From: Gemmatimonadaceae bacterium
GTDB taxonomy: Bacteria > Gemmatimonadota > Gemmatimonadetes > Gemmatimonadales > Gemmatimonadaceae
Reading direction: 5' to 3'
DNA: 64,000 nucleotides
NCBI GenBank assembly: GCA_025929535.1
Contig: JAICLZ010000007.1
Location: 20,374-84,373, forward strand
In this document: piece by piece, positions 1 to 64,000 of the stretch
How the letters are laid out: the number at the start of each line of letters is the position of its first letter
Numbering within the stretch: the first letter of the stretch is position 1
The notes under the pieces: model-generated
The model's input: only the letters and a program-made list of their open reading frames with translations
What the model was told of the DNA's origin: nothing
The model's database searches: none
Position numbers and translations under genes: made by a program

Positions 1-1
1 A

Positions 2-271
2 GCCGAGGGACGGGACACGCTGGTCGAGCATCTCGCGGCGCTCGATCCCTGCGAGACGGAAGCGCTCGCGCCGCGCCTCAAGGACATCGTGGCGCCCACC
101 GCGATCATCACGGGCGCGCACGATCCGTTTCTCGGCATCGGGGTGGCCGAGCGACTGCACGAATCGATCAAGGAATCGACGCTCGAGGTGATCAGCGACG
201 TGCGGCACTTCGTACCGGAGGTCGCACCTCAGCGCGTGGCCGACATGATCACCAATCTCGTGGCGCGATGA
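2..271 (+). CDS. alpha/beta hydrolase, C-terminal fragment (5' end outside window)
   Basis: The frame is open from the first bases and ends at a TGA, giving the last 89 residues of a longer protein. The fragment contains PTAIITGAHDPF, which fits the strand plus acidic residue of an alpha/beta hydrolase triad, and DVRHFVPEVAP, where the His matches the usual catalytic His near the C-terminus. The nucleophile elbow would lie upstream, so substrate and subfamily cannot be told. Its TGA overlaps the ATG of the next gene by 4 bp, implying translational coupling. Confidence 0.6.
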   Translation, partial: AEGRDTLVEHLAALDPCETEALAPRLKDIVAPTAIITGAHDPFLGIGVAERLHESIKESTLEVISDVRHFVPEVAPQRVADMITNLVAR

Positions 272-585
272 GCTCGCGGCTGGAGACCTTCCGTGCCATG
301 GTGGCGCAGCATCCGGACAACGTGCTCGCGCGCTTCGGACTTGCGAACGAGGCGCTGAAGGAGGGACTCCACGCGGAAGCGGCAGAGCAGTTGCGCGCCT
401 ATCTCGCCGCGTACGATGATGAGGGAAACGGCTTCGGGCGCCTCGCGCTCGCGCTCGAGAAGCTCGGCCGCATCGACGAAGCGAAGGACGCGCTGCACGC
501 GGGGATCGCGGCAGCGCGTCGGTTCGGCCATCCGGGAATGGCGGCGGAGCTCGAGGCGCGCCTGGAGGAGTTGGAGGCGGGGTGA
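268..585 (+). CDS. small TPR-like helical repeat protein
   Basis: This 105-residue protein has no signal peptide or membrane segment. Residues about 1-85 read as two or three tetratricopeptide-like helical hairpins: the stretches FGLANEALKEGLHAEAAEQL and LALALEKLGRIDEAKDALHA carry the small/large residue spacing of TPRs. The C-terminus is a short Glu/Leu-rich helix. Such proteins usually act as protein-interaction scaffolds, and no partner can be named beyond the overlapping upstream hydrolase gene. The ATG sits in an ATGA overlap, which supports this start. Confidence 0.6.
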   Translation: MSSRLETFRAMVAQHPDNVLARFGLANEALKEGLHAEAAEQLRAYLAAYDDEGNGFGRLALALEKLGRIDEAKDALHAGIAAARRFGHPGMAAELEARLEELEAG

Positions 586-588
586 GCC

Positions 589-2691
589 CTACCGCAGCGC
601 CGCCGTCGCCTTGTTCAGTGCGTCGGTCGCGCTCGTGAAGCGTGTCGCGAGATCGTTCATCTCCGACTGCGCGAGTGCCTGATCGCCAGCGCGCGTCGCC
701 TCGTTGATCGACGGGAAAACCATGTTCGAATAGCCGTTGTCCTCGTCCGCGGCGTAGATGAGATTCCGGAACCACGGGCGCGTCTCGAGTCCCCGCGGGC
801 GCGTGAGTGCGCGCTCGACGAGCATGAGCGATGCGTTGGCGTGCGCGCTCACCGCCTTCGACGGCGACCCTTTCGCCAGCGCCGAATCGCGCGCGGCAGC
901 GAAGGCGGCCGCGGCGTGCTCGAGTCCATCGATCGATGCGCCGAGCGCCGAGGCGTCGAGCGTCCAGTGTTTGGCCGCGGCGTTCTTTTGCGTGGTGCCC
1001 ATGTGGGTGCGCATGTCGCGCGCGAACTCCACGTAGTCGTACGGCAGGATCTCGGCATTCGCGAGCCGCAGCACCATTGCCGCGGCCACACGCCCCGATG
1101 CGGCGTGAAACGCGTACGTCGGATCGCCGAACGTCGCCATCCAGTGATACGAATCGAATTGCGAGTGATAGCTGCCGCCGGGACCACCGTAGCCCCATTC
1201 CTGAATCGGGATGCCGAGGTGGTTGTAGAAGCCGGCGAAGTCAGAGCCGCCGCCCGGATCATCCATCTCGGGCTCTGCGCTGTCCGCCACCGACGCCGCC
1301 TTGCGCCAGACCGCGTAGACCGATCCCTTGCCGCTCGGATCGGGCACCTCGCGCGCGACATCGCGAAGCGTGGGGCGGAGCGAGGGCGATCCACCTGCTC
1401 CGAAGTTCGGCCCTGAGGCCGCGCCGTCCTGATTGAAGTACGCGACCGCGCCGCGCTCCAGGCGAAGCGAATCGTCTTCCACGAATTCGGTCGACCCGAG
1501 GAGACCCCACTCTTCGGCGTCCCACGTTGCGAAGAGAAGCGTCCGCTTGGGGCGCCATCCCTTCTTCAGCTCGGCCGCCACGGCCTGCGCGGCCTCGAGA
1601 ATGCTGACCACGCCGCTCACGTTGTCGCCCGCACCCGGGCCCCACGCATCGCGGTGTCCGCCGATGATCACGATCTCGTTCGGAAACTCGCTTCCCTGCA
1701 CGACGCCGAACGTGTCGTAGATGTGCTTGATCGCGTTGGTCGCCGAGTCGCTTCGCACGATGATGCGTGCGGCCACGGGACCGGGACCGACGTGATATCG
1801 AAACGGGAGACCGCCCTGCCACGTCTGCGGGATCTGCGCGCCGCGAACGCCGCGCAGAAGCGCCGCCGCATTCTTGTACGAGGCCGGCATCACGGGAATG
1901 TGCGGCACCTGCATCTCGCTCAGCGGGATGCGCTTCGCACCCGGGTGACTCGGATACCCGGGCGTGCTCGGATCGCCGTTGTCGTTCATGACGCTGCCTC
2001 GCTGCACGCCCGTCTCGGCGCGCATGGGCCCCGTGGGATACACATCGCCCCGCACGTAGCCATCGTCGGCGGGATCGCTGTAGATGATGAGCGCGACCGC
2101 GCCGCGCTTCTCCGCCTCGCGTGCCTTGATTCCGCGATACGAGCGGCCGTAGCGCGCGATCGCGATCTTTCCCTTCACCGACACGCCGATCGAGTCGAGC
2201 TGTTTGTAATCCTCGATCAGTCCGTAGTTCACGTAGACGACGGGCGCGCTCACGTCACCGGTGCCGCTGTACCCGTTGGCGATGATCTTCTCGAATGCGG
2301 GACCGGAGGTCGAGTCGCCCGGCATCGCACCCTCGGCGAGATCCAGCGACAGGGTGTCGGGAGCGACGCGCCAGAGCTTGATCTCCGTGGTGTGCGGCAT
2401 CCACACGTCGTAGGAGCGCACCTCGGTTTGCAGCCCCCACGACTTCATCGCGTTGATGACGTAATCGCGCGTGCGCTCCTGCGCCGGCGTGCCCGCGATG
2501 TGCGACTCCTTCGAGAGCTCGTGCGAGTGGCGGCGTGCGCTCGCCGTATCGGGGCGCGCGGTGGCACTCGCCTCGAGCGCGCGCTCGGCGCGAGCGGCTG
2601 CCGGCGAGTAGCCCGGCGTTTCCGGCGCCTGTGCGCCGAGCGATGTTGCGGCGAGGAAGAAGAAAACCGGCAGCGTACGATGCATCATCAC
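589..2691 (-). CDS. secreted M28 family metallopeptidase (glutamate carboxypeptidase II-like)
   Basis: This 700-residue protein has an N-terminal signal peptide (about residues 1-20, ending LGAQA). A protease-associated (PA) domain follows at roughly 140-290, then an M28 zinc peptidase core and a C-terminal helical dimerisation-like region. Metal and catalytic residues are visible in GGHRDAWGPGAGDN (His and bridging Asp), WDAEEWGLLGS (Glu-Glu pair), YFNQD and YHSQFDSYHW (final His). Family members are exported carboxypeptidases or aminopeptidases that trim peptides; whether this one is Glu-specific cannot be decided. The start overlaps the stop of the upstream glycoside hydrolase-like gene by 4 bp, so the two are probably co-translated. 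Confidence 0.88.
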   Translation of the reverse strand: MMMHRTLPVFFFLAATSLGAQAPETPGYSPAAARAERALEASATARPDTASARRHSHELSKESHIAGTPAQERTRDYVINAMKSWGLQTEVRSYDVWMPHTTEIKLWRVAPDTLSLDLAEGAMPGDSTSGPAFEKIIANGYSGTGDVSAPVVYVNYGLIEDYKQLDSIGVSVKGKIAIARYGRSYRGIKAREAEKRGAVALIIYSDPADDGYVRGDVYPTGPMRAETGVQRGSVMNDNGDPSTPGYPSHPGAKRIPLSEMQVPHIPVMPASYKNAAALLRGVRGAQIPQTWQGGLPFRYHVGPGPVAARIIVRSDSATNAIKHIYDTFGVVQGSEFPNEIVIIGGHRDAWGPGAGDNVSGVVSILEAAQAVAAELKKGWRPKRTLLFATWDAEEWGLLGSTEFVEDDSLRLERGAVAYFNQDGAASGPNFGAGGSPSLRPTLRDVAREVPDPSGKGSVYAVWRKAASVADSAEPEMDDPGGGSDFAGFYNHLGIPIQEWGYGGPGGSYHSQFDSYHWMATFGDPTYAFHAASGRVAAAMVLRLANAEILPYDYVEFARDMRTHMGTTQKNAAAKHWTLDASALGASIDGLEHAAAAFAAARDSALAKGSPSKAVSAHANASLMLVERALTRPRGLETRPWFRNLIYAADEDNGYSNMVFPSINEATRAGDQALAQSEMNDLATRFTSATDALNKATAALR

Positions 2692-3911
2692 GACCTGGGT
2701 TCGGGATCTGTTGAGCCATCATGAGCGGCGCTCGCGCGCCGTTTGTCGAACTGCATTGCCGTGCGTTCCGGCGCGGCGTGAATCGCGCTCTCGGTGTACA
2801 TGCTGCGCGGGTTCCAGAGCACCCAGCCTTGCACGCCCTTCGCATAGCCGGCCTCGATCTGCGCGCGCACCTCGGTTGCGGTATAGTGCGGCGGCCCGAG
2901 CGTGAAGTCCTGGTACCACGGGCGCAGCGATGCGGCGCCGGGCACCTGCGCCGAGCGACGGTGCGCGTCCTCGAGCCCGTGCGCGATCGTCTCGTACGGA
3001 TGCGCGTTCGGCTTCGCGATGCCGTACGTACCGGGGTTGTAGTGCGACGGATACATCATCGGCAGCACGACATCCACGGTGTTCACGAACTGCTCCCATT
3101 TCTGGCCGATGCCCATGTCCGTGGTGTCGGTGGCCGTGAGCCCGAACACGTCAGCGGTGACGGGAACGCCAAGCGGCGCGAGGCGCGCGCGCGTGGCGAG
3201 CAGCTGGTCGCGGATCACCTGCGCGCGCACGCGCCCGCGCGCGAGCGGAAAGGTCGCATCCATCACGAGTCGCTTGTCATCAGGGAATCGAACGTAATCG
3301 AACTGGATTTCGCTGAAGCCGAGATCCACGGCTTCGCATGCCAGCTCGGCGGCGTAGCGCCAGGGGCCCTCCTGATGCGGGTCGAGCCAGGGATTGCCCT
3401 TCTTGTCGCGCCACGGCGTGGACGGATCGGCTTTTCGGCGAATGGCCCACTCGAGCTTCGCGTTCGCGAGCAGGGGGTCTTTCGCGACCACGATGCGCGC
3501 GATCGGATAGATGTGGTGGGCGCGCATGGAGTCGAGCATCGCGCGCAGGCGCTCGTGGCGCATGGGACGATTGGTGTCGGCGCCGATCGCGCGCGCGAGG
3601 GGAACGCGTGAGCGATAGAGCACGAATCCGCGGTCGTCCTTCACATCGATCACCAGCGCGTCGACCTCGCTGCGGCTCGCGAGCCCGATCAGCTGCCAGC
3701 CGCGATCGCCGAGTGCTGCCCACCGATTGACGTAGACCCCGCGAACGACCTTCGGAGTGGGAACGAGTGGCGGCCGCAGATCCGGGAGGGAATCCGGCGA
3801 GGTGACGCGCGCGGGCGCGGGGCAGAAGCTCCGCGCAGGCGTCTGCGCAACCAAAACGTTCGCGCACACCAGCAAGGCGAGTCCAAAGGCAACGCGATCG
3901 GCGAAACGCAT
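2688..3911 (-). CDS. putative secreted glycoside hydrolase (DUF4015 family)
   Basis: The ATG at 3911 gives a 407-residue protein opening with a signal peptide (MRFADRVAFGLALLVCANVL); a longer frame exists upstream but would put basic residues before it. The body looks like a TIM-barrel DUF4015 putative glycoside hydrolase: RGVYVNRWAA, VDALVIDVKDDRG, GFSEIQFDYVRFP and VLPMMYPSHY resemble barrel strands with acidic residues at their ends, and GWVLWNP closes it. No substrate is established for this family; polysaccharide cleavage is inferred. It is the first gene of a two-gene unit with the M28 peptidase (4-bp overlap) and is divergent from the DUF885 gene. Confidence 0.72.
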   Translation of the reverse strand: MRFADRVAFGLALLVCANVLVAQTPARSFCPAPARVTSPDSLPDLRPPLVPTPKVVRGVYVNRWAALGDRGWQLIGLASRSEVDALVIDVKDDRGFVLYRSRVPLARAIGADTNRPMRHERLRAMLDSMRAHHIYPIARIVVAKDPLLANAKLEWAIRRKADPSTPWRDKKGNPWLDPHQEGPWRYAAELACEAVDLGFSEIQFDYVRFPDDKRLVMDATFPLARGRVRAQVIRDQLLATRARLAPLGVPVTADVFGLTATDTTDMGIGQKWEQFVNTVDVVLPMMYPSHYNPGTYGIAKPNAHPYETIAHGLEDAHRRSAQVPGAASLRPWYQDFTLGPPHYTATEVRAQIEAGYAKGVQGWVLWNPRSMYTESAIHAAPERTAMQFDKRRASAAHDGSTDPEPRS

Positions 3912-4010
3912 CACACAATCTATCGCGACGCATCCTTGACCGCCCCTGCCCTCGCGATAGGTTCGCAGCATCCTCGTTGCGATTCTCATCCATCAGACCT
4001 CGTCGCTTTC

Positions 4011-5849
4011 ATGCTTCGTTCCGCCCACTTCGCCGCAGTCGCGGCTACGATGTTCGTTTGCCTCGGCGCTTTCGCCGGCGATGGTGCGACCCAACAGCTT
4101 GCCCGCACCGACTGGCCCGCGCGCTACCAGGCGATCGTTGCCGAGAAGGGGGAGAAGCCGGATAGCGTGCGACTGCACGAGCTGTTCGCGCTGGATTGGG
4201 ACTACACCAACATCGAGTTTCCCGAATCGGCAACGTACTCCGGATACAAGGGGCAGAATGGTCGGTGGACCGATGTCTCGCTGGAGGCGATAGCGCAGCG
4301 CAAGAACGAGCTGAAGTCGCCGCTCGCCGTGATCACCTCCATCGATCGCGCGTCGCTTTCGACGAACGATCAGCTCAATTACGATCTCTTTCGCCGCGGC
4401 GCCGAGGATGCGGTCGCGGGCACGCGCTTTCCGAGCGAGTATCTCGCGATCGACGCGCGCAGCGGCCCTCAGCTCCTGTCGCAGATCATCGAGCTGAACC
4501 CGAATGCGACGGTCAAGGACTACGAGGACATCGTCTCGCGGGTGAACGGGCTGGGCACCGTGGTCGATCAGACGATCGTGCTCCTGCAGAAGGGGCTCGA
4601 GGCGAAGGTGACCGCACCGCGCATCACGCTGCGCGACGTTCCCGCGCAGGTGCAGGGGCTGCTCACTGCGGATCCTCTCGAGAGTCCCGTGCTCGTGATG
4701 TTCACGCGCTTCCCCGCCAGCATTCCCGCGAACGAGCAGAAACGACTCACGGACGCCGCGGTGAAGGCGTACTCGGCGAAGGTGAAGCCCGCGTACGAGC
4801 GCCTGTATGCGTTTCTGACCAGGACGTACATCCCCGGCGCGCGCGAGACAGTCGGGATGAGCGCGCTCCCGGACGGCGCCGCGTGGTACGCGTACAACGT
4901 TCGCATCCAGACGACCACGAATCGCACGCCCGAGCAGATTCACCAGATCGGGCTCGCGGAGGTGAAGCGCATTCGCGGCGAGATGGACAGCGTGATGAAA
5001 TCCATCGGGTACAAGGGCACCTTCGCGCAGTTCACGAAGTTTCTGCGCACCGATCCGAAGTTCTTCTTCACGGACAGCGCCGATCTCGTGCGCGCGTATC
5101 GCGACATCGTGAAGCGCATCGACCCGGAGCTCATCACGCTGTTCGGACATCTGCCGCGGCTTCCATACGGCGTCACGACCATTCCGTCGTACAGCGCGAA
5201 GTCGGCGACCACCGCGTACTACCAGCCGGGATCGTACGAGGCCGGGCGACCGGGCTACTACTACGTGAACACGTACGCACTGAACACGCGCCCGAAGTGG
5301 GAGATGGAAGCGCTGTCGTCGCACGAGGCGGTGCCGGGGCATCATCTGCAAATCTCCATCGCGCAGGAGCTCACCGATCTTCCGAACTTCCGCCGCTACG
5401 GTGGCTACACGGCCTTCGTGGAGGGCTGGGCGCTCTACTCGGAAAGCCTCGGCTCACGCATCGGCCTCTACAAGGATCCGTACTCGAAGTTCGGGCAGCT
5501 CACCTACGAGATGTGGCGCGCGATCCGGCTCGTCATCGACACCGGCATCCACGCGCAGGGGATGACGAGGCAACAGGCGATCGACTATTTCGAGACGAAC
5601 TCCGCGAAGACGCACAACGACATTGTGGTTGAGGTCGACCGGTACATCACCACGCCGGGTCAGGCGCTCGCCTACAAATCCGGCGAGCTCGAGATCAAGG
5701 AGCTGCGCGCGTACGCCGAGCAGCAGCTCGGCGACAAGTTCGACATCCGCGAGTTCCACGATCAGGTACTTGGCCAGGGTGCGCTGCCGCTCGATGTGCT
5801 CGACGCGCGCATTCGCGCGTGGGTGGCGGAGAAGAAGACGAAGGCGTGA
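4011..5849 (+). CDS. secreted DUF885 family metallopeptidase-like protein
   Basis: The ATG at 4011 yields 612 residues with a signal peptide (about 1-23). An in-frame TTG at 3936 would add 25 non-hydrophobic residues, so the later start is preferred. The hallmark is SSHEAVPGHHLQ near residue 420, the HExxPGHH motif of DUF885 proteins, which resemble zinc metallopeptidases. AFVEGWALYSE downstream is the conserved segment expected to supply the third metal ligand. Length is typical. The gene is monocistronic, divergent from the DUF4015 gene and convergent with the M14 carboxypeptidase. Activity on peptides is inferred from the family. Confidence 0.85.
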   Translation: MLRSAHFAAVAATMFVCLGAFAGDGATQQLARTDWPARYQAIVAEKGEKPDSVRLHELFALDWDYTNIEFPESATYSGYKGQNGRWTDVSLEAIAQRKNELKSPLAVITSIDRASLSTNDQLNYDLFRRGAEDAVAGTRFPSEYLAIDARSGPQLLSQIIELNPNATVKDYEDIVSRVNGLGTVVDQTIVLLQKGLEAKVTAPRITLRDVPAQVQGLLTADPLESPVLVMFTRFPASIPANEQKRLTDAAVKAYSAKVKPAYERLYAFLTRTYIPGARETVGMSALPDGAAWYAYNVRIQTTTNRTPEQIHQIGLAEVKRIRGEMDSVMKSIGYKGTFAQFTKFLRTDPKFFFTDSADLVRAYRDIVKRIDPELITLFGHLPRLPYGVTTIPSYSAKSATTAYYQPGSYEAGRPGYYYVNTYALNTRPKWEMEALSSHEAVPGHHLQISIAQELTDLPNFRRYGGYTAFVEGWALYSESLGSRIGLYKDPYSKFGQLTYEMWRAIRLVIDTGIHAQGMTRQQAIDYFETNSAKTHNDIVVEVDRYITTPGQALAYKSGELEIKELRAYAEQQLGDKFDIREFHDQVLGQGALPLDVLDARIRAWVAEKKTKA

Positions 5850-5854
5850 GCGTG

Positions 5855-8179
5855 CTACAATCCCAGCAGCGCCGCCCAGAGTTGCGGATACATCGCCATG
5901 CTCTGCGCGCGGTACTGCGGGCGATAGCCGAAGAGCACGACGTGTCCCTTCCCTTCACGCACGTCCACGAGCGCCGCGTGACCGCGCAGCTTTTCCTCGC
6001 CGAGCAGCCATCCGGACAGCAGCGCCGAGCTGTTCGGCGGATATACCGCGGCCGCCGTGGCGCGCGTGCTGTCGGTGATCTCGAACGCGGGGCCGTCCTC
6101 GAACCACGCCGCGGGATGGGCGAGCATCAGGCGGTTGAGCGGGTGCGACTGATTCAGGTTGAGCGCGAAGAGCGATCCCGGTGCGTAGAAATCGCGACTG
6201 CTCACGCCCGCGAGCACGTCCTTCACCGGAAGCTTCAGATATTCGATCGCCCAGCGGCTCGCATCGTTGAAGGTGACGAGCGTGCCGCCTGCGCTCACGA
6301 AGTCGTGCAGCGCTGCGTCGCCCGCGGCGGCGAGCCCGCCCTTGAGTGAGTCCGGATAGTTGGCCTCGCGCGGACCGTTCTGGAGTCCGCGCGGCGATTC
6401 ATCCGGAATGATGATCGCATCGAAGCGCGACGCGAGATTTCCCGCGTGCACCTCGCGGTCGCCGATCACGGTGAACGGAATGCGATACTGATCGAGCACG
6501 AAGCGCGTCCATCCTTCGTCCATCGACGGATTCCAGCTCCGGTAGATCGCGATGCGCCGGTTCGTATTTCCGCTGAGCCCCGGCACCTCGAGCTTTGGAG
6601 GCGCAATCGGCCCGATCGGATCCGTCATCGTCACCGGGAACGAATCGACCGCGAGCACTCCCACGCCCATGAGAAGCGGCAGCGTCTGCGCAGTCACATC
6701 GTACGGCGCCTTGGGCGGACCACCCGGATATTCGTGCAGGTCGGGGTAGTGCTGGTTCTCGAGCAGCGCCTTGGCGAAGCCGCCGTACGGCTGATCGAGC
6801 AGCACCACGTACGTGCCCGCGGAGAAGCGCACGCGATTGGCGATGAAATTCGCCGTTGCCCGCCGAATCTCCACCTGTCCGCGCTGCAGAATGCGCAGCA
6901 GCGCACGGAGCGGCGCCTGATCCGGCTGCTGCATCGGGATGAGATAGGCGGCGGGCCACCTCTCCCGGCCGGCAGCGCGCTGCCCCTGCACCGCGCGCTC
7001 GCTCACGCGCGAGAAGTTCTCGAGCCAGGTGCGGCGCATCGGTGCCGCGGCCTGCAGCAGCGCCCACGACGCGCTCACCTGATAGTCGACGATGTCGCCG
7101 ATCGTCCACGTGCCGCCCTGCCACGGCACCAGAAAATTCCACGACGACACCTTCGAATCGTAGCCCCGGCCGGGACGCAGTGAATCGAACGGGATCGTGT
7201 ACGGCGAGGCGAGCCTTGCACTCGCCGTCTCCGTGAGAATGCGCGCGCCGCCGTGATAGTGCTGGTAGGCGCGACTCGGCGTCCACGCATCGTACGTGGA
7301 GTTGTTGGTGATGCCGGTCTTTCCCTGCGCGGTGAGGCGCCATGTCATCTCGAGCCCGAGCGCGTTCAGCCCGGAGATGAGAATCGGATCGACGTTCGGC
7401 TCGATCGGATCCATGAACGGCGGAATGAACAGGCGCGCCTCGTCCGAGCCCTGCTGATGGATGTCGTTCACGATCTGGGGATGCCAGAGATTGTGGAGCG
7501 AATCCACCGTCATCTGCGTCTCGACCTGCGTGAACGCGTACCAGTCGCGGTTGTTGTCGTGCCCCGTATAGTGATGGTAGAGCACCGGCGGATCCGTTCC
7601 TTCCGCGGGCGTGCCGAGCGTGCTCCTGTACCAGTCGCCCACGATGTCGACGCCGTCGGGATTGAGCGAGGGCACCAGGAGCACGATCGTCTGCGCGCGA
7701 ATCTCGCGGGTCTCCGGGTCTTCGCCGCTCACGAGCTTGTGCGCGAGCACGAGTGGGGTGAGGATGCCGCCCACCTCATCGGAATGAATGCTCGACGTGA
7801 TGAGCACGATCAGCTTCCCGTTTGCGATCAGTGAATCGCGCTCCCCGGGCCGTCGCACACGCGGATCGGAAAGGCGGCGCTGGATCTCGCGATATTTCGG
7901 CAGGTTCGCGATGTTCGCCGAGTCGGAGATGATCGCCGCGATGAACGGGCGCCCGAGCGTGGTCTTGCCGAGCGTGTGCAGCTGGATGCGCGGGCTCGAC
8001 TTCGACAGCGCGGTGAAGTAGGAGACCACCTGCGACCACGCCGGAAGCTTGCGATCTGTGCCGGGCGTGAAGCCGATTACGGATGCCGGCGTGGGGACTC
8101 GCGATGGCGCAGACGGGGTTTGCGCGCCGAGCAGCGATGGCGCTCCGATCGCAATCGCGATTGCCGTGCGACGCAGCAT
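5855..8179 (-). CDS. secreted M14 family zinc carboxypeptidase
   Basis: Starting at the ATG at 8179 gives 774 residues with a signal peptide (MLRRTAIAIAIGAPSLLGAQ). The M14 domain occupies roughly residues 30-370. SSIHSDEVGG supplies the HxxE pair, NPDGVDIVGDWYR is the conserved Asn-Pro-Asp-Gly loop, and VNDIHQQG gives the third zinc His. The remaining 400 residues are an unassigned C-terminal region whose DAIIIPDESP and DFVSAGGTLVTF segments look like a glutamine-amidotransferase-like Rossmann module, as in several large secreted M14 proteins. The gene starts 4 bp after the stop of the kinase gene at 8184-10127, so it probably belongs to that transcription unit. Confidence 0.85.
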   Translation of the reverse strand: MLRRTAIAIAIGAPSLLGAQTPSAPSRVPTPASVIGFTPGTDRKLPAWSQVVSYFTALSKSSPRIQLHTLGKTTLGRPFIAAIISDSANIANLPKYREIQRRLSDPRVRRPGERDSLIANGKLIVLITSSIHSDEVGGILTPLVLAHKLVSGEDPETREIRAQTIVLLVPSLNPDGVDIVGDWYRSTLGTPAEGTDPPVLYHHYTGHDNNRDWYAFTQVETQMTVDSLHNLWHPQIVNDIHQQGSDEARLFIPPFMDPIEPNVDPILISGLNALGLEMTWRLTAQGKTGITNNSTYDAWTPSRAYQHYHGGARILTETASARLASPYTIPFDSLRPGRGYDSKVSSWNFLVPWQGGTWTIGDIVDYQVSASWALLQAAAPMRRTWLENFSRVSERAVQGQRAAGRERWPAAYLIPMQQPDQAPLRALLRILQRGQVEIRRATANFIANRVRFSAGTYVVLLDQPYGGFAKALLENQHYPDLHEYPGGPPKAPYDVTAQTLPLLMGVGVLAVDSFPVTMTDPIGPIAPPKLEVPGLSGNTNRRIAIYRSWNPSMDEGWTRFVLDQYRIPFTVIGDREVHAGNLASRFDAIIIPDESPRGLQNGPREANYPDSLKGGLAAAGDAALHDFVSAGGTLVTFNDASRWAIEYLKLPVKDVLAGVSSRDFYAPGSLFALNLNQSHPLNRLMLAHPAAWFEDGPAFEITDSTRATAAAVYPPNSSALLSGWLLGEEKLRGHAALVDVREGKGHVVLFGYRPQYRAQSMAMYPQLWAALLGL

Positions 8180-8183
8180 CCTG

Positions 8184-10127
8184 CTACGCGTCGATCTTGC
8201 GGAGCTCGTCGGCCGCCTCGAGCACGTGGCCGATCTCGCGGGAGAGTGCGCGCGCCTCGACGGTTGCGCTGTTGACGTCGCCGATGGCCGACTGCACACC
8301 GGATGAGCGAAGCTTGAGAAGGTCATACTTCAAATTCTGCAGCGCGAGACCGGCGCTGTCGAGCTGTCCGGTCAAACGCGCGCGCCGCGACCCGAGCTCG
8401 GTCATCGAGATGAGCTGCCGCTTGAGCAGCGAGAGCCGCCGCTCGCGATCCGCAGCCTCGGCGGGCTCGCGCTCCACCGCCGCGATGCGCGCCTCGAGCT
8501 CGGACACCAGCGCGGGCGAGCAGTCGGCGTCGAGATGATGGATGGTCTGCGCCAGCGATGCGACCCGCTCGACGAGCGCCGTCACGGTGGGCACGACGTC
8601 CGGGAGCATGTCGCGATCGGTTTTCCCGAGCGAGGCAACGGTCGCGAGAATCGCGGTGCGATCGGCCACCGCGCGCCGCACGTTCGCGCCGTACGGGCCC
8701 GCGAGCACCTCGCGCGGCGCGAGCTTGGCGGCTTCATCTTCCAGTAGGGGCGCCGGAAGCGCACGCGCCTGCCCATCGCCGCCTGCGGAGCCGAGCGATG
8801 CGAGATCCGGCGCTGACGGCCGCGCGAGAATCTGGCCGAGCGTCACGCCTTCGGACCAGAGGCTCCCCCACTCCTTCATGATGCCGACGATCATGAAGAT
8901 CGCGGGAAAGAGAAACCAGGGAAATCGCGGATCGGTGAGCATGTTGATCCCGCCGAGCATGGCGATCACCGATAGGTTCCCGATGACGTGCTTGCGAAAA
9001 TGGACGATGCGCTCGCCGATCGTGCGTACCGGGCGTCCATCGGTGCCGTACTTCATCTGCTGCTTGTAGTTGCGACGCCACTCCTTCCACTCTCGCTGCG
9101 ACATCGGATGCATGGGCATGCCATCCGCGCCGATCGGAAAGGCGGCGGGATGCGCCCACGGCACGGGTGCAGGAAGCGGTGGCACCCACGGCGCGAGTGG
9201 AGGACGCGCCAACTGCTGCGCTGGTTGTGGCTGCGGCACAGGTGCAGGAGCCTGCGCGCGCGAGGCCGCGGGCTCGGGCGCACGCCACCCCGGCGATGCG
9301 AGCGCCGCCGCCATCTCGGCGGCGCTCGAGAATCGGTCCTCCGGCTTTTTCTCGAGTGCGTGCTCGATCACCGCCGCGATGTCCGCCGGCGCATCCGGAC
9401 GCACCTCGCGCACGGGGCGCAGCCGCTCGGTGAGGTGCTTCATCATCATCGAAGGCGTATTCGATGCCCTGAATGGCAGCTCGCCCGTGAGCATCAGGTA
9501 GCCCACGACGCCGAGCGAGTACACATCGCTCCGGCCATCCGCCTCGCGCTCGCCGAGCGCCTGCTCCGGCGACATGTAGGCCGGCGTGCCGATCGCGACG
9601 CCGGTGACGGTGAGCTTCGCATCGCCTTCCGCTGCGCGCGCGATTCCGAAGTCCGTGACCATCGCGCGGCCGCTCTCGCGATCGACGAGAATGTTCTCCG
9701 GCTTGATGTCGCGATGGACCACGCCTCGCGCGTGCGCGTATGCGAGCGCGCCCGCGACCTCGCGGAGCAGGCGCCGCACCTCGTCGTTCATCATCCGCGG
9801 CTGGCGCGCGAGTCTGGCCGCGAGCGTCTCGCCATCGACCAGCGCCATCACGAGATAGACGATGCCGTTCTTCTCGTCCACCGAGTAGATGGGGACGATG
9901 TTCTGGTAGTTGAGCTTCGCCGAGGTCTCCGCCTCGCGCATGAAGCGGCGCCGTACTTCCTCGCGGAACGCCAGCTCGGGAGGAAGCACCTTGAGGGCGA
10001 CGGGTCGCTTCAGCCGCCGGTCCACGGCGCGATACACGAGCGCCATGCCGCCCCGGCCCAGCTCGCCCTGCACATCGTAGAGATCGCCGACCGCCACGAC
10101 GACGCGGTCGCGCATCACGTCGGTCAT
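8184..10127 (-). CDS. membrane Ser/Thr protein kinase (PknB-like) with two-helix membrane module and coiled coil
   Basis: This is a 647-residue protein. Residues about 15-280 form a Hanks-type kinase: GRGGMALVYRA (glycine loop), VALKVLPP (Lys46), HRDIKPENIL (catalytic loop), TDFGIARA (DFG), and GTPAYMSPEQ (activation segment). A Pro/Ala-rich linker (about 285-335) leads to two hydrophobic segments (about 380-425, including FPWFLFPAIFMIVGIM), then a largely helical coiled-coil tail to the C-terminus. All kinase motifs are intact. The start overlaps the upstream paralogous kinase by 4 bp. The paired layout and identical architecture point to duplication; substrates are unknown. Confidence 0.9.
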   Translation of the reverse strand: MTDVMRDRVVVAVGDLYDVQGELGRGGMALVYRAVDRRLKRPVALKVLPPELAFREEVRRRFMREAETSAKLNYQNIVPIYSVDEKNGIVYLVMALVDGETLAARLARQPRMMNDEVRRLLREVAGALAYAHARGVVHRDIKPENILVDRESGRAMVTDFGIARAAEGDAKLTVTGVAIGTPAYMSPEQALGEREADGRSDVYSLGVVGYLMLTGELPFRASNTPSMMMKHLTERLRPVREVRPDAPADIAAVIEHALEKKPEDRFSSAAEMAAALASPGWRAPEPAASRAQAPAPVPQPQPAQQLARPPLAPWVPPLPAPVPWAHPAAFPIGADGMPMHPMSQREWKEWRRNYKQQMKYGTDGRPVRTIGERIVHFRKHVIGNLSVIAMLGGINMLTDPRFPWFLFPAIFMIVGIMKEWGSLWSEGVTLGQILARPSAPDLASLGSAGGDGQARALPAPLLEDEAAKLAPREVLAGPYGANVRRAVADRTAILATVASLGKTDRDMLPDVVPTVTALVERVASLAQTIHHLDADCSPALVSELEARIAAVEREPAEAADRERRLSLLKRQLISMTELGSRRARLTGQLDSAGLALQNLKYDLLKLRSSGVQSAIGDVNSATVEARALSREIGHVLEAADELRKIDA

Positions 10128-12070
10128 GGGGCGCCGCGGGCGCCGCTCGAGCCGCGCGCGGACTCCGCGCCGTAGACTGCAGCGTCAACCTCTTCCGCGA
10201 GCGACCGTGCACGCTCCGTGAGCTGCGTGATGTGGCTTCCCACGTTCGCGACCGAGCCCGCGCGCAGCCGCAGGATGTCGAGACGCATGTTCTGGAGGGC
10301 GAGCACGCAGCTATCGAGCTTCGCGCGCGCCTCATCGTGGCGGCGCGCGACGTCCGCAACGCCGCGGCGCTGGCGCTTGAGCAGGGCCAGGCGGCGCACG
10401 CGATCCTCGCTCGCGCGAACGTCGAGCGGATTCGCCTGCGCCTCGAGCTCGGAGATCTGCGCCTCGATCTGCGCGAGCGCCTCGGGAGCGGCAGACTTCT
10501 CATCGGCCGCCGCGGCCTGCGCGAGCAGCTGGATGCGCTGGAAGAGCGCCTCCGTTGCGGGAACCACGCCATCGACGAGCGACTGATCGTTGGGCGGCAG
10601 CGAGCTCACCATGCGAAGAATCTCGTTGCGATCCTGTTCCGCGCGCTGCACCGTGCCGCGGTACGGACCCATGTCGGTGCGATCGGCATCGAAGCCGCTG
10701 GCGCGCTGCTGTGCGGTGCTCCCCGGCATCGGGGGCATGGGCGGCAGCGCCACGCGTGGGGGGCGCGGAAGCTTGCGCCGCTCCTTGTCGAAGAGGCCGC
10801 GCGCCTCCTCGATGGTCTCCCCCGCCACGTCGACGAGCCGGCGATCGCGCGGCTGACGGAACACGTCGCGCCAATCGTAGCCCGCATTCCAGAGCTTCGA
10901 ATAGTTGAAGGCCATGATCATCGACCAGAACACCGTGATCACGTAGAAGTCCGCGTGACCGAAGATCGACGCGATGACGATCACGGCGTTCACGAATGCG
11001 AACGTTCCGAACTTGCCGCGGAATCTGCGCACCTCGGGCGCCATCCAGCGCGCCATCTCCTCGCTGGTCGCCTGATAATGCGTGACGCCCGTGCGTTGCG
11101 CGGGAAGCGGCGATGACGGCGCCGTGTCGAACGGGCGCTGCCAATCCTGCTGCGAGGTGCGCTGCGCGGGCGGCGCCTGGGTGGGCGCGGGAATCGCGCT
11201 CGTGTCGCCCGACAGCGCGCGCGCGAGCGCTCCGGCATTCGGAACGCGATCCTCGGGCTCCTTCTCCAGCAGCGACATCACGCTCGCGGCGAGATCCGCG
11301 GGACAGTCGGTGCGCAGCTGCGCCACCGGTGTAGGACGCTCCGTGATGTGCTTCATCAGCATCGATGCGGTACTCGATGCCTGAAACGGCAGGCGCCCCG
11401 TGAGCATCTGATAGGCGACGACGCCGAGCGCGTAGAGATCCGTGCGGCCATCGATCTCGCGATCTCCCGCGGCCTGCTCCGGCGACATGTACGCCGGCGT
11501 GCCGATCGCGACGCCGGTGGCGGTGAGGCGCGAGTCCGCGCCCTCCTGGATCGCGCGCGCGATTCCGAAGTCCGTGACCATCGCGCGGCCGCTCTCCCTG
11601 TCGAGGAGGATGTTGTCCGGTTTGATGTCGCGGTGGATGACGCCTCGTCCATGTGCGTATGCGAGCGCGTCGGCCACCTCGCGAAGCGCACGGCGCACCT
11701 GCTCGATCGGCAGCTGGCCATCCTCGTACATCCGGCGCGCGAGCGTGGGCCCTTCCACGAGCGCCATCACGAAGTACACGAGCCCATCGCGCTCGTCGAC
11801 GCTGTAGATCGGCACGATGTTCGGATGACTCAACTGCGCCGCCGTTTCGGCTTCGCGCAGAAATCGTGTCTTGATCTCGCTGCGGAACGCCAATTCCGGC
11901 GGCAACAGTTTGATCGCGACCAGCCGTTTGAGCCGGCGATCCCTCGCACGATACACGATGCCCATGCCGCCGCGCCCGAGCTCATTGTCGAGCTCATAAT
12001 TCGCGGCCAGCGCGCGCTCGGCTACAGCACGAATCTCCGCATCCGCAGGTACGGCGGTGGGATCAGGCAC
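10124..12070 (-). CDS. membrane Ser/Thr protein kinase (PknB-like), paralogue of downstream kinase
   Basis: This is a 648-residue protein with the same plan as its downstream neighbour. The N-terminal Hanks kinase carries GRGGMGIVYRA, VAIKLLPP (Lys54), HRDIKPDNIL, TDFGIARA and GTPAYMSPEQAAGD. A linker precedes two hydrophobic segments around residues 365-405 (FVNAVIVIASIFG and YVITVFWSMIMAF), and a helical coiled-coil tail ends the protein. The start codon is GTG, preceded by an AGGGG box eight bases upstream. It is the first gene of a kinase-kinase-M14 peptidase unit and is divergent from lon across a 282-bp gap. Confidence 0.9.
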   Translation of the reverse strand: MPDPTAVPADAEIRAVAERALAANYELDNELGRGGMGIVYRARDRRLKRLVAIKLLPPELAFRSEIKTRFLREAETAAQLSHPNIVPIYSVDERDGLVYFVMALVEGPTLARRMYEDGQLPIEQVRRALREVADALAYAHGRGVIHRDIKPDNILLDRESGRAMVTDFGIARAIQEGADSRLTATGVAIGTPAYMSPEQAAGDREIDGRTDLYALGVVAYQMLTGRLPFQASSTASMLMKHITERPTPVAQLRTDCPADLAASVMSLLEKEPEDRVPNAGALARALSGDTSAIPAPTQAPPAQRTSQQDWQRPFDTAPSSPLPAQRTGVTHYQATSEEMARWMAPEVRRFRGKFGTFAFVNAVIVIASIFGHADFYVITVFWSMIMAFNYSKLWNAGYDWRDVFRQPRDRRLVDVAGETIEEARGLFDKERRKLPRPPRVALPPMPPMPGSTAQQRASGFDADRTDMGPYRGTVQRAEQDRNEILRMVSSLPPNDQSLVDGVVPATEALFQRIQLLAQAAAADEKSAAPEALAQIEAQISELEAQANPLDVRASEDRVRRLALLKRQRRGVADVARRHDEARAKLDSCVLALQNMRLDILRLRAGSVANVGSHITQLTERARSLAEEVDAAVYGAESARGSSGARGAP

Positions 12071-12208
12071 TCGAGAACCCCTGGGGGGAGCAAGAAGCCC
12101 TCGGGGACACGGCCCTCCGGGAGGAATAGAGTCTGCTTAGTGTACCATTGGCTGCGCGATCTGAAAAGCCGATCGGCCTCGCTGGCAGGAGCACTACGTC
12201 AAAGCGAC

Positions 12209-12230
12209 GGGCAGAAGTTGCAACTTCTGC
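12209..12230. promoter_or_regulatory. perfect 22-bp palindrome in the kinase/lon divergent gap
   Basis: The two 11-base halves GGCAGAAGTTG and CAACTTCTGCC are exact reverse complements with no spacer. The site is 123 bp upstream of the preferred lon start and 139 bp upstream of the kinase start, a natural position for a dimeric transcription factor to control either gene. It does not resemble the CIRCE heat-shock operator. No U-tract follows, so it is not a terminator. The binding protein is unknown. Confidence 0.45.
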
Positions 12231-12297
12231 CTTCATGGCCTGTTTGGTGCTGCACCTGCTCCCGCGGAACGACTTCCCACATCAGCATCTTGGTCTG

Positions 12298-12330
12298 ATG
12301 ATCGGAGGCCGGGTTCCGGCTTCCGATCAT
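12298..12330 (+). promoter_or_regulatory. 15-bp stem-loop in the lon leader
   Basis: Arms at 12298-12312 and 12316-12330 pair over 15 positions, with a single G-U wobble and a GTT loop. The hairpin ends 10 bases before an AAGG ribosome-binding box (12341-12344) serving the ATG at 12353. Its right arm contains most of the alternative upstream ATG at 12329, which argues against that start. A weaker overlapping inverted repeat (CATCAG at 12280, CTGATG at 12295) shares three bases with the left arm. A role in lon mRNA stability or conditional translation is inferred. Confidence 0.45.
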
Positions 12331-12352
12331 GTCTTACATCAAGGTCGATACA

Positions 12353-14950
12353 ATGGCGCAACGTCAAACACTGCCAGTACTTCCGCTTCGCGGAACGGTC
12401 ATCTTCCCGGGGCTTACCGCACCGATAGCCGCAGGACGTCCAGGCACGCTCCGCGCCATCGAAGCGGCGCTCAAGGGCGACCGGCTCGTATTCGCCGTCG
12501 CGCAGCGCGACAACGCGGATGAGCCCACTCCGGAAAATCTCTACTCCATGGGAGTGATCGCGCGCATCGGTCAGGTGCAGCGCGGGCTCGGTGGCGTGCA
12601 GCTGCTGCTCCAGGGCGAACAGCGCGCGACCTCACTCCAATACACCACGGTCGACAATTACCTCGCCGCAGTGACGGTGCAGGTTGATGACATGAACGCG
12701 CTGGACGAGCACGACAGCGCATTCGAAGCACTTCACAAGGAGATTCGCGAGCGCGCAGCCGAGCTGGGCGAGAAGCGCGGACTTCCCGAGGAAGTCGTAC
12801 ACCAGGTGCTCGACTCGGTTACCGATCCCGGCAAGTTCGCCGACCTCGTCGCCGGATACATCGAGCTCTCCGTGGCCGAGAAGCAGGGGTTGCTCGAGAC
12901 GCTGAGCGTCGAGGAACGGCTGCGGCGCGTGCTCGTGCACGTCCAGCGCCAGATCGGACTGCTCGAAGCGCAGGAAGAGATCAAGTCGCAGGTGCAGGAA
13001 GAGCTCGGAACGCGCCAGCGCGAGATGTACCTGCGCGAGCAGATGAAGGCGATCCAGAAAGAGCTCGGCGACGACGATCAGAGTCGCGAGATCGAGGAGC
13101 TTCGCGAGAAGCTGACGAAGCTCGATCTGCCCAAGTCGGCGCGTCAGGAGGTCGAGCGCGAGCTCGGTCGTCTGGAGCGCTCGGGGCGTGAGTCGATGGA
13201 AGCGCAGGTCATCCGCACGTACCTCGAGTGGGTTGCCGAGCTGCCGTGGAACACCCGCTCGGACGACAATCTGGATCTGACGCACGCGAGCGAGGTGCTC
13301 GACGAGGATCACTACGGCCTGCCGGATGTGAAGGACCGGGTGCTCGAGTTCCTCGCCGTCAGGCAGCTGCGGGCGCAGGAGCTGTCGGATGAAGCGGCAC
13401 GCACCGGCGAGCTCCCGGCGTCGAAGCTCAAGGCCGAGCTCAACGAAGTGCCAGACACGGTGATCACGAAGGAGATTCCCGTGGAGGGCGACGACCGTCC
13501 GATCACCGATGCAAAGGAAGTGAAGGCCCGCGCGATGGCGAAGGGTCCGATCCTTCTCTTCGTCGGACCTCCGGGCGTGGGCAAGACGTCGATCGCGAAG
13601 TCGATCGCGCGCTCGCTCGGGCGCGAGTACATCCGCGCGGCGCTCGGCGGCGCGCGCGACGAGGCGGACATCCGCGGCCACCGGCGCACGTACGTGGGCG
13701 CGATGCCGGGGCGCATCATCCAGGGGATGAAGCAGGCAGGAACGAAGAACCCCGTCTTCCTGCTCGATGAGGTGGACAAGCTCGGCGTGTCGTATCAGGG
13801 CGATCCATCGAGCGCGCTGCTCGAGGTGCTCGACCCTGCGCAGAACGACAGCTTCACGGATCACTATCTGAACGTGCCGTTCGACTTGAGCGAGGTGCTC
13901 TTCATCGCGACGGCGAACTTCATTCAGAACATTCCGGCGCCGCTGCTCGACCGAATGGAGGTCGTGGACTTCTCGGGGTACACCGAGCGTGAGAAGGCGG
14001 AGATCGCGAAGAAGTATCTCGTGCCGCGGCAGCTGGAGGAGGCGGGGCTCAAGGACAAGAACGTGAGCTTCACCGACGACGCGGTGATGTCGATCGTCAC
14101 GCGGTACACTCGCGAGAGCGGTGTGCGCCAGCTCGAGCGGCAGGTGGGCGCGGTCGCGCGCAAGGTCGCGCGCAAGATCGCGGCGAACGAGATCTCATCG
14201 CTCGCGATCTCGCCCGAAGACGTGCGCGAGCTGCTGGGACGTCCGAAGGTGCACCCGGAGCACGCGGCCGAGATGAACGAGGTTGGTGTGGCGACGGGGA
14301 TGTACTACACGCCGATGGGCGGTGACATCATGTTCGTGGAGGCGGCGATCCGCCGGCTCTACGGAGCGGCCAAGTCGAGCGACGGCGAGGTGCAGGTGGA
14401 AGGTTGGGGGAACGTGTCCCTCATTCTCACCGGCCAGCTCGGTGAAGTGATGAAGGAGTCTGCTCGGGCGGCACTCACGTATGCGGCAACGCACGCGTCG
14501 CAGCTGAGCATTCCGGCGGACAGGCTCGGATCGATCGAGGTCCACATTCACGTGCCGGCCGGAGCGATCCCGAAGGACGGACCATCGGCCGGTGTCACGA
14601 TCTCCACGGCGCTCGTGTCTGCCATGTCTGGACGGCGCGTTCGCAAGGACGTGGCGATGACGGGCGAGGCGACGCTGCGCGGCAGGGTGCTGCCGATCGG
14701 CGGGCTGAAGGAGAAGGTGCTGGGCGCGCATCGCGCGGGAATCACGACCATCATCCTGCCGAAGGACAACGAGGCGGACATGGAAGACATTCCGGAAGAG
14801 GTGCGCAACAGTCTCACCTTCCACACGGTGAGCACGCTCGACGAAGTGTTCGCGATCGCGCTGGAGCCGGAGGCTGGGCGCGGCGCACCATCGCAGCCGA
14901 CGCTGATGGAAGAGGCGGAGGAGCGCGGCGAGGTGCACGCGGCGGTGTAA
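12353..14950 (+). CDS. lon: ATP-dependent protease Lon
   Basis: The protein is 865 residues, typical for bacterial LonA. The N-terminal substrate-binding domain begins TLPVLPLRGTVIFPG. The AAA+ module has Walker A GPPGVGKTS at about residue 404 and Walker B VFLLDEVDKLG. The C-terminal protease domain has the catalytic Ser in KDGPSAG (about 745) and the Lys in GLKEKVLGAHRAG. Lon degrades misfolded and regulatory proteins in the cytoplasm. The ATG at 12353 is chosen for its AAGG box eight bases upstream; an in-frame ATG at 12329 would add eight residues but lies in a hairpin. A strong terminator follows. Confidence 0.97.
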   Translation: MAQRQTLPVLPLRGTVIFPGLTAPIAAGRPGTLRAIEAALKGDRLVFAVAQRDNADEPTPENLYSMGVIARIGQVQRGLGGVQLLLQGEQRATSLQYTTVDNYLAAVTVQVDDMNALDEHDSAFEALHKEIRERAAELGEKRGLPEEVVHQVLDSVTDPGKFADLVAGYIELSVAEKQGLLETLSVEERLRRVLVHVQRQIGLLEAQEEIKSQVQEELGTRQREMYLREQMKAIQKELGDDDQSREIEELREKLTKLDLPKSARQEVERELGRLERSGRESMEAQVIRTYLEWVAELPWNTRSDDNLDLTHASEVLDEDHYGLPDVKDRVLEFLAVRQLRAQELSDEAARTGELPASKLKAELNEVPDTVITKEIPVEGDDRPITDAKEVKARAMAKGPILLFVGPPGVGKTSIAKSIARSLGREYIRAALGGARDEADIRGHRRTYVGAMPGRIIQGMKQAGTKNPVFLLDEVDKLGVSYQGDPSSALLEVLDPAQNDSFTDHYLNVPFDLSEVLFIATANFIQNIPAPLLDRMEVVDFSGYTEREKAEIAKKYLVPRQLEEAGLKDKNVSFTDDAVMSIVTRYTRESGVRQLERQVGAVARKVARKIAANEISSLAISPEDVRELLGRPKVHPEHAAEMNEVGVATGMYYTPMGGDIMFVEAAIRRLYGAAKSSDGEVQVEGWGNVSLILTGQLGEVMKESARAALTYAATHASQLSIPADRLGSIEVHIHVPAGAIPKDGPSAGVTISTALVSAMSGRRVRKDVAMTGEATLRGRVLPIGGLKEKVLGAHRAGITTIILPKDNEADMEDIPEEVRNSLTFHTVSTLDEVFAIALEPEAGRGAPSQPTLMEEAEERGEVHAAV

Positions 14951-14992
14951 GCCGTGGGCGTGAGGCAGGTTGACAGGCTCGTTGAAACGAAG

Positions 14993-15022
14993 GCGCCGCG
15001 GAGAAATGCCGCGGCGCTTTTT
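14993..15022 (+). terminator. rho-independent terminator after lon
   Basis: A perfect 9-bp GC stem (GCGCCGCGG with CCGCGGCGC) around a 7-base loop is followed directly by five Ts. It sits 42 bp past the lon stop and before the next gene, so lon transcription most likely ends here. Confidence 0.9.
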
Positions 15023-15079
15023 CATCGTGGATGTCGCGGATTTGCGCGGCACGCCTCCGCGAGCGAATTATTCAGGGCC

Positions 15080-15790
15080 ATGACCGACCGCCGATACAAC
15101 GACGACGAGATCGCCGAGATCTTTCAGAAGGCGTCCGAAGGACCGCAGGGCACATCACTCCAGCGGGCTGGCGGTGATGGGCTGACACTGGCTCAGCTGC
15201 AGGACATCGGCCGCGAGGTAGGCATCTCGCCCGAGGCCGTGGATCGCGCCGCGAGGTCGCTGGATGTTCGGCCGCGCGCCGGCAGCCGCAAATTCCTCGG
15301 GCTGCCGATCGGCGTTCAGCGAACCGTCGACCTTGGCCGTCGACTCACCGAGGACGAGTGGGAGCGCCTCGTCGTCGAGCTGCGCGAGGTATTCGGCGCG
15401 CGAGGTACCGTGAGCGGGAGCGGCTCCTTTCGCCAGTGGACGAACGGCAATCTGCAGGCCCTGCTCGAGCCGACCGCTACCGGACAGCGCCTTCGCATGC
15501 TGACGACGAAAGGAAACCTGCCCGTATCGATCGTCACGGGAGCCGCGATGATGAGCATGGGCATCGTTGCAATGATCACCGCCGGCGGCATCGGCCACGT
15601 CGGCACCGTGCCCGATCTGTTGATATCGCTTTTCGGCGCAGGATTCATCGCGAACAGCACGCTCCGCCTGCCAAGTTGGGCACGCCTCCGCGCCAGCCAG
15701 ATGGAAGCGCTCACATCGCGAGTCGCGCTCGAAACCGCCGCGCCGCCCGCTCCGGACGATCCGGACGATCCGAAGCCGCTTCCACCCTAA
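15080..15790 (+). CDS. hypothetical membrane protein
   Basis: I do not recognise a named family. The ATG at 15080 gives 236 residues; an in-frame upstream extension to 14954 would overlap the lon terminator and is rejected. Residues 1-70 are soluble and helix-rich (RYNDDEIAEIFQKASE, then LAQLQDIGREVGISPEAVDRA, which looks like a small regulatory helical module). A basic middle domain follows, then two hydrophobic segments around 150-200 (VTGAAMMSMGIVAMITAGG and LLISLFGAGFIANS). The tail is Pro/Asp-rich. Similar short soluble-plus-two-helix proteins occur widely in this kind of genome. It converges on the penicillin-binding protein gene, and the two stop codons overlap. Confidence 0.6.
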   Translation: MTDRRYNDDEIAEIFQKASEGPQGTSLQRAGGDGLTLAQLQDIGREVGISPEAVDRAARSLDVRPRAGSRKFLGLPIGVQRTVDLGRRLTEDEWERLVVELREVFGARGTVSGSGSFRQWTNGNLQALLEPTATGQRLRMLTTKGNLPVSIVTGAAMMSMGIVAMITAGGIGHVGTVPDLLISLFGAGFIANSTLRLPSWARLRASQMEALTSRVALETAAPPAPDDPDDPKPLPP

Positions 15791-17796
15791 AACGTGATCG
15801 GCCCCTTCGCGAAGATCGCCCACGGGTCGCCCGGCTGCGTGCCGTCGATGAAGTACTCCGTGTAGCGCTTGTCCGGCAGCGTCGTGCTGTCCGCGGGCGC
15901 CATCCTGTCCCGATCGAAGTCCATCGCGACAATCCCGGCTGGCAGGTTCCACTCCCCGGAGCTGTGCTCGGCGTAGTAGCGTCCGATCATGTCGCCCCAG
16001 ATGGGTGCCGCGAGTGAGCCGCCGGCGGCGCCGGGCGCAATCGGCACCGGTTTGTCGAAGCCCACCCACACACCGGCCACGATCTCCGGTGTCATTCCCA
16101 CGAACCACGCGTCGGTGTCGTTGTTCGTCGTCCCCGTTTTGCCCGCGACCTCGATGCGGTCGGGCACGTAGCGCCGCACCGAGGTTGCCGTGCCGCGCGT
16201 CACCACATCGCGCATCATGTCGCGCACGATGAACGCAATGCGCGGATCGAGCACCGAGTCGCGCCCGGCGCTCTTCTGGGTGTACACCACGCGTCCGGCG
16301 GCCTCGCTGATGTGATCGATGAAGCGCGGCGTCACGGACGAGCCATCGTTGTCGAAGGCGGCGTATGCCGCGACGAGATCGATCGGTCGCACGGCCGACG
16401 CGCCGATCGCGCTCGACGGATACGGTGCAATCGGGGTACGTATGCCGAGTGAGTGAGCGAGCGCGGCTATCGTGTCGATGCCCTCGGCCATGCCGATCTC
16501 CACGGCAACCGGGTTGCGCGAGCGTGTGAGCGCCTCGCGCAACGTCATGGGCCCGAGAAACTGTCCGTCGTCGTTCTTCGGCCGATAGACGGCGTTCCGA
16601 TCGAGCGGGATCGCCAGCGCGGTGTCGTACACGATCGAGGTCGCCGTGAACGTATCCGCGAGAGCGGTGGAGTAGACGATCGGCTTGAATGCCGATCCGG
16701 GCTGGCGCAGCGCGTTGATCGCGCGATCGAAATGCGAGTCCGCGTAGCTGCGACCACCGACCAGCGCGAGCACATCTCCGTCCTCCGGATCCATCGCGAT
16801 GACGGTGCCCTGGAGATAGTCGCTGCTTCCAGGCGCGCGCGTGGCGAACATGGGATGCTTGAACCCCGCGCGTGCCTCGGCGCGGGCGAGCCCGGAGGTG
16901 AGCGCCTCGGCCGCGAGCGTTTGGAGCGGGGCGTTGATGGTGGTGGTGATCTGATAGCCGCCATTCATCACGGGCACGCCGTTCGCTTCGGCTTCGCGCC
17001 GAACGACGTCCACCACGTACGGCGCCGTAGCCATCGCTGGCGCGGTGATCACGGGCTCGGCTTTCGCGGCGGCGGCGGCCTCGGCGGATACGTAATTCTG
17101 CTGAGCCATGAGCGTGAGCACGAGATCGCGCCGCTCGCGCGCGCGGTCAGGGTGCCTCACGGGATCGTAGAGCGCCGGGCCTTTCGGCAGAGCGGCCAGG
17201 GTTGCCGCCTGTGCGAGCGAGAGCTTCGCGGCGGGGATGCCGAAGTAGTGGCGCGCGGCCTCCTCGATTCCATACCAGCCATGGCCGAAATGGATCTGGT
17301 TGAGGTATGCCTCGAGAATCTGCTCCTTGTCGTAGTGGCGCTCCATTTCCCGCGCGGCGTTCTGCTCGTGGATCTTGCGCGCGATCGAGCGGTCGGCGCG
17401 ATCGATGATGTCCGGATGCATGTTGCCGACGAGCTGTTGCGTGATCGTGCTCGCGCCGCGCGCGTGGCCGCGCAACGCATCCTTGAGCGCCGCGGCCATG
17501 CCGACCACATCTACGCCGTCGTGCTTGTAGAAGCGCTGGTCCTCCACCGCGATGAAGGCCTGTCCGACGTACGGCGGCAACGTGCCGATCGGCACGCTCA
17601 TCCGGAATTGCGTGCCCAGTTCCCCCAGCAGTTGCCCGTCGCGCGCGAGCACGAGCGACGACTGCGGCTGCGGCACGATCTGCCACGCCTGGGTCGCGGT
17701 GGTCGTAGCGGTTTGCGCGGCGAGCGGCGCGGTGAGTGGCGCGCCGATCACCGTGGCCGCGAGCGCGATTGAAGCGAGTGTGTCCCGCAATTCCAT
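15787..17796 (-). CDS. bifunctional penicillin-binding protein, class A (PBP1-type)
   Basis: The protein is 669 residues from the ATG at 17796. The glycosyltransferase (GT51) domain at about 70-250 has FIAVEDQRFYKHDGVD (catalytic Glu), RGASTITQQLVGN and the conserved LNQIHFGHGWYGIEEAA. The transpeptidase domain has PGSAFKPIVY (SxxK serine), SRNPVAVE (SxN) and AGKTGTTNND (KTG). It polymerises and cross-links peptidoglycan outside the cytoplasmic membrane. The N-terminus looks more like a cleavable signal (IALAATVIGAPLTAPLAAQ) than the longer cytoplasmic tail plus anchor of classical PBP1a. Divergent from nadE. Confidence 0.92.
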   Translation of the reverse strand: MELRDTLASIALAATVIGAPLTAPLAAQTATTTATQAWQIVPQPQSSLVLARDGQLLGELGTQFRMSVPIGTLPPYVGQAFIAVEDQRFYKHDGVDVVGMAAALKDALRGHARGASTITQQLVGNMHPDIIDRADRSIARKIHEQNAAREMERHYDKEQILEAYLNQIHFGHGWYGIEEAARHYFGIPAAKLSLAQAATLAALPKGPALYDPVRHPDRARERRDLVLTLMAQQNYVSAEAAAAAKAEPVITAPAMATAPYVVDVVRREAEANGVPVMNGGYQITTTINAPLQTLAAEALTSGLARAEARAGFKHPMFATRAPGSSDYLQGTVIAMDPEDGDVLALVGGRSYADSHFDRAINALRQPGSAFKPIVYSTALADTFTATSIVYDTALAIPLDRNAVYRPKNDDGQFLGPMTLREALTRSRNPVAVEIGMAEGIDTIAALAHSLGIRTPIAPYPSSAIGASAVRPIDLVAAYAAFDNDGSSVTPRFIDHISEAAGRVVYTQKSAGRDSVLDPRIAFIVRDMMRDVVTRGTATSVRRYVPDRIEVAGKTGTTNNDTDAWFVGMTPEIVAGVWVGFDKPVPIAPGAAGGSLAAPIWGDMIGRYYAEHSSGEWNLPAGIVAMDFDRDRMAPADSTTLPDKRYTEYFIDGTQPGDPWAIFAKGPITF

Positions 17797-17917
17797 ATCG
17801 GATGAACGAAACGAAGGGTGCCAGGATATTCGAGCCGGGGCGCAGTCGCATACGGCACTCGCATGCAGCGGATGCGCACAGCTACCCCTCAACCTCTTAT
17901 ACACGCATCTTTCGGCG

Positions 17918-19756
17918 ATGCCTCACATCCTCCAGCTGGCCGCGCTTCAATTTTCTCCAGCCAAGGGAGAATATGAAGCGAATCTGTCGAGGCTGGGCGA
18001 TATCTTCGCGCAGATCGACTCGCTCGAGCCACGGCCGAACGTGCTTCATCTGCCGGAATCGGCGCTCACCGGCTACTTCCTCGAGGGTGGAGTGCGCGAG
18101 CACGCGCGCACCGCGGGCGCGCTCGCGAGCGATCTGCAGCGCATGTATCTGGCCGCGGGCGCTGGAGCGCGGCCGCTCGAGGTCGCGATCGGTTTCTACG
18201 AGTCGTGGAACAGCATCCTCTACAACAGTGCGCTCTGGGTGCGACTGGGCGGCGACGCGCCGCTGATCCGCCACGTGCATCGCAAGAACTTTCTGCCCAC
18301 GTACGGGCTCTTCGACGAAGAGCGTTTCGTCGAGCGCGGGCACGACATCCGGGCCTTCGACACTCCGTGGGGCCGGTTCGCGATGCTCGTCTGCGAGGAC
18401 GCCTGGCACTCCCTTCCCGGTACGCTGCTCGCGCTCGACGGCGCGACGATGATCTTCATCTCGGCGGCGGCGCCCGCGCGAGGAGTGTATCCGCGCGACG
18501 ACGCGATTCCCGGACCGGCGAGCGTGGCACGATGGGATCGCCTCGTGCGCGACATCGCCGAGGAGCATGGCGTGTTCGTCTCCCTCGCCAATCTCGTGGC
18601 GAACGAAGGGGGAAAGTCCTTCCCCGGGGGTGCCACGATCGCGGGACCGGGCGGCGAGGTTCGTGCGCGCGGGCCGCTCTGGCGCGAGTCGCTCATTTCG
18701 ATCTCCATCGATCTTCACGATCTCGCGCGCGCACGCGCGGAGATGCCGCTGCTCGCCGATCTGCAGACCGCGATGCCGCATCTGCTCGACGATCTCGAGC
18801 AGATCCGGGCGGAGGAGCCGACGCCGCTCGAGTACGATCCTGCGCCGGCCGAGAGGAAGGCTCAGCGAAAGCCGCGCGCCAAGTCGAATGCGCGCACGGC
18901 GGGGATCGAGGTCGTGGAAGTGAGCGCGCGCGAGAATGGCGCGCCATCGCCGCTCTCGATCGATGGCGCGCTCACGGAGGAGTGGCTCGCTACCTTCATT
19001 CGCGATGAGCTCTCGCAGCGCAATTACGAGAAGGGGCTCGTCGCGCTCTCCGGCGGCCTCGACTCCGCTGTCACCGTATTCCTGGCCGTGCGAGCAATGG
19101 GCGCGAGGAACATCGTTGGCCTACGGCTTCCGTATCGCACATCGAGCCCGGAAAGTCTCGAGCATGCACAGATGGTCATCGATGCGCTCGGGATCGAGTC
19201 TCGCACGCTCGACATCAGCGGTGCCGTGGATGGCTATCTCGCGAACGAGCCCGACGCCGACGCGACGCGACGCGGCAACGTGATGGCGCGCGTGCGCATG
19301 CTCGCAACGTTCGACCTGAGCGAGCGCTACAAGGCGCTCCCCCTCGGCACCGGCAACAAGACGGAGCGGCTGCTCGGCTATTTCACCTGGCACGGCGACG
19401 ATGCTCCGCCGGTGAACCCGCTCGGAGATCTCTACAAGACACAGGTGCGCGAGCTGGCACGCCATCTCGGCGTACCCGCGCCCATTCTGGAAAAGGCGCC
19501 AACCGCAGATCTCGTGCATGGCCAGACCGACGAGGGTGATCTCGGCGTTTCGTACGATGAGGCCGACCAGATTCTGAACTGGGTGCTCAGCGGATTTTCG
19601 GCCGAAGAGATAACTGCCCGGGGATTCGATTCGAAGGCGGTGGATACGGTGCGGCGCCGCCTCGACTCGACGCACTGGAAGCGCCGTCTGTCCACGGTGG
19701 CCATGCTCACAGGGACGTCGATCGGAGACAGCTATCTGCGGCCGGTGGACTACTGA
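17918..19756 (+). CDS. nadE: glutamine-dependent NAD+ synthetase
   Basis: The ATG at 17918 gives 612 residues. The N-terminal nitrilase-type glutaminase domain has all three catalytic residues: Glu in LPESALTGYF (about 46), Lys in HRKNFLPTYG (about 123) and Cys in LVCEDAWHS (about 158). The C-terminal synthetase domain has the ATP-pyrophosphatase loop LSGGLDSAVTVF (about 377) and GTGNKTERLLGYF. It amidates nicotinic acid adenine dinucleotide to NAD+ using ammonia channelled from glutamine, the last step of NAD biosynthesis. The reading frame remains open far upstream inside the PBP promoter region, but domain boundaries support this start. Confidence 0.95.
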   Translation: MPHILQLAALQFSPAKGEYEANLSRLGDIFAQIDSLEPRPNVLHLPESALTGYFLEGGVREHARTAGALASDLQRMYLAAGAGARPLEVAIGFYESWNSILYNSALWVRLGGDAPLIRHVHRKNFLPTYGLFDEERFVERGHDIRAFDTPWGRFAMLVCEDAWHSLPGTLLALDGATMIFISAAAPARGVYPRDDAIPGPASVARWDRLVRDIAEEHGVFVSLANLVANEGGKSFPGGATIAGPGGEVRARGPLWRESLISISIDLHDLARARAEMPLLADLQTAMPHLLDDLEQIRAEEPTPLEYDPAPAERKAQRKPRAKSNARTAGIEVVEVSARENGAPSPLSIDGALTEEWLATFIRDELSQRNYEKGLVALSGGLDSAVTVFLAVRAMGARNIVGLRLPYRTSSPESLEHAQMVIDALGIESRTLDISGAVDGYLANEPDADATRRGNVMARVRMLATFDLSERYKALPLGTGNKTERLLGYFTWHGDDAPPVNPLGDLYKTQVRELARHLGVPAPILEKAPTADLVHGQTDEGDLGVSYDEADQILNWVLSGFSAEEITARGFDSKAVDTVRRRLDSTHWKRRLSTVAMLTGTSIGDSYLRPVDY

Positions 19757-19797
19757 GCGAGATCAGCGCTCGCATCCGCCAGGTCACAGCCACGGAT

Positions 19798-20226
19798 GTG
19801 GCGGCGATGGCTCGCCTTCGTGCGGAAGAGTGGGAGACGATCGAGTACTGGGTAGCGCGAATCACCGGCTATCTCGGCGGCACACAGGATCCGCGAAATT
19901 CCCTTTCGGCGCGGCAGGCATTCGTCGCTACCGTCGATGACGAGGTGGTCGGATTCGTCGCCGGCCATCTCACGCATCGGTACGGCTGCACGGGCGAGCT
20001 CGAATGGATCAACGTCGCGAGGACGCACCGCAGCCGCGGAATCGCATCCGTGCTGCTACGCGCGATCGCGGAGTGGTTCGTCGAAGCGAATGCGACGAAG
20101 GTGTGTGTCGACGTGGATCCCGCAAACCTCTCGGCGCGACGGCTTTACGAGTCTCACGGAGCGAGAGAGCTGAATCCGCACTGGCTCGTGTGGGATGACA
20201 TCGGCGCGATCGTGCGGGGCGGCTGA
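19798..20226 (+). CDS. GNAT family N-acetyltransferase
   Basis: The core is clear: INVARTHRSRGIASVLLRAIAEW is the acetyl-CoA pyrophosphate-binding motif (RxxGxA type), and NLSARRLYESHGA is the GNAT motif B helix. The first canonical start is the GTG at 19798 (142 residues), but it removes the expected first strand. The frame is open upstream and reads ISARIRQVTATDVAAMARL, a good GNAT beta1-alpha1, back to a CTG at 19753 that overlaps the nadE stop as CTGA. The true start may therefore be CTG, giving 157 residues. Substrate unknown; coupled to nadE. Confidence 0.8.
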   Translation: MAAMARLRAEEWETIEYWVARITGYLGGTQDPRNSLSARQAFVATVDDEVVGFVAGHLTHRYGCTGELEWINVARTHRSRGIASVLLRAIAEWFVEANATKVCVDVDPANLSARRLYESHGARELNPHWLVWDDIGAIVRGG

Positions 20227-20272
20227 GGTCCGACCGTGACGCAGCTAAGTCACCACGCGTCCACTAGTTACA

Positions 20273-22402
20273 ATGACGACGACGCCGCTCGAGATCACCG
20301 GCACGCGTGTGCTGCCGATACGTCGATTCTGGATGACCGACGAGCTCGTGCGCATGTGCGTCGTCGCCTTCGGCACACTCGCCGTCGCGCTCGGGCTCGC
20401 GTTCAACTATTACGCACATCCGTTCCCGTGGCTCGGCGCGATGCTGCTGCTGCTCGTCGCCGCTGCGACCCGTGTATTCGGAATTCCCCTTCCGGGAAAG
20501 GGATTCGCGAGCTTCGCGGTCGGACCGGGCGTGGCCGCGATCATCGCGCTCGACTGGGCGGGCGGATCGCTCGTCGCTGCGTTCGGCATCATCCTCGGCG
20601 ACGCCATCTTCCGCCGGCTTCCGATCCGCAACGCAGTCAGCAACGCCGGGCACTTTCTCACGGCCGGCAGCATCGCGGGCTACTGCTACTACGGCCTGAT
20701 GAGCGGCCAGCTCGGACTCGCGGCGTTTTCCGCGAACAATGCGTGGCGGCTCGGCTTCATGATCGCTCTGTACATGGTAACAGCGAACGCCACCTTCTAT
20801 CTGCAGCTCAAGCTCTCTCCCGCGATCGCGTGGGTGGACCCAAAGCTCACCGCGCGGTGGGAAGGCACCGTCGCGGTGCTCGCGACGCTTCTCGCCCTCG
20901 GCTCGCTCCAACTCGCGTACAGCCAGGCGTCACCGCGTGCGATGATCGCCGGCGCGCTCGTCCTGACGCTCGTGGCCGTGCTCATGCACTGGCTCGTGCG
21001 GCAGGCGGCGGTCGGCGAGAGCCTGCTACTGGTGCAGCGACTGACGACGGCCATCAGCGCTCGCCCCGAGCTGCACCTCGCTCTCAACGACATTCAACGG
21101 CTCACGCGATCGCTCGTGCCCTGGGAGCAGATGGGCATCGCCGCGTACGATCCGGAGCGCAACGAGTTCGTGGTCGTGGTGGACACGTCGCCGGATTATC
21201 CCGTGGGCAGGCGCATCTCGGCCACCGACGGAATCGTCGGGAGCGCGATCAGCGCGGGACACGCGATCACCGATCTCGCGCTGCCAAGGGGCCAGCGTCC
21301 TACGGAGATCTCGCAGCGCTCGCAGATCGTGCTGCCGCTCATGTACGGCGATCGGCTCGCGGGCATCTGGACCGTGCGGCATTCGCGTATCGAGATGTAT
21401 CGCGGTCACGATGCCGGCCTGCTCGAGTACGTGGCGCCGCAGCTCGCGCTCTCGCTCTCGCTCGACAAGTTGATCCAGCCCGTGGTGGCCGCGTCCGCAG
21501 ACATGACGTCGCACGTGGAATCGATCACCGCAACGACACAGCAGCTGCATGCATCGGCTCAGGAAGGCGCGGAAACTGCGCGCCGCCTCGCGGCAACGGT
21601 GCGTGAGCTCGCGGACACGCTTTCGCGCGGCGCCGAAGGGGCTCGCAATGCGCAGGTGATCGCGGACACCACGGTCGCTGAAGGGCAGGTGACGCAGCAG
21701 AGCGGAAGCCAGATGCTCGCCGATGCGCGCGTGGTGCGCGGCGCAACGGAACAGGCGCGCGCGCAGCTCACGGCAGCCGCAGCGGTGGTGCAGAAGGGTG
21801 CGGATCAGGTCTCGCGGCTGCGGGACATCTCCGAAGCCGTGCAGACGTTCGGGCAGACGATCACCGAGCTCGCAGACCAGACGGGCCTGCTCGCGCTGAA
21901 TGCCGCGGTGGAAGCCGCGCGCGCGGGCGTGCACGGGCGCGGCTTCGCCGTGGTCGCGCGCGAGATTCGCGAGCTGGCAGACCGCAGCGCGACCGAAGCC
22001 GAGGGAATGGACAAGGCCGTTCGAGACATTCGCGCGACCCTCGATCGCGCGGTCACGCTCATGCAGCGCACGCGCGGCGAGGTGCTGTCAGTGGCGGAAT
22101 CGAGTGCGGCGTGGGTGGACGAGCTCGATCGCATCGTGCTCGCGAGTGAGCAGGTTGCGGCCGCGGGTCACCGCATCGTCGACACGGCACGCGAGAGCGC
22201 CGGACGCTCCGGGATGATGTCGCGCGCGCTCACCGAGGCGAAGGACGAGGCGACGCGTGCCGCATCGGAAACCGGTGCGGTGGCTGGCGCGAGCATCCAG
22301 CAGGAAGGCGCGATCGATTCGCTGAACGGCGCCGCAACCGAGCTCAGCGCAACGGCGCAGACGCTCGCGGCTGCCGTGGCCGCGGTACGCGCCGGACGCT
22401 AG
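20273..22402 (+). CDS. chemoreceptor-like protein: polytopic membrane domain, GAF, MCP signalling domain
   Basis: This 709-residue protein has about seven hydrophobic segments in residues 25-250, with no large periplasmic loop. A GAF-like domain follows at about 265-395 ([24 protein letters not shown], split here at its conserved core), and an MCP cytoplasmic coiled coil runs from about 400 to the end. The signalling hairpin is recognisable at about 530-575: [17 protein letters not shown], then [16 protein letters not shown]. No HAMP domain is evident between membrane part and GAF. No cheA, cheW or other chemotaxis gene lies in the window. It may feed an unlinked chemosensory array; the signal sensed is unknown. 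Confidence 0.85.
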
Positions 22403-22423
22403 CAGTACACCCGCGACTGGCGG

Positions 22424-22915
22424 CTACTTCTTCGAGACTGCCGCGGATGCGCGGGGCGTGGGGCGCATGGGATCGCGCAGCGCCGCCAGAATCTGCGCCG
22501 CCTGCGCGTCGAGAACCGTTCGATCCGGCATCACCGACCCGGGAAACGGCAGCGGCACTTCGAAGCCATCACCCGAGCGGCGCGGAATCAGGTGGATGTG
22601 AAAGTGATAGACATCCTGCCCTGCTGCGGCGCCGCTCGACACGATGAGATTCATCGCGTTGGCGCCCACGACCTTCCGGATCACGGGATTCAGCCGCATT
22701 GCCACCTCGAACAGATGCATCCCGAGCTCCGCCGGCAAGTCCAGAAACGATTCGAAGTGCTGGCGCGGTACGACGAGCGTGTGGCCGTGATTCACGGGCT
22801 GCACATCCATGAAGGCGACGGCACGCGAGTCTTCGTAGCACACGGACACCTCGGCGGCGCCCTTCATGATGTCGCAGAAGATGCAGTGCACGGATTGCGA
22901 ATCGGAGTGCTGCAT
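22424..22915 (-). CDS. HIT family protein
   Basis: The ATG at 22915 gives 163 residues. The histidine triad HFHIHLIPR near residue 115 is the catalytic motif of HIT nucleotide hydrolases and transferases, and NHGHTLVVPRQHFESFLDL is the typical upstream strand. The N-terminal CIFCDI, with its two Cys, is common in HINT-type members, where it helps bind zinc. Family members hydrolyse AMP-linked or dinucleoside polyphosphate substrates. It converges on the chemoreceptor-like gene with a 21-bp gap. Confidence 0.9.
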   Translation of the reverse strand: MQHSDSQSVHCIFCDIMKGAAEVSVCYEDSRAVAFMDVQPVNHGHTLVVPRQHFESFLDLPAELGMHLFEVAMRLNPVIRKVVGANAMNLIVSSGAAAGQDVYHFHIHLIPRRSGDGFEVPLPFPGSVMPDRTVLDAQAAQILAALRDPMRPTPRASAAVSKK

Positions 22916-23082
22916 AGGGTCGCCATGAAGCGGCCGAGGCCGCTCGAAAAAAGAGTCGTTGCAGTTGGAGTGGTGAGCACGGATGATAAGCCGTCCGGCA
23001 CACCCCCGGTAGACGTTCATGTGGCATCAGCAGCGGCCCGGAAGGTATCTTTCACCGTCGATTTCACAGGACCTGGAGAGAC

Positions 23083-25191
23083 ATGGCCACGCCCACGATC
23101 GCTTCCAAGCCAGCCGCTGCCACACTGAGCTCCGTTCAACTGCTAGACGCGTACCGCAACATGTATCTGTCGCGTCGGCTGGACGACAAGGAGATCCAGC
23201 TCAAGCGACAGAACCGGATCTTCTTTCAGATCTCGGGGGCGGGACACGAGGCGATCCTGACCGCTGCGGGGATGGTGATTCGCCCCGGCTCAGACTGGTC
23301 GCTTCCCTACTACCGCGACCGCGCATTCTGCCTCGAGCAGGGCGTCACGCCGGCCGAGATGCTCTACGAGGCCGTGGGCGCGGCAATAGATCCCGCCTCC
23401 GGCGGCCGGCAGATGCCGAGCCACTGGGGGCACAGGAAGTACAACATCGTCTCGTCGTCGTCGCCAACGGGAACGCAGTTCCTGCAGGCCGTTGGCGTGG
23501 CCGAGGCGTCGCTCCGGGCCAAGCTGCTCGGCATTACCGAGGGCTTCACGGAAGACGAAGTGGTGTACGTCTCCACGGGCGAAGGCGCCACGAGCGAAGG
23601 CGAGTTCTGGGAATCGATCTCGAGCGCGTGCAATCTGGGCGCTCCCGTGGTGTACGTGGTGGAGGACAACGGCTACGCGATCTCGGTGCCCGTGGAGATC
23701 AACACCCCGGGCGGCAACGTGTCGAAGCTGCTCGCGTCGTTTCCGGGGCTCTACATCCAGGAAGTGGACGGGTGCGACTTCGTGGCATCGCACGCGGCGA
23801 TGACGCGCGCGGTGGACTACGCGCGCAAGCGAAAGGGACCGGCACTCGTGCACGCGCACGTGATTCGTCCCTACTCGCACTCGCTTTCGGACGACGAGGT
23901 GATGTACCGTCCGGCGTCGGAGCGCGAGGCGGATGCCGCGCGCGATCCGCTCGTGACCTTCCCCAAGTGGCTCGTGGCGGAGGGGCATGCGACGGAAGAG
24001 GAGCTCGCGAGGGTGCGCGAGGAAGCGGATGCGGTCGTGCTTGCTGCAACGGATGACGCGCTTCAGCAGCCGCAGCCCACCCCCGACACGATCTACACCG
24101 GCGTCTACTCGTCGCAGGTGGATCCGTGCGGCGAGAATTTCGACACGGAAGAGGATCCGCAGTTCACGGGCGAGCCCACCACGATGGTCGATCTGCTCAA
24201 CGCGTGCATGAAGGACGAGATGCGGCGCGATGAGAAGATCCTCGTGTTCGGCGAGGATGTCGCCGACGTGTCGCGCGAGCAGTACCTCGGCTCGCTCAAG
24301 GGCAAGGGCGGCGTGTTCAAGGTGACGTGGGGGCTGCAGAAGGAGTTCGGCGGCGCGCGCGTGTACAACTCACCGCTGGCCGAAGCGAACATCATCGGCC
24401 GCGCGATCGGGCTGGCGCTGCGCGGGTTCAAGCCGGTGGTCGAGATCCAGTTTTTCGACTACATCTGGCCCGCGTTCATGCAGCTCCGCGATGAGCTCGC
24501 GACCATGCGGTGGCGCTCGAACGACGCGTTCAGCGCACCGGTGGTCGTGCGCACGACGTACGGCGGCTACATCCGCGGCGCGATCTATCACTCGCAGACC
24601 GGCGCCTCACTGTTCACGCACACGCCCGGACTGCGCGTAGTGTGTCCCTCCAGCGCGCTCGATGCGAACGGGCTGCTCCGCACCGCGATTCGTGGCGACG
24701 ATCCCGTGATCTTCCTCGAGCACAAGCATCTCTACCGCCAGACGTACAACAAGGCCTGCTACCCGGGCCCGAACTTCATGATTCCGTTCGGCAAGGCGAA
24801 GGTCGTGCGCGAGGGATCGGACATCACGGTCGTCACGTACGGGGCAACCGTGCAGCGCGCGCTCGTGGCCGCGAACCAGGCGGCCGAGCAGGGTGTGGAG
24901 GCGGAGGTGATCGACCTGCGCACACTGAGCCCATGGGATCGCGAGACGGTGTTCGCGAGCGTGCGGAAGACGAACCGCGTGATCGTGGGCTACGAGGATT
25001 CAATGTCGTGGGGCTACGGTGCGGAGATCGCGGCCGCCGTCGCCGACGAGTGCTTCGCGTGGCTCGATGCGCCGGTCAAGCGGGTGGCGAGCACCGACAC
25101 CTTCGTGGGCTACGCCCCGCAGCTCGAGGATGCGATTCTGCCACAGGTAGACGATTTCAAGCGCGCCTACGCGGAGCTGATGCGGTTCTAG
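23083..25191 (+). CDS. 2-oxoacid dehydrogenase E1, fused alpha and beta subunits (branched-chain type)
   Basis: This 702-residue protein joins both E1 subunits. The alpha half (about 20-340) has ISGAGHEAI, the Tyr/Arg segment YYRDRAF, and the thiamine diphosphate motif [12 protein letters not shown]...EDNGYAIS. The beta half (about 365-702) starts [14 protein letters not shown] and has [24 protein letters not shown] and [11 protein letters not shown]. Fused E1 proteins of this kind decarboxylate branched-chain 2-oxoacids (from Val, Leu, Ile) and acylate the E2 lipoyl domain. E2 and E3 are not in the window. The RBS GGAGAG precedes the ATG by three bases. The gene ends next to a structured repeat. 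Confidence 0.9.
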
Positions 25192-25230
25192 ATACGCCAA
25201 CCGCGAGCACGAGCCAACCCGATTTCCCTT

Positions 25231-25632
25231 CCGCTACTTCAGTTACCAACCGAGGAATACCGCTGCCCGTATGTCGATCGATGATGCCTGCATCGTGCGC
25301 GCGTGCCCAGAACGGCAACAGCAGCTCGGGCTGGCATCAACATTTTTGACATACGGATAACAAACGGATTGAAACGGATCGAACGGAGACGGCAAAACTC
25401 CCGCGATTCCCTTCATCATCGCGCGGGAGCGAAGACGATCGATCTTGACCGGAAACGGCAGGGGTGTAGAGCGCTTCAGTGACTTCGGTTGCCAACCAAA
25501 AAAGCAACGCTCCCCATGCGCACCGCCCCTTCGCCGCACGCCGGTGCGATCCGTTTCTCATCCGTCAAATCCGTTCAATCCGTATTTCCAGAATTGTTGA
25601 TGCCTGAACCGTGCGCGCGTGGCCGAAACGGC
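25231..25632. repeat. dispersed structured repeat, copy 1 (non-coding)
   Basis: This fills most of a 484-bp gap between convergent genes and has no convincing ORF. It matches 59225-59581 in the same orientation in many blocks, the longest an exact 40-bp identity (25569-25608). Features: a small hairpin TCAA/TTGA (25337-25349), a left arm rich in ACGGAT units (25352-25386), an inner hairpin CTCCCGCG/CGCGGGAG (25398-25429), GTTGCCAACCAAAAAA, and a right arm of ATCCGT units (25547-25588). GAAACGGATCG (25371) and CGATCCGTTTC (25547) are exact complements. The edges share a direct repeat around TGATGCCTG and GTGCGCGCGTG (about 25282 and 25599). Function unknown. Confidence 0.8.
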
Positions 25633-25675
25633 TTTATTCGTGCGCAGCACACTCGCAGTGCGCGCCCCGCTTCCC

Positions 25676-26602
25676 TCAGCGCGGAAGGTGAAAGAGCCCG
25701 TGCTTTTTCTTCTTCGGCGCGGTGTCGGCCTGCGCGCCCTGCGATGAGGCCCCCTGCGCAGCAGATGCCTGCGACGGTGGCACGTACTTCGTGTAGCCCG
25801 CCGGAATCTCGAACGTCGATGCAGGGATGTCTCCCCTCACCAGGTTGGTGGTGTGCATCGTCGTCGTGCCGTTCACGACCTTTCCTTTCTTGTCTGTATT
25901 CGCGCTGTGGATCACGACGAGCACCGGCACGCCCTTGGGCATCTTCTCGGCGGCTGCCTTCAGCTGGTTCGTGTAGTCCGCATTGTTGAAGAAGTTGGTC
26001 GACGCGCTCCACCCTGAAGACATGTAGGGATTGACCAGATCGGCGAATTGCGGCGCGTAGTAGTAGTCGCCGCTCGCATTGACGTCGCCTTCCTGGTGAA
26101 TGAAGGCCATGGACATCTTCATGTGGTACGTCTGATTGAGATGGTAGTGCGCCGTCTTGTAGCTGTCGATCGTCGTATCCGGCTGCACGCGGCCCGCATC
26201 GATGTGCACGTTCGTCATCTCGAACTTGACCAGGTTCGTCAGCGCGCTCGTCATCTGCATCAGCTGGTCCTGACTCATCTCGGAGTACTGCTTCTGCCTC
26301 GTGTCCACGAGAATGAACTGCTTCGTGTCCCCCTTGAGCAGAATGTAGGCGCCATCCGCGAAGGGGCCGCCCTGCGCCTTCATCTGGGGCACGTTCACGT
26401 TCGTGAACTCGATGCGCGCATTGCCGCCGGCGACGTAGCCCTTGCCGACCATCTGCATGTCCTTCCCTTTGCCCGCGTCGTTCGAGGTGACCATCGAGAA
26501 GTCGTACGAGATCCCCTTCGTCGCGCTCGGCGTGGCGGCCACGAACAGGGCGAGCGCGGGGATTCCGGCAGCGAGACGCCACCGCGAGGCTGACTGCGAC
26601 AC
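25676..26602 (-). CDS. secreted hypothetical protein (DUF4412-like)
   Basis: No firm family can be named. The GTG at 26602 is preferred because a GGAG box lies eight bases upstream; it gives 308 residues with a signal peptide (WRLAAGIPALALFVAATPSA). A TTG at 26632 would extend it by ten residues without an RBS. The mature part looks beta-rich, with ISYDFSMVTSNDAG and GNARIEFTNVNVP, then KQFILVDTRQKQYSEM, resembling DUF4412-type periplasmic beta proteins. The C-terminus is Gln/Ala-rich and ends in a Lys cluster. No enzymatic motif is seen. Confidence 0.55.
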   Translation of the reverse strand: MSQSASRWRLAAGIPALALFVAATPSATKGISYDFSMVTSNDAGKGKDMQMVGKGYVAGGNARIEFTNVNVPQMKAQGGPFADGAYILLKGDTKQFILVDTRQKQYSEMSQDQLMQMTSALTNLVKFEMTNVHIDAGRVQPDTTIDSYKTAHYHLNQTYHMKMSMAFIHQEGDVNASGDYYYAPQFADLVNPYMSSGWSASTNFFNNADYTNQLKAAAEKMPKGVPVLVVIHSANTDKKGKVVNGTTTMHTTNLVRGDIPASTFEIPAGYTKYVPPSQASAAQGASSQGAQADTAPKKKKHGLFHLPR

Positions 26603-26699
26603 CAGGATTCTCCGAGGAGTAGGTGGCGCCAAGGTAAGACCGGCAGAGCCCGGATGCCAGCAGTGCGACGAATTCTTACAGCTGACGAGCTGCGAGCCT

Positions 26700-28427
26700 C
26701 TACTTCGTGGCTGTCTCCTCCCGCTGATACACCACCCGGCCGCCCACGATCGTCATCACGATGTGCGCATCGCGAATCTGTTCGGGCGGGATGCGTGTGA
26801 GGTCGCGGTCGATGAGCACGAAATCGGCGAGCTTGTTCGGCTCGAGCGTTCCCTTGATGTTCTCCTCGAACGACGCGTAGGCGCTCCCGCTGGTGTAGGC
26901 GCGAAGCGCGTCCTCCACGGCGATCTTCTGCTCCGGGATCCATCCGCCCGGATGCTTCCCGTCGAGCGTCTCGCGCGTGACGGCGCCGTAGATCCCCTCG
27001 ATCGGCGTTGGTGGCGCGACCGACCAGTCGCTGCCGAACGCGAGGCGCGCGCCGGCGTCCAGCACCGACTTGAATGCGTACGTCGTCTTCGAGCGCTCGT
27101 GGCCGATGATCGCCTCCGCCCAGCGGCCGTCGTCCATCTCGTGATACGGCTGCATGCTCGCGATCACGTGGAGCGTGCCGAAGCGCGGGATGTCGGAGGG
27201 CGCGATGTGCTGCGCGTGCTCGATGCGGAAGCGGCGATCCTTCGGCCCGTTCTCCTTTTCGACGCGCGCGTAGTTGTCGAGCTGCACGCGAATGGCGCGA
27301 TCGCCGATCGCGTGTACCATCACCTGCAGCCCGGCCTTGTCCGCGCCCAGGGTGCGCGCGTACAGGCTCTCCGGCGGCGTGACGAAGAGGCCGGAATCCT
27401 TTGGCGAATCATCGAATGGCCGGAGCATCGCTGCCGTGTGCGAGCCGAGCGAGCCGTCCACGAAGCCTTTGAGCCCGCCGATGCGCACCCACTCGTCACC
27501 GTGGCCGCGCGCGGCAACCGTATCGCGAAGCTGTTCCCACGTGGCGAGCGGGACCACGGCGTACATGCGCGTGATCATGCGGCCGGCCTTGTGCGCGCGC
27601 TCGAAAATGGCGAGATCGTCCCACGAGCCGCCCATGTTCTGCGCCGACGTCACGCCGCGCTCGGCGAGAAAGTGCATGGCCGCGTCGAAGGCGCGATCGG
27701 CGACTTCCGGGGGCGGAGTGGGCATCGAGTCGTCGACGAGCCCCTGCGCGTTGTCCTTGAGCAGCCCGGTGGGCTCTCCGGAGGCATCGCGCACGATGAG
27801 CCCTCCCTCCACGTCCGGTGTGGCCTTCGTGACGTGCGCAGCGGCGAGCGCGGCGCTGTTGGCGAGACTCATGTGGCCATCGAGGCGCGCCACCCAGACG
27901 GGATTGTCCGGCGTGACGGAGTCGATCCACTGGCGCGCGGGAAGCTCGCCGCCCCAGCGCGTGTGGTCCCAGTCGCCGTCGGTGATCCAGGCACCCTTGG
28001 GGATCGTTTTCGCGTACGCCTTGATGCGCGCGATGAACTCCGCCGGGGTGGACGCGTCGCGCAGCTTCACGCTCGAAAGCCCGCGCCCGGCGCTGATGAT
28101 GTGGACGTGGGCGTCGTTGAACCCCGGCACGAGCATCTGCCCGTGCGCGTCGACGACCTTGGCGCCGGCGCCCGTGATCTTCCGGATCTCGGCGCTCGAG
28201 CCCACGGCCGCGATCCGGTCGCCGCGCACGGCGATCGCCTCGGCCCACGGGCGCTTCGGATTTCCGGTCCAGATGCGCGCGTTGACGACGGCGAGCGAGA
28301 CGGGTGTGCTCTGCGCGTCGGCGGGCGCGGCGAGACTGAACGCGGACATCATTGCAAGGGCCGTGGTGAGAATCGAAGTGCGAAAGCTGCGGGGGAGAAC
28401 GCGGATGAGGCGCGGGGCGTTCATCAT
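26700..28427 (-). CDS. secreted amidohydrolase (YtcJ-like, amidohydrolase 3 family)
   Basis: The protein is 575 residues with a signal peptide (about 1-38, ending AAPADAQ). It starts like other metal-dependent amidohydrolases: VVNARIWTGNPKRPWAEAIAVRG, split by the usual strand turn. Metal ligands are visible in PGFNDAHVHI (HxH), VMVHAIGDRAI and RIEHAQHI (two His), and FGSDWSVAPP (Asp). YtcJ-type enzymes hydrolyse amide or related bonds; the substrate is unknown. The upstream small gene's TAG is directly adjacent to this ATG, so the two are one unit; a second ATG at 28424 is equally possible. Confidence 0.88.
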   Translation of the reverse strand: MMNAPRLIRVLPRSFRTSILTTALAMMSAFSLAAPADAQSTPVSLAVVNARIWTGNPKRPWAEAIAVRGDRIAAVGSSAEIRKITGAGAKVVDAHGQMLVPGFNDAHVHIISAGRGLSSVKLRDASTPAEFIARIKAYAKTIPKGAWITDGDWDHTRWGGELPARQWIDSVTPDNPVWVARLDGHMSLANSAALAAAHVTKATPDVEGGLIVRDASGEPTGLLKDNAQGLVDDSMPTPPPEVADRAFDAAMHFLAERGVTSAQNMGGSWDDLAIFERAHKAGRMITRMYAVVPLATWEQLRDTVAARGHGDEWVRIGGLKGFVDGSLGSHTAAMLRPFDDSPKDSGLFVTPPESLYARTLGADKAGLQVMVHAIGDRAIRVQLDNYARVEKENGPKDRRFRIEHAQHIAPSDIPRFGTLHVIASMQPYHEMDDGRWAEAIIGHERSKTTYAFKSVLDAGARLAFGSDWSVAPPTPIEGIYGAVTRETLDGKHPGGWIPEQKIAVEDALRAYTSGSAYASFEENIKGTLEPNKLADFVLIDRDLTRIPPEQIRDAHIVMTIVGGRVVYQREETATK

Positions 28428-28748
28428 CTAGCGACGCTCCATCGCGTCGCGGATGTCGAGAAGGATCTCGAAGTAGAGCTGCTCGCGGCGATACGCAAAA
28501 TCGAGCGTGGCCATCTGCGAGCTGTCGTTCGTCGCTTTCGCGCGCTCGAAGCTCTCGCGGTACATCTCGTCCAGGTTGTTGAGGATGCGTTCGCGGCTGC
28601 GCGACATGGGAATCTTCTCGAGGGCTCGCAGGGTGAGCCGTGGCGGGTCATCGTTCGGGGTGGCGTTGAGCGCGGCTTCGCCCTGTTCGAGGAAGTAGCG
28701 CTTCGCCGCTCCCATCAGCGCACGGCGTGGATTGACAGGATCAGGCAT
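28428..28748 (-). CDS. small hypothetical helical protein
   Basis: I do not recognise this 106-residue protein. From the ATG at 28748 it reads MPDPVNPRRALMGAAKRYF and is largely helical, charged and without a signal peptide or membrane segment. Its C-terminal half is dominated by acidic/basic heptad-like helices (LEKIPMSRSRERILNNLDEM, then LYFEILLDIRDAMERR). The stop is flush against the amidohydrolase start. Its ATG overlaps the ATG of the divergent HNH gene in a CATG. Confidence 0.55.
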   Translation of the reverse strand: MPDPVNPRRALMGAAKRYFLEQGEAALNATPNDDPPRLTLRALEKIPMSRSRERILNNLDEMYRESFERAKATNDSSQMATLDFAYRREQLYFEILLDIRDAMERR

Positions 28749-29073
28749 GACACGAGACCAGCTGTTCGCTCGCGACAACTATCGATGCGTCTACTGTGGG
28801 GAGATCTTTCCCGCGGAGGAGCTGACGGTGGATCACGTGCAGCCTCGTGTGCGTGGAGGAGACCGGTCCGGTGGGAACTTAGTGACGGCGTGCAGGGGCT
28901 GCAACACGCTCAAGGGGCATCGCAGGCTCGCGGAATTCCTCTCCGCGGAGCCCGTTGCACGCACACACTTCTTCGCGCTCGCGACGGCCGTGTGGCCCCG
29001 GCATCTGCGGGCGGTGGAGGAGCAGCTTGCGCGCAGGGACACGAAACGCGCGCAGCGCGAGCGTGCGCGCTGA
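28747..29073 (+). CDS. HNH endonuclease domain protein
   Basis: This 108-residue protein has a complete HNH zinc-finger nuclease core: RCVYCGEIFP (first CxxC), LTVDHVQPRVRGG (catalytic His), GNLVTACRGCNTLKG (Asn and second CxxC). A basic, Arg-rich C-terminal helix follows. Stand-alone proteins of this size are common in free-living bacteria and usually of unknown target; nothing here (no methylase, phage or intron gene) suggests a restriction or mobile system. The RBS AGGATCAGG lies just upstream of the ATG at 28747. Confidence 0.85.
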   Translation: MTRDQLFARDNYRCVYCGEIFPAEELTVDHVQPRVRGGDRSGGNLVTACRGCNTLKGHRRLAEFLSAEPVARTHFFALATAVWPRHLRAVEEQLARRDTKRAQRERAR

Positions 29074-29095
29074 CGCTCGGGCTACGATCCCGAGT

Positions 29096-29449
29096 CTACC
29101 GCGGTCGCTCGCGTGAGGAGTCCTGCGAGAGGGCGCGGAACCGCTCCGACATTTTGTTCAGGCGCTCCGCGTATTGCCGCGGTGTTTCGTCCGCCGCGCG
29201 CGGCGGCACCACCTGGCGGCACAGCTCATCCGCATGGCCGGTGAGCGGGACCTGCCCCGCGAGCATCTCAGCGGCGCGGCGGAAGCCCTCCACCGCGCTC
29301 TGCATCAACGTGAGCTCGGCGCCCGACTCGGATCCGGTGACGTCTACCCCGTGCTGCTCGAGCGAGCGAATCATCGCCTCTGCCTGTGTGTTGAATTCCG
29401 AACGTTCACCTTCCCGCCTTCCCTCGTCGTGCCAGTCTGCTCTCATCAT
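29096..29449 (-). CDS. small hypothetical protein
   Basis: I do not recognise this protein. The ATG at 29449 gives 117 residues; a longer frame to 29503 would overlap the upstream ferredoxin gene by 38 bp and is less likely. It is soluble, acidic/basic mixed and mostly helical (AEAMIRSLEQHGVDVTGS and RQYAERLNKMSERFRAL). It follows the 2Fe-2S ferredoxin gene by 16 bp on the same strand, suggesting co-transcription but no defined role. Confidence 0.5.
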   Translation of the reverse strand: MMRADWHDEGRREGERSEFNTQAEAMIRSLEQHGVDVTGSESGAELTLMQSAVEGFRRAAEMLAGQVPLTGHADELCRQVVPPRAADETPRQYAERLNKMSERFRALSQDSSRERPR

Positions 29450-29465
29450 GCTGCACAGCTCTGCT

Positions 29466-29786
29466 TCATTTGGGTAGCTTGTTGTCGCCCGGTGGGGCGA
29501 CATAGTGATACTGCTCGACCGTTCGCCCGCCGATGAGGTGCTCGTGCAGAATCTGTTCGGCTCCGGTCACATCGACGTGCGCGTACCATATGGCTTCGGG
29601 GTACACGGCAACCATCGGCCCGTTGCCGCACTGTCCCATGCATCCCGCGTGATTGACTCGAACGATACCCTGCAGCCCGGCTGCAGCGGCGCCCTTCTTG
29701 AGTGCGGCAAATACCAGATCGCTTCCCTGTTCCGGACACGTTCCGCCCGACGTACACACGAACACATGATGCTTATACTGTCCCAT
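29466..29786 (-). CDS. thioredoxin-like [2Fe-2S] ferredoxin
   Basis: The ATG at 29786 gives 106 residues starting MGQYKHHVFVCTSGG. Four Cys sit in the pattern of thioredoxin-fold 2Fe-2S ferredoxins: VCTSGGTCPEQG (two) and HAGCMGQCGNGP (two). The segment VAVYPEAIWYAHVD is the following strand. Such proteins carry electrons or sense iron in the cytoplasm; a partner enzyme is not encoded beside it. In-frame extension to 29861 is possible but unsupported by homology-like sequence. Confidence 0.85.
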   Translation of the reverse strand: MGQYKHHVFVCTSGGTCPEQGSDLVFAALKKGAAAAGLQGIVRVNHAGCMGQCGNGPMVAVYPEAIWYAHVDVTGAEQILHEHLIGGRTVEQYHYVAPPGDNKLPK

Positions 29787-29893
29787 GCGGGAAAGGTAGT
29801 GGCCAACGCTCATTGAATGGACGAAATCCTCCTTGACACACACATTGGTGATGAAGCGCACAGCTGAAGCGAGCCAATCAGCGGGGGAGACAC

Positions 29894-30397
29894 ATGGCTG
29901 AGCCCTGGCTGCGCGGACCGATCGCCGGCATGCCGGCCATGGTGATGCCCGCGGCGCACGCCCTCATGCAGGCGGCCGAGGACATTCCCAGGGCCGCCGA
30001 CGGACTCACCACGGCGCAGCTCTGGGCACTGCCTGGTGGCGCCGCCGCAGTGGGCTTTCATCTTCGTCATCTTGCCGGCAGCATCGATCGGCTGTTGACG
30101 TACGTGCGCGGCGAGATGCTCACCGACGAGCAGATGACGCAGCTCGACGCCGAGATTTCTGACGATGGCCGGAGCGCCGACGAGCTCGCGCGCGATGCGC
30201 TCGCGGCGATCGAGCGCGCGATACACGCGATGCGCGAGACGCCGCCGGGGATCTATCTCGAGGCCCGCGGCGTGGGACGGCGACGGCTCCCGAGCACGGT
30301 GCTCGGACTCCTCGTGCACATCGCCGAGCACACGCAGCGGCACGTGGGAGCGATCATCGCCACGGCCAAGGTGGTCAGAGTCATGTCAAAAGCCTGA
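29894..30397 (+). CDS. DinB family protein
   Basis: This 167-residue protein has the four-helix-bundle DinB/YfiT look. His residues likely to bind the metal occur in VGFHLRHLAGSIDRLL (about 55-58) and LLVHIAEHTQRHVGA (near residue 145). Family members are metal-dependent, often thiol-S-transferase-like, and mostly uncharacterised. Its stop codon falls in the loop of a small hairpin (30390-30404) that also overlaps the -35 box of the downstream sulfur operon. Confidence 0.82.
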   Translation: MAEPWLRGPIAGMPAMVMPAAHALMQAAEDIPRAADGLTTAQLWALPGGAAAVGFHLRHLAGSIDRLLTYVRGEMLTDEQMTQLDAEISDDGRSADELARDALAAIERAIHAMRETPPGIYLEARGVGRRRLPSTVLGLLVHIAEHTQRHVGAIIATAKVVRVMSKA

Positions 30398-30402
30398 TCG
30401 GC

Positions 30403-30431
30403 TTGACAGCGCCCGCAATTCGTCCTAGTTC
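30403..30431 (+). promoter_or_regulatory. candidate promoter of the sulfur operon
   Basis: A consensus -35 TTGACA (30403-30408) is followed after exactly 17 bp by TAGTTC (30426-30431), a weak -10. A start about seven bases on would fall at or beside the ATG at 30439, making the short Cys-containing ORF leaderless. The hairpin AAGCC/GGCTT at 30390-30404 overlaps the -35. The -10 is poor, so this is tentative. Confidence 0.45.
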
Positions 30432-30438
30432 TTCGCCC

Positions 30439-30513
30439 ATGAGCATTGCCCGGATGCGCCCATGTTGTCCTCATCCCGCCGACCGGCCGGGGGAGCGTGC
30501 GCGTCTCGTGTGA
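30439..30513 (+). CDS. putative Cys-rich leader peptide (attenuator ORF)
   Basis: A 24-codon ORF starts at ATG 30439 and ends at TGA 30511-30513. An internal in-frame ATG at 30454 gives 19 residues, MRPCCPHPADRPGERARLV. Codons 9 and 10 (30463-30468) are both TGT. It lies between a promoter-like sequence and a terminator-like hairpin, upstream of a sulfurtransferase-OsmC-cysteine synthase operon. Leaderless short ORFs with consecutive Cys codons act as cysteine-responsive attenuators of sulfur genes in mycobacteria, including upstream of a CysA2-type sulfurtransferase. The assignment here is by analogy. Confidence 0.6.
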   Translation: MSIARMRPCCPHPADRPGERARLV

Positions 30514-30543
30514 TCTCTTCGCACGATTGCGATTGACACCCTC

Positions 30544-30574
30544 ACGGCCGCCGATTGGCGGCCGTCGTCTTTTG
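30544..30574 (+). terminator. terminator-like hairpin in the sulfur operon leader (attenuator)
   Basis: ACGGCCGCC (30544-30552) and GGCGGCCGT (30557-30565) form a perfect 9-bp stem with a GATT loop, followed three bases later by a T-run (TCTTTT). It is downstream of the Cys ORF and 77 bp upstream of the sulfurtransferase ATG. CGGCCG at 30484-30489, just past the Cys codons, can pair with the same motif in the left arm (30545-30550), giving a possible antiterminator. Confidence 0.65.
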
Positions 30575-30650
30575 TGCTTTGCACTCGTGCGAAACCGCGG
30601 CGAGCGCTCGGGCGTTCAACAGTGCGTACACCCAGAACAGGGAGAAAGAC

Positions 30651-31538
30651 ATGGCCACGACTATCGCAGCAGACACCGACAAGGCAATCGCCGGCAAGGG
30701 ATACGTACATCCCGAGGTGCTGGTCTCCACCGAGTGGCTGGCGCAGAACCTCGACAACCCGAAGGTTCGCATCATCGAGAGCGACGAGGACGTGCTTCTC
30801 TACGACCTGGGCCACATCAGGAACGCGCAGAAGGTCGACTGGCATCTGGACCTGAACGACGATGTGATGCGCGACTACGTGAGCCCCGAGCAGTTCGAGA
30901 AGCTGCTTCGCTCGAAAGGCATAGACGAGTCGATGACGGTCGTGTTCTACGGGGACAAGAACAACTGGTGGGCGACGTACGCCTTCTGGGTGTTCAAGCT
31001 CTTCGGCTTCGAGAACGCGCGCGTGCTCGACGGCGGCCGGATCAAGTGGGAACAGGAAGGTGGCCCGTTCGTCACGGAGGTTCCCAGGTTCCCACCCACG
31101 AGCTACAAGGCGCCCAAGCGCAACGACGCGAAGATCCGCGCGTTTCGCGAGGAGGCGCTCGCGCAGTCGAACGCGAAGAAGCCGCTCGTCGATGTCCGCT
31201 CGCCGGACGAATTCTCCGGCAAGAAGACGCACATGCCCGAGTATCCGCAGGAAGGCGTGCTGCGCGGAGGGCACATCCCGGGCGCGAAGAACGTTCCGTG
31301 GGGACGTGCGGCGAACACCGACGGCACGTTCAAGAGCGCCGATGAGCTGCGTGCGATCTACGAAAAGGAGATCGGCCTGAAGAGGGACGATGACGTGATT
31401 GCGTACTGCCGCATCGGCGAGCGCTCGTCGCACAGCTGGTTCGCGCTCACCTACCTCCTGGGCTATCCCAGGGTTCGGAACTACGACGGGAGCTGGACGG
31501 AGTGGGGAAATTCGGTGCGTCTCCCCATCGAGAAATGA
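30651..31538 (+). CDS. thiosulfate sulfurtransferase (rhodanese, CysA2/SseA-like)
   Basis: The ATG at 30651 has a GGGAG box at a good distance and gives 295 residues. Two rhodanese domains are present. The first (about 15-135) is catalytically silent: [18 protein letters not shown] has the fold but no active Cys. The second carries Cys253 in [14 protein letters not shown], the CRIGER loop typical of the actinobacterial CysA2-type enzymes. It transfers sulfane sulfur from thiosulfate or a similar donor to an acceptor in the cytoplasm. It heads an operon with OsmC (4-bp overlap) and cysteine synthase, indicating a role in sulfur assimilation. Confidence 0.92.
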
Positions 31539-31969
31539 GCGACGCGCCACCGATGGGAGTGAAGCCGCCGCAGCGTATCGTTGCGGTGTGGAAGGGTGGG
31601 GAGGAGTTCGACACGAGCAAGCCGGGCGGCCCCGTGGCCCGCATCGACGGGCACGGGGTGAGCGGGCAAGGTCCGGTGGACACGCTGCTCAGCGCGCTCG
31701 GAACCTGCTCCGCAATGGACGTGGTGGGAATCCTGAAGAAGCAGCGCACGCCGGCATCGTCGCTCGAGGTCGAGGTGATCGGCACGCGCGAGGACTCGAG
31801 TCCGCGCCGGCTGAAGCACGCGCTCCTGCGTTTTCGGATCGCCGGCGCCGGGATCGAGCGGGAGCAGGCGCTCAAGGCGATCCAGCTGTCCGTGACGAAG
31901 TACTGCTCGGTGCGCGATTCGCTCGACCCGCGGATCCCGGTCGAGTGGGAGCTCGAGTTGTCGACGTAG
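31535..31969 (+). CDS. OsmC family peroxiredoxin-like protein
   Basis: The ATG overlaps the sulfurtransferase stop (ATGA), giving 144 residues. The two redox Cys of OsmC/Ohr-type proteins are present: Cys58 in [13 protein letters not shown] and Cys124 in [11 protein letters not shown]. Such proteins reduce organic hydroperoxides or handle persulfides/thiols; substrate is not determinable. Its place between a sulfurtransferase and cysteine synthase makes a role in thiol or persulfide handling attractive, though this is inference. Confidence 0.88.
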
Positions 31970-31976
31970 GAGCGAC

Positions 31977-32882
31977 GTGATCGATGCAGCGATAGGACAC
32001 ACTCCGCTCGTCCGGCTCGAGAAGGTGGTCGAGCCCGGGATGGCGGAGGTGTGGATGAAGATGGAAGGAATGAATCCGGGCGGGTCGATCAAGGACCGCA
32101 CGGCGCTCGGGATGATCACGGACGCCGAGCAGCGGGGCGTGCTCCGTCCGGGCGGAACGATCGTCGAGCCGACGTCGGGCAACACCGGCATCGGGCTGGC
32201 GCAGGTGGCCGCTGCACGCGGATACAGGCTCATTCTGTGTCTGCCGTCGCAGATGAGCGAGGAGCGCAAGCGCACGCTGATCGCGTACGGCGCGCAGCTC
32301 GTGCTCACGGATCCCGAGCGCCGCATGCTCGCGGCGATCGAGGAGGCGGAGCGCATTCGCGACAGAACGGGCGCGTGGATGCCGAACCAGTTCTCGAATC
32401 CGGCGAATCCGGCGATTCACTATCGGCTCACCGGCCCCGAGCTGTGGGAGCAGATGGAAGGGCGCATCGATGCATTCGTGTACGGCTCGGGCACGGGCGG
32501 CACGATCAGCGGCGTGGGCCGATACATCAAGGAACGCTCGCCCGGCACGGCGGTGATCTCGGTAGAGCCCGCGCGATCTCCGGTGCTGAGCGGCGGCGAG
32601 CGCGGCACGCACAAATTTCAGGGAATGGGGCCCGGTTTCGTGCCGGACAACTTCGACTGGTCCGTAGTGGATCGCGTCGAGACCGCGTGGGAAGAAGACG
32701 CCTTCCCGCTCGCACGCCGGCTCGCGAGCGAAGAGGGGCTGTTCGTGGGCATGTCCACCGGGGCGATCGTGTGGGTGGCGCTGAAGATCGCGCGCGAGCT
32801 CGGCGCCGGAAAGCGCGTCGCGTGCATCTCACCCGATTCCGGCGCGCGCTATCTGACTACGGCGCTCTTCGCGACGGACTGA
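31977..32882 (+). CDS. cysteine synthase (CysK/CysM family)
   Basis: This 301-residue PLP enzyme starts at a GTG with GGAG upstream, 7 bp after osmC. The PLP Lys lies in NPGGSIKDRTA (about 39), the substrate loop is PTSGNTGIGLA, and the phosphate-binding glycine loop is GSGTGGTISGVG. It condenses O-acetylserine (or O-phosphoserine) with sulfide or another sulfur donor to form cysteine. Linkage to a rhodanese and an upstream Cys-codon leader supports a biosynthetic rather than catabolic role. The exact sulfur donor cannot be told from sequence; no CysO/MoaD-like carrier is adjacent. Confidence 0.9.
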   Translation: MIDAAIGHTPLVRLEKVVEPGMAEVWMKMEGMNPGGSIKDRTALGMITDAEQRGVLRPGGTIVEPTSGNTGIGLAQVAAARGYRLILCLPSQMSEERKRTLIAYGAQLVLTDPERRMLAAIEEAERIRDRTGAWMPNQFSNPANPAIHYRLTGPELWEQMEGRIDAFVYGSGTGGTISGVGRYIKERSPGTAVISVEPARSPVLSGGERGTHKFQGMGPGFVPDNFDWSVVDRVETAWEEDAFPLARRLASEEGLFVGMSTGAIVWVALKIARELGAGKRVACISPDSGARYLTTALFATD

Positions 32883-32908
32883 CCGCGCGCGCAAGCGCGC
32901 CCGCGCGG
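32883..32908. terminator. GC-rich hairpin between convergent genes
   Basis: CCGCGCG (32883-32889) and CGCGCGG (32902-32908) form a 7-bp stem in the 28-bp gap between the cysteine synthase and PPK2 stop codons. It could end transcription from either side, but no T-run flanks it, so confidence is modest. Confidence 0.4.
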
Positions 32909-32910
32909 AA

Positions 32911-33732
32911 TCAGCGCAGCTCGGAGAGCAGCTTCAACGCCGCGGGATCGGCCTTCGGATACTTCGGGTCCATCTCGTCGAGCGTCGCGACGATCTTCTC
33001 CAGCACGAGATAGTCACGCGCGTGCTTGCGATTCGCGGGCACGAGAAACCACGGTGCGTGCTTCGTGCTGCACTTCCGGAAGACATCCACATAGGCCCTG
33101 GTGTACTCGTCCCACAGCTTGCGCTCATCGAGATCGCCGGCCTGAAATTTCCAGTTCTTCGACGGATCGGTGAGCCGCTCGGCGAGGCGCACGCGCTGCT
33201 CCTCCTTCGAGATGTGGAGGAAGAACTTGAGAATCGTGGCGCCGTTTTCGGTGAGCATGCGCTCGAAGTGGTTGATCTGATCGTAGCGCTCCTTCCAGAT
33301 CTTCTTCGGCACGAGCTGGTGCACACGAACGGCGAGCACGTCTTCGTAGTGCGAGCGATTGAAGATGCCGATCATCCCGTACGCCGGAATGGCCGCATGC
33401 ACGCGCCAGAGATAGTCGTGCGCGAGCTCGATGCGCGACGGCGCCTTGAACCCCGTGACGGTGCATCCCTGCGGGTTCACCGAGCTGAAGACTCGCCGGA
33501 TGGTGCCGTCCTTCCCCCCCGCGTCTCGCGCCTGCAGCACCACGAGCAGCGCCCGCTTCGACTCGGCGTAGAGCGCGTGCTGCAGCTCGTCGAGCCGTGC
33601 GCGGAGCTTGTCCATTTTTTTATCGAGGACTTCGTCGTCGGCGTCGAGGGAGCGCGGAGGGAGCGCAGCCTTCGCGCCGAGCGAGATTTTCTCGTGATCG
33701 TGGAGCGGGGTGAGCTTCATTGCGGAGGGCAT
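32911..33732 (-). CDS. polyphosphate kinase 2 family protein
   Basis: This 273-residue protein matches single-domain PPK2. Walker A is VLQARDAGGKDGTIR (about 66-80), followed by FSSVNPQGCTVTGFKAPS (conserved in the family), the Arg-rich GIFNRSHYEDVL and the lid-like DPSKNWKFQ. PPK2 enzymes phosphorylate nucleoside mono- or diphosphates with polyphosphate, or the reverse. Substrate class (I, II or III) cannot be assigned. Either Met1 (33732) or Met5 (33720) could be the start. The gene is divergent from the GntR regulator across a 150-bp gap that holds an inverted repeat. Confidence 0.92.
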   Translation of the reverse strand: MPSAMKLTPLHDHEKISLGAKAALPPRSLDADDEVLDKKMDKLRARLDELQHALYAESKRALLVVLQARDAGGKDGTIRRVFSSVNPQGCTVTGFKAPSRIELAHDYLWRVHAAIPAYGMIGIFNRSHYEDVLAVRVHQLVPKKIWKERYDQINHFERMLTENGATILKFFLHISKEEQRVRLAERLTDPSKNWKFQAGDLDERKLWDEYTRAYVDVFRKCSTKHAPWFLVPANRKHARDYLVLEKIVATLDEMDPKYPKADPAALKLLSELR

Positions 33733-33772
33733 TCGGAAAGCTTTGGGTGAGCACAGACGCGGTCAACGTTCA

Positions 33773-33798
33773 CTCTGTAGCACGTGTCGTGCACAGAG
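33773..33798. promoter_or_regulatory. inverted repeat between PPK2 and GntR genes (candidate operator)
   Basis: CTCTGT-A-GCACG (33773-33784) pairs with CGTGC-ACAGAG (33788-33798) over 11 positions, with one bulged A and a TGT spacer. It lies 41 bp upstream of the PPK2 start and 85 bp upstream of the GntR-type start. The position fits a dimeric repressor site, plausibly for the adjacent regulator. Confidence 0.45.
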
Positions 33799-33882
33799 GG
33801 ATCCGATTGCCACTTCCCACCGTATTAACAATGGTACCTCGCCACACTCGCTTCCTCACTCGCACGTTCGCGGGAGCGCACG

Positions 33883-34827
33883 ATGGAACGACGTCTGGAG
33901 ATCGCGGACCTGCTCAGAAGGCGCGTCAAGCTGGGAATCCACGCGGGCTCACTCACCGCTGGAGACCGGCTGCCGAGCACGCGCGAGCTCGCGTCGGATT
34001 TCGAGGTCGATCATCGAGTGGTGGTCGCCGCCTATCATCAACTCGTGGCCGAGGGCCTGGTGGAGATGCGCCCGCGCGGCGGCATCTACGTCGCGAGCAT
34101 CTCGCCGGGCGCAGTACGCGAGCCGATGCCGCCCGCGCACTGGCTGCACGAGGTGTTCGCGCAGGGGCGCGCGCGCGACATGTCGATGCGCGGCGTGATC
34201 GACGCGCTCCGGCGCGCGACCGAGACCGTCCGGCTGCGCGCGGTGGTCATTCACGCGGTCGCCGATCAGCGAACCGGCATGTGCCGGGAGCTGGAAGAGG
34301 ACTATGGCCTCGAGGCAACGGGCATCAGCACCGACATGCTCGGGAACGGGCATCGCCCCTCCGAGCTCGGCGAGGCGGACCTGATCGTGTCGACGCCCGC
34401 CTATGAGCCGCTGGCACGACGGCTCGCCGCGCAGCACGAGAAGCCGTGCATCATCGCCGACGTGCGCTCCGATCTCATCGGCGGCGAGTGGCGGCTGCTG
34501 CTGCGCAAGCCCGTGTACGTGGTCGTCCGCGACGCGGAGTTCAGAACCGCACTCCTCGCCTTCTTCGCCGATACGAAGGGAAAGGAGAATCTGCGCGTGC
34601 TCGTGGTCGACGCGGACGACCTGTCGGCAATTCCAGCCACTGCGCCCACCTACATCACTCGAGGCGCGCGCGAGTGGCTCGATACGCACGCGCATACGCA
34701 CCCGCGCGCGAGCGAGATCGGCGGCCGGATGCTTCCCAGTGTGCGCACCTTCTCATCGGCTACCGCCGACGCGCTGATCTCGTTCATCCTCGCGTCGAAT
34801 CTCGAGGCGCTCGCCAATCGGGGCTGA
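33883..34827 (+). CDS. GntR family transcriptional regulator
   Basis: This 314-residue protein has an N-terminal winged helix of the GntR type (about 1-75): RRRVKLGIHAGSLTAGDRLP, then STRELASDFEVDHRVVVAAY and LVAEGLVEMRPRGGIYVAS, the wing. The C-terminal 230 residues form an alpha/beta domain (VIHAVADQRTGMCRELEEDY, ADLIVSTPAYEPL) that resembles no effector domain I can name; it is not FCD, UTRA or an aminotransferase. The ATG has GGGAG upstream. The divergent PPK2 gene and its intervening inverted repeat are the best regulatory target candidates. Confidence 0.82.
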   Translation: MERRLEIADLLRRRVKLGIHAGSLTAGDRLPSTRELASDFEVDHRVVVAAYHQLVAEGLVEMRPRGGIYVASISPGAVREPMPPAHWLHEVFAQGRARDMSMRGVIDALRRATETVRLRAVVIHAVADQRTGMCRELEEDYGLEATGISTDMLGNGHRPSELGEADLIVSTPAYEPLARRLAAQHEKPCIIADVRSDLIGGEWRLLLRKPVYVVVRDAEFRTALLAFFADTKGKENLRVLVVDADDLSAIPATAPTYITRGAREWLDTHAHTHPRASEIGGRMLPSVRTFSSATADALISFILASNLEALANRG

Positions 34828-34967
34828 GCCGGCGCATCGCGGCAGGTGTTGGGTCAGAATCGTGCAAGAGACTGTGTAAACGGGCAGTCGACGGCGGTAC
34901 GGAGTGCGGGCACGGATCGTCCCGTACAGTGTATGAAATCGGCTCTGATTCCCTGTAGCTTTCCCGC

Positions 34968-36452
34968 ATGCCAAACCCGATGAGCTTCTCGATCAGCCAC
35001 TGGCGCGCGCTCGCGTGCGCCCTCGCGCTCGGCGCAGTCGCGCTCCCCGCGCAGAAGACCAGGCCCTCGCGCGGCGCCACAGTGGCGGCTGCGGCGCCCA
35101 TACCAACGGTGCTCACGCAGCGCGCGAAGCTCGAGAAGATCATTCACCACAAGGTACTGGCGAACGGGCTCGAGGTGATCGTCGTCGAGAATCACGGAGT
35201 GCCGCTGGCCACGGTCGAGATGGATGTGCGCAACGGCTCGTTCACGCAGACGCACGAGTACGAGGGGCTCGCGCATCTCTACGAGCACATGTTCTTCAAG
35301 AGCAACAAGGACTACCCGGAGCCCGAGCAGTTCATCGATCGCGCGGCCGAGCTGGGTGCGGTGTTCAACGGCCAGACGCAGGAAGAGGTCGTGAACTACT
35401 ATCTCACCGTTCCGGCGGACAGTCTCGTTGGCGGCATGCGCTTCCTCGCCTCCGCGTTCCGCTCGCCGCTCTTCCGCGAGGACGAGCTCGCGACCGAGCG
35501 CGAAGTGGTGCTCGGCGAATACGATCGCCAGGAGTCGAGTCCCTACTTCAAGCTCGACGAGCAGATGGGACACGCGCTCTACACCACCGAGTGGAGCCGC
35601 AAGAACAAGATCGGCGATCGCGAGATCGTGCGCACGACCACGCCCGAGAAGATGCGGATCATCCAGCATCGCTACTACGTGCCGAACAACGCGGCCCTCA
35701 TCGTCGCCGGCGACGTGTCGCCCGATTCGGTGTTCCGCCTGGCGCAGGAGATCTACGGAGACATCCCGCGTGGCGAGGATCCCTTCGTCGCGAATCCGAT
35801 TCCGCCGATTCCCCCGCTCACCGCCAACAACGCGGTGATCGTCGAGCAGCCGGTGAACACCGTCGCGGTGATCGTGCAGTGGCAGGGTCCGAGCGTGGGC
35901 AAGGATCCGGACGCGACGTACGCGGCCGACGTGTTCTCGGGGATCCTGAATCAGGATGGCTCCGCGTTTCAACGCCGTCTCGTGGACAGCGGGCTGTGGC
36001 ACTCGATTCTCGTGAACTATTACACGCTGAATCACACCGGGCCGATCACGATCAGCGGCGAGACCACGGCCGACAAGCTCCGCCCTGCCCTGGCCGCACT
36101 CGATGAGGAAATCGCGAAGTTCGACCAGCCGGGCTACTTCACGGCGGCCGAGCTGGGGCCACAGAAGCAGCAGCGCGCCGTGGGCACGGTGCTCGGGCTC
36201 GAGCGCGCCTCGGGCTTCGCCCACGAGCTCGGGTTCTGGTGGAGCGTCGCAGGGCTCGAGTACTACATGGGCTACATCGACGACATGGCCAAGCGCACGC
36301 CCGCGGATCTGCGCGCGTACGCACACACCTACATCGTCGGCAAGCCGCACGTCACGGGTGTGCTGCTGTCGCCGGAAGACAGGAAGGCGCTCAATTTGAC
36401 CAAGGAAGAGTTGATCCAGGGCGAGCGGGCGAACGTCGTGGGTGTGCAATGA
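34968..36452 (+). CDS. secreted M16 family metallopeptidase, catalytic subunit
   Basis: This 494-residue protein has a signal peptide (SHWRALACALALGAVALPAQ). The inverted zinc motif HLYEH is present in GLAHLYEHMFF (about 105), with the downstream Glu in TEREVVLGEYDR (about 180). The C-terminal half repeats the fold without metal residues. Paired bacterial M16 proteins work as heterodimers in which one partner supplies the zinc site. The next gene overlaps by 4 bp and lacks HxxEH, matching this arrangement. Either Met1 or Met5 (34980) may initiate. Confidence 0.9.
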   Translation: MPNPMSFSISHWRALACALALGAVALPAQKTRPSRGATVAAAAPIPTVLTQRAKLEKIIHHKVLANGLEVIVVENHGVPLATVEMDVRNGSFTQTHEYEGLAHLYEHMFFKSNKDYPEPEQFIDRAAELGAVFNGQTQEEVVNYYLTVPADSLVGGMRFLASAFRSPLFREDELATEREVVLGEYDRQESSPYFKLDEQMGHALYTTEWSRKNKIGDREIVRTTTPEKMRIIQHRYYVPNNAALIVAGDVSPDSVFRLAQEIYGDIPRGEDPFVANPIPPIPPLTANNAVIVEQPVNTVAVIVQWQGPSVGKDPDATYAADVFSGILNQDGSAFQRRLVDSGLWHSILVNYYTLNHTGPITISGETTADKLRPALAALDEEIAKFDQPGYFTAAELGPQKQQRAVGTVLGLERASGFAHELGFWWSVAGLEYYMGYIDDMAKRTPADLRAYAHTYIVGKPHVTGVLLSPEDRKALNLTKEELIQGERANVVGVQ

Positions 36453-37801
36453 CCGCCCGCTTCGTGTTTCGCGCCATCGCCAGCGCCGCGCTCGGCGCTG
36501 CCGCCTCTCTTGCCTCGGTGCCCATCGCCGCGGCACAGGCCCACGCCGCGGTCAGCGCCGCCGCGGACACGTCGACATCGGTGTTCGATGTCGGCGGGCT
36601 GCACGTCATTCTCAGGCGCAACACGGCCAACGATGTCGTCGCCGCGAATCTCTATCTGCTCGGCGGCAACCAACAGGCCACGCCCCAGACCGCGGGCACC
36701 GAGCCCTTTCTGCTCTGGGTATCGGAGCGGGGCACGAAGCACTACTCGCGCGATGCGATTCGCGCGAAGATGGCGGCGCTCGGCAGCGCGATCGTGGTCG
36801 AGCCGCGCGATGACTGGACGATGTTCGGCTTCCGCGGCACGCGCGACACCTTCGACAGCACGTGGGCCATTCTGAGCGACCGGCTGATCAATCCCACGCT
36901 CGCGCCCGCGGACGTGGAGTTCATCCGCTCGCAGGTGCTCGCAGGCGTGCGCCAGCGCAACGACTCGCCCGACGATCTCGTGCAGGGGCTCGCCGACAGC
37001 CTGCTCTTCGCGGGACAGCCGTACGCGCTGCAGGCCACCGGTGACGAGCGCTCGCTGTCATCGATCACCGCCGCCGATCTGCAGAAGTACCGCGCGACGC
37101 AGATGGTGACATCGCGCATGCTGCTCGTGGTGGTGGGGAACATCGAGCGCGCGCGACTCGAGAAGCTGATCGCGCCCACACTCGGCACGCTGCCGCACGG
37201 CAACTACAAGTGGACGCCGCCGCCCGATCCGGTCGTGCGCCCGGCCGACGTGCTCTTCGTGCAGCGCGAGCTGCCCACCAACTACCTGCTCGGCTACTAC
37301 GCTGGGCCGCGGTCGACCAGTCCGGATTATCAGGCGCTTCGGATCGCCACCTCGGTGCTGAGCGGGCGCATGTTCACCGAGATTCGCGTGCGCCGGAACC
37401 TGACCTACGACGTGTCCGCGCCGTTCATCGAGCGCGCGATCGCGTCCGGCGGGCTCTATGTCACCACGGTGTATCCGGATTCGGTGCTCGGCATCATGCG
37501 CCGCGAGATCGGGCGCATGCAGAACACGCTGCTCGATCGCGAGAATCTCAACGTCATCGTGCAGCAGTTCATCACCGAGTACTTCCTGAACAACGAGACG
37601 GACGCGGAGCAGGCGAACCAGATCGCGCGTGCGGAGCTGTACGGCGGCGACTACAGACTCGCCGGACAGTTCGTGGAGCAGCTGCGCGCCGTAACGCCCG
37701 AACAGATTCGCGACGCCTCGCGCAAGTACATGCGCGATACGCACTTCGCGTTCGTGGGCGACTCGCTGAAGGTCTCGCGGGCACTCATCACCTCGTTCTA
37801 G
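36449..37801 (+). CDS. secreted M16 family peptidase, non-catalytic subunit
   Basis: The ATG at 36449 overlaps the stop of the catalytic partner and gives 450 residues with a signal peptide (FRAIASAALGAAASLASVPI). No HxxEH is found in the N-terminal domain (the equivalent stretch reads TEPFLLWVSERGTKHY). The C-terminal domain keeps the conserved Arg and Tyr (RAELYGGDYRLAG) that contact substrate in M16B heterodimers. The product most likely binds and shapes substrate for its partner. Confidence 0.88.
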   Translation: MTARFVFRAIASAALGAAASLASVPIAAAQAHAAVSAAADTSTSVFDVGGLHVILRRNTANDVVAANLYLLGGNQQATPQTAGTEPFLLWVSERGTKHYSRDAIRAKMAALGSAIVVEPRDDWTMFGFRGTRDTFDSTWAILSDRLINPTLAPADVEFIRSQVLAGVRQRNDSPDDLVQGLADSLLFAGQPYALQATGDERSLSSITAADLQKYRATQMVTSRMLLVVVGNIERARLEKLIAPTLGTLPHGNYKWTPPPDPVVRPADVLFVQRELPTNYLLGYYAGPRSTSPDYQALRIATSVLSGRMFTEIRVRRNLTYDVSAPFIERAIASGGLYVTTVYPDSVLGIMRREIGRMQNTLLDRENLNVIVQQFITEYFLNNETDAEQANQIARAELYGGDYRLAGQFVEQLRAVTPEQIRDASRKYMRDTHFAFVGDSLKVSRALITSF

Positions 37802-39594
37802 ACCTCGTGCATGAGCTCGCGCTCGTAGGAGGCGAGGATGTCGTCCCGCGTGAGCACACCGAGAAACACCGGATGATCTTCGCTCTCGACTACCGGAAGA
37901 AGATCGGCGGCGCGCGCGTTGAGCTTCGCGAGCGCCGTCTGAACCGTGTCCGTCGCTACCGCGATCTCCGTCGACTCGGCCAGATCGGCAGCGAGTAGCA
38001 GAGGCGCGAGCTCGCCGCGGTCGAGCAGAGCGAGTCGCAGCTCGGCGAACGTGATCACACCGTGGAGCACGCCGTCGTCGTCGACTACCGAAATCGTCGT
38101 CAGGCGCGACTCCGACGACGCCGCCACCACCTCTGCCAGCGTTGCCCCGGGGGAAACGCGCACGGCCGCGGAGCTCATCACGTCGCGCACGAGCAGACGG
38201 TGCATGATCGCGCGGTCCGCACCGTGCGCGAGATGCTCGCCTCGCCGCGCGAGCCAGCCATCGTACAGTCCGTGCTTCGCGAAGCGGCGCGCCGTCGCGA
38301 GCGCGATCACGGAGACGATCATGAGCGGCGGGACGAGATTGTAGTCGTCCGTCATCTCGAAGACCATGAAGATCGCCGTGATCGGCGCGTGCACGGTTCC
38401 CGCGATCAGCCCTGCCATGCCCACGAGCGCCCACGCCTGCGGATGCAGTCCGAAGCGCGGCAGCAGCTCGTTCGCGAGCACGCCGATTCCACCGCCGAAC
38501 GCGGCGCCCACGAAGAGCGTTGGCGTGAACAGTCCGCCCGAGCCGCCGGAGCCGAGCGTGAGCGAGGTCGCGAGCATCTTCGCGAATGCAAAGCCGATGA
38601 GCAGGTACCAGGCGATACCACCGAACATCTCGATAGGAATCGCAAGATGCCCGGTACCCATGAGAAGCCCTCCACCCGAATAGCCGAGGAGGCCCACCGC
38701 GAGCCCGCCGAGCAGTGGGCGCAGCCAGATCGGGCGCAGATGCTGGAATGCATCTGCGGTCGCGAAGTAGAGCTTCGAGTAGAGCGCGGAGGCGAGACCG
38801 CACGCGATGCCGAGCAGCGGGTAGAGCAGCACGATCGAGAGCGGGCGGATGCCGCCGTACGGCGGAATGTGAAACGCCGGATGCGAGCCCAGAAACGGCC
38901 GCACCGTGATCGCCGCGACGACGCTCGCGATCACGACCGGGCTGAAGGCGCCGATCGAGAAGGAGCCGAGCACCTCCTCGAGCGCGAAGAACGCACCGGC
39001 AAAGGGCGCATTGAACGCCGCGGAAATTCCGGCCGCGGCTCCGCAGCCCACGAGAATTTTCAGCCGGCGCGGCTGGAAACGCATCACGCGACCGGTGACC
39101 GAGCCGATGGCGGAGCCGAGCACCGCGGTCGGACCCTCGCTTCCGGCGGATCCGCCGCCGGCGAGAGTGACGACGGCGGCGAGTGTGCGAACGAGAACGG
39201 GGCGAAAGCGCACGACGCCGCCGCGCTTCGCGACCGCGAGCTGCACGTCGGGCACCGTTTGACCTTCGGGGATCTTCGCCGAGCGCACGATCGCCCACGC
39301 GATCCAGAGGGCGAGCGCGGTGACGAGCGGCCGATAGAAGGCAGCGGCCATGGGAACGAGATGCTCGCCGATCCGGGTGACGAGCAGCGCGTACGCGAGA
39401 TCGATGAGCCGGTAGAAGGCGACGACACCGAGCGCACCGGCCGCGCCGATGAAGAGCGCGAAGACCATGAGCTGGGTGCCTTCATCCCAGTCACGCTGCT
39501 CGAGCCATCCGACGATCTTCGTCCAGGGCGCGCCGAGCTTCCTCGCGATTGCGTCGGGTCGTGCGCCCGCAAGCCGCGAGGCGGTAGAGCTCAA
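37798..39594 (-). CDS. ClC family chloride channel/antiporter with CBS domains
   Basis: About 400 N-terminal residues are polytopic membrane helices of the ClC fold. The anion filter is GGGSAGSEGPTAVLG, with Glu at the gating position, and GGLFTPTLFVGAAFG is the second signature. Two CBS domains follow (LLVRDVMSSAAVRVSPGATL and PLLLAADLAESTEIAVATDT), which may bind adenine nucleotides. The start is taken as the TTG at 39594: it has AAAAGGAT upstream and overlaps the rsgA stop as TTGA. A longer frame to 39738 would read basic non-homologous sequence inside rsgA. The stop overlaps that of the M16 gene. Confidence 0.88.
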   Translation of the reverse strand: MSSTASRLAGARPDAIARKLGAPWTKIVGWLEQRDWDEGTQLMVFALFIGAAGALGVVAFYRLIDLAYALLVTRIGEHLVPMAAAFYRPLVTALALWIAWAIVRSAKIPEGQTVPDVQLAVAKRGGVVRFRPVLVRTLAAVVTLAGGGSAGSEGPTAVLGSAIGSVTGRVMRFQPRRLKILVGCGAAAGISAAFNAPFAGAFFALEEVLGSFSIGAFSPVVIASVVAAITVRPFLGSHPAFHIPPYGGIRPLSIVLLYPLLGIACGLASALYSKLYFATADAFQHLRPIWLRPLLGGLAVGLLGYSGGGLLMGTGHLAIPIEMFGGIAWYLLIGFAFAKMLATSLTLGSGGSGGLFTPTLFVGAAFGGGIGVLANELLPRFGLHPQAWALVGMAGLIAGTVHAPITAIFMVFEMTDDYNLVPPLMIVSVIALATARRFAKHGLYDGWLARRGEHLAHGADRAIMHRLLVRDVMSSAAVRVSPGATLAEVVAASSESRLTTISVVDDDGVLHGVITFAELRLALLDRGELAPLLLAADLAESTEIAVATDTVQTALAKLNARAADLLPVVESEDHPVFLGVLTRDDILASYERELMHEV

Positions 39595-40541
39595 TATTGA
39601 TCCTTTTCTGTTTCCTCGAGCTCGCCCAGAAGCTTGAGATAGCTGTCGTAGCGCGAGGAGCCGATCAACTTCTCGGCCACGGCCGCGCGCACACGGCAGC
39701 CGGGCTCGTGCACGTGACGGCAGTCGCCGAACCTGCATTGGCCGAGGAATGGTCTGAATTCAAGGAAACATTGATCGAGCTCACCGGAATGGAGATTCCA
39801 CACGCCGATCTCGCGCAGCCCCGGAGTGTCGACGACGAAGCTGCCGTCGGGGAGTGGGTGCATCGCGGCGCCGACCGTCGTGTGGCGACCCTTGTTCACC
39901 GATTCACTGATCTCGCCCACGCGGAAGTCGAGGCCGGGGTAGATCGCGTTGAGCAGCGAGGACTTTCCGACTCCCGACGGCCCGCTGAGCGCTGAGGTGC
40001 GGCCGTACAGCGCACTCGCGAGCTCCTCGAGGCCGATCCGGGCCTTCACGCTGGTGAGGTGGATCGGATATCCCGCGATCCGGTAGTCCTCGATCCACGG
40101 CGGCGTCTCGCTCACCAGCTCGCGCTTGTTGAGGACGATGCGCGCATGGATGTCGTTCGCCGCGGCGATCACGAGGAAGCGGTCGAGCATGCGCGGATGC
40201 GGCTCGGGCTTGGCGAGGGCGAACACCACGATCACCTGATCGATGTTCGCGACGACCACGCGCTCGCCGTGCGCGCCGCCCGGCGCACGGCGCGCGAGCC
40301 GCGAGCGGCGCGGGAAGATCTCGGCGATCGCCCAGCTGTCGCCGCGCTCCTCCCGTTCGAGCCGCACGTCGTCGCCCACGGCGATCTTGTCCGAGCCCTC
40401 CTGCTTGAGGCGACCGCGGAGCGTGGCCGAATGCTGCTCGCCGTTCCGGGCGCGAACGGTCCACACCCCGCCCGTCCCGCTCATCACCACGCCCCGTACA
40501 TCGGCCGGTGCTCCGGTCATCGCGGGAGCGTCAGACATCAT
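39591..40541 (-). CDS. rsgA: ribosome small subunit-dependent GTPase A
   Basis: The ATG at 40541 gives 316 residues. An N-terminal OB fold precedes the circularly permuted GTPase: NKREL (G4) comes before GPSGVGKSSLLN (G1) and VVDTPGLREIG (G3). The C-terminal zinc knuckle is CRFGDCRHVHEPGC (Cys-Cys-His-Cys). RsgA matures the 30S subunit. It is the third gene of a tight set with proline dehydrogenase and a small unknown gene; it overlaps the latter by 11 bp and ClC by 4 bp. Alternative starts lie at 40556 and 40538. Confidence 0.95.
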   Translation of the reverse strand: MMSDAPAMTGAPADVRGVVMSGTGGVWTVRARNGEQHSATLRGRLKQEGSDKIAVGDDVRLEREERGDSWAIAEIFPRRSRLARRAPGGAHGERVVVANIDQVIVVFALAKPEPHPRMLDRFLVIAAANDIHARIVLNKRELVSETPPWIEDYRIAGYPIHLTSVKARIGLEELASALYGRTSALSGPSGVGKSSLLNAIYPGLDFRVGEISESVNKGRHTTVGAAMHPLPDGSFVVDTPGLREIGVWNLHSGELDQCFLEFRPFLGQCRFGDCRHVHEPGCRVRAAVAEKLIGSSRYDSYLKLLGELEETEKDQY

Positions 40542-40926
40542 GCTCCGTGCCTTCATCGCGCATGACGTCCCACCACGGCCGGGACGACGGAGCCTTCGCG
40601 GCGACGAGAAGGTCGAGCTGGCGCTTCACCTCGTGCAGCGACAGCGTGCCGATCGCCTGCGCCACCTCTTCGGCGGTCGAGCCCCAGGCGAGAAAGGGCG
40701 TCTCGATGTGTCCGGTGACTTCGGGCTGCTCGCCGTCCCAGCGCACGAAGAGCAGATAGCCGCCAACCGGGCGGGTGCGCTCACCCGTCTCGTCCGTCTC
40801 GATCGCAACCGTATAGGAGCGGCCATCGGTGCCCTGGAAGGCGGCCGGGCGCGCGTGAACGGCCATGTAGCCGCCGAGCGTGCGCTCATCGCCGCGGCTG
40901 TGATCGGGCGGCTCGTGTCGCGCCAT
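40531..40926 (-). CDS. small hypothetical protein
   Basis: I do not recognise this 131-residue protein. It appears soluble, with a beta-rich middle (SYTVAIETDETGERTRPVGG, YLLFVRWDGEQPEVTGHIET) and a C-terminal helix (LSLHEVKRQLDLLVAAK). Its ATG directly abuts the TAA of the proline dehydrogenase gene, and its 3' end overlaps rsgA, so it is translated within that operon. No active-site pattern is evident. Confidence 0.55.
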   Translation of the reverse strand: MARHEPPDHSRGDERTLGGYMAVHARPAAFQGTDGRSYTVAIETDETGERTRPVGGYLLFVRWDGEQPEVTGHIETPFLAWGSTAEEVAQAIGTLSLHEVKRQLDLLVAAKAPSSRPWWDVMRDEGTEHDV

Positions 40927-41865
40927 TTACTGCCTGTAGCCGCTCATCATCTCGCGCACGACGTTTCCGGTGATGAACGCCAGGTTGGCGGGGCGTTCGG
41001 CGAGGCGGCGCATGAGGTACGGATACCACTGGGTCCCGAATGGCACGTAGACGCGCATGTTGTAACCCTCGCGCACGAGCTGGTCCTGCATGTCGCGACG
41101 CACGCCGTACAGCATCTGGAACTCGAATCGCGCCGGCGGGATTTCCTTCTCCTTCACGAATCGCTTCGCCGCTTCGATGATCGCGGGATCGTGGGTGGCG
41201 ATGCCGGGATAGTTGCCGTCCTGGATGAGCTTCTCCATGCAGCGCACGTAGTTGTCATCGACGTCCTTCTTGTCCGGATAGGCGACGGACGCGGGCTCCT
41301 TGTAGGCGCCCTTGCAGAGTCGCACCCGGCACTTGAGCATGATCGCGCGCTCCACGTCGGCGCTCGTGCGATAGAGATAGCTCTGCAGCACGATGCCGAC
41401 GTTCTCACGGTAATTGGGATAGAGCCGATCCTCGAACAGCTGCAGCGTGCGCTCGGTGTAGGCGCTTCCCTCCATGTCGAGGCGCACGAACGTGTCGTAC
41501 TCCCGCGCCCGCGCGAGAATCGATTGCATGAGCTCGACACAGAGCTCTTCATCGACGTCGAGTCCCATCTGCGTGAGCTTGACCGACACGTTCGCATCGA
41601 GCCGCTGCTCGTGGATGCGGTCGAGCATCGTGATGTATTCCCGAGACGCGGCGCGCGCCTCCGGCTCGGAGCTCACGCTTTCGCCGAGGAGGTCGAGCGA
41701 GGCGGTGATCTTGCGCGCGTTCAGCGCCTTGACGGCATCGAGTGCGGTCTCGAGGGTCTCCCCGGCAACGAAGCGCGACGCGAACCGTTTCGCAAACCCA
41801 TTTCGGCGAACCAGCCTGAAAATGCGTGGCTGATTTGAGAGATAGAGCAGGCTCTGTCGAAGCAT
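40927..41865 (-). CDS. proline dehydrogenase
   Basis: This 312-residue monofunctional PRODH has the flavin barrel motifs NVSVKLTQMGLD, FVRLDMEGS, VRLCKGAYKEP, IATHDPAII and FEFQMLYGVR; the substrate-recognition helix YPYLMRRLAERPAN ends the domain. The enzyme oxidises proline to pyrroline-5-carboxylate and passes electrons to the quinone pool at the membrane. No P5C dehydrogenase is in the window. It leads an operon with a small unknown gene, rsgA and ClC. Proline release by the neighbouring peptidases would supply substrate. Confidence 0.93.
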   Translation of the reverse strand: MLRQSLLYLSNQPRIFRLVRRNGFAKRFASRFVAGETLETALDAVKALNARKITASLDLLGESVSSEPEARAASREYITMLDRIHEQRLDANVSVKLTQMGLDVDEELCVELMQSILARAREYDTFVRLDMEGSAYTERTLQLFEDRLYPNYRENVGIVLQSYLYRTSADVERAIMLKCRVRLCKGAYKEPASVAYPDKKDVDDNYVRCMEKLIQDGNYPGIATHDPAIIEAAKRFVKEKEIPPARFEFQMLYGVRRDMQDQLVREGYNMRVYVPFGTQWYPYLMRRLAERPANLAFITGNVVREMMSGYRQ

Positions 41866-41933
41866 GAATGTCGGTTTGAGAAGAGAGCCCGCAGAGCGGT
41901 CTCCTTTGGATGCAAGCTAGGCCGCGGCCCGCA

Positions 41934-43592
41934 TCATCGCGAGTTCGTGTCGTCCGTCACAACGCGCCATACCGGGAATGCCTTGCCTGGCGCGAGCTCA
42001 CTGTCGAACACGTTCCAGGTCACGAGCCCGTCGTCGCTCTCGGGATCGAGGAGGTAGAGCGCGGCGATCGCCTGCGGTTGATCGCCGCGCACCATCAGCA
42101 TGTCGTTGGGCACCTGTGCGGTGGTGTCGTGCCAGCTCCCGGTGAGCTGCGCTTCGTGATGTCCCTGAAAGGCCTTCGGCTGCGTGTGTAGCGAGTCGAC
42201 CTCGAATCGGCTCACGCGCGCGGACGTCATCCCCGCTGCCGGACGCTCGACGCGAATTCCGTGCTCGCGAAGAAGGCTGATGGCGAGGGTGTCGCCGGCG
42301 GGGAGCAGCCACGCGCGCGGAATCGTGCGCGTGAGCACGGGCTCGAAGCGGTCGTACACCGGCATGGGCTGCGTTTTCATCACCCCGGTTCGGCGGAAGC
42401 CGCGCGGCACGCCCGGCTGCGTGAGCGACGAGTCGCCGGTGTGCGCCATCACCTCGAAGATGACCGGCAGCGTACGTGGCGCGGTGGTGAGGCGGGACCG
42501 GATTGGAATGGCCGCGCCGAAGGCTCCACGCGCGAGCTCCGCGTCCGCCGCGCTCCCGATCGCGCGGATCTTCGCCCCGCGCTCGGCCACGAGCGACAGC
42601 AGCTCGTGCACGAACGCGTACGTGGACTTCACGCGCCGCTCGAATGGATCGTGCGAATAGGCTTCGCTCAGGATCGAGATGCGCTGGCGAAGGCCGAAGT
42701 AGTTGGTGCCGAAGCGGGGGCGATGATCGTAGGTGAACCAGCCGCTCTTCACGGTGTCCGTGATGTCGCGCTCTTCGTACTGCGTGTCGAAGTTGCCGTA
42801 GTCGAACACCTCGAATCCATCGCGCGCCTTCATGCGCCGGCGCAGCTCGGGAAGCAGGGAGTCTCGCGTGTACGCACCGGCATCGCGCGCCGCAGGGTTG
42901 AGCGAGGGCGCGTAGGTGAGCGCGTAGCCGTGGAAGCTCCCATCGGTGGTGTGGAGATCCACGAACACATCGGGGTTCCACTTCTCGAACGCCGCCAGCG
43001 ACGCGCGCGTCTCGGGAGCCTCAGCCTTCACGTAGTCGCGATTCAGGTCGAGCATCTGCGCGTTCGGCCGCTGGCCCACGCTCTCCGGTCCGTTCTGCTC
43101 CGTGCGATTCACCGACTGCGGCTCGAAGCGCTCGTTGCCATCCGCGTTGTAGATCGGGACAGCGATGAGCACGATGGAGTCGAGCACGTTATTCCGCGTC
43201 GTCGCGAGATCGCGGACGAGCGCGAGCAGCGCTTCCTTCCCTTCGACCTCGCCCGCGTGGATGTTCGCCTGCACGTAGACGACTGGGCGGTTGAGCGCGC
43301 GTGCCTGCTCGGGCGTCGTCACCTGCGGGCGCGAGAGCACGAGCAGCGGCAGCACGCGTCCCTCGGTGGTGCGGCCGAGCTCCTGGCGCGACATCTGGAC
43401 ACCGAGGCGCTGGAGCGTGTCGATGAACGCGATCACATCGGCGTAGGTCGATGTCTCCGCGTACGACGTTCGCTCGGCCCTCGTGTGCGGCAGCCTGGAT
43501 GCGATCGGGGACTGCACGCGTTCGGGGGGCACACGGTGCGAGCACGCAATCGCCGTAATCAGCGCGCCCAGCGCCACCGCTTCGCGCCTCAC
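41934..43592 (-). CDS. secreted M14 family zinc carboxypeptidase
   Basis: This 552-residue protein has an export signal (MRREAVALGALITAIACSH), possibly a lipoprotein because a Cys follows at residue 17, though the preceding residues are not a canonical lipobox. Zinc-binding HAGEVEGK (HxxE) is in VQANIHAGEVEGKEAL, and the third His is in VFVDLHTTDGSFHG. The 4-bp overlap with the upstream S9 peptidase gene puts two exopeptidases in one unit. The second M14 protein in the window (5855-8179) is larger and only distantly similar. Confidence 0.87.
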   Translation of the reverse strand: MRREAVALGALITAIACSHRVPPERVQSPIASRLPHTRAERTSYAETSTYADVIAFIDTLQRLGVQMSRQELGRTTEGRVLPLLVLSRPQVTTPEQARALNRPVVYVQANIHAGEVEGKEALLALVRDLATTRNNVLDSIVLIAVPIYNADGNERFEPQSVNRTEQNGPESVGQRPNAQMLDLNRDYVKAEAPETRASLAAFEKWNPDVFVDLHTTDGSFHGYALTYAPSLNPAARDAGAYTRDSLLPELRRRMKARDGFEVFDYGNFDTQYEERDITDTVKSGWFTYDHRPRFGTNYFGLRQRISILSEAYSHDPFERRVKSTYAFVHELLSLVAERGAKIRAIGSAADAELARGAFGAAIPIRSRLTTAPRTLPVIFEVMAHTGDSSLTQPGVPRGFRRTGVMKTQPMPVYDRFEPVLTRTIPRAWLLPAGDTLAISLLREHGIRVERPAAGMTSARVSRFEVDSLHTQPKAFQGHHEAQLTGSWHDTTAQVPNDMLMVRGDQPQAIAALYLLDPESDDGLVTWNVFDSELAPGKAFPVWRVVTDDTNSR

Positions 43593-45787
43593 GGATTCAC
43601 GCGCTGCGCGGACGCGCCGAGCGTCTGCTCGACGAAGTTCGTGAGCAGGGTGAAGAGATGCGTGCGCGAGTTCCCGCCCGAGATGGCGTGCGTGCGCCCC
43701 GGATACACCATGAGCTCGAACTGCTTGTTCGCATCCTCGAGCTTGTCCACGAGCTGTATCGAGTTCTGCGGATGCACGTTGTCATCGCCCGTGCCGTGCA
43801 CGAGGAGATAGCTCGACGCGAGTCCCTTCACGTACGCCTGGGGAGCACCCTGTGCGTATCCGTCCGGGTTCTCCGCCGGCGTGCGCATGTAGCGCTCGGT
43901 GTAGATGTCATCGTAGAGGCGCCAATCGGTCACCGGCGCGACCGAGATCGCCGCACGGAACACCGCGCCGCCCCGGAAGGTCGACATCGCCGTCATGTAG
44001 CCGCCGTAGCTCCATCCCCAGATGCCGATGCGCGCGGGATCCACCCAGCGCTGCGCACCGAGCCATTTGGCGGCGGCGATCTGGTCGTCGGATTCGTGCA
44101 TCCCGAGATGCTCGTACACGATGTGGCGAAAGGCGCTGCCGCGCGCGCCAGTGCCACGATTGTCCACGCTCACCACCACGTAGCCCTTGCGCGCGAGCAG
44201 CTCGTGCCAGAGGTACCGGTCGCCGCCATAGTCATCGAGCACGGTCTGCGAACCCGGGCCGCCGTACACGTACATCAGCACTGGATATCTGCGCGTGCTG
44301 TCGAACGCCGGGGGGAGAATGCGGAAGGCGTTGAGCCTCGTGCCATCGGGCATCGGCACCTGGAAGAACTCCGGTGCGCGCGTGAGGCCCGCGAGCGTCT
44401 TCCGAAGTTCGGCGTTCGCCTCGAGCACGTGCCGTGCGTCAGCGGTGCCGAGCGAGACCAGCGACGCGGCGCCCGGGAGTTGCGCCGACGAGTGAATGTC
44501 GACCATGACGGCGCCGTCCGGCGAGATGCTCACGCGGTGCGAGCCCGGCTCGGCGGTCACGCGCATCTCGGAGCCGCCCTTGAGCGGATAGCGGAAGAGC
44601 TGTCGCTGCATTGGCGTGGGCGCGGCCGCGATTGCGTACACGTAGCCACGCTTCTCGTCCACGCTTGCGAGCGATGCGACATCCACACCGTCCCGTGTCA
44701 CGCGGCCCACGAGCGTGCCGTCGCGCCTGTAGAGATAGTACTGGCGCCAACCGCTGCGCTCGCTGGGCCAGAGAAACATCGTTCCGTTCGCGACCCAGCG
44801 CGGCGTGTCGTCGTCCACATCCACCCAGGCGGAACTGCGCTCCGTGAGCACCGTGCGTCCATCTCCGCTGGCGGCGCTGAGCATGAGGAGGTCGATCTGG
44901 TTCTGCGTGCGCGGCATGCGCTGGACGGCGACGCTGTCCGGCCCCGCCCACGCGAGGCTCGCAATGTACTCGCCGTCGCCCGTGTGCATCCACGTGGTTT
45001 GCCTGGTATCGGCGTTCACCACTCCCACGGTCACCTTCGCATTCCTGTCGCCGGGTCGCGGGTAGCGCTCGGGAATCATCTTCGCCACGAGCGACAGCTC
45101 ATCGACCATCGGAAAGATCGGCTCGGGCGACTGATCGAAGCGCCAGAAGGCGATCCGCTTCGAGTCCGGGCTCCAGCGAAATGCGTCGCGAATCGCGAGC
45201 TCCTCCTCGTACACCCAGTCACTCGTGCCGTTGATGATCACGTCGCTGCCATCGTTCGTGAGCGCGTGCTCCTCGTGCGTGGCGAGATCGGTGACGAAGA
45301 GATTGTTCGCGCGCACGAACCCGACGCGCTTTCCATCGGGGGAGAACGTCGCGAACATCTGCAGCCCCGCCGCGCTGGACAGCGGGGTCACCCGACCCGT
45401 GGCGACGTCGAGCACATCGTACACGCCGCGCGTGTTCTGCCGCCATACGCGAACGGAGTTGTGAAAGAGCAGGATCTTCGACGCGTCGTGCGAGATCGAG
45501 ATGCTCTCCACCTTGAGCTTCGTGCCGTTCGACACGAGCGACTGCGCGGGTGCGACGACCGTCGCTCCGGTGACGGCGCTCACGCGTACGATCTCGCTGG
45601 CACCGTCGGCGGTGGGGCGCAGATCGAAATAGGCGCTGCCATCCGCGAGCCACTGCGGCTCGGGCATGCGCGCGCCGGCGAACGCGCCGTGCGTGATGGC
45701 GTCGACGGTGAGCTCGCTTCCGCGCTGCGCGGCAGCGGGGAGTGCGGCGGCAAGAAGAGCCGCGAAAACGAACGGGGGAGTGCGCAT
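43589..45787 (-). CDS. secreted S9 family dipeptidyl peptidase IV-like protease
   Basis: The ATG at 45787 gives 732 residues with a signal peptide (FVFAALLAAALPAAAQ). The N-terminal half is a DPP4-type beta-propeller (ISHDASKILLFHNSVRVWRQ among its blades) containing EEELAIRDAFRW, whose paired Glu anchor the substrate N-terminus. The C-terminal hydrolase has Ser in GWSYGGYM, Asp in LVHGTGDDNVH and His in YPGRTHAIS. It should remove X-Pro or X-Ala dipeptides from peptide N-termini outside the cytoplasm. It overlaps the M14 gene by 4 bp. Confidence 0.92.
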   Translation of the reverse strand: MRTPPFVFAALLAAALPAAAQRGSELTVDAITHGAFAGARMPEPQWLADGSAYFDLRPTADGASEIVRVSAVTGATVVAPAQSLVSNGTKLKVESISISHDASKILLFHNSVRVWRQNTRGVYDVLDVATGRVTPLSSAAGLQMFATFSPDGKRVGFVRANNLFVTDLATHEEHALTNDGSDVIINGTSDWVYEEELAIRDAFRWSPDSKRIAFWRFDQSPEPIFPMVDELSLVAKMIPERYPRPGDRNAKVTVGVVNADTRQTTWMHTGDGEYIASLAWAGPDSVAVQRMPRTQNQIDLLMLSAASGDGRTVLTERSSAWVDVDDDTPRWVANGTMFLWPSERSGWRQYYLYRRDGTLVGRVTRDGVDVASLASVDEKRGYVYAIAAAPTPMQRQLFRYPLKGGSEMRVTAEPGSHRVSISPDGAVMVDIHSSAQLPGAASLVSLGTADARHVLEANAELRKTLAGLTRAPEFFQVPMPDGTRLNAFRILPPAFDSTRRYPVLMYVYGGPGSQTVLDDYGGDRYLWHELLARKGYVVVSVDNRGTGARGSAFRHIVYEHLGMHESDDQIAAAKWLGAQRWVDPARIGIWGWSYGGYMTAMSTFRGGAVFRAAISVAPVTDWRLYDDIYTERYMRTPAENPDGYAQGAPQAYVKGLASSYLLVHGTGDDNVHPQNSIQLVDKLEDANKQFELMVYPGRTHAISGGNSRTHLFTLLTNFVEQTLGASAQRVNP

Positions 45788-45906
45788 CGAGTCGGGGTCG
45801 AAGACGAGGAATTTTATCGGTGGGCTCGCCAGGCGGATAGGCCGCCACGGCATTGCGCGGACAGGGCACGGGGGCGATCATCGCGCAACCCTCAGCGGAG
45901 CCCAAG

Positions 45907-46239
45907 ATGCAGCAGGCCTTTACCACTACCGCGTTCACGATCGACGGCTACAGGATCACGCGATCGCTCGGCGTCGTGCGCGGAATCATCGTTCGCTCGC
46001 GATCCGTCGTCGGAAATCTGGGCGCGGCGTTGCAGACGATCGTGGGCGGCAACATCACGATCTACACGCAGCTATGCGAGAAGACGCGCAACGATGCCTT
46101 CGATCTCATGATGGGCCACGCCGCCGCGCTCGGCGCGAACGCGGTGATCGGCGTGCGCTACGACGCCACGGAGATCGGACAGGGCGTAACCGAGGTTCTG
46201 TGTTATGGCACGGCAGTGGTGGTGGAGCAGCCACAGTAG
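45907..46239 (+). CDS. YbjQ/UPF0145 family protein
   Basis: The ATG at 45907 (GGAG seven bases upstream) gives 110 residues. The sequence follows the YbjQ family: [40 protein letters not shown] and [17 protein letters not shown]. The fold is a small alpha/beta oligomer of unknown function, sometimes called heavy-metal-binding on weak evidence. The gene stands alone, divergent from the S9 peptidase and convergent with susD across a bidirectional terminator. Confidence 0.9.
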
Positions 46240-46248
46240 CGAAAACGA

Positions 46249-46290
46249 AGCGCGCAGCCCGCCGGCCTTCGGCGAGCTGCGCGCTCTTTC
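46249..46290. terminator. bidirectional terminator between ybjQ-like gene and susD
   Basis: AGCGCGCAGC (46249-46258) pairs perfectly with GCTGCGCGCT (46276-46285), with a nested GCCG/CGGC hairpin inside. CTTTCGTT follows on the plus strand and CTTCGTTTTC on the minus strand, so it can stop transcription from both convergent genes. Confidence 0.8.
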
Positions 46291-46307
46291 GTTCGAAATC
46301 GCCGACG

Positions 46308-47705
46308 TTACGGCGCCGGGCAAGGGTTGGGGTCGTTGGGATTGCGGAAGCCATCGATGCCCGCGCCGCTCACGACGTCGCCACCGTGCTGCAGCTGCTC
46401 GGTGGACGAAGGCGTGTTCGCGTTGCTCGCCTCCTCTCCGGAGCCGTAGTAGAACCTCCCCGGAATTTCGTGACCGAAGGTTGCGGACGGGAACGCCGTG
46501 AGCGCCGGAATGCACGTGCGCTTGTAGTCGTTCCACACTTCCACGTTCTGGAAGAGCGCGATGTACTTCTCCGTCATGATCGACTGCATGGTAGCCGGGA
46601 TCGACGAGAGTCCGTTGCTCGACCGCTCCTGATCCAGGAACGGCTGCGCAGCCGATGCGCCGTGGAGAGCGAAGTTCGCCTCGGCGAGGATCAGTGAGTT
46701 CTCGTCGCTGGTGATGATCGGCTGGCGGAAGGTGGCGGCGTTCCGCGACCCCTTGATTCCGGAGATGCCGTTGGCGCCCACCGAGCCGTTGACGTCCACA
46801 CCTCCGTAGTTGCCGTTCGGAGTCTTTCCGAAGTACTGTGCGCGCCGGGGATCGCTCTGCGCGTTCATGATGTTGACGAGCGTCGCACCGGCCACGAGAT
46901 CATCGCCGAAGCCCGATGAGACCTGGAATTGATTCCACGCGTTCCGCTCGAGCGTTGCGCTCGTGTGGAAGGTGGTGAAGTCGCCGTCGTGCGAGCTGAT
47001 GCCGTTCGTTGCCGCATCGATGGCCTTCTGGTACTCGGTGTTCCCCCGCACCTCCACCATGTGCAGATGGTAGCGCGCCTTGAGCGTGTTCGCTGCGGCG
47101 GTCCATTTCGCGACGTCGCCACCGTACACGAAGTCGTTCGGCCCGGGGCCCGGTCCCGCACCCGCCAGATCGGTGATCGCCTGATCGAGCTTCGCCTCGA
47201 TGTCGTCGTAGACCTGCAGCTGCGGATCGTAGTGTGGCTGCAGGACGTCACTCGCAGCCTCGCGATAGGGAATGTCCCCCCAGACATCGGCGGCGGTGCC
47301 GATCACCAGGGCCTCCCACACCTCCGCGACGCCCTTGAACTGCAGGTCGCCGTCGGCTGCGGCACTCGCTTCGATGTTCTTGATGTCGAGCAGTCCGCCG
47401 CCGCCGTACACGCCGGCGAATTCGGGATTGGTGGTGGCATTCGTGATCGCGTACTGGCTCTCCTGGTCCACGAAGCGGCCGCCCACGCCCTGGCACTGCT
47501 GCATCCAGAGACAGACGATGAACGGCGCGTTGCCTTCCTGCTCCAGAAATTGTGCAGCCTGCACCGAGGTGAAGAGTTGAAGGCGTGTGGCGCTTGCCGG
47601 ATTGTTGGGATCCGTGCTCGCCTTCTTGTCGGTGAGGAAGCTGGTGCACGCCGCGACGGTGACCGTGAGCGACACGGCTCCCGCGAGCATCAATGACTTT
47701 CGCAT
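46308..47705 (-). CDS. SusD/RagB-like outer-membrane nutrient-binding lipoprotein
   Basis: This 465-residue protein has a lipoprotein signal (LTVTVAACTSF, Cys20). SusD-like helical repeats follow, including FKGVAEVWEALVIGTAADVW, GDIPYREA and KWTAAANTLKARYHLHMV. SusD proteins sit on the cell surface over a SusC barrel and capture oligosaccharides or peptides. The partner lies 19 bp upstream in the same direction. The ligand cannot be inferred; there is no glycoside hydrolase beside it, while peptidases are abundant in the window. An RBS GGAGG precedes the start. Confidence 0.9.
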   Translation of the reverse strand: MRKSLMLAGAVSLTVTVAACTSFLTDKKASTDPNNPASATRLQLFTSVQAAQFLEQEGNAPFIVCLWMQQCQGVGGRFVDQESQYAITNATTNPEFAGVYGGGGLLDIKNIEASAAADGDLQFKGVAEVWEALVIGTAADVWGDIPYREAASDVLQPHYDPQLQVYDDIEAKLDQAITDLAGAGPGPGPNDFVYGGDVAKWTAAANTLKARYHLHMVEVRGNTEYQKAIDAATNGISSHDGDFTTFHTSATLERNAWNQFQVSSGFGDDLVAGATLVNIMNAQSDPRRAQYFGKTPNGNYGGVDVNGSVGANGISGIKGSRNAATFRQPIITSDENSLILAEANFALHGASAAQPFLDQERSSNGLSSIPATMQSIMTEKYIALFQNVEVWNDYKRTCIPALTAFPSATFGHEIPGRFYYGSGEEASNANTPSSTEQLQHGGDVVSGAGIDGFRNPNDPNPCPAP

Positions 47706-47724
47706 GTGCGAGTCCTCCGGTCGG

Positions 47725-50700
47725 TTAGCGGTTGAGGCCGAGCGTGATCACGAACGAGCGCGTCTGCGGCTGATTGAAGTAGTCGAGGCCCAGCGAGTGG
47801 CCGGTGGCCCCGCCGAGATTCGTCTCCGGATCGTAGCCGGTGTACTTGGTCCACGTCTTGAGATTGCGGCCGGCGACCCGCAGATCGATCGTCGAGAGGC
47901 CCAGGGTGCTCTTCACGAAGTGTGAGTCGAACGTGTAGCCGATCGAGATCTCACGCAGCTTCACGTAGCCGCCATTCTCGTTGAACGGCTCATTGAAGCC
48001 GGCGAAGAAGAGCGCGGGAGATTCGGAGAACCAGTTCACGCCGATCGGCACAGCCGTGCCGGCGCCCGGTCCGACGACGGGACCATCGTACCAGCCGCCC
48101 TGACCGAACGTCTTGAGATTGCCCGAGCACACCGTGTTGCCGGCTGCGTCGAAGGTGCAGTCGGCGCGCTGCTGCGTGTCCTTGTGGGTGCCGTAGGCGT
48201 AGAGCGCGCCTTTGGTGCCGTTGTTGATCACGCCGCCATGCTTGAAGTCGAGAAGGCCGGAGAACTGGAACTTCTTGACCGTGAGCGCCGTGCGGAGACT
48301 CCCGGTCCACTTCGGATTCGGGTCGCCGATGACGCGCTGATTCGGATCGCCGACCGGGAATCCGTCGGGTCCGATGTACGTCGCGCCCTTGGGCTGTCCT
48401 GCGCACACCGTTGCGAGGTCGACGCCGCTGATCACGGCGCCCATTCCCTCGGGACTGATGCCGCACTTGGCCCATCCGAAGTCGTACATCACGCCGATCG
48501 GCTGGCCCTTGATGGCGACTTCCTGCGGCGTCGTGTAATTCGGATCGAGCTGGACGAAGTTGGCACCGAGCAGATCGAGCACCGTGCTGCGGTTCCGCGC
48601 CCATTGCGCACCGACCTCCCAGGTGAGGTTCGGTCGGGTGATCGGCCGGACGTTCGCCGTCACCTCGAAGCCCGTGTTCCGGAACTTCGCCCCCTGCTGG
48701 ACCTGCTGAAAATATCCGGAGGACGACGCGAGCTGCTGCGTGAGGATCACGTTGGTCGTCGTCGCGTGATAGTACGTGAGGCCGAGATCGGCCTTGTCCT
48801 TGAAGAGACCGAAATCGAACCCGCCTTCGAACTCGCGGGTCCGTTCGGGAACGAGTGATGGCGTCGCCTTCTGAATGCTCGACGCGAGCCCGCCGAATCC
48901 GGCGTACGTCGGCGTGGCGCCGACACCCTGCGAGATCGTTCCGAACGGCGTGGTCGACGTGAACGTCTGTGTGGTGAGATACGGCAGCGGCTCCTGCCCC
49001 GCCTCGCCGTACGCAGCGCGCAGCTTGCTGAACGACACTCCGGGAATCGGCAGCACCTTGGAGAACGTCCACGACATGCTGGCCTTCGGGAACCACGCGC
49101 GAAGGTGATTCCGGTCGTACGTGGATGAGCCGTCGTTCCGCAGCGCTCCCGTCAGGTAGAGCTGGTCGAAGAGATCGGCCGTCGCCTGGCCGAAGAAGCC
49201 GACGTTCCTGATCTCCTGAATGATGTCGAGCGAGGGGTCGCGATTGACCGTGTTGATGAGATTGAACGGCTCCGCCGCAACCAGCGTGCGGCCGACGTCG
49301 GAGAGTTGGCGATAGTTCCGGTCATCGACCGTGTTGCCGAGCGTGAACGTGCCGGCGAAGCTGGGACTGAAGGTGTGCGATGCCGTCGCCGTCAAATTGT
49401 GGTTCAGCTCGTAGTTGACGATTTTCCCCTCGGTGACGCGGCCTGCGGGCGCCGGTGCCGTGGAGCCCTGCGGAATGCCCTCGAGGCGCTCGTCCGTGTA
49501 GTAGTCGCCCCCCAGCACGTAGTTGATCTTCAGCCAGTCGGTCGCGTCGAAGTTCGCGTTCAGGTTGCCGAACACGCGTCCGAGCTGCGAATTGTGGGTT
49601 CCCTCGTTGAGCGTCCAGAACGGATTGTTCCATCCGCGATCGCTCGCGATGTCGAACGCCGTCGGATGCTGGAAGCGGAAGGTGATCTGCCCGTTGTCGC
49701 CCTTGTACGGCTGGTTGTTCCAGTTCGGCGGCGTGCGCAGAAGCCCGAGCTGAAGTCCGTTCGTGTTGTTCCCGCGCTCCACGTAGTTCCCGCGCGTATC
49801 GGCGAAGGACACGTTGCCGCCGACATCGAACCGGTCGGTCAGCTTCTGCGTGGCCTTGAGGCGGATCGTGGATCGCTGATAGTTGTTGTTCGGACCTTCG
49901 AAGATGCCGCGATCGTACAGATACGAGCCGCTGAGGAAGAACGAGGTGCGGTCGTTACCGCCGGAGATCGAGAGGTTGTTGTCCGTCGTGTGGCCGGTGA
50001 CGTACGCCTCGTTGGAATGGTCGTACACCTTCTCGCCGGTCACGGTGAGATCGGGACCCCAGCTCGTGCGGCAGAAGAAGTTGCCGATGTTGTCGCACGC
50101 CGTAGGGTCGGGATTGCCGGCTGCGTCGGCGTTCAGCTCCTGGGGCGACTGCCCGTAGTATCCCTGCCCGTAGCGCGTCTGCAGCGGATAGTGGTCGGTG
50201 ATCTTGTCGAGGGAGAGCTTGCTCTGGAGCGAGTAGCGCGTGGCACCCGCCTTTCCACTCTTGGTGGTGATCAGCACCACGCCCTGCCCTGCGCGCGCGC
50301 CGTACAGTGCACCGGCGGCTGCTCCCTTCAGAATCTCGATGTTCTCGATGTCGTTCGGGTTGATGTCCGCGGCGCGGTTCTGATGCGCAGTCCCTTCGAT
50401 CTCACCCGCGGTCAGGCCGTCGACCGGATTGAAGTTGGTGGTGGAGACGCTGCTGTTGTCGATCGGCACGCCATCCACCACGAACAGCGGCTGGCTGTTC
50501 CCCGAGGCGAGGCTGCGCGTGCCTCGAATGCGAATGTACGATCCCGCGCCCGGCTCGCCGCTCGCCTCGGTCACCTCGACGTTCGGTGCCTTTCCCGCGA
50601 GCGACTCGACGATGTTGGATTCGTTGCTTCGCGTGATGGAGGTCGAGTCGACATGGTTGCGCACGTTCCCCAGCTTCTCCGCCGCCGTCGATGTGCCCGT

Positions 50701-51060
50701 GCCCGTGATGACGATCTCGCCCAACCGCAGCGGATTCGCGGCGAGCACGAAGTCGTGCGTGATCGGCGCGGTTCCCAGCGTGACCGGTGTCGCCACCGAC
50801 TTGTAGCCAATGAGCCGCGCCACGAGGCTCGCGGTCTGTCCGTTCGCGCGCGCGGCCGGCACGACCAGTGTGTAGCGGCCGTCGTCGCGCGTGATGGTGC
50901 CAATGCCCATCCCATCCAGCAGCACGCTCGCCGACGCGAGCGGGGTCCCGGCGTCGCTCGTGACGCGGCCGGTGATGGTGGTTCCCTGGGCACGCGCCGC
51001 CGCAGCGGCAAGCACAAGGAAGGCGAGCGAAGCACCAGCCTGACGAAGCTTCGATTTCAT
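47725..51060 (-). CDS. SusC/RagA-type TonB-dependent outer-membrane receptor
   Basis: The ATG at 51060 has an ideal GGAGG box and gives 1111 residues. After a signal peptide (LAFLVLAAAAARAQ) comes a carboxypeptidase-like beta domain (TTITGRVTSDAGTPLASASV), then the plug (SIVESLAGKAP-type segment with SYIRIRGTRSLA and LFVVDGVPIDNS) and a long 22-strand barrel ending FNQPQTRSFVITLGLNR. It imports a substrate held by SusD using TonB energy. A run of direct repeats upstream may bind the neighbouring response regulator. Confidence 0.93.
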   Translation of the reverse strand: MKSKLRQAGASLAFLVLAAAAARAQGTTITGRVTSDAGTPLASASVLLDGMGIGTITRDDGRYTLVVPAARANGQTASLVARLIGYKSVATPVTLGTAPITHDFVLAANPLRLGEIVITGTGTSTAAEKLGNVRNHVDSTSITRSNESNIVESLAGKAPNVEVTEASGEPGAGSYIRIRGTRSLASGNSQPLFVVDGVPIDNSSVSTTNFNPVDGLTAGEIEGTAHQNRAADINPNDIENIEILKGAAAGALYGARAGQGVVLITTKSGKAGATRYSLQSKLSLDKITDHYPLQTRYGQGYYGQSPQELNADAAGNPDPTACDNIGNFFCRTSWGPDLTVTGEKVYDHSNEAYVTGHTTDNNLSISGGNDRTSFFLSGSYLYDRGIFEGPNNNYQRSTIRLKATQKLTDRFDVGGNVSFADTRGNYVERGNNTNGLQLGLLRTPPNWNNQPYKGDNGQITFRFQHPTAFDIASDRGWNNPFWTLNEGTHNSQLGRVFGNLNANFDATDWLKINYVLGGDYYTDERLEGIPQGSTAPAPAGRVTEGKIVNYELNHNLTATASHTFSPSFAGTFTLGNTVDDRNYRQLSDVGRTLVAAEPFNLINTVNRDPSLDIIQEIRNVGFFGQATADLFDQLYLTGALRNDGSSTYDRNHLRAWFPKASMSWTFSKVLPIPGVSFSKLRAAYGEAGQEPLPYLTTQTFTSTTPFGTISQGVGATPTYAGFGGLASSIQKATPSLVPERTREFEGGFDFGLFKDKADLGLTYYHATTTNVILTQQLASSSGYFQQVQQGAKFRNTGFEVTANVRPITRPNLTWEVGAQWARNRSTVLDLLGANFVQLDPNYTTPQEVAIKGQPIGVMYDFGWAKCGISPEGMGAVISGVDLATVCAGQPKGATYIGPDGFPVGDPNQRVIGDPNPKWTGSLRTALTVKKFQFSGLLDFKHGGVINNGTKGALYAYGTHKDTQQRADCTFDAAGNTVCSGNLKTFGQGGWYDGPVVGPGAGTAVPIGVNWFSESPALFFAGFNEPFNENGGYVKLREISIGYTFDSHFVKSTLGLSTIDLRVAGRNLKTWTKYTGYDPETNLGGATGHSLGLDYFNQPQTRSFVITLGLNR

Positions 51061-51222
51061 GTGTCCTCCTTCCGCAATCGCGGAAGACAGTGGGTGCGCC
51101 TGCGTGTAGGCGCCGCCGGGTGCGCTTCGCGCAACGTGCGGCGAAGGTCCGGGACGTGCCCGTACCCCTGCAACCTGGAGGACGTGGTTGGGTGAGCGCT
51201 GCTGTGTTGGCGATGCTCGCAC

Positions 51223-51323
51223 GGAACTCTCACGTGCGAGGCGGAACTGTCAGCGCGCGGTCAGCATCGCGTCACGATTCTGCGCAGAACAATCAGCGCC
51301 CGATCAACGTTCGATCAGCGCTC
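51223..51323. promoter_or_regulatory. direct-repeat array upstream of susC (candidate response-regulator boxes)
   Basis: Three 11-bp units, AATCAGCGCCC, GATCAACGTTC and GATCAGCGCTC, run head to tail at 51291-51323. The last overlaps the stop of the response-regulator gene. Further left, GGAACTCTCA and GGAACTGTCA (51223, 51243) recur at 20 bp, with extra GTCAGC/GTCACG elements between. OmpR-family regulators bind direct repeats spaced about one helical turn. Confidence 0.45.
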
Positions 51324-52007
51324 GAAGCGGTATCCGGTTTTCCGAACGGTGAGAAAGTGGCGGGGTGAGCTGGGATCATCTTCCAGCTTGCGGCGCAGCT
51401 CGACGATGTGCGTGTCGATGGTGCGGCTCACCATCGCCGGCTTGTAGCCCCACACCTCGCGCAGCAGCTCGGAGCGCTGGGCAACGGAGCCGTCGCGGCG
51501 CACGAGCGCCATCAGCAGGTCGAACTCCTTGGGCCGGAGCGATACCGGCGCTCCCTGTCGCAGCACGAGACGCTTCGAGGGATGCACCTCGATGGTGCCG
51601 AATCTGACCGCGGCATCGTTCGCCTCCGCGGCGCTCGTCGATTGCCGCGAGCGGCGCAGCAGCGCATCCACGCGCGCGAGCAGCTCGATGAGGCTGAACG
51701 GCTTCGTCACGTAGTCATCGGCGCCCCAGCGAAAGCCGCGCACCTTCTCCGCCTCGTCCGAGCGCGCCGTGAGAATGAGCACGGGCATGTGCAGCCCTTC
51801 GCCGCGCACGGCACGCAGCAGTAGATAGCCATCCATCTTCGGCAGCATCAGGTCGAGCACGATCAGATCGGGACGCGAGGAGCGCGCGAGCGCGAGCCCG
51901 CGCTCGCCGTCGAGCGCGACGCCCACCTCGTGTCCCTCGAGCTCGAGATTCGTTCGCAGTGCACGCGCGAGATCGGCGCTGTCCTCTACTACCAGTATCC
52001 TCGCCAT
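51315..52007 (-). CDS. OmpR-family DNA-binding response regulator
   Basis: This 230-residue protein has a receiver domain (1-120) with the acidic pair VVEDS, phosphoacceptor Asp52 in LIVLDLMLPKMDG, switch Thr in LTARS and Lys in VTKPFS. The C-terminal winged helix has LRPKEFDLLMALVRRDG and RTIDTHIVELRRKL. It follows its kinase by 8 bp. The nearest target is susC, 254 bp downstream, whose upstream region holds 11-bp direct repeats. Confidence 0.94.
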   Translation of the reverse strand: MARILVVEDSADLARALRTNLELEGHEVGVALDGERGLALARSSRPDLIVLDLMLPKMDGYLLLRAVRGEGLHMPVLILTARSDEAEKVRGFRWGADDYVTKPFSLIELLARVDALLRRSRQSTSAAEANDAAVRFGTIEVHPSKRLVLRQGAPVSLRPKEFDLLMALVRRDGSVAQRSELLREVWGYKPAMVSRTIDTHIVELRRKLEDDPSSPRHFLTVRKTGYRFER

Positions 52008-52015
52008 GACTCCTC

Positions 52016-53782
52016 TCAGTCTCCACTCTGTGGCGCAGGCGAGCGCTCGTCGTGCCAATCGATGGCGGCCTCGCTCGTCTGCGGCATGCTCATTCCCGGA
52101 ATCTCGATCACGAAGCGCGCTCCACCATCGGGCGCATCCTCCACCCACGCGCGCCCGTGATAACGCTCCACGAGATGGCGAACCACAGACAGCCCGATAC
52201 CGCTGCCCGTCGACGAGGAGCTCACATCGCGCGGCAGCCGCACGTATGGCTCCCAGATCCGCTGCCGCTCCGATACGGGTACGCCTGCACCCTGGTCGTC
52301 GACGTAGATCCGCACCTGCTCCCAGTGCCGCACGGTGCTGACCGTGATCACGGAGGATGGCGGCGCGTACTTCGCCGCGTTGTCGAGCAGGTTCAGAAGC
52401 GCGTGCCGCAGCACGGGCGCGCTGATCGATGCCGCGAGGCTCTCATCCAGCTGTTCGCGAATCGAGATGCGATGCTGGCGCGCGAGCGGCGCGAACGTCC
52501 GCACGAGCTCGTGCACGATCGGCGCGAGTGGAAGCGGGTGTGCGGGCGGCGCGGTGGGCTTCTCGCGCGAGGCTCGCGAGAAGAGCAGCACGTTGTCGAT
52601 CAGGTGCGTGAGATGCCGCGCCTCGCGCACGATCACGCTCACGGCGTGCGAGCGCTCGCCCGGCGCGCTCACCCGCCCCAGCTGCAGCATCTCCGCGTAC
52701 ACCATGATCTCGGCCAGCGGCGTGCGAAGCTCGTGCGACACGCTCGACGTGAAATCGTCGCGGATCGCGGCGAGATCCTGCGCTCGGCGCGTGAGGACGT
52801 ACGCGCTCGTGAGCAGCGCGCACGTGAGCACGCAGAGTGCGAGCAGCAGCGGCGTGCGCGTTTCCGGCATCCCGCCGATCAACAGCTTCGACGCCATCGC
52901 TGGCAGGATCGAGACCTGCACCGTGGACCTGCTCTTCACACCGTTGCCCCAGAGCGGCGCATAGCCCGCGTACGACGTGTCCTTCGTGTAGCTCGACTCG
53001 TACACCAGGCGATTCCTGTCCCACACCTTCACCGCGAACACGCTGTCGTTCTCCACGCGCTTCGTGAGCGATGGCGGAAGCAGCGGCATCGTCGTAATCA
53101 CGTGAAACGTGTGCGGCGAGAACGAGGTGAGCGACGACGCAAAGCCGTAGATCGCATCCGGCGCCCCGTGTACGCCGTGCAGCGCGGTGAGCAGGAGTAT
53201 CTGCTCGCCGGCGAGCGTGTCCTGGAGCGACATCATGTAGAACGCGCCGCGCAGCACGTTGGGCGCCGCGAAGAGCGGCTCCTTCGGGTCGCCGCGCACC
53301 GAATCGCGCAGAACGGCCCTCTCGACGGGCGTGGGCGTGTGCGGGCCCACCGTGATCAACTCGTTCGTGCTCGGCACGTACCGGAAGAAGTACAGCGGGT
53401 CGGGATCCCACATGCATCGGCACGCTCGCACATCCGCTGCGGCGTCCTGCAGCACGCGAAGATCGATGAGACTGTCCGCCTCGAGCCGAACGCTCTTCGC
53501 ACCGAGCCAGGAGAAGATCGCGAGTGCGCTCTGACGGAGTGAGCGCTGCGTGTCCATCGCGTAATTGTTGGCCGCAAATCGTGCGTAATCGCGCACCGCC
53601 TCCTCCGCCGCGCGACGCTGCGAACGCGACGCGATCCACGCCTGCGCGGTGAGTGCCATCGTCGCGAACAGCGCCAGCGCGAGCACGGCGAGCAGCCCGG
53701 TGGCGCGAACGTGAGGCGAACGTCGCGATGGCGAGGGCGTGCCGCGACCGAAGAACCGGCGGAAGAGGGTCACCCCAATCAT
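52016..53782 (-). CDS. membrane sensor histidine kinase
   Basis: This 588-residue protein has a first membrane helix (about 27-48) and a second near 315-335, enclosing a roughly 265-residue extracytoplasmic sensor region of no recognised type. No HAMP domain is visible. DHp and catalytic domains follow: phosphoacceptor His (about 350) in VSHELRTPLAEI, the N box NLLDNAAKYAP, G1 DDQGAGVP and G2 GSGIGLSVV. It should autophosphorylate and signal to the response regulator encoded directly downstream. Location next to susCD suggests sensing of the imported nutrient or of its arrival. Confidence 0.92.
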   Translation of the reverse strand: MIGVTLFRRFFGRGTPSPSRRSPHVRATGLLAVLALALFATMALTAQAWIASRSQRRAAEEAVRDYARFAANNYAMDTQRSLRQSALAIFSWLGAKSVRLEADSLIDLRVLQDAAADVRACRCMWDPDPLYFFRYVPSTNELITVGPHTPTPVERAVLRDSVRGDPKEPLFAAPNVLRGAFYMMSLQDTLAGEQILLLTALHGVHGAPDAIYGFASSLTSFSPHTFHVITTMPLLPPSLTKRVENDSVFAVKVWDRNRLVYESSYTKDTSYAGYAPLWGNGVKSRSTVQVSILPAMASKLLIGGMPETRTPLLLALCVLTCALLTSAYVLTRRAQDLAAIRDDFTSSVSHELRTPLAEIMVYAEMLQLGRVSAPGERSHAVSVIVREARHLTHLIDNVLLFSRASREKPTAPPAHPLPLAPIVHELVRTFAPLARQHRISIREQLDESLAASISAPVLRHALLNLLDNAAKYAPPSSVITVSTVRHWEQVRIYVDDQGAGVPVSERQRIWEPYVRLPRDVSSSSTGSGIGLSVVRHLVERYHGRAWVEDAPDGGARFVIEIPGMSMPQTSEAAIDWHDERSPAPQSGD

Positions 53783-53838
53783 TTATATGCTCACGCGAAA
53801 ACGGGCAATAGCACCGCTGTGCGACCTCTCGGACAATG

Positions 53839-53855
53839 TCAGCGCCGCGTCAATT
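53839..53855. promoter_or_regulatory. candidate autoregulatory direct repeat upstream of histidine kinase
   Basis: TCAGCG (53839) and TCAATT (53850) recur at 11 bp, followed by TGACGG (53862). The spacing and TCAgCG-like core resemble the units upstream of susC, so both promoters may share the adjacent regulator. With two short units only, chance is a real alternative. Confidence 0.3.
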
Positions 53856-53878
53856 CCCCTCTGACGGACGCCTCCCGG

Positions 53879-56032
53879 TCAGCGCGGCTTTTCCCGATCC
53901 GGGTAGAAGCGCGACCCCGATGCGGCCATGTCCCGGAGAATGCCCGCGGGCCGGAATCGCGGCGAAAAGCGTCCGTCCAGGACCTCCAGCGCGCGTATCA
54001 CCGTCGGAATTCCGAGCGTGTCCAGATAGCGGAAGGGCCCGCCACGGAATGGCGGAAAACCGATCCCGTACACCGCCCCGACATCACCGTCGCGCGGGCT
54101 CGCGATGATCCCTTCCTCGAGGCAGCGCGCCGCCTCGTTCAACATCGCGAACACACACCGCTCCACGATGTCGCGCGCGCCGATCAGCATGCGCTGTCCG
54201 TTGCTGGAGATGAGCGGATACACGGTCTCATCCACGCCCTGCTTCTTTCCGTTCTCGTACTTGTAGAATCCCTTTCCGCCCTTGCGGCCCGTGCGTCCGG
54301 CCTCGATCACCTTCGCGAGCGATGCCGCGGGCACCATGCGGTCGCCGAACGCGCCGAGCATCACGGCGCTCGATTTCCCGGCGATGTCGAGCCCCACCTC
54401 ATCAATGAGTGTGATCGGGCCCACCGGGAAGCCGAACTCCACGAGCGCCCTGTCCACGGCATCGATGGCGACTCCCTCGTCGAGCAGCAGCCCCGCCTCG
54501 TTCACGTACGGCGCGAGAATCCTGTTCGCATAGAAACCGGGAGAGTCGCGCACCACGATCACCGTCTTCCCCAGCTTCTTGCCGTACGCCACCGCGGTCG
54601 CGAGCGATTCGTCATCGCTTGCCTTCGAGCGGATCACCTCGAGCAGCGGCATCTTCTGCACGGGCGAGAAGAAGTGCATGCCCAGCACGCGCTCGGGATG
54701 TTTCGCGCCCACCGCGATGCGCTCGATCGGAATGGTGCTCGTGTTGGACGCGAAGATCGCTCCCGCGGCGGCCGCTTCCGCTTCCGCGAGCACGGTCTGC
54801 TTGACCTTCAGATCCTCGAACACCGCCTCGACGATGATGGTCGCGCCCGCGAAGCCGGAGTAATCGATCGTTCCGCCCACGAGCGCGAGCTGATCCTCGA
54901 GCTGGCGCCGCGTGATGCGCTTGCGCTTGAGCTCCTCGCGCAGGATCGAGCTCACCTCCTTCAGCCCCTTCGCCACCCGCGCGTGCTCCGCATCCTTGAG
55001 TCGCACCACCGTGCCCGCGCGCGCGGCAATGGCCGCGATCCCCGCGCCCATGAAGCCGGCGCCGAGGATGCCGATCTTCTCGACCGGTCGGGGCGTGACG
55101 TTCGCCTCGCCCACACCCGTGTCCTTCTTGAGCGCCGCGCCCGCGAAGAACAGGAAGATGAGCTGGCGGCTCACATCGGTCACGGCCATCTCGCCGAATA
55201 GCCGAGCCTCCGTCGCGAAGCCCTTGGCGCGATCGCCGAGGTACGACTGCTCGATCGCATCGATGGCGGCGAGCGGCGCGGGATAATTTCCCTTCGTCGC
55301 CTCGCGGGTTTTCTCACGTGCCTTGCGAAATACCACGGACCGACCGAGCGCGTTGTCCTCGAGCATCACATCGCCCATCCCGTGCACCGCGCGCGGGCGT
55401 TCGCGCGGAATCTTTCCCTCGCCGAGCTTCGCCGCCCGATCGACGGCGACGTCGAGCAAAATCGATGGATGCACCAGCTCATCGATCAGCCCGATCTGCA
55501 GCGCCTTCTTCGCGCGCACGTTCCTGCCCTGCAGAATCATCTCGAGCGATTGGCGCAACCCGACGCGCCGCGGCAGCCGCTGCGTGCCGCCCGCGCCCGG
55601 GATCAATCCGAGCTGCACCTCGGGAAGCGCGAGCACGGTTTTCGGATGATCGGTCGCGATCCGGTACGCTGCGGCGAGCGCTCCCTCGAGCCCTCCACCC
55701 ATGCACGCACCGTGAATCGCGTACACCACCGGTGCGCGCAGCCGCTCGATCCGGTTCATCATCTCCTGTCCCTCGCGGCTCAGCGCCTCCGCCTCCGCCG
55801 CCGTGCGCAGCTCGAGAAAGCCATCGATGTCCGCGCCCGCTATGAAGAGATCCGGCTTTCCCGAGATGAGCACCACCGCGCGGATGCTCGAATCCGAGTC
55901 GACTCGATCCATCAGTGCGCGGAGCTCGTCGATCACGCCGCGCGTGAGCTTGTTGACTGCCTCCCCCGGCAAATCGAAGGTGACGACGGCGACGCCGCCC
56001 TCGCGCATCGTCGTCGTGAGCGCGGCGGTCAT
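53879..56032 (-). CDS. fadJ: fatty acid oxidation complex alpha subunit (enoyl-CoA hydratase/3-hydroxyacyl-CoA dehydrogenase)
   Basis: The ATG at 56032 overlaps the thiolase stop and gives 717 residues. The hydratase domain (1-190) has IAGADIDGFLEL, HGACMGGGLEGALAA and PEVQLGLIPGAGGTQRLP (catalytic Glu pair). The NAD-binding domain starts at about 310 (GILGAGFMGAGIAAIAARAG), with catalytic His in GMHFFSPVQKMPLLE and the C-terminal GFYANRILAPYVNE. FadJ or FadB both fit; FadJ is chosen because the neighbour resembles FadI. An open frame continues to 57622 but runs through the thiolase gene and is spurious. Confidence 0.93.
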   Translation of the reverse strand: MTAALTTTMREGGVAVVTFDLPGEAVNKLTRGVIDELRALMDRVDSDSSIRAVVLISGKPDLFIAGADIDGFLELRTAAEAEALSREGQEMMNRIERLRAPVVYAIHGACMGGGLEGALAAAYRIATDHPKTVLALPEVQLGLIPGAGGTQRLPRRVGLRQSLEMILQGRNVRAKKALQIGLIDELVHPSILLDVAVDRAAKLGEGKIPRERPRAVHGMGDVMLEDNALGRSVVFRKAREKTREATKGNYPAPLAAIDAIEQSYLGDRAKGFATEARLFGEMAVTDVSRQLIFLFFAGAALKKDTGVGEANVTPRPVEKIGILGAGFMGAGIAAIAARAGTVVRLKDAEHARVAKGLKEVSSILREELKRKRITRRQLEDQLALVGGTIDYSGFAGATIIVEAVFEDLKVKQTVLAEAEAAAAGAIFASNTSTIPIERIAVGAKHPERVLGMHFFSPVQKMPLLEVIRSKASDDESLATAVAYGKKLGKTVIVVRDSPGFYANRILAPYVNEAGLLLDEGVAIDAVDRALVEFGFPVGPITLIDEVGLDIAGKSSAVMLGAFGDRMVPAASLAKVIEAGRTGRKGGKGFYKYENGKKQGVDETVYPLISSNGQRMLIGARDIVERCVFAMLNEAARCLEEGIIASPRDGDVGAVYGIGFPPFRGGPFRYLDTLGIPTVIRALEVLDGRFSPRFRPAGILRDMAASGSRFYPDREKPR

Positions 56033-57327
56033 GTCGCGTTCTCCAGAACCATCGCGAACCCCATTCCGCCCGCGGCGCACAGCGTCATCAGACCGAACTG
56101 GCCGCCGCGGCGCTTCAACTCGTGCGCCAGCGTCATCGTGATGCGCGCGCCCGTCGCGCCGAACGGATGCCCGATCGCGATCGAGCCGCCCATCACGTTG
56201 AGGCGCGAGCGGTCGACCTCGCCCACCGGCTTCGTCAGCCCCGCGCGCTCCGCCCACTGCTGGCTCTCGAAGCCGCGCAGATTGCTGAGCACCTGGGCCG
56301 CAAACGCCTCGTGCATCTCGACCAGATCGATGTCGGCGAGGGTGAGTCCCGCGCGCTCGAGCGCGACCGGCGCCGCAAGCACGGGCGCCTGCAACAGCTG
56401 CTCGCCCGGATCCAGCGCGGCGTACGCATACGACTTGATGTAGGCGAGCGGCGCGTAGCCGAGGGCACGCGCGCGCTCCTCGCTCATCAAGACGACGGCG
56501 GCGGCGCCATCGGTCAGCGGCGACGAGTTCCCGGCCGTCACCGTGCCGTATTTCCTGTCGAACACCGGCTTGAGCGCCGCGAGCTGCTCGGGTGTCGAAT
56601 CGGAGCGGATGCCGTTGTCGCTGGTCGCCACGTCTGCATACTGGGGCGGTACGTAGTACGGCATGATCTCGGACGTGAGTCGCCCATCCTGCGTCGCCGC
56701 GGCGGCGAGCCGGTGCGAGCGCAGCGCGAACTGATCCTGCTCGTCGCGCGGAATGTGATTGAGCTTCGCCATCTTCTCCGCGCTCTGCCCCATCGTTTCG
56801 CCCGTACTCGGCTCCGCGATGGCCGGCGTGATGGGGACCAGATCGCGCGGGCGGAGGCGCGCGAGCGCGCCCACGCGCGCGGACATCGTCTTCGCCTTGG
56901 ACGCCGACACGAGCGCATTCGCGAATCCGCGCGAGTGCAGGATCGGCACGTTGGACAGCGATTCCGCGCCGCCCGCGATCGCGACATCGGCGTGGCCGAG
57001 CGCGATCTGGTCCGCCGCATCGGTGATCGCCTGGTTCGCCGACGTGCATGCGCGGCTCACGGTCACCGCCGGTATACCCTTCGGCAGCATCGGGAGCAGC
57101 GCCACCTCGCGCGCGATGTTCGGTGCGAGCACGCTCGGCACCACGGTTCCGAACACCAGCGTGTCGACCTCCTTGCCGTCGAGCGACGTGCGCGCGACGA
57201 GCTCCGCGACCACCGCGCGGCCGAGATCCTGTGATGTGAGTGACTTGAAGAGTGTGCCCGAGCGCTCGAAGGGCGTGCGCAATCCCGCGACGATGGCAAC
57301 GCGGCGGCCGTTCCCAAAGGTTGGCAT
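56029..57327 (-). CDS. fadI: acetyl-CoA C-acyltransferase (3-ketoacyl-CoA thiolase)
   Basis: This 432-residue protein has all thiolase catalytic residues: Cys94 in SRACTSANQAI, His in EMHEAFAAQ, the His of GHPFGATGARI and Cys in TLCAAGGMGF. The length and the LPKGIPAVTV start of the loop favour FadI over FadA. It cleaves 3-ketoacyl-CoA to acetyl-CoA and works as a complex with the product of the downstream, overlapping fadJ gene. Confidence 0.92.
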   Translation of the reverse strand: MPTFGNGRRVAIVAGLRTPFERSGTLFKSLTSQDLGRAVVAELVARTSLDGKEVDTLVFGTVVPSVLAPNIAREVALLPMLPKGIPAVTVSRACTSANQAITDAADQIALGHADVAIAGGAESLSNVPILHSRGFANALVSASKAKTMSARVGALARLRPRDLVPITPAIAEPSTGETMGQSAEKMAKLNHIPRDEQDQFALRSHRLAAAATQDGRLTSEIMPYYVPPQYADVATSDNGIRSDSTPEQLAALKPVFDRKYGTVTAGNSSPLTDGAAAVVLMSEERARALGYAPLAYIKSYAYAALDPGEQLLQAPVLAAPVALERAGLTLADIDLVEMHEAFAAQVLSNLRGFESQQWAERAGLTKPVGEVDRSRLNVMGGSIAIGHPFGATGARITMTLAHELKRRGGQFGLMTLCAAGGMGFAMVLENAT

Positions 57328-57410
57328 GGCAGAAAGTTACACAATTCGGTGTGCCGCAAAGGTGCACCAAGGCGTTGACCAGCGAGCGGCCGCCCCCGTA
57401 GCGTTCGGCG

Positions 57411-59075
57411 ATGCCCGACACCGCCCAAAACGAGGGAGCGCTGGCGCCGACCGAAGAAGCGGCTCCAGCCTCGCGCTCGGCCGCGCTCGCGAGACTCGCC
57501 GAACAGCCGTTCGACGTGCTCGTGATCGGGGGCGGCATCACCGGCGCCGGGGTGGCGCGCGACGCCGCGATGCGCGGACTGCGCGTCGCCCTCGTGGAAG
57601 GGTCCGATTTTGCGAGCGGCACGTCGAGCCGCTCGTCGCGTCTCGTCCACGGCGGCGTGCGCTATCTGGAGCATGGGCAGCTGCATCTCGTGTTCGAGGC
57701 GTGCCGTGAGCGGAGAATCCTCGCGTCGATCGCGCCGCATCTGGTTCGGCCCCTGCAGTTCATGTGGCCCGTCTACGAGAAGGCGCGCATCCGGCTCTGG
57801 AAGCTGCGCGCGGGCCTCTTCCTCTACGATGCGCTCGCGCTCGGACGAAATCTGGGACGCCATCGGATGCTGACGACGCACGTGGTCACGGCCCTCGAGC
57901 CGGATCTGCGCCACATGGGACTCGTCGGCGGCGCGTCGTACTTCGATGCGGCCACGGACGACATCCGGCTCACGATCGCCACGGTGCTGAGCGCGCGCGA
58001 TGAAGGAGCGGTGGTCCTGAATCACGTGTCCGTGCACGATCTCTCGATGACGAACGAGGGCGTGTGCGGCGCGCGCGCCGTGGACCTGCGCACGGGCGTC
58101 GACATCGAGATTCGCGCGCGCGTGGTGGTGAACGCCGCGGGGCCGTGGAGCGATGCGATTCGCCGGATGGCGGAGCCACAGGCGCGTCGTGCGCTGCGCG
58201 CCACCAAGGGCGTGCACGTGTCCGTGCCGCACGAGCGCATTCGCAACAACGGCGCGCTCACGCTGCTCTCGCCCATAGACGGACGCGTGATGTTCGTGAT
58301 TCCGACGGGCGCATTCAGTGTCATCGGCACCACGGACACCGATTACGACGGCCGGCCCGAGCGCGTGCGCGCCACCGGCGCGGACATCACCTACCTCCTG
58401 CGCTCGGCGAATGCCTTCTTTCCGGGGGCGCATCTCACCCCGGCCGATGTCGTTTCCGCCTGGGCCGGGATCCGCCCGCTCGTCGCGTCCGACGACAAGC
58501 ATCCCGATTCGGCATCGCGCGAGCACGCGATCGCGTGGACGGTTCCGGGACTTCTCTCGGTGACCGGCGGCAAGCTCACGACGTACCGTGCGATGGCCGT
58601 GGATGTGATGGATACGGTGGCGCGCCGCCTGCGCGTGGGCCACAGGCGCGCGCCGACGCACAAGCGGCCGCTCCCGGGCGGCGCGATCGCATCGATGGAA
58701 GACGAGCTCGCGATGGCGCGCGCGACCATCGGCGCGCCGGACATCGCCGAGCATCTGGTGCACGCCTACGGCACGCGCTGGCGCGAGCTCTGGCAGACGG
58801 CGAGCGTCGATCGCGCGCTCGCCGAGCGACTGATCCCTGCACTCCCCTACATCGCTGCGGAGCTCGACTGGGGCGCGACGCGCGAAATGGCGCGCACGCT
58901 CGGCGATCTGCTCATCCGGCGACTGCACGTCGCCTTCGAGACCCGCGATCACGGAATGTCGATCGCGCCGGCGGTGGTGGAACGCCTCGCTCCGATGCTC
59001 GGCTGGAACGCGGACGATGAGCTGCAATCGTATCGTCGCGAGATCGAGGAGCTGTTCGGTGTAGGGGAGAGTTGA
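57411..59075 (+). CDS. glpD: FAD-dependent glycerol-3-phosphate dehydrogenase
   Basis: This 554-residue flavoprotein has the dinucleotide motif DVLVIGGGITGAGVARDAA (about 35-53), then SRSSRLVHGGVRYLE, typical of GlpD, YFDAATDDIRLT in the substrate region and TGGKLTTYRAMA near the end of the FAD domain. A C-terminal helical cap follows. GlpD oxidises sn-glycerol-3-phosphate to dihydroxyacetone phosphate at the membrane and reduces quinone. Divergent from the fadI/fadJ unit across an 83-bp gap, consistent with lipid catabolism. Confidence 0.92.
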   Translation: MPDTAQNEGALAPTEEAAPASRSAALARLAEQPFDVLVIGGGITGAGVARDAAMRGLRVALVEGSDFASGTSSRSSRLVHGGVRYLEHGQLHLVFEACRERRILASIAPHLVRPLQFMWPVYEKARIRLWKLRAGLFLYDALALGRNLGRHRMLTTHVVTALEPDLRHMGLVGGASYFDAATDDIRLTIATVLSARDEGAVVLNHVSVHDLSMTNEGVCGARAVDLRTGVDIEIRARVVVNAAGPWSDAIRRMAEPQARRALRATKGVHVSVPHERIRNNGALTLLSPIDGRVMFVIPTGAFSVIGTTDTDYDGRPERVRATGADITYLLRSANAFFPGAHLTPADVVSAWAGIRPLVASDDKHPDSASREHAIAWTVPGLLSVTGGKLTTYRAMAVDVMDTVARRLRVGHRRAPTHKRPLPGGAIASMEDELAMARATIGAPDIAEHLVHAYGTRWRELWQTASVDRALAERLIPALPYIAAELDWGATREMARTLGDLLIRRLHVAFETRDHGMSIAPAVVERLAPMLGWNADDELQSYRREIEELFGVGES

Positions 59076-59186
59076 GCGCGGGAGCGGTCAGTGACTGCCA
59101 ACTGCGCTGAGCACGAATCAACCCAATCAACTACAATCGAATCAGTACAATCCGGCCGCCTTCGCACCGAAATAGAGCAACTGTTC

Positions 59187-59581
59187 TTTGGTTGGCAACT
59201 GCAGGCGCGGAGAGAGGAGTCCCTGCAGATCCTTCAGTTGCCAGCTCGCCCCTTGCCCGGAACGGCAACAGCCGCTCGGGCTGGCTCAAACTTTTTTGAG
59301 ATACGAATGAAAAAACGGATTGAAAACGGATTCAACGGAGACTACGAAACCCATTCCCTTCACCTTTGCGCGGGTCTAACGACAACCGATTTTTGACTGG
59401 AAACGGCAGGGGCGGAACATCCCTGCAGCCGCTTCCGTTGCCAACCAAAAAAACGCCGCTCTACAGGCAAACCGTCCCATTGCTGCGCGCCGAGTCGATC
59501 CGTTTTTTCATCCGTTCGATCCGTTCAATCCGTATTTCCAGAATTGTTGATGCCTGAATCGCGCGCGCCTGTCCGAAACGA
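59187..59581. repeat. dispersed structured repeat, copy 2 (non-coding)
   Basis: This is the main content of a 590-bp gap between the convergent glpD and greA genes. It matches copy 1 (25231-25632) in the same orientation from about 59225. Internal pairings: TTTGGTTGGCAAC (59187) with GTTGCCAACCAAA (59437), exact over 13 bp; CTCAAA/TTTGAG hairpin (59285-59300); ATGAAAAAACGGAT (59307) with ATCCGTTTTTTCAT (59498), exact over 14 bp. The flank 59110-59155 has five AATC units of unclear origin. No ORF is convincing, and no function is known. Confidence 0.8.
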
Positions 59582-59666
59582 CAACCCCCTCTCCCAGCGC
59601 ACCGGTTCGATTCGTTTCATCGGTGTTATTTCGTGCTCGGCAGTAGCAGTACCGATTCCCTCTTCC

Positions 59667-60140
59667 CTACGCCGCGGGAACGTGGATCGTCTTGAGGTCG
59701 ATGATCTCGAGGCGGCGCGTCACGGTTGGGAGCCGGAGCATCACCAGCTCGCCCACGGACTTGCCCACGAGTGCGCGGCCGATGGGCGACGACATCGTCA
59801 CCTGGCCCTCCTCGAACTCCACGGAGTCGCCGAACACGAGATGGTAGCTCTCCTCCACGCCCGTCGCGCTGTCCTTCACGATCACGCGTGAGCCGAGCCC
59901 GACCTTGTCGTGCGGGATCTGCGTAACGTCGATCTGCGCGAGCTTGCTCAGCCGCTGGCGCAGCTGTCCCAGGCGCGCCTGCACGAACTGCTGCCGCTCG
60001 AGCGCTGCCTTGTACTCGCTGTTCTCACGCAGGTCGCCAAGCTCCACCGCTTTGCGAATCTCGTTAGGCAGCGTGACGTTCAATTCGAATTGGAGCTTGT
60101 TGGCTTCGAGCTCCAGCTTTTCCTTCAGCTCTTCGATCAT
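59667..60140 (-). CDS. greA: transcription elongation factor GreA
   Basis: This 157-residue protein has the GreA layout: an N-terminal coiled coil with the acidic tip (ELGDLRENSEYKAALERQQF, including the invariant Asp and Glu) and a C-terminal globular domain (VEESYHLVFGDSVEFEEGQV, SSPIGRALVGKSVGE). It enters the RNA polymerase secondary channel and stimulates cleavage of backtracked RNA. It is the last gene on this strand before copy 2 of the dispersed repeat. Confidence 0.95.
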   Translation of the reverse strand: MIEELKEKLELEANKLQFELNVTLPNEIRKAVELGDLRENSEYKAALERQQFVQARLGQLRQRLSKLAQIDVTQIPHDKVGLGSRVIVKDSATGVEESYHLVFGDSVEFEEGQVTMSSPIGRALVGKSVGELVMLRLPTVTRRLEIIDLKTIHVPAA

Positions 60141-60154
60141 TCTCGCACTGCACA

Positions 60155-60191
60155 GCGTAAAATGTGAGCGCCCGACTTGAGAGCCGGGCGC
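60155..60191 (-). terminator. hairpin between the deoxyhypusine synthase-like gene and greA
   Basis: On the minus strand GCGCCCG (60191-60185) pairs with CGGGCGC (60174-60168), then TCACATTTTA follows, so a short T-run begins six bases on. It lies in the 118-bp gap upstream of greA and could end the preceding transcript or attenuate greA. Confidence 0.55.
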
Positions 60192-60258
60192 GAACGTGCT
60201 GGTTCATTGTAGGTGCCTGCCCTCGCGCTGTCCAGTCTGCGCAGGGCCGTCAGCGGAG

Positions 60259-61542
60259 CTATCGATGGCGCGGAAGAGTCTCGCTCGTGTGCTCCGCTGG
60301 CAGCGGCTCGCCGCCCGCACTCGCGAACTCCGATCTGAGCCGCGCCATGTTCGCCTCGCGTCTGTCGAGGAGACGCCTAAGTTTACGAGGTTTTCGCTTC
60401 GCGAGAGCATACGAAGTGAGCAGTGGGAGCGCGATCGTCGAGTCGACGTAGCAGACCACGGCATCGGGCAGCTTGTCGGGGTCGATCTTGCCCCAGCTCA
60501 CCGCCTCGGCCGGTGTCGCGCCGGAGAGGCCGCCCGTGTCGGGGCGCGCATCCGTGATCTGCAGGAAGAAGTCGTGCCCCTTCTCATCGATGCCGAGCAC
60601 TTCCTGGATCTGCGGCTCGGTCTGCAGCATGAAGTTCTTCGGGCTGCCGCCGCCCAGGATCATCACCGCGCTGCGCCCGTTGCCGCGCTTCGCGGCCAGC
60701 ACGATCGACGCGGTCTCGTTCACGTCCTGATTCGGGTCGAGCAGGAGCTTGTTCCCCTCGAGCGCGAGCGCCGCGATGTTCATCCCGATCGACGAGTCGC
60801 CCGGCGACGACGTGTAGATCGGCACGCCCGCCGTGTACGCCGCCGAGAGCAGCGAGCGCTGTCCGATGCCTAGGGCGTTCTCGCGCTCGCGCACGTATCT
60901 GCCGCAGAGCGCGTGAAACTCCGCGCTCGACATCGCGCGCTGGAACTCGGGCGCGCGCATGATCTGCCGGAAAAAGGCGTCCGTGGAGAGCAGCACATCG
61001 TAGTCGAAGAAGATGTCGTAGATGCGAACGACGCCCTCCTCGCGCAGCACGATGTCGGACTCCGTTGAGTTGCCCCGATGCATCGCGAGCCCCAGCCCGA
61101 AGTGCGTGTCGTGATAGAGATTCGCGCCGGTGGAGATGATCCAGTCCACGAACCCCGCCTCGATGAGCGGAATGAGCGCGGCCATGCCGAGGCCGGCGGG
61201 GGTGAGCGCGCCGGTGAGCGTGAGGCCGACGGTGACATCCGGCTCGAGCATCTTCCCGGTGAAGAGCTGCGCGGCCTCGCGCAGGCGCGCCGCGTTGTAG
61301 GCGAGGAAGGTGCCCTCGATGAGATCGACGACGGTCTCCGTCCCGTCTATACGGCGCGGGTCGATGCGCTGGCCCCGCAGGAAGCGGCTCTTCTCGTGCG
61401 ACGTGTGCGCCGCTCCCGCGCGCTCGCGCTCCTCGGCGGCCTGCTTCTGCTGCGCCTTGGGCCCCGCAGGTGATGAGCGTGAGGGCGATTTCGGTGCTTG
61501 CGAGGATTTCGCGCTCTTTTTCCCGTTCTTTTTCGCCGCCAT
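60259..61542 (-). CDS. deoxyhypusine synthase-like protein
   Basis: The protein is 427 residues. After a Lys/Ser/Pro-rich low-complexity tail (about 1-50), residues 55-400 follow the deoxyhypusine synthase family: [57 protein letters not shown] and [18 protein letters not shown], where Lys sits at the expected catalytic position. Eukaryotic and archaeal enzymes modify eIF5A; most bacteria lack that substrate, and some bacterial homologues make homospermidine or related polyamines from spermidine. Function here is therefore probably polyamine chemistry. It follows the LOG gene by 31 bp. Confidence 0.85.
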
Positions 61543-61573
61543 TCGAAATTCCCTTGGTACTGAGATGATCGCG

Positions 61574-62572
61574 CTAGACGATGGCCGCCGCAGCGCGGTC
61601 GCTCGCGCGCCGCTGCGGCGGCTGCAGCGTCGCCGCCTGCGCCGCGATCACCGCGTTGGCCGCCTCCGCCGGATCGTCGGTGACGAGCAGCAGATCGAGA
61701 TCGCCCGGCGAGATCTTCTTCTCCACCAGCACGCGCGATTTGAGCCAGCGCAGAAGACCGGCCCAGTAATGCCGGCCGAAGAGGATCACGGGAAACTCGT
61801 AGATCTTGCCCGTCTGGATGAGCGTGAGCGCCTCGAATGCCTCATCCAGGGTGCCGAAGCCGCCCGGGAAAATGATGAACGCCGATGCGTATTTCACGAA
61901 CATCAGCTTGCGGATGAAGAAGTAGCGGAACTCGATCACCGTGTCGACGTACGGATTCGAGCCCTGCTCGAAGGGGAGCTCGATGTTGCAGCCGATGGAG
62001 CGGCCGTTCCCCTCGCGCGCACCCTTGTTCGCCGCCTCCATGATTCCGGGGCCCGCCCCGGTGATGATGGCGAAGCCCGCCTCGGCCAGCAGCCGCGCCG
62101 TTTCCTGCGCCGCCTGGTACTGCGGATCGTCCGGCCCCGTGCGTGCCGACCCAAAGATCGACACGCCCTTCTCGACATCAGCGAGCGTATCGAAGCCCTC
62201 GATGAGCTCGGACATGATGCGCAGCACGCGCCACGGGTCCGTGCGTGTGAAGTCCACGCGCGAGGGGGCGGAGCCGAGAAGCTTCTCGTCCTCCGTCTCG
62301 GTGAGCGGCCGGTCGCCCCGGATCGAGTAGTCGAATGGGCGAGCCTTCGCCTTGATGGTGGTTGGCCCGGAGGTCTGCTCGCGCGGCGACTTTTGCGAGG
62401 GTGGCGTGCGCCCGGCGAGAATGTGCCCCTCTTCCGTGCGCTCGCGATGCGCGGCGCGTGCGCGCACTTCGGCATCTGAAATGAGTTCCGGACTGGCAGG
62501 CTTGCCCGTGCCCGTGACGACTGCTTTCGTTCCCTTCTTCTTCGCGCCGCGCGTCGGTTTCTGCGTGGCCAT
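61574..62572 (-). CDS. LOG family protein (TIGR00730 Rossmann fold, putative nucleotide phosphoribohydrolase)
   Basis: This is a 332-residue protein. The LOG core lies at about 125-310: [29 protein letters not shown], then [20 protein letters not shown] and [20 protein letters not shown], the signature PGGxGTxxE. The N-terminal 120 residues are an extension with a Lys/Thr-rich start ([13 protein letters not shown]) absent from short LOG proteins. Members hydrolyse nucleoside 5'-monophosphates or cytokinin nucleotides; substrate unknown here. Upstream of the deoxyhypusine synthase-like gene in the same direction. Confidence 0.88.
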
Positions 62573-62683
62573 CTAGGAGCGGTTCCGTACGATCATTCGC
62601 TACCTTCCTCCGTGATGCGAGCGACCCAATCTTAGCCGTCGCTCGCGGTCGTCGCGAGTCTTCACGCAGCCGCACTCGTCAGC

Positions 62684-64000
62684 ATGCCACTCATTCTCCT
62701 CGTTGCCGACGGCGCCCGCTTCGACACCATCGACGCGGCCACCCGCGCCGATTCGCCTGCGCCACTCCCCGCGCTCGCACAGCTTCGCGCGGAGGGCGCG
62801 CTGCATCCCGTCACCACGGCGTTTCCCTCCGTCACGGGCGTCGCATACGCGCCTTTTCTCTCGGGGCGATTCCCCGGCCCGAGCGGCCTCCCGGGCCTTC
62901 GCTGGTTCGATCGCTCGCACACCCGGTGCCGCCGCTTCCCGTACGCCCGCAGCTATCTCGGCGCGGAGATGCGGCATCTCGACGAGGATCTCGATCCCAC
63001 GCACCCGACGATCTTCGAGCTCGCGCCCTCGCGCTTCAACGCCATGAGCATGCTCGGGCGCGGCACGAATTCGAGCGAGCGCGTGGGCCGCGATGCACGC
63101 ACGCTCGTGCGCGCCGCGTACACGCACTGGATCGGGGATGTGGATGGCTGGATCGCGCTCGACGAGCACGTCGCCCGCGTGTCGACGCGGCACATCATCG
63201 AGCGACGCCCCGACTTCGCGTGCGTCGCCCTGCTCGGACTGGACAAGGCATCGCATACGGCCGGCCACGACAGCCCGGTCGCGCGCCGCGCGCTCGCGAC
63301 GATCGACGCCGCGGTGGGCGAGCTTCGCGCCGCGCTCGAGCGCGCCGGGCGATGGCACGAGACGCAGCTCTGGATCGTGAGCGATCACGGGCACTCGGCG
63401 GTGCGCGCGCACGACGATCTCGCCGCGCTCGTGCGCGCGAGCGACCATCGCGTGCTCGCGCATCCATGGCTGCTCGCGCGGGGAGAGGCCGTGGCCGTGA
63501 TGGTGAGCGGGAACGCGATGGCGCATCTCTACCTGGAGCTCCGGCGCCGCGAGCGCGCGGGATGGAGCGCCCTGCGCGAGCGTTGGGAGCCGCTCGTGCG
63601 CATTCTGCTCTCGCGCGAATCCGTCGATCTCGTGATGCTGCCGATCGACGGCACGCACACCGAGGTGCGCTCACGCGACCGCGGCTCCGCGATCATTACC
63701 GTCGCGAACGGGCGCTACTCGTATCGCACACTCGATGGCGATCCACTCGGAGTGCGATTGGAGCTCCAGAACGTCTACGCATCGGATGCGTTCGATGCGC
63801 TCGCGAGCGGCGATTACCCCGATGCGATCGCGCAGATCGCGCAGCTCGCATCGTGCACACGGTCGGGCGACATCATCGTCTCGGCCACGCCCGGGTGGGA
63901 TTTTCGCGAGCGATGGGAGCCGGTGCAGCACGCGAGCACGCACGGCTCGCTGCATCGCGATCACATGCTCGTGCCGCTGCTCGTGAGCAAGCCGGTGAGC
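62684..64000 (+). CDS. alkaline phosphatase superfamily protein, N-terminal part (3' end outside window)
   Basis: The frame is open from the ATG at 62684 to the last base of the window (439 codons, no stop). The start LILLVADGARFD carries the first metal Asp, AFPSVTGVAY supplies the nucleophile Thr, LLGLDKASHTAGHD contains Asp and His ligands, and IVSDHGHSAV the next pair. This is the type I phosphodiesterase/nucleotide pyrophosphatase layout. There is no evident signal peptide. Substrate cannot be assigned. Confidence 0.8.
   Translation, partial: MPLILLVADGARFDTIDAATRADSPAPLPALAQLRAEGALHPVTTAFPSVTGVAYAPFLSGRFPGPSGLPGLRWFDRSHTRCRRFPYARSYLGAEMRHLDEDLDPTHPTIFELAPSRFNAMSMLGRGTNSSERVGRDARTLVRAAYTHWIGDVDGWIALDEHVARVSTRHIIERRPDFACVALLGLDKASHTAGHDSPVARRALATIDAAVGELRAALERAGRWHETQLWIVSDHGHSAVRAHDDLAALVRASDHRVLAHPWLLARGEAVAVMVSGNAMAHLYLELRRRERAGWSALRERWEPLVRILLSRESVDLVMLPIDGTHTEVRSRDRGSAIITVANGRYSYRTLDGDPLGVRLELQNVYASDAFDALASGDYPDAIAQIAQLASCTRSGDIIVSATPGWDFRERWEPVQHASTHGSLHRDHMLVPLLVSKPVS

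Follow-up and report, generated by a model that had tools for sequence, protein, structure and literature searches.

A predicted Cys-codon attenuator upstream of a sulfurtransferase-OsmC-cysteine synthase operon, and similar leaders in Gemmatimonadota

In the genome of a Gemmatimonadaceae bacterium, an operon for a sulfurtransferase, an OsmC-family protein and a cysteine synthase is preceded by a terminator-like hairpin and, further upstream, by a short open reading frame in which two Cys codons stand side by side. Do these elements form an attenuator that responds to cysteine, as an initial annotation of the window (the whole stretch of 64,000 nucleotides analyzed here) had proposed? Classical attenuators of the trp and his type combine regulatory codons for the end product, a terminator and an antiterminator that competes with it. 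For cysteine, leaderless polycysteine sORFs of mycobacteria are described as cysteine-responsive attenuators (Canestrari et al. 2020, Mol Microbiol 114:93), cys leader peptides with runs of Cys codons have been predicted before cys operons in Actinobacteria (Seliverstov et al. 2005, PMC1262725), and a predicted Cys-codon attenuator with an intrinsic terminator, uORFC-8-2, precedes cysS in Rhodobacterales (PMC8632094, 2021). Because uORFC-8-2 had been predicted earlier, the initial annotation's statement that it knew of no such case outside Actinomycetota fails for predictions. In the literature searched, no leader-peptide attenuator was described in Gemmatimonadota.

The window leader and its operon

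The features of the leader, read from the sequence, and of the operon are as follows.

30403..30408, + strand: -35 hexamer TTGACA, identical in a genus mate (G003)
30426..30431, + strand: weak -10 box TAGTTC, after a 17-nt spacer
30439..30513, + strand: 24-codon leader uORF MSIARMRPCCPHPADRPGERARLV, with the same frame and length in G003
30463..30468, + strand: adjacent Cys codons TGT TGT, the candidate regulatory codons; such clusters recur in relatives
30484..30489, + strand: CGGCCG, candidate antiterminator arm (element 2), 16-21 nt past the last Cys codon
30544..30565, + strand: predicted intrinsic-terminator hairpin of 9 bp (sequence, terminator scan and folding)
30566..30574, + strand: T-rich terminator tail, the hairpin being followed by CGTCTTTTG
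30651..31538, + strand: rhodanese-family sulfurtransferase, first gene of the operon (PF00581; PDB relatives 1uar, 3hzu and 3hwi)
31535..31969, + strand: OsmC-family protein (PF02566), overlapping the stop codon of the sulfurtransferase
31977..32882, + strand: cysteine synthase of the CysK type (PF00291; NCBIfam TIGR01139 above cut-off)

When the sequence was re-read, every feature of the initial annotation was present where it had been placed. The ATG of the uORF, at 30439, lies 7 nt downstream of the -10 box, and its stop codon is 33 nt ahead of the terminator. In alignment A1, whose 19 rows were each trimmed to start with the -35 hexamer, every row has TTGAC. A sigma-70 promoter scan found no promoter at the leader and did not list TAGTTC, because this -10 box is too weak. 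The leader hairpin is the strongest of the four terminator-like sites between 29400 and 33000, where shuffles lead one to expect 1.5, and the minimum-energy structure of the leader contains the terminator helix (z -2.93). No Rfam covariance model, those for T-box and SAM riboswitches among them, matched near its gathering score between 29800 and 31000.

The initial annotation had likened the leader to a mycobacterial one upstream of a CysA2-type sulfurtransferase. The sulfurtransferase of the window scores higher against the SseA-named PDB chain 3hzu (361 bits) than against 3hwi (317 bits), which we take to be mycobacterial CysA2. The genome that holds the window (3.95 Mb in 145 contigs, 93% complete) has no match to PF01507 at E <= 0.001 and none to PF01077 at E <= 1e-25, and assimilatory sulfate reduction therefore seems to be absent from this 93% complete assembly. 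If so, the sulfurtransferase-cysteine synthase operon could be a main route to cysteine from reduced sulfur. A gene for a thioredoxin-like 2Fe-2S ferredoxin lies near the operon on the minus strand (29466-29861), and by eye a similar sequence seems to occur upstream of the sulfurtransferase in some relatives (L010, L014).

Leaders recur upstream of orthologous sulfurtransferases

The initial annotation had held that Cys codons conserved in an otherwise drifting leader would speak for attenuation. With distant paralogs counted, 53 of 60 near genomes hold a relative of the sulfurtransferase (E <= 0.001); at E <= 1e-60, 147 of 298 genomes from the phylum do. We read 148 ortholog loci, of which the 143 with at least 300 nt upstream were used for automatic calling (L061, L081, L085, L121 and L138 had less). 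The caller looked for a terminator and for an ORF, 10-60 codons long and starting with ATG or GTG, in which two Cys codons fall within a span of four. Cys-cluster ORFs were present in 41 of the 143 upstream regions (17.6 in dinucleotide shuffles), terminators in 29 (6.0 in shuffles), and both together in 22, one of them (L071) a miscall, against a shuffle mean of 0.6. At L092 the caller picked the wrong ORF, and a better leader exists there. Six leaders were added by eye: L072, L084 and L091 have Cys clusters, and in L031, L033 and L067 the Cys codons are spaced. The final tally for the 148 loci is 24 leaders with clustered Cys codons and a terminator, plus three with spaced Cys codons. They occur in five Gemmatimonadota families (f1, f2, f3, f6 and f7); although the leader is missing from most orthologs, across these families the Cys codons and the terminator are kept while the peptide drifts, as the initial annotation had hoped to see.

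Within the genus, two of the five genomes have the leader, namely that of the window and G003. G002 has the promoter-like site and a hairpin, whose T-tail fails the automatic caller, and lacks the uORF, while both uORF and hairpin are missing from the ortholog locus in G001 and G004. At two sulfurtransferase loci (L004 and L071), a promoter-like site directly abuts a terminator-like hairpin with no Cys uORF in between, an apparent loss of the sensor. In 41 genomes the pattern TTGAC..TGYTGY..GGCCG was no more frequent than its reverse; the gaps that it allowed excluded even the window leader, and the result therefore says nothing either way.

Anatomy of the leaders

Among 25 curated leaders, the window's included, peptide sequences vary freely, as CCPHPADRPGER, CTCPRLSGRRPG and CAACPCTMPHLPG show. 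No peptide motif beyond the Cys residues is kept in the leaders: CC, CTC, CLC, CAACPC and long Cys tracts all occur. The spacing of the parts is more regular. The start codon lies 6-8 nt past the best-scoring -10 box in 16 of the 25 (17 when L024 is read from an in-frame ATG); L033 has no promoter-like site, and L051 has no start codon after its own. Since initiation about 7 nt after the -10 box would put the start codon at the 5' end of the transcript, the uORF is predicted to be leaderless. The distance from the first Cys codon of the anchored cluster to the stop codon is 45-63 nt in 22 of the 25, and that from the stop codon to the terminator is 20-49 nt in all of them. In the leaders, Cys is encoded by TGT 48 times and by TGC 30 times; the open frames downstream at these loci, some of them perhaps spurious, use the two codons 47 and 151 times. 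Two uORFs are extremely rich in Cys (L050, 706-888; L399, 291-467), with stretches such as CRACCCVCGCAC and CACACACMCACM.

Pairing between element 2 and the terminator

The initial annotation had suggested that CGGCCG pairs with the left arm of the terminator and so acts as an antiterminator. In the window taken alone this pairing is weak: it is a 6-bp palindrome with z -0.84, no better than in shuffles, and the window's element 2 ranks only 22nd of 35 segments for its own terminator arm. Over the 25 leaders, pairing between the terminator left arm and a segment about 10-40 nt past the last Cys codon has a mean z of -1.27. We also compared the pairing of each element 2 with its own arm and with arms swapped between leaders, using 20000 permutations and leaving out L084. 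The own arm was the better partner in the set of 34 leaders, where no permutation of the 20000 scored as low. The number of permutations as low was 13 for the 26 Gemmatimonadota sulfurtransferase leaders, 214 for the 17 leaders that remain after removal of close relatives, and 57 for 17 leaders with diverse arms. The proposed pairing thus holds up across the leader set, but not for the window on its own.

Folding was computed with a ribosome placed at different points. Over the 25 leaders, with L007 included in a wrong frame, the mean pairing between upstream RNA and the terminator left arm was 0.78 with the ribosome at the Cys codons and 0.66 with it at the stop codon (p 0.017), and 0.73 with no ribosome (stall against none, p 0.12). 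The corresponding values for the window are 0.73, 0.72 and 0.72. In such models, static folding separates the ribosome states weakly. Local hairpins near the Cys codons were no stronger than in shuffles (mean z -0.07 over the same 25 leaders, again with L007 in the wrong frame), although they are visible in a few leaders such as L090 (z -3.33). A protector hairpin (1:2) is not supported as a general feature of the leaders.

Leaders before other sulfur genes

If these leaders respond to cysteine, do they also precede other genes for cysteine supply? Both strands of 383 loci were scanned for a strict pattern: at least five of six matches to TTGACA, 16-19 nt, TANNNN, 4-9 nt, a start codon, a Cys cluster, and a terminator within 140 nt. 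The loci had mostly been fetched with sulfur genes as bait, so the scan is no survey of whole genomes. It returned 59 leaderless-type uORFs: 26 (19 distinct) had both a Cys cluster and a terminator, all upstream of sulfur genes, five had Cys codons only, two had a terminator only, and 26 had neither. Three shuffled sets gave no uORF with both. Four of the five Cys-only uORFs precede a sulfurtransferase (L084, L091, L195 and L196), and the fifth (L238) has no link to a sulfur gene.

Of the 19 distinct leaders, 15 precede the sulfurtransferase. The others stand upstream of a sulfate ABC transporter (L328/L380), TauE-CysD-CysN-CysH (L290/L381), CysH-sulfite reductase-CbiX (L291/L382) and a lone cysteine synthase (L270/L383). 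In G116 and G057, further baits brought up Cys leaders ahead of CysH-sulfite reductase genes. When 422 loci were put through a relaxed scan, it returned 31 rows, some of them duplicates from a place that had been fetched twice; shuffles gave 0.5. Ten rows were new (L269, L294, L323, the minus strand of L328, L385, L393, L394, L398, L399 and L408); placed relative to the bait, each lies upstream of it and on its strand, the bait being a cysteine synthase, CysH or sulfite reductase gene. Three relaxed-scan calls (L071+, L334 and L384) were set aside as miscalls or doubtful. Genome G160 has two Cys leaders on opposite strands (L328/L380), one before the sulfate ABC transporter and the other upstream of CysH, on the CysH strand. 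Neither scan found a convincing Cys leader at cysS in 30 loci of relatives (L330-L359; one doubtful ORF, in L334) or at cysteine-synthase-like genes outside the operon (L360-L379).

Leaders in other phyla

A set of 80 named loci, 78 of them usable (L202 and L232 were left out), was searched with a loose caller. Ten of the 78 had both features, against 0.75 in shuffles, three of them from Gemmatimonadota (L190, L203 and L217). Judging by their titles, 25 of the 80 loci presumably belong to Chloroflexota, and among these a Cys-cluster ORF and a terminator were called together in five, compared with 0.3 in shuffles. We accepted four Chloroflexota leaders upstream of the sulfurtransferase (L195, L196, L199 and L259). 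The loose caller also passed L211 (Chloroflexota), L239 (Verrucomicrobia) and L245 (Micromonosporaceae), which look weak by eye and were not counted. Of the four, only L195 and L196 (the latter with TTGACA-18-TATATT-7-ATG) also satisfy the promoter and uORF part of the strict scan, and all four fail the more demanding terminator criteria of the strict and relaxed scans. In two of them the pairing arms differ from CGGCCG, being GTTGACT / AGTCAAC in L259 and GCGGTGAGT / ACTCACCGC in L195. Upstream of the sulfurtransferase in L208 (Anaerolineales) there is a strong promoter, TTGACA-18-TATAGT, with a short uORF, MGLVCLLDPFFWQLFI, that has one Cys, and no terminator was called.

Discussion

The element is best read as a predicted ribosome-mediated transcription attenuator with Cys codons. 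This reading is well supported by comparison: the leaders recur, the Cys codons, spacing and arm pairing are kept, and other sulfur genes and Chloroflexota loci carry such leaders; the initial annotation's interpretation gains in particular from Cys codons conserved in a drifting peptide and from leaders before other cysteine-supply operons. The window leader has a short ORF with codons for the amino acid of its operon, which holds a cysteine synthase, and a predicted intrinsic terminator between this ORF and the first gene; an antiterminator competing for the left arm of the terminator is seen set-wide and is weak for the window alone. We consider it very likely that, when cysteinyl-tRNA runs low, the leader lets more transcription pass into the sulfurtransferase-OsmC-cysteine synthase operon, and the attenuator is probably one member of a cysteine regulon.

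How might it work? Transcription would start at or next to the ATG of the uORF, so ribosomes would load on a leaderless 5' end. When cysteine is short, a ribosome would be held at the Cys codons; with CGGCCG left uncovered, the emerging left arm of the terminator would pair with it, and RNA polymerase would read on. When cysteine is plentiful, the ribosome would cross CGGCCG to the stop codon and occupy element 2, and the terminator would form. Because hairpins around the Cys codons do not exceed shuffles in strength and the folding states differ little, we propose that the off-state rests on a ribosome covering element 2 and not on a protector hairpin.

This arrangement shares with trp- and his-type attenuators the regulatory codons for the end product, the terminator and the competing antiterminator, and differs in that the uORF runs past the antiterminator element, no general protector hairpin is supported, and the start is predicted to be leaderless. 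Like the polycysteine sORFs of mycobacteria, which exert cysteine-dependent control over operons that include cysteine biosynthetic genes, the leaders have a short, here predicted leaderless, ORF with contiguous Cys codons, a likeness drawn from sequence; unlike them, they belong to another phylum and have a predicted intrinsic terminator and a matching antiterminator element after the uORF (Canestrari et al. 2020). The leaders of PMC1262725 are likewise short ORFs that contain runs of Cys codons and are placed ahead of cys operons; as described there they have no conserved terminator hairpin, whereas terminator hairpins are present here. The architecture of uORFC-8-2 is similar, with a conserved AUG, tandem Cys codons (usually codons 14 and 15), an intrinsic terminator and predicted ribosome-mediated attenuation. 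It is described only before cysS, in contrast to the leaders studied here, which precede sulfur assimilation and cysteine synthase genes, the sulfurtransferase operon included; and it has two stems, the first of which holds the Cys codons, while no such stem exceeds shuffles here (PMC8632094).

Could the Cys uORF instead work mainly on translation or on Rho-dependent polarity, with the hairpin secondary? The uORF resembles the leaderless ones of mycobacteria, for which such action has been proposed: the Cys leaders of Mycobacterium are described as lacking terminators, with Rho suggested (PMC1262725), and translation attenuation is spoken of in M. smegmatis (PMC13236596). The weak switching in our folding models also fits. 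Yet T-tailed GC hairpins accompany the uORFs: where the strict scan found a leaderless-type uORF followed by a terminator, the uORF had a Cys cluster in 26 of 28 cases. Element 2 also fits its own terminator arm, and we regard this explanation as unlikely.

Still less probable, in our view, is that the nascent Cys-rich peptide and not the Cys codons is the sensor, for instance by binding metal or by reacting with persulfide, oxidants or electrophiles. Cys-rich upstream peptides that sense do exist, copper-responsive ones among them, and OsmC and a rhodanese in one operon would suit a response to sulfane sulfur or oxidants; but nothing of the peptide is kept beyond its Cys residues, and targets that include sulfate uptake and reduction and cysteine synthase fit cysteine supply. 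Nor do we give much credence to the idea, the least probable of these, that the terminator merely ends transcription of the upstream gene and that the uORF is there by chance. A DinB-family gene on the same strand does end 41 nt upstream of the uORF start, and some relatives lack both uORF and hairpin. Against this, the combination of uORF and terminator is far above shuffles, is found before other sulfur operons too, and in the window and 15 of the 24 other curated leaders comes with a promoter-like site whose -10 box lies 6-8 nt ahead of the start codon.

Returning to attenuation at the Cys codons, we lean towards a broader possibility. Gemmatimonadota and some Chloroflexota may control a whole cysteine-starvation regulon through leaderless Cys-codon uORFs and intrinsic terminators, with the uORF and no protein regulator as the sensor; such a regulon would span sulfate uptake, activation and reduction, the sulfurtransferase and cysteine synthase. 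The leaderless Cys-uORF would thus be a device common to Actinomycetota, Gemmatimonadota and Chloroflexota, joined to a terminator in two of these phyla. This raises the question of how switching occurs in leaders whose uORF crosses the antiterminator and for which a protector hairpin has no general support. With this finding, Gemmatimonadota would join the groups that use leader-peptide attenuators, and leaderless Cys-codon sensors would prove not to be confined to mycobacteria. It would also give Gemmatimonadota a readable cysteine-starvation regulon, further members of which should be easily found by their simple sequence signature.
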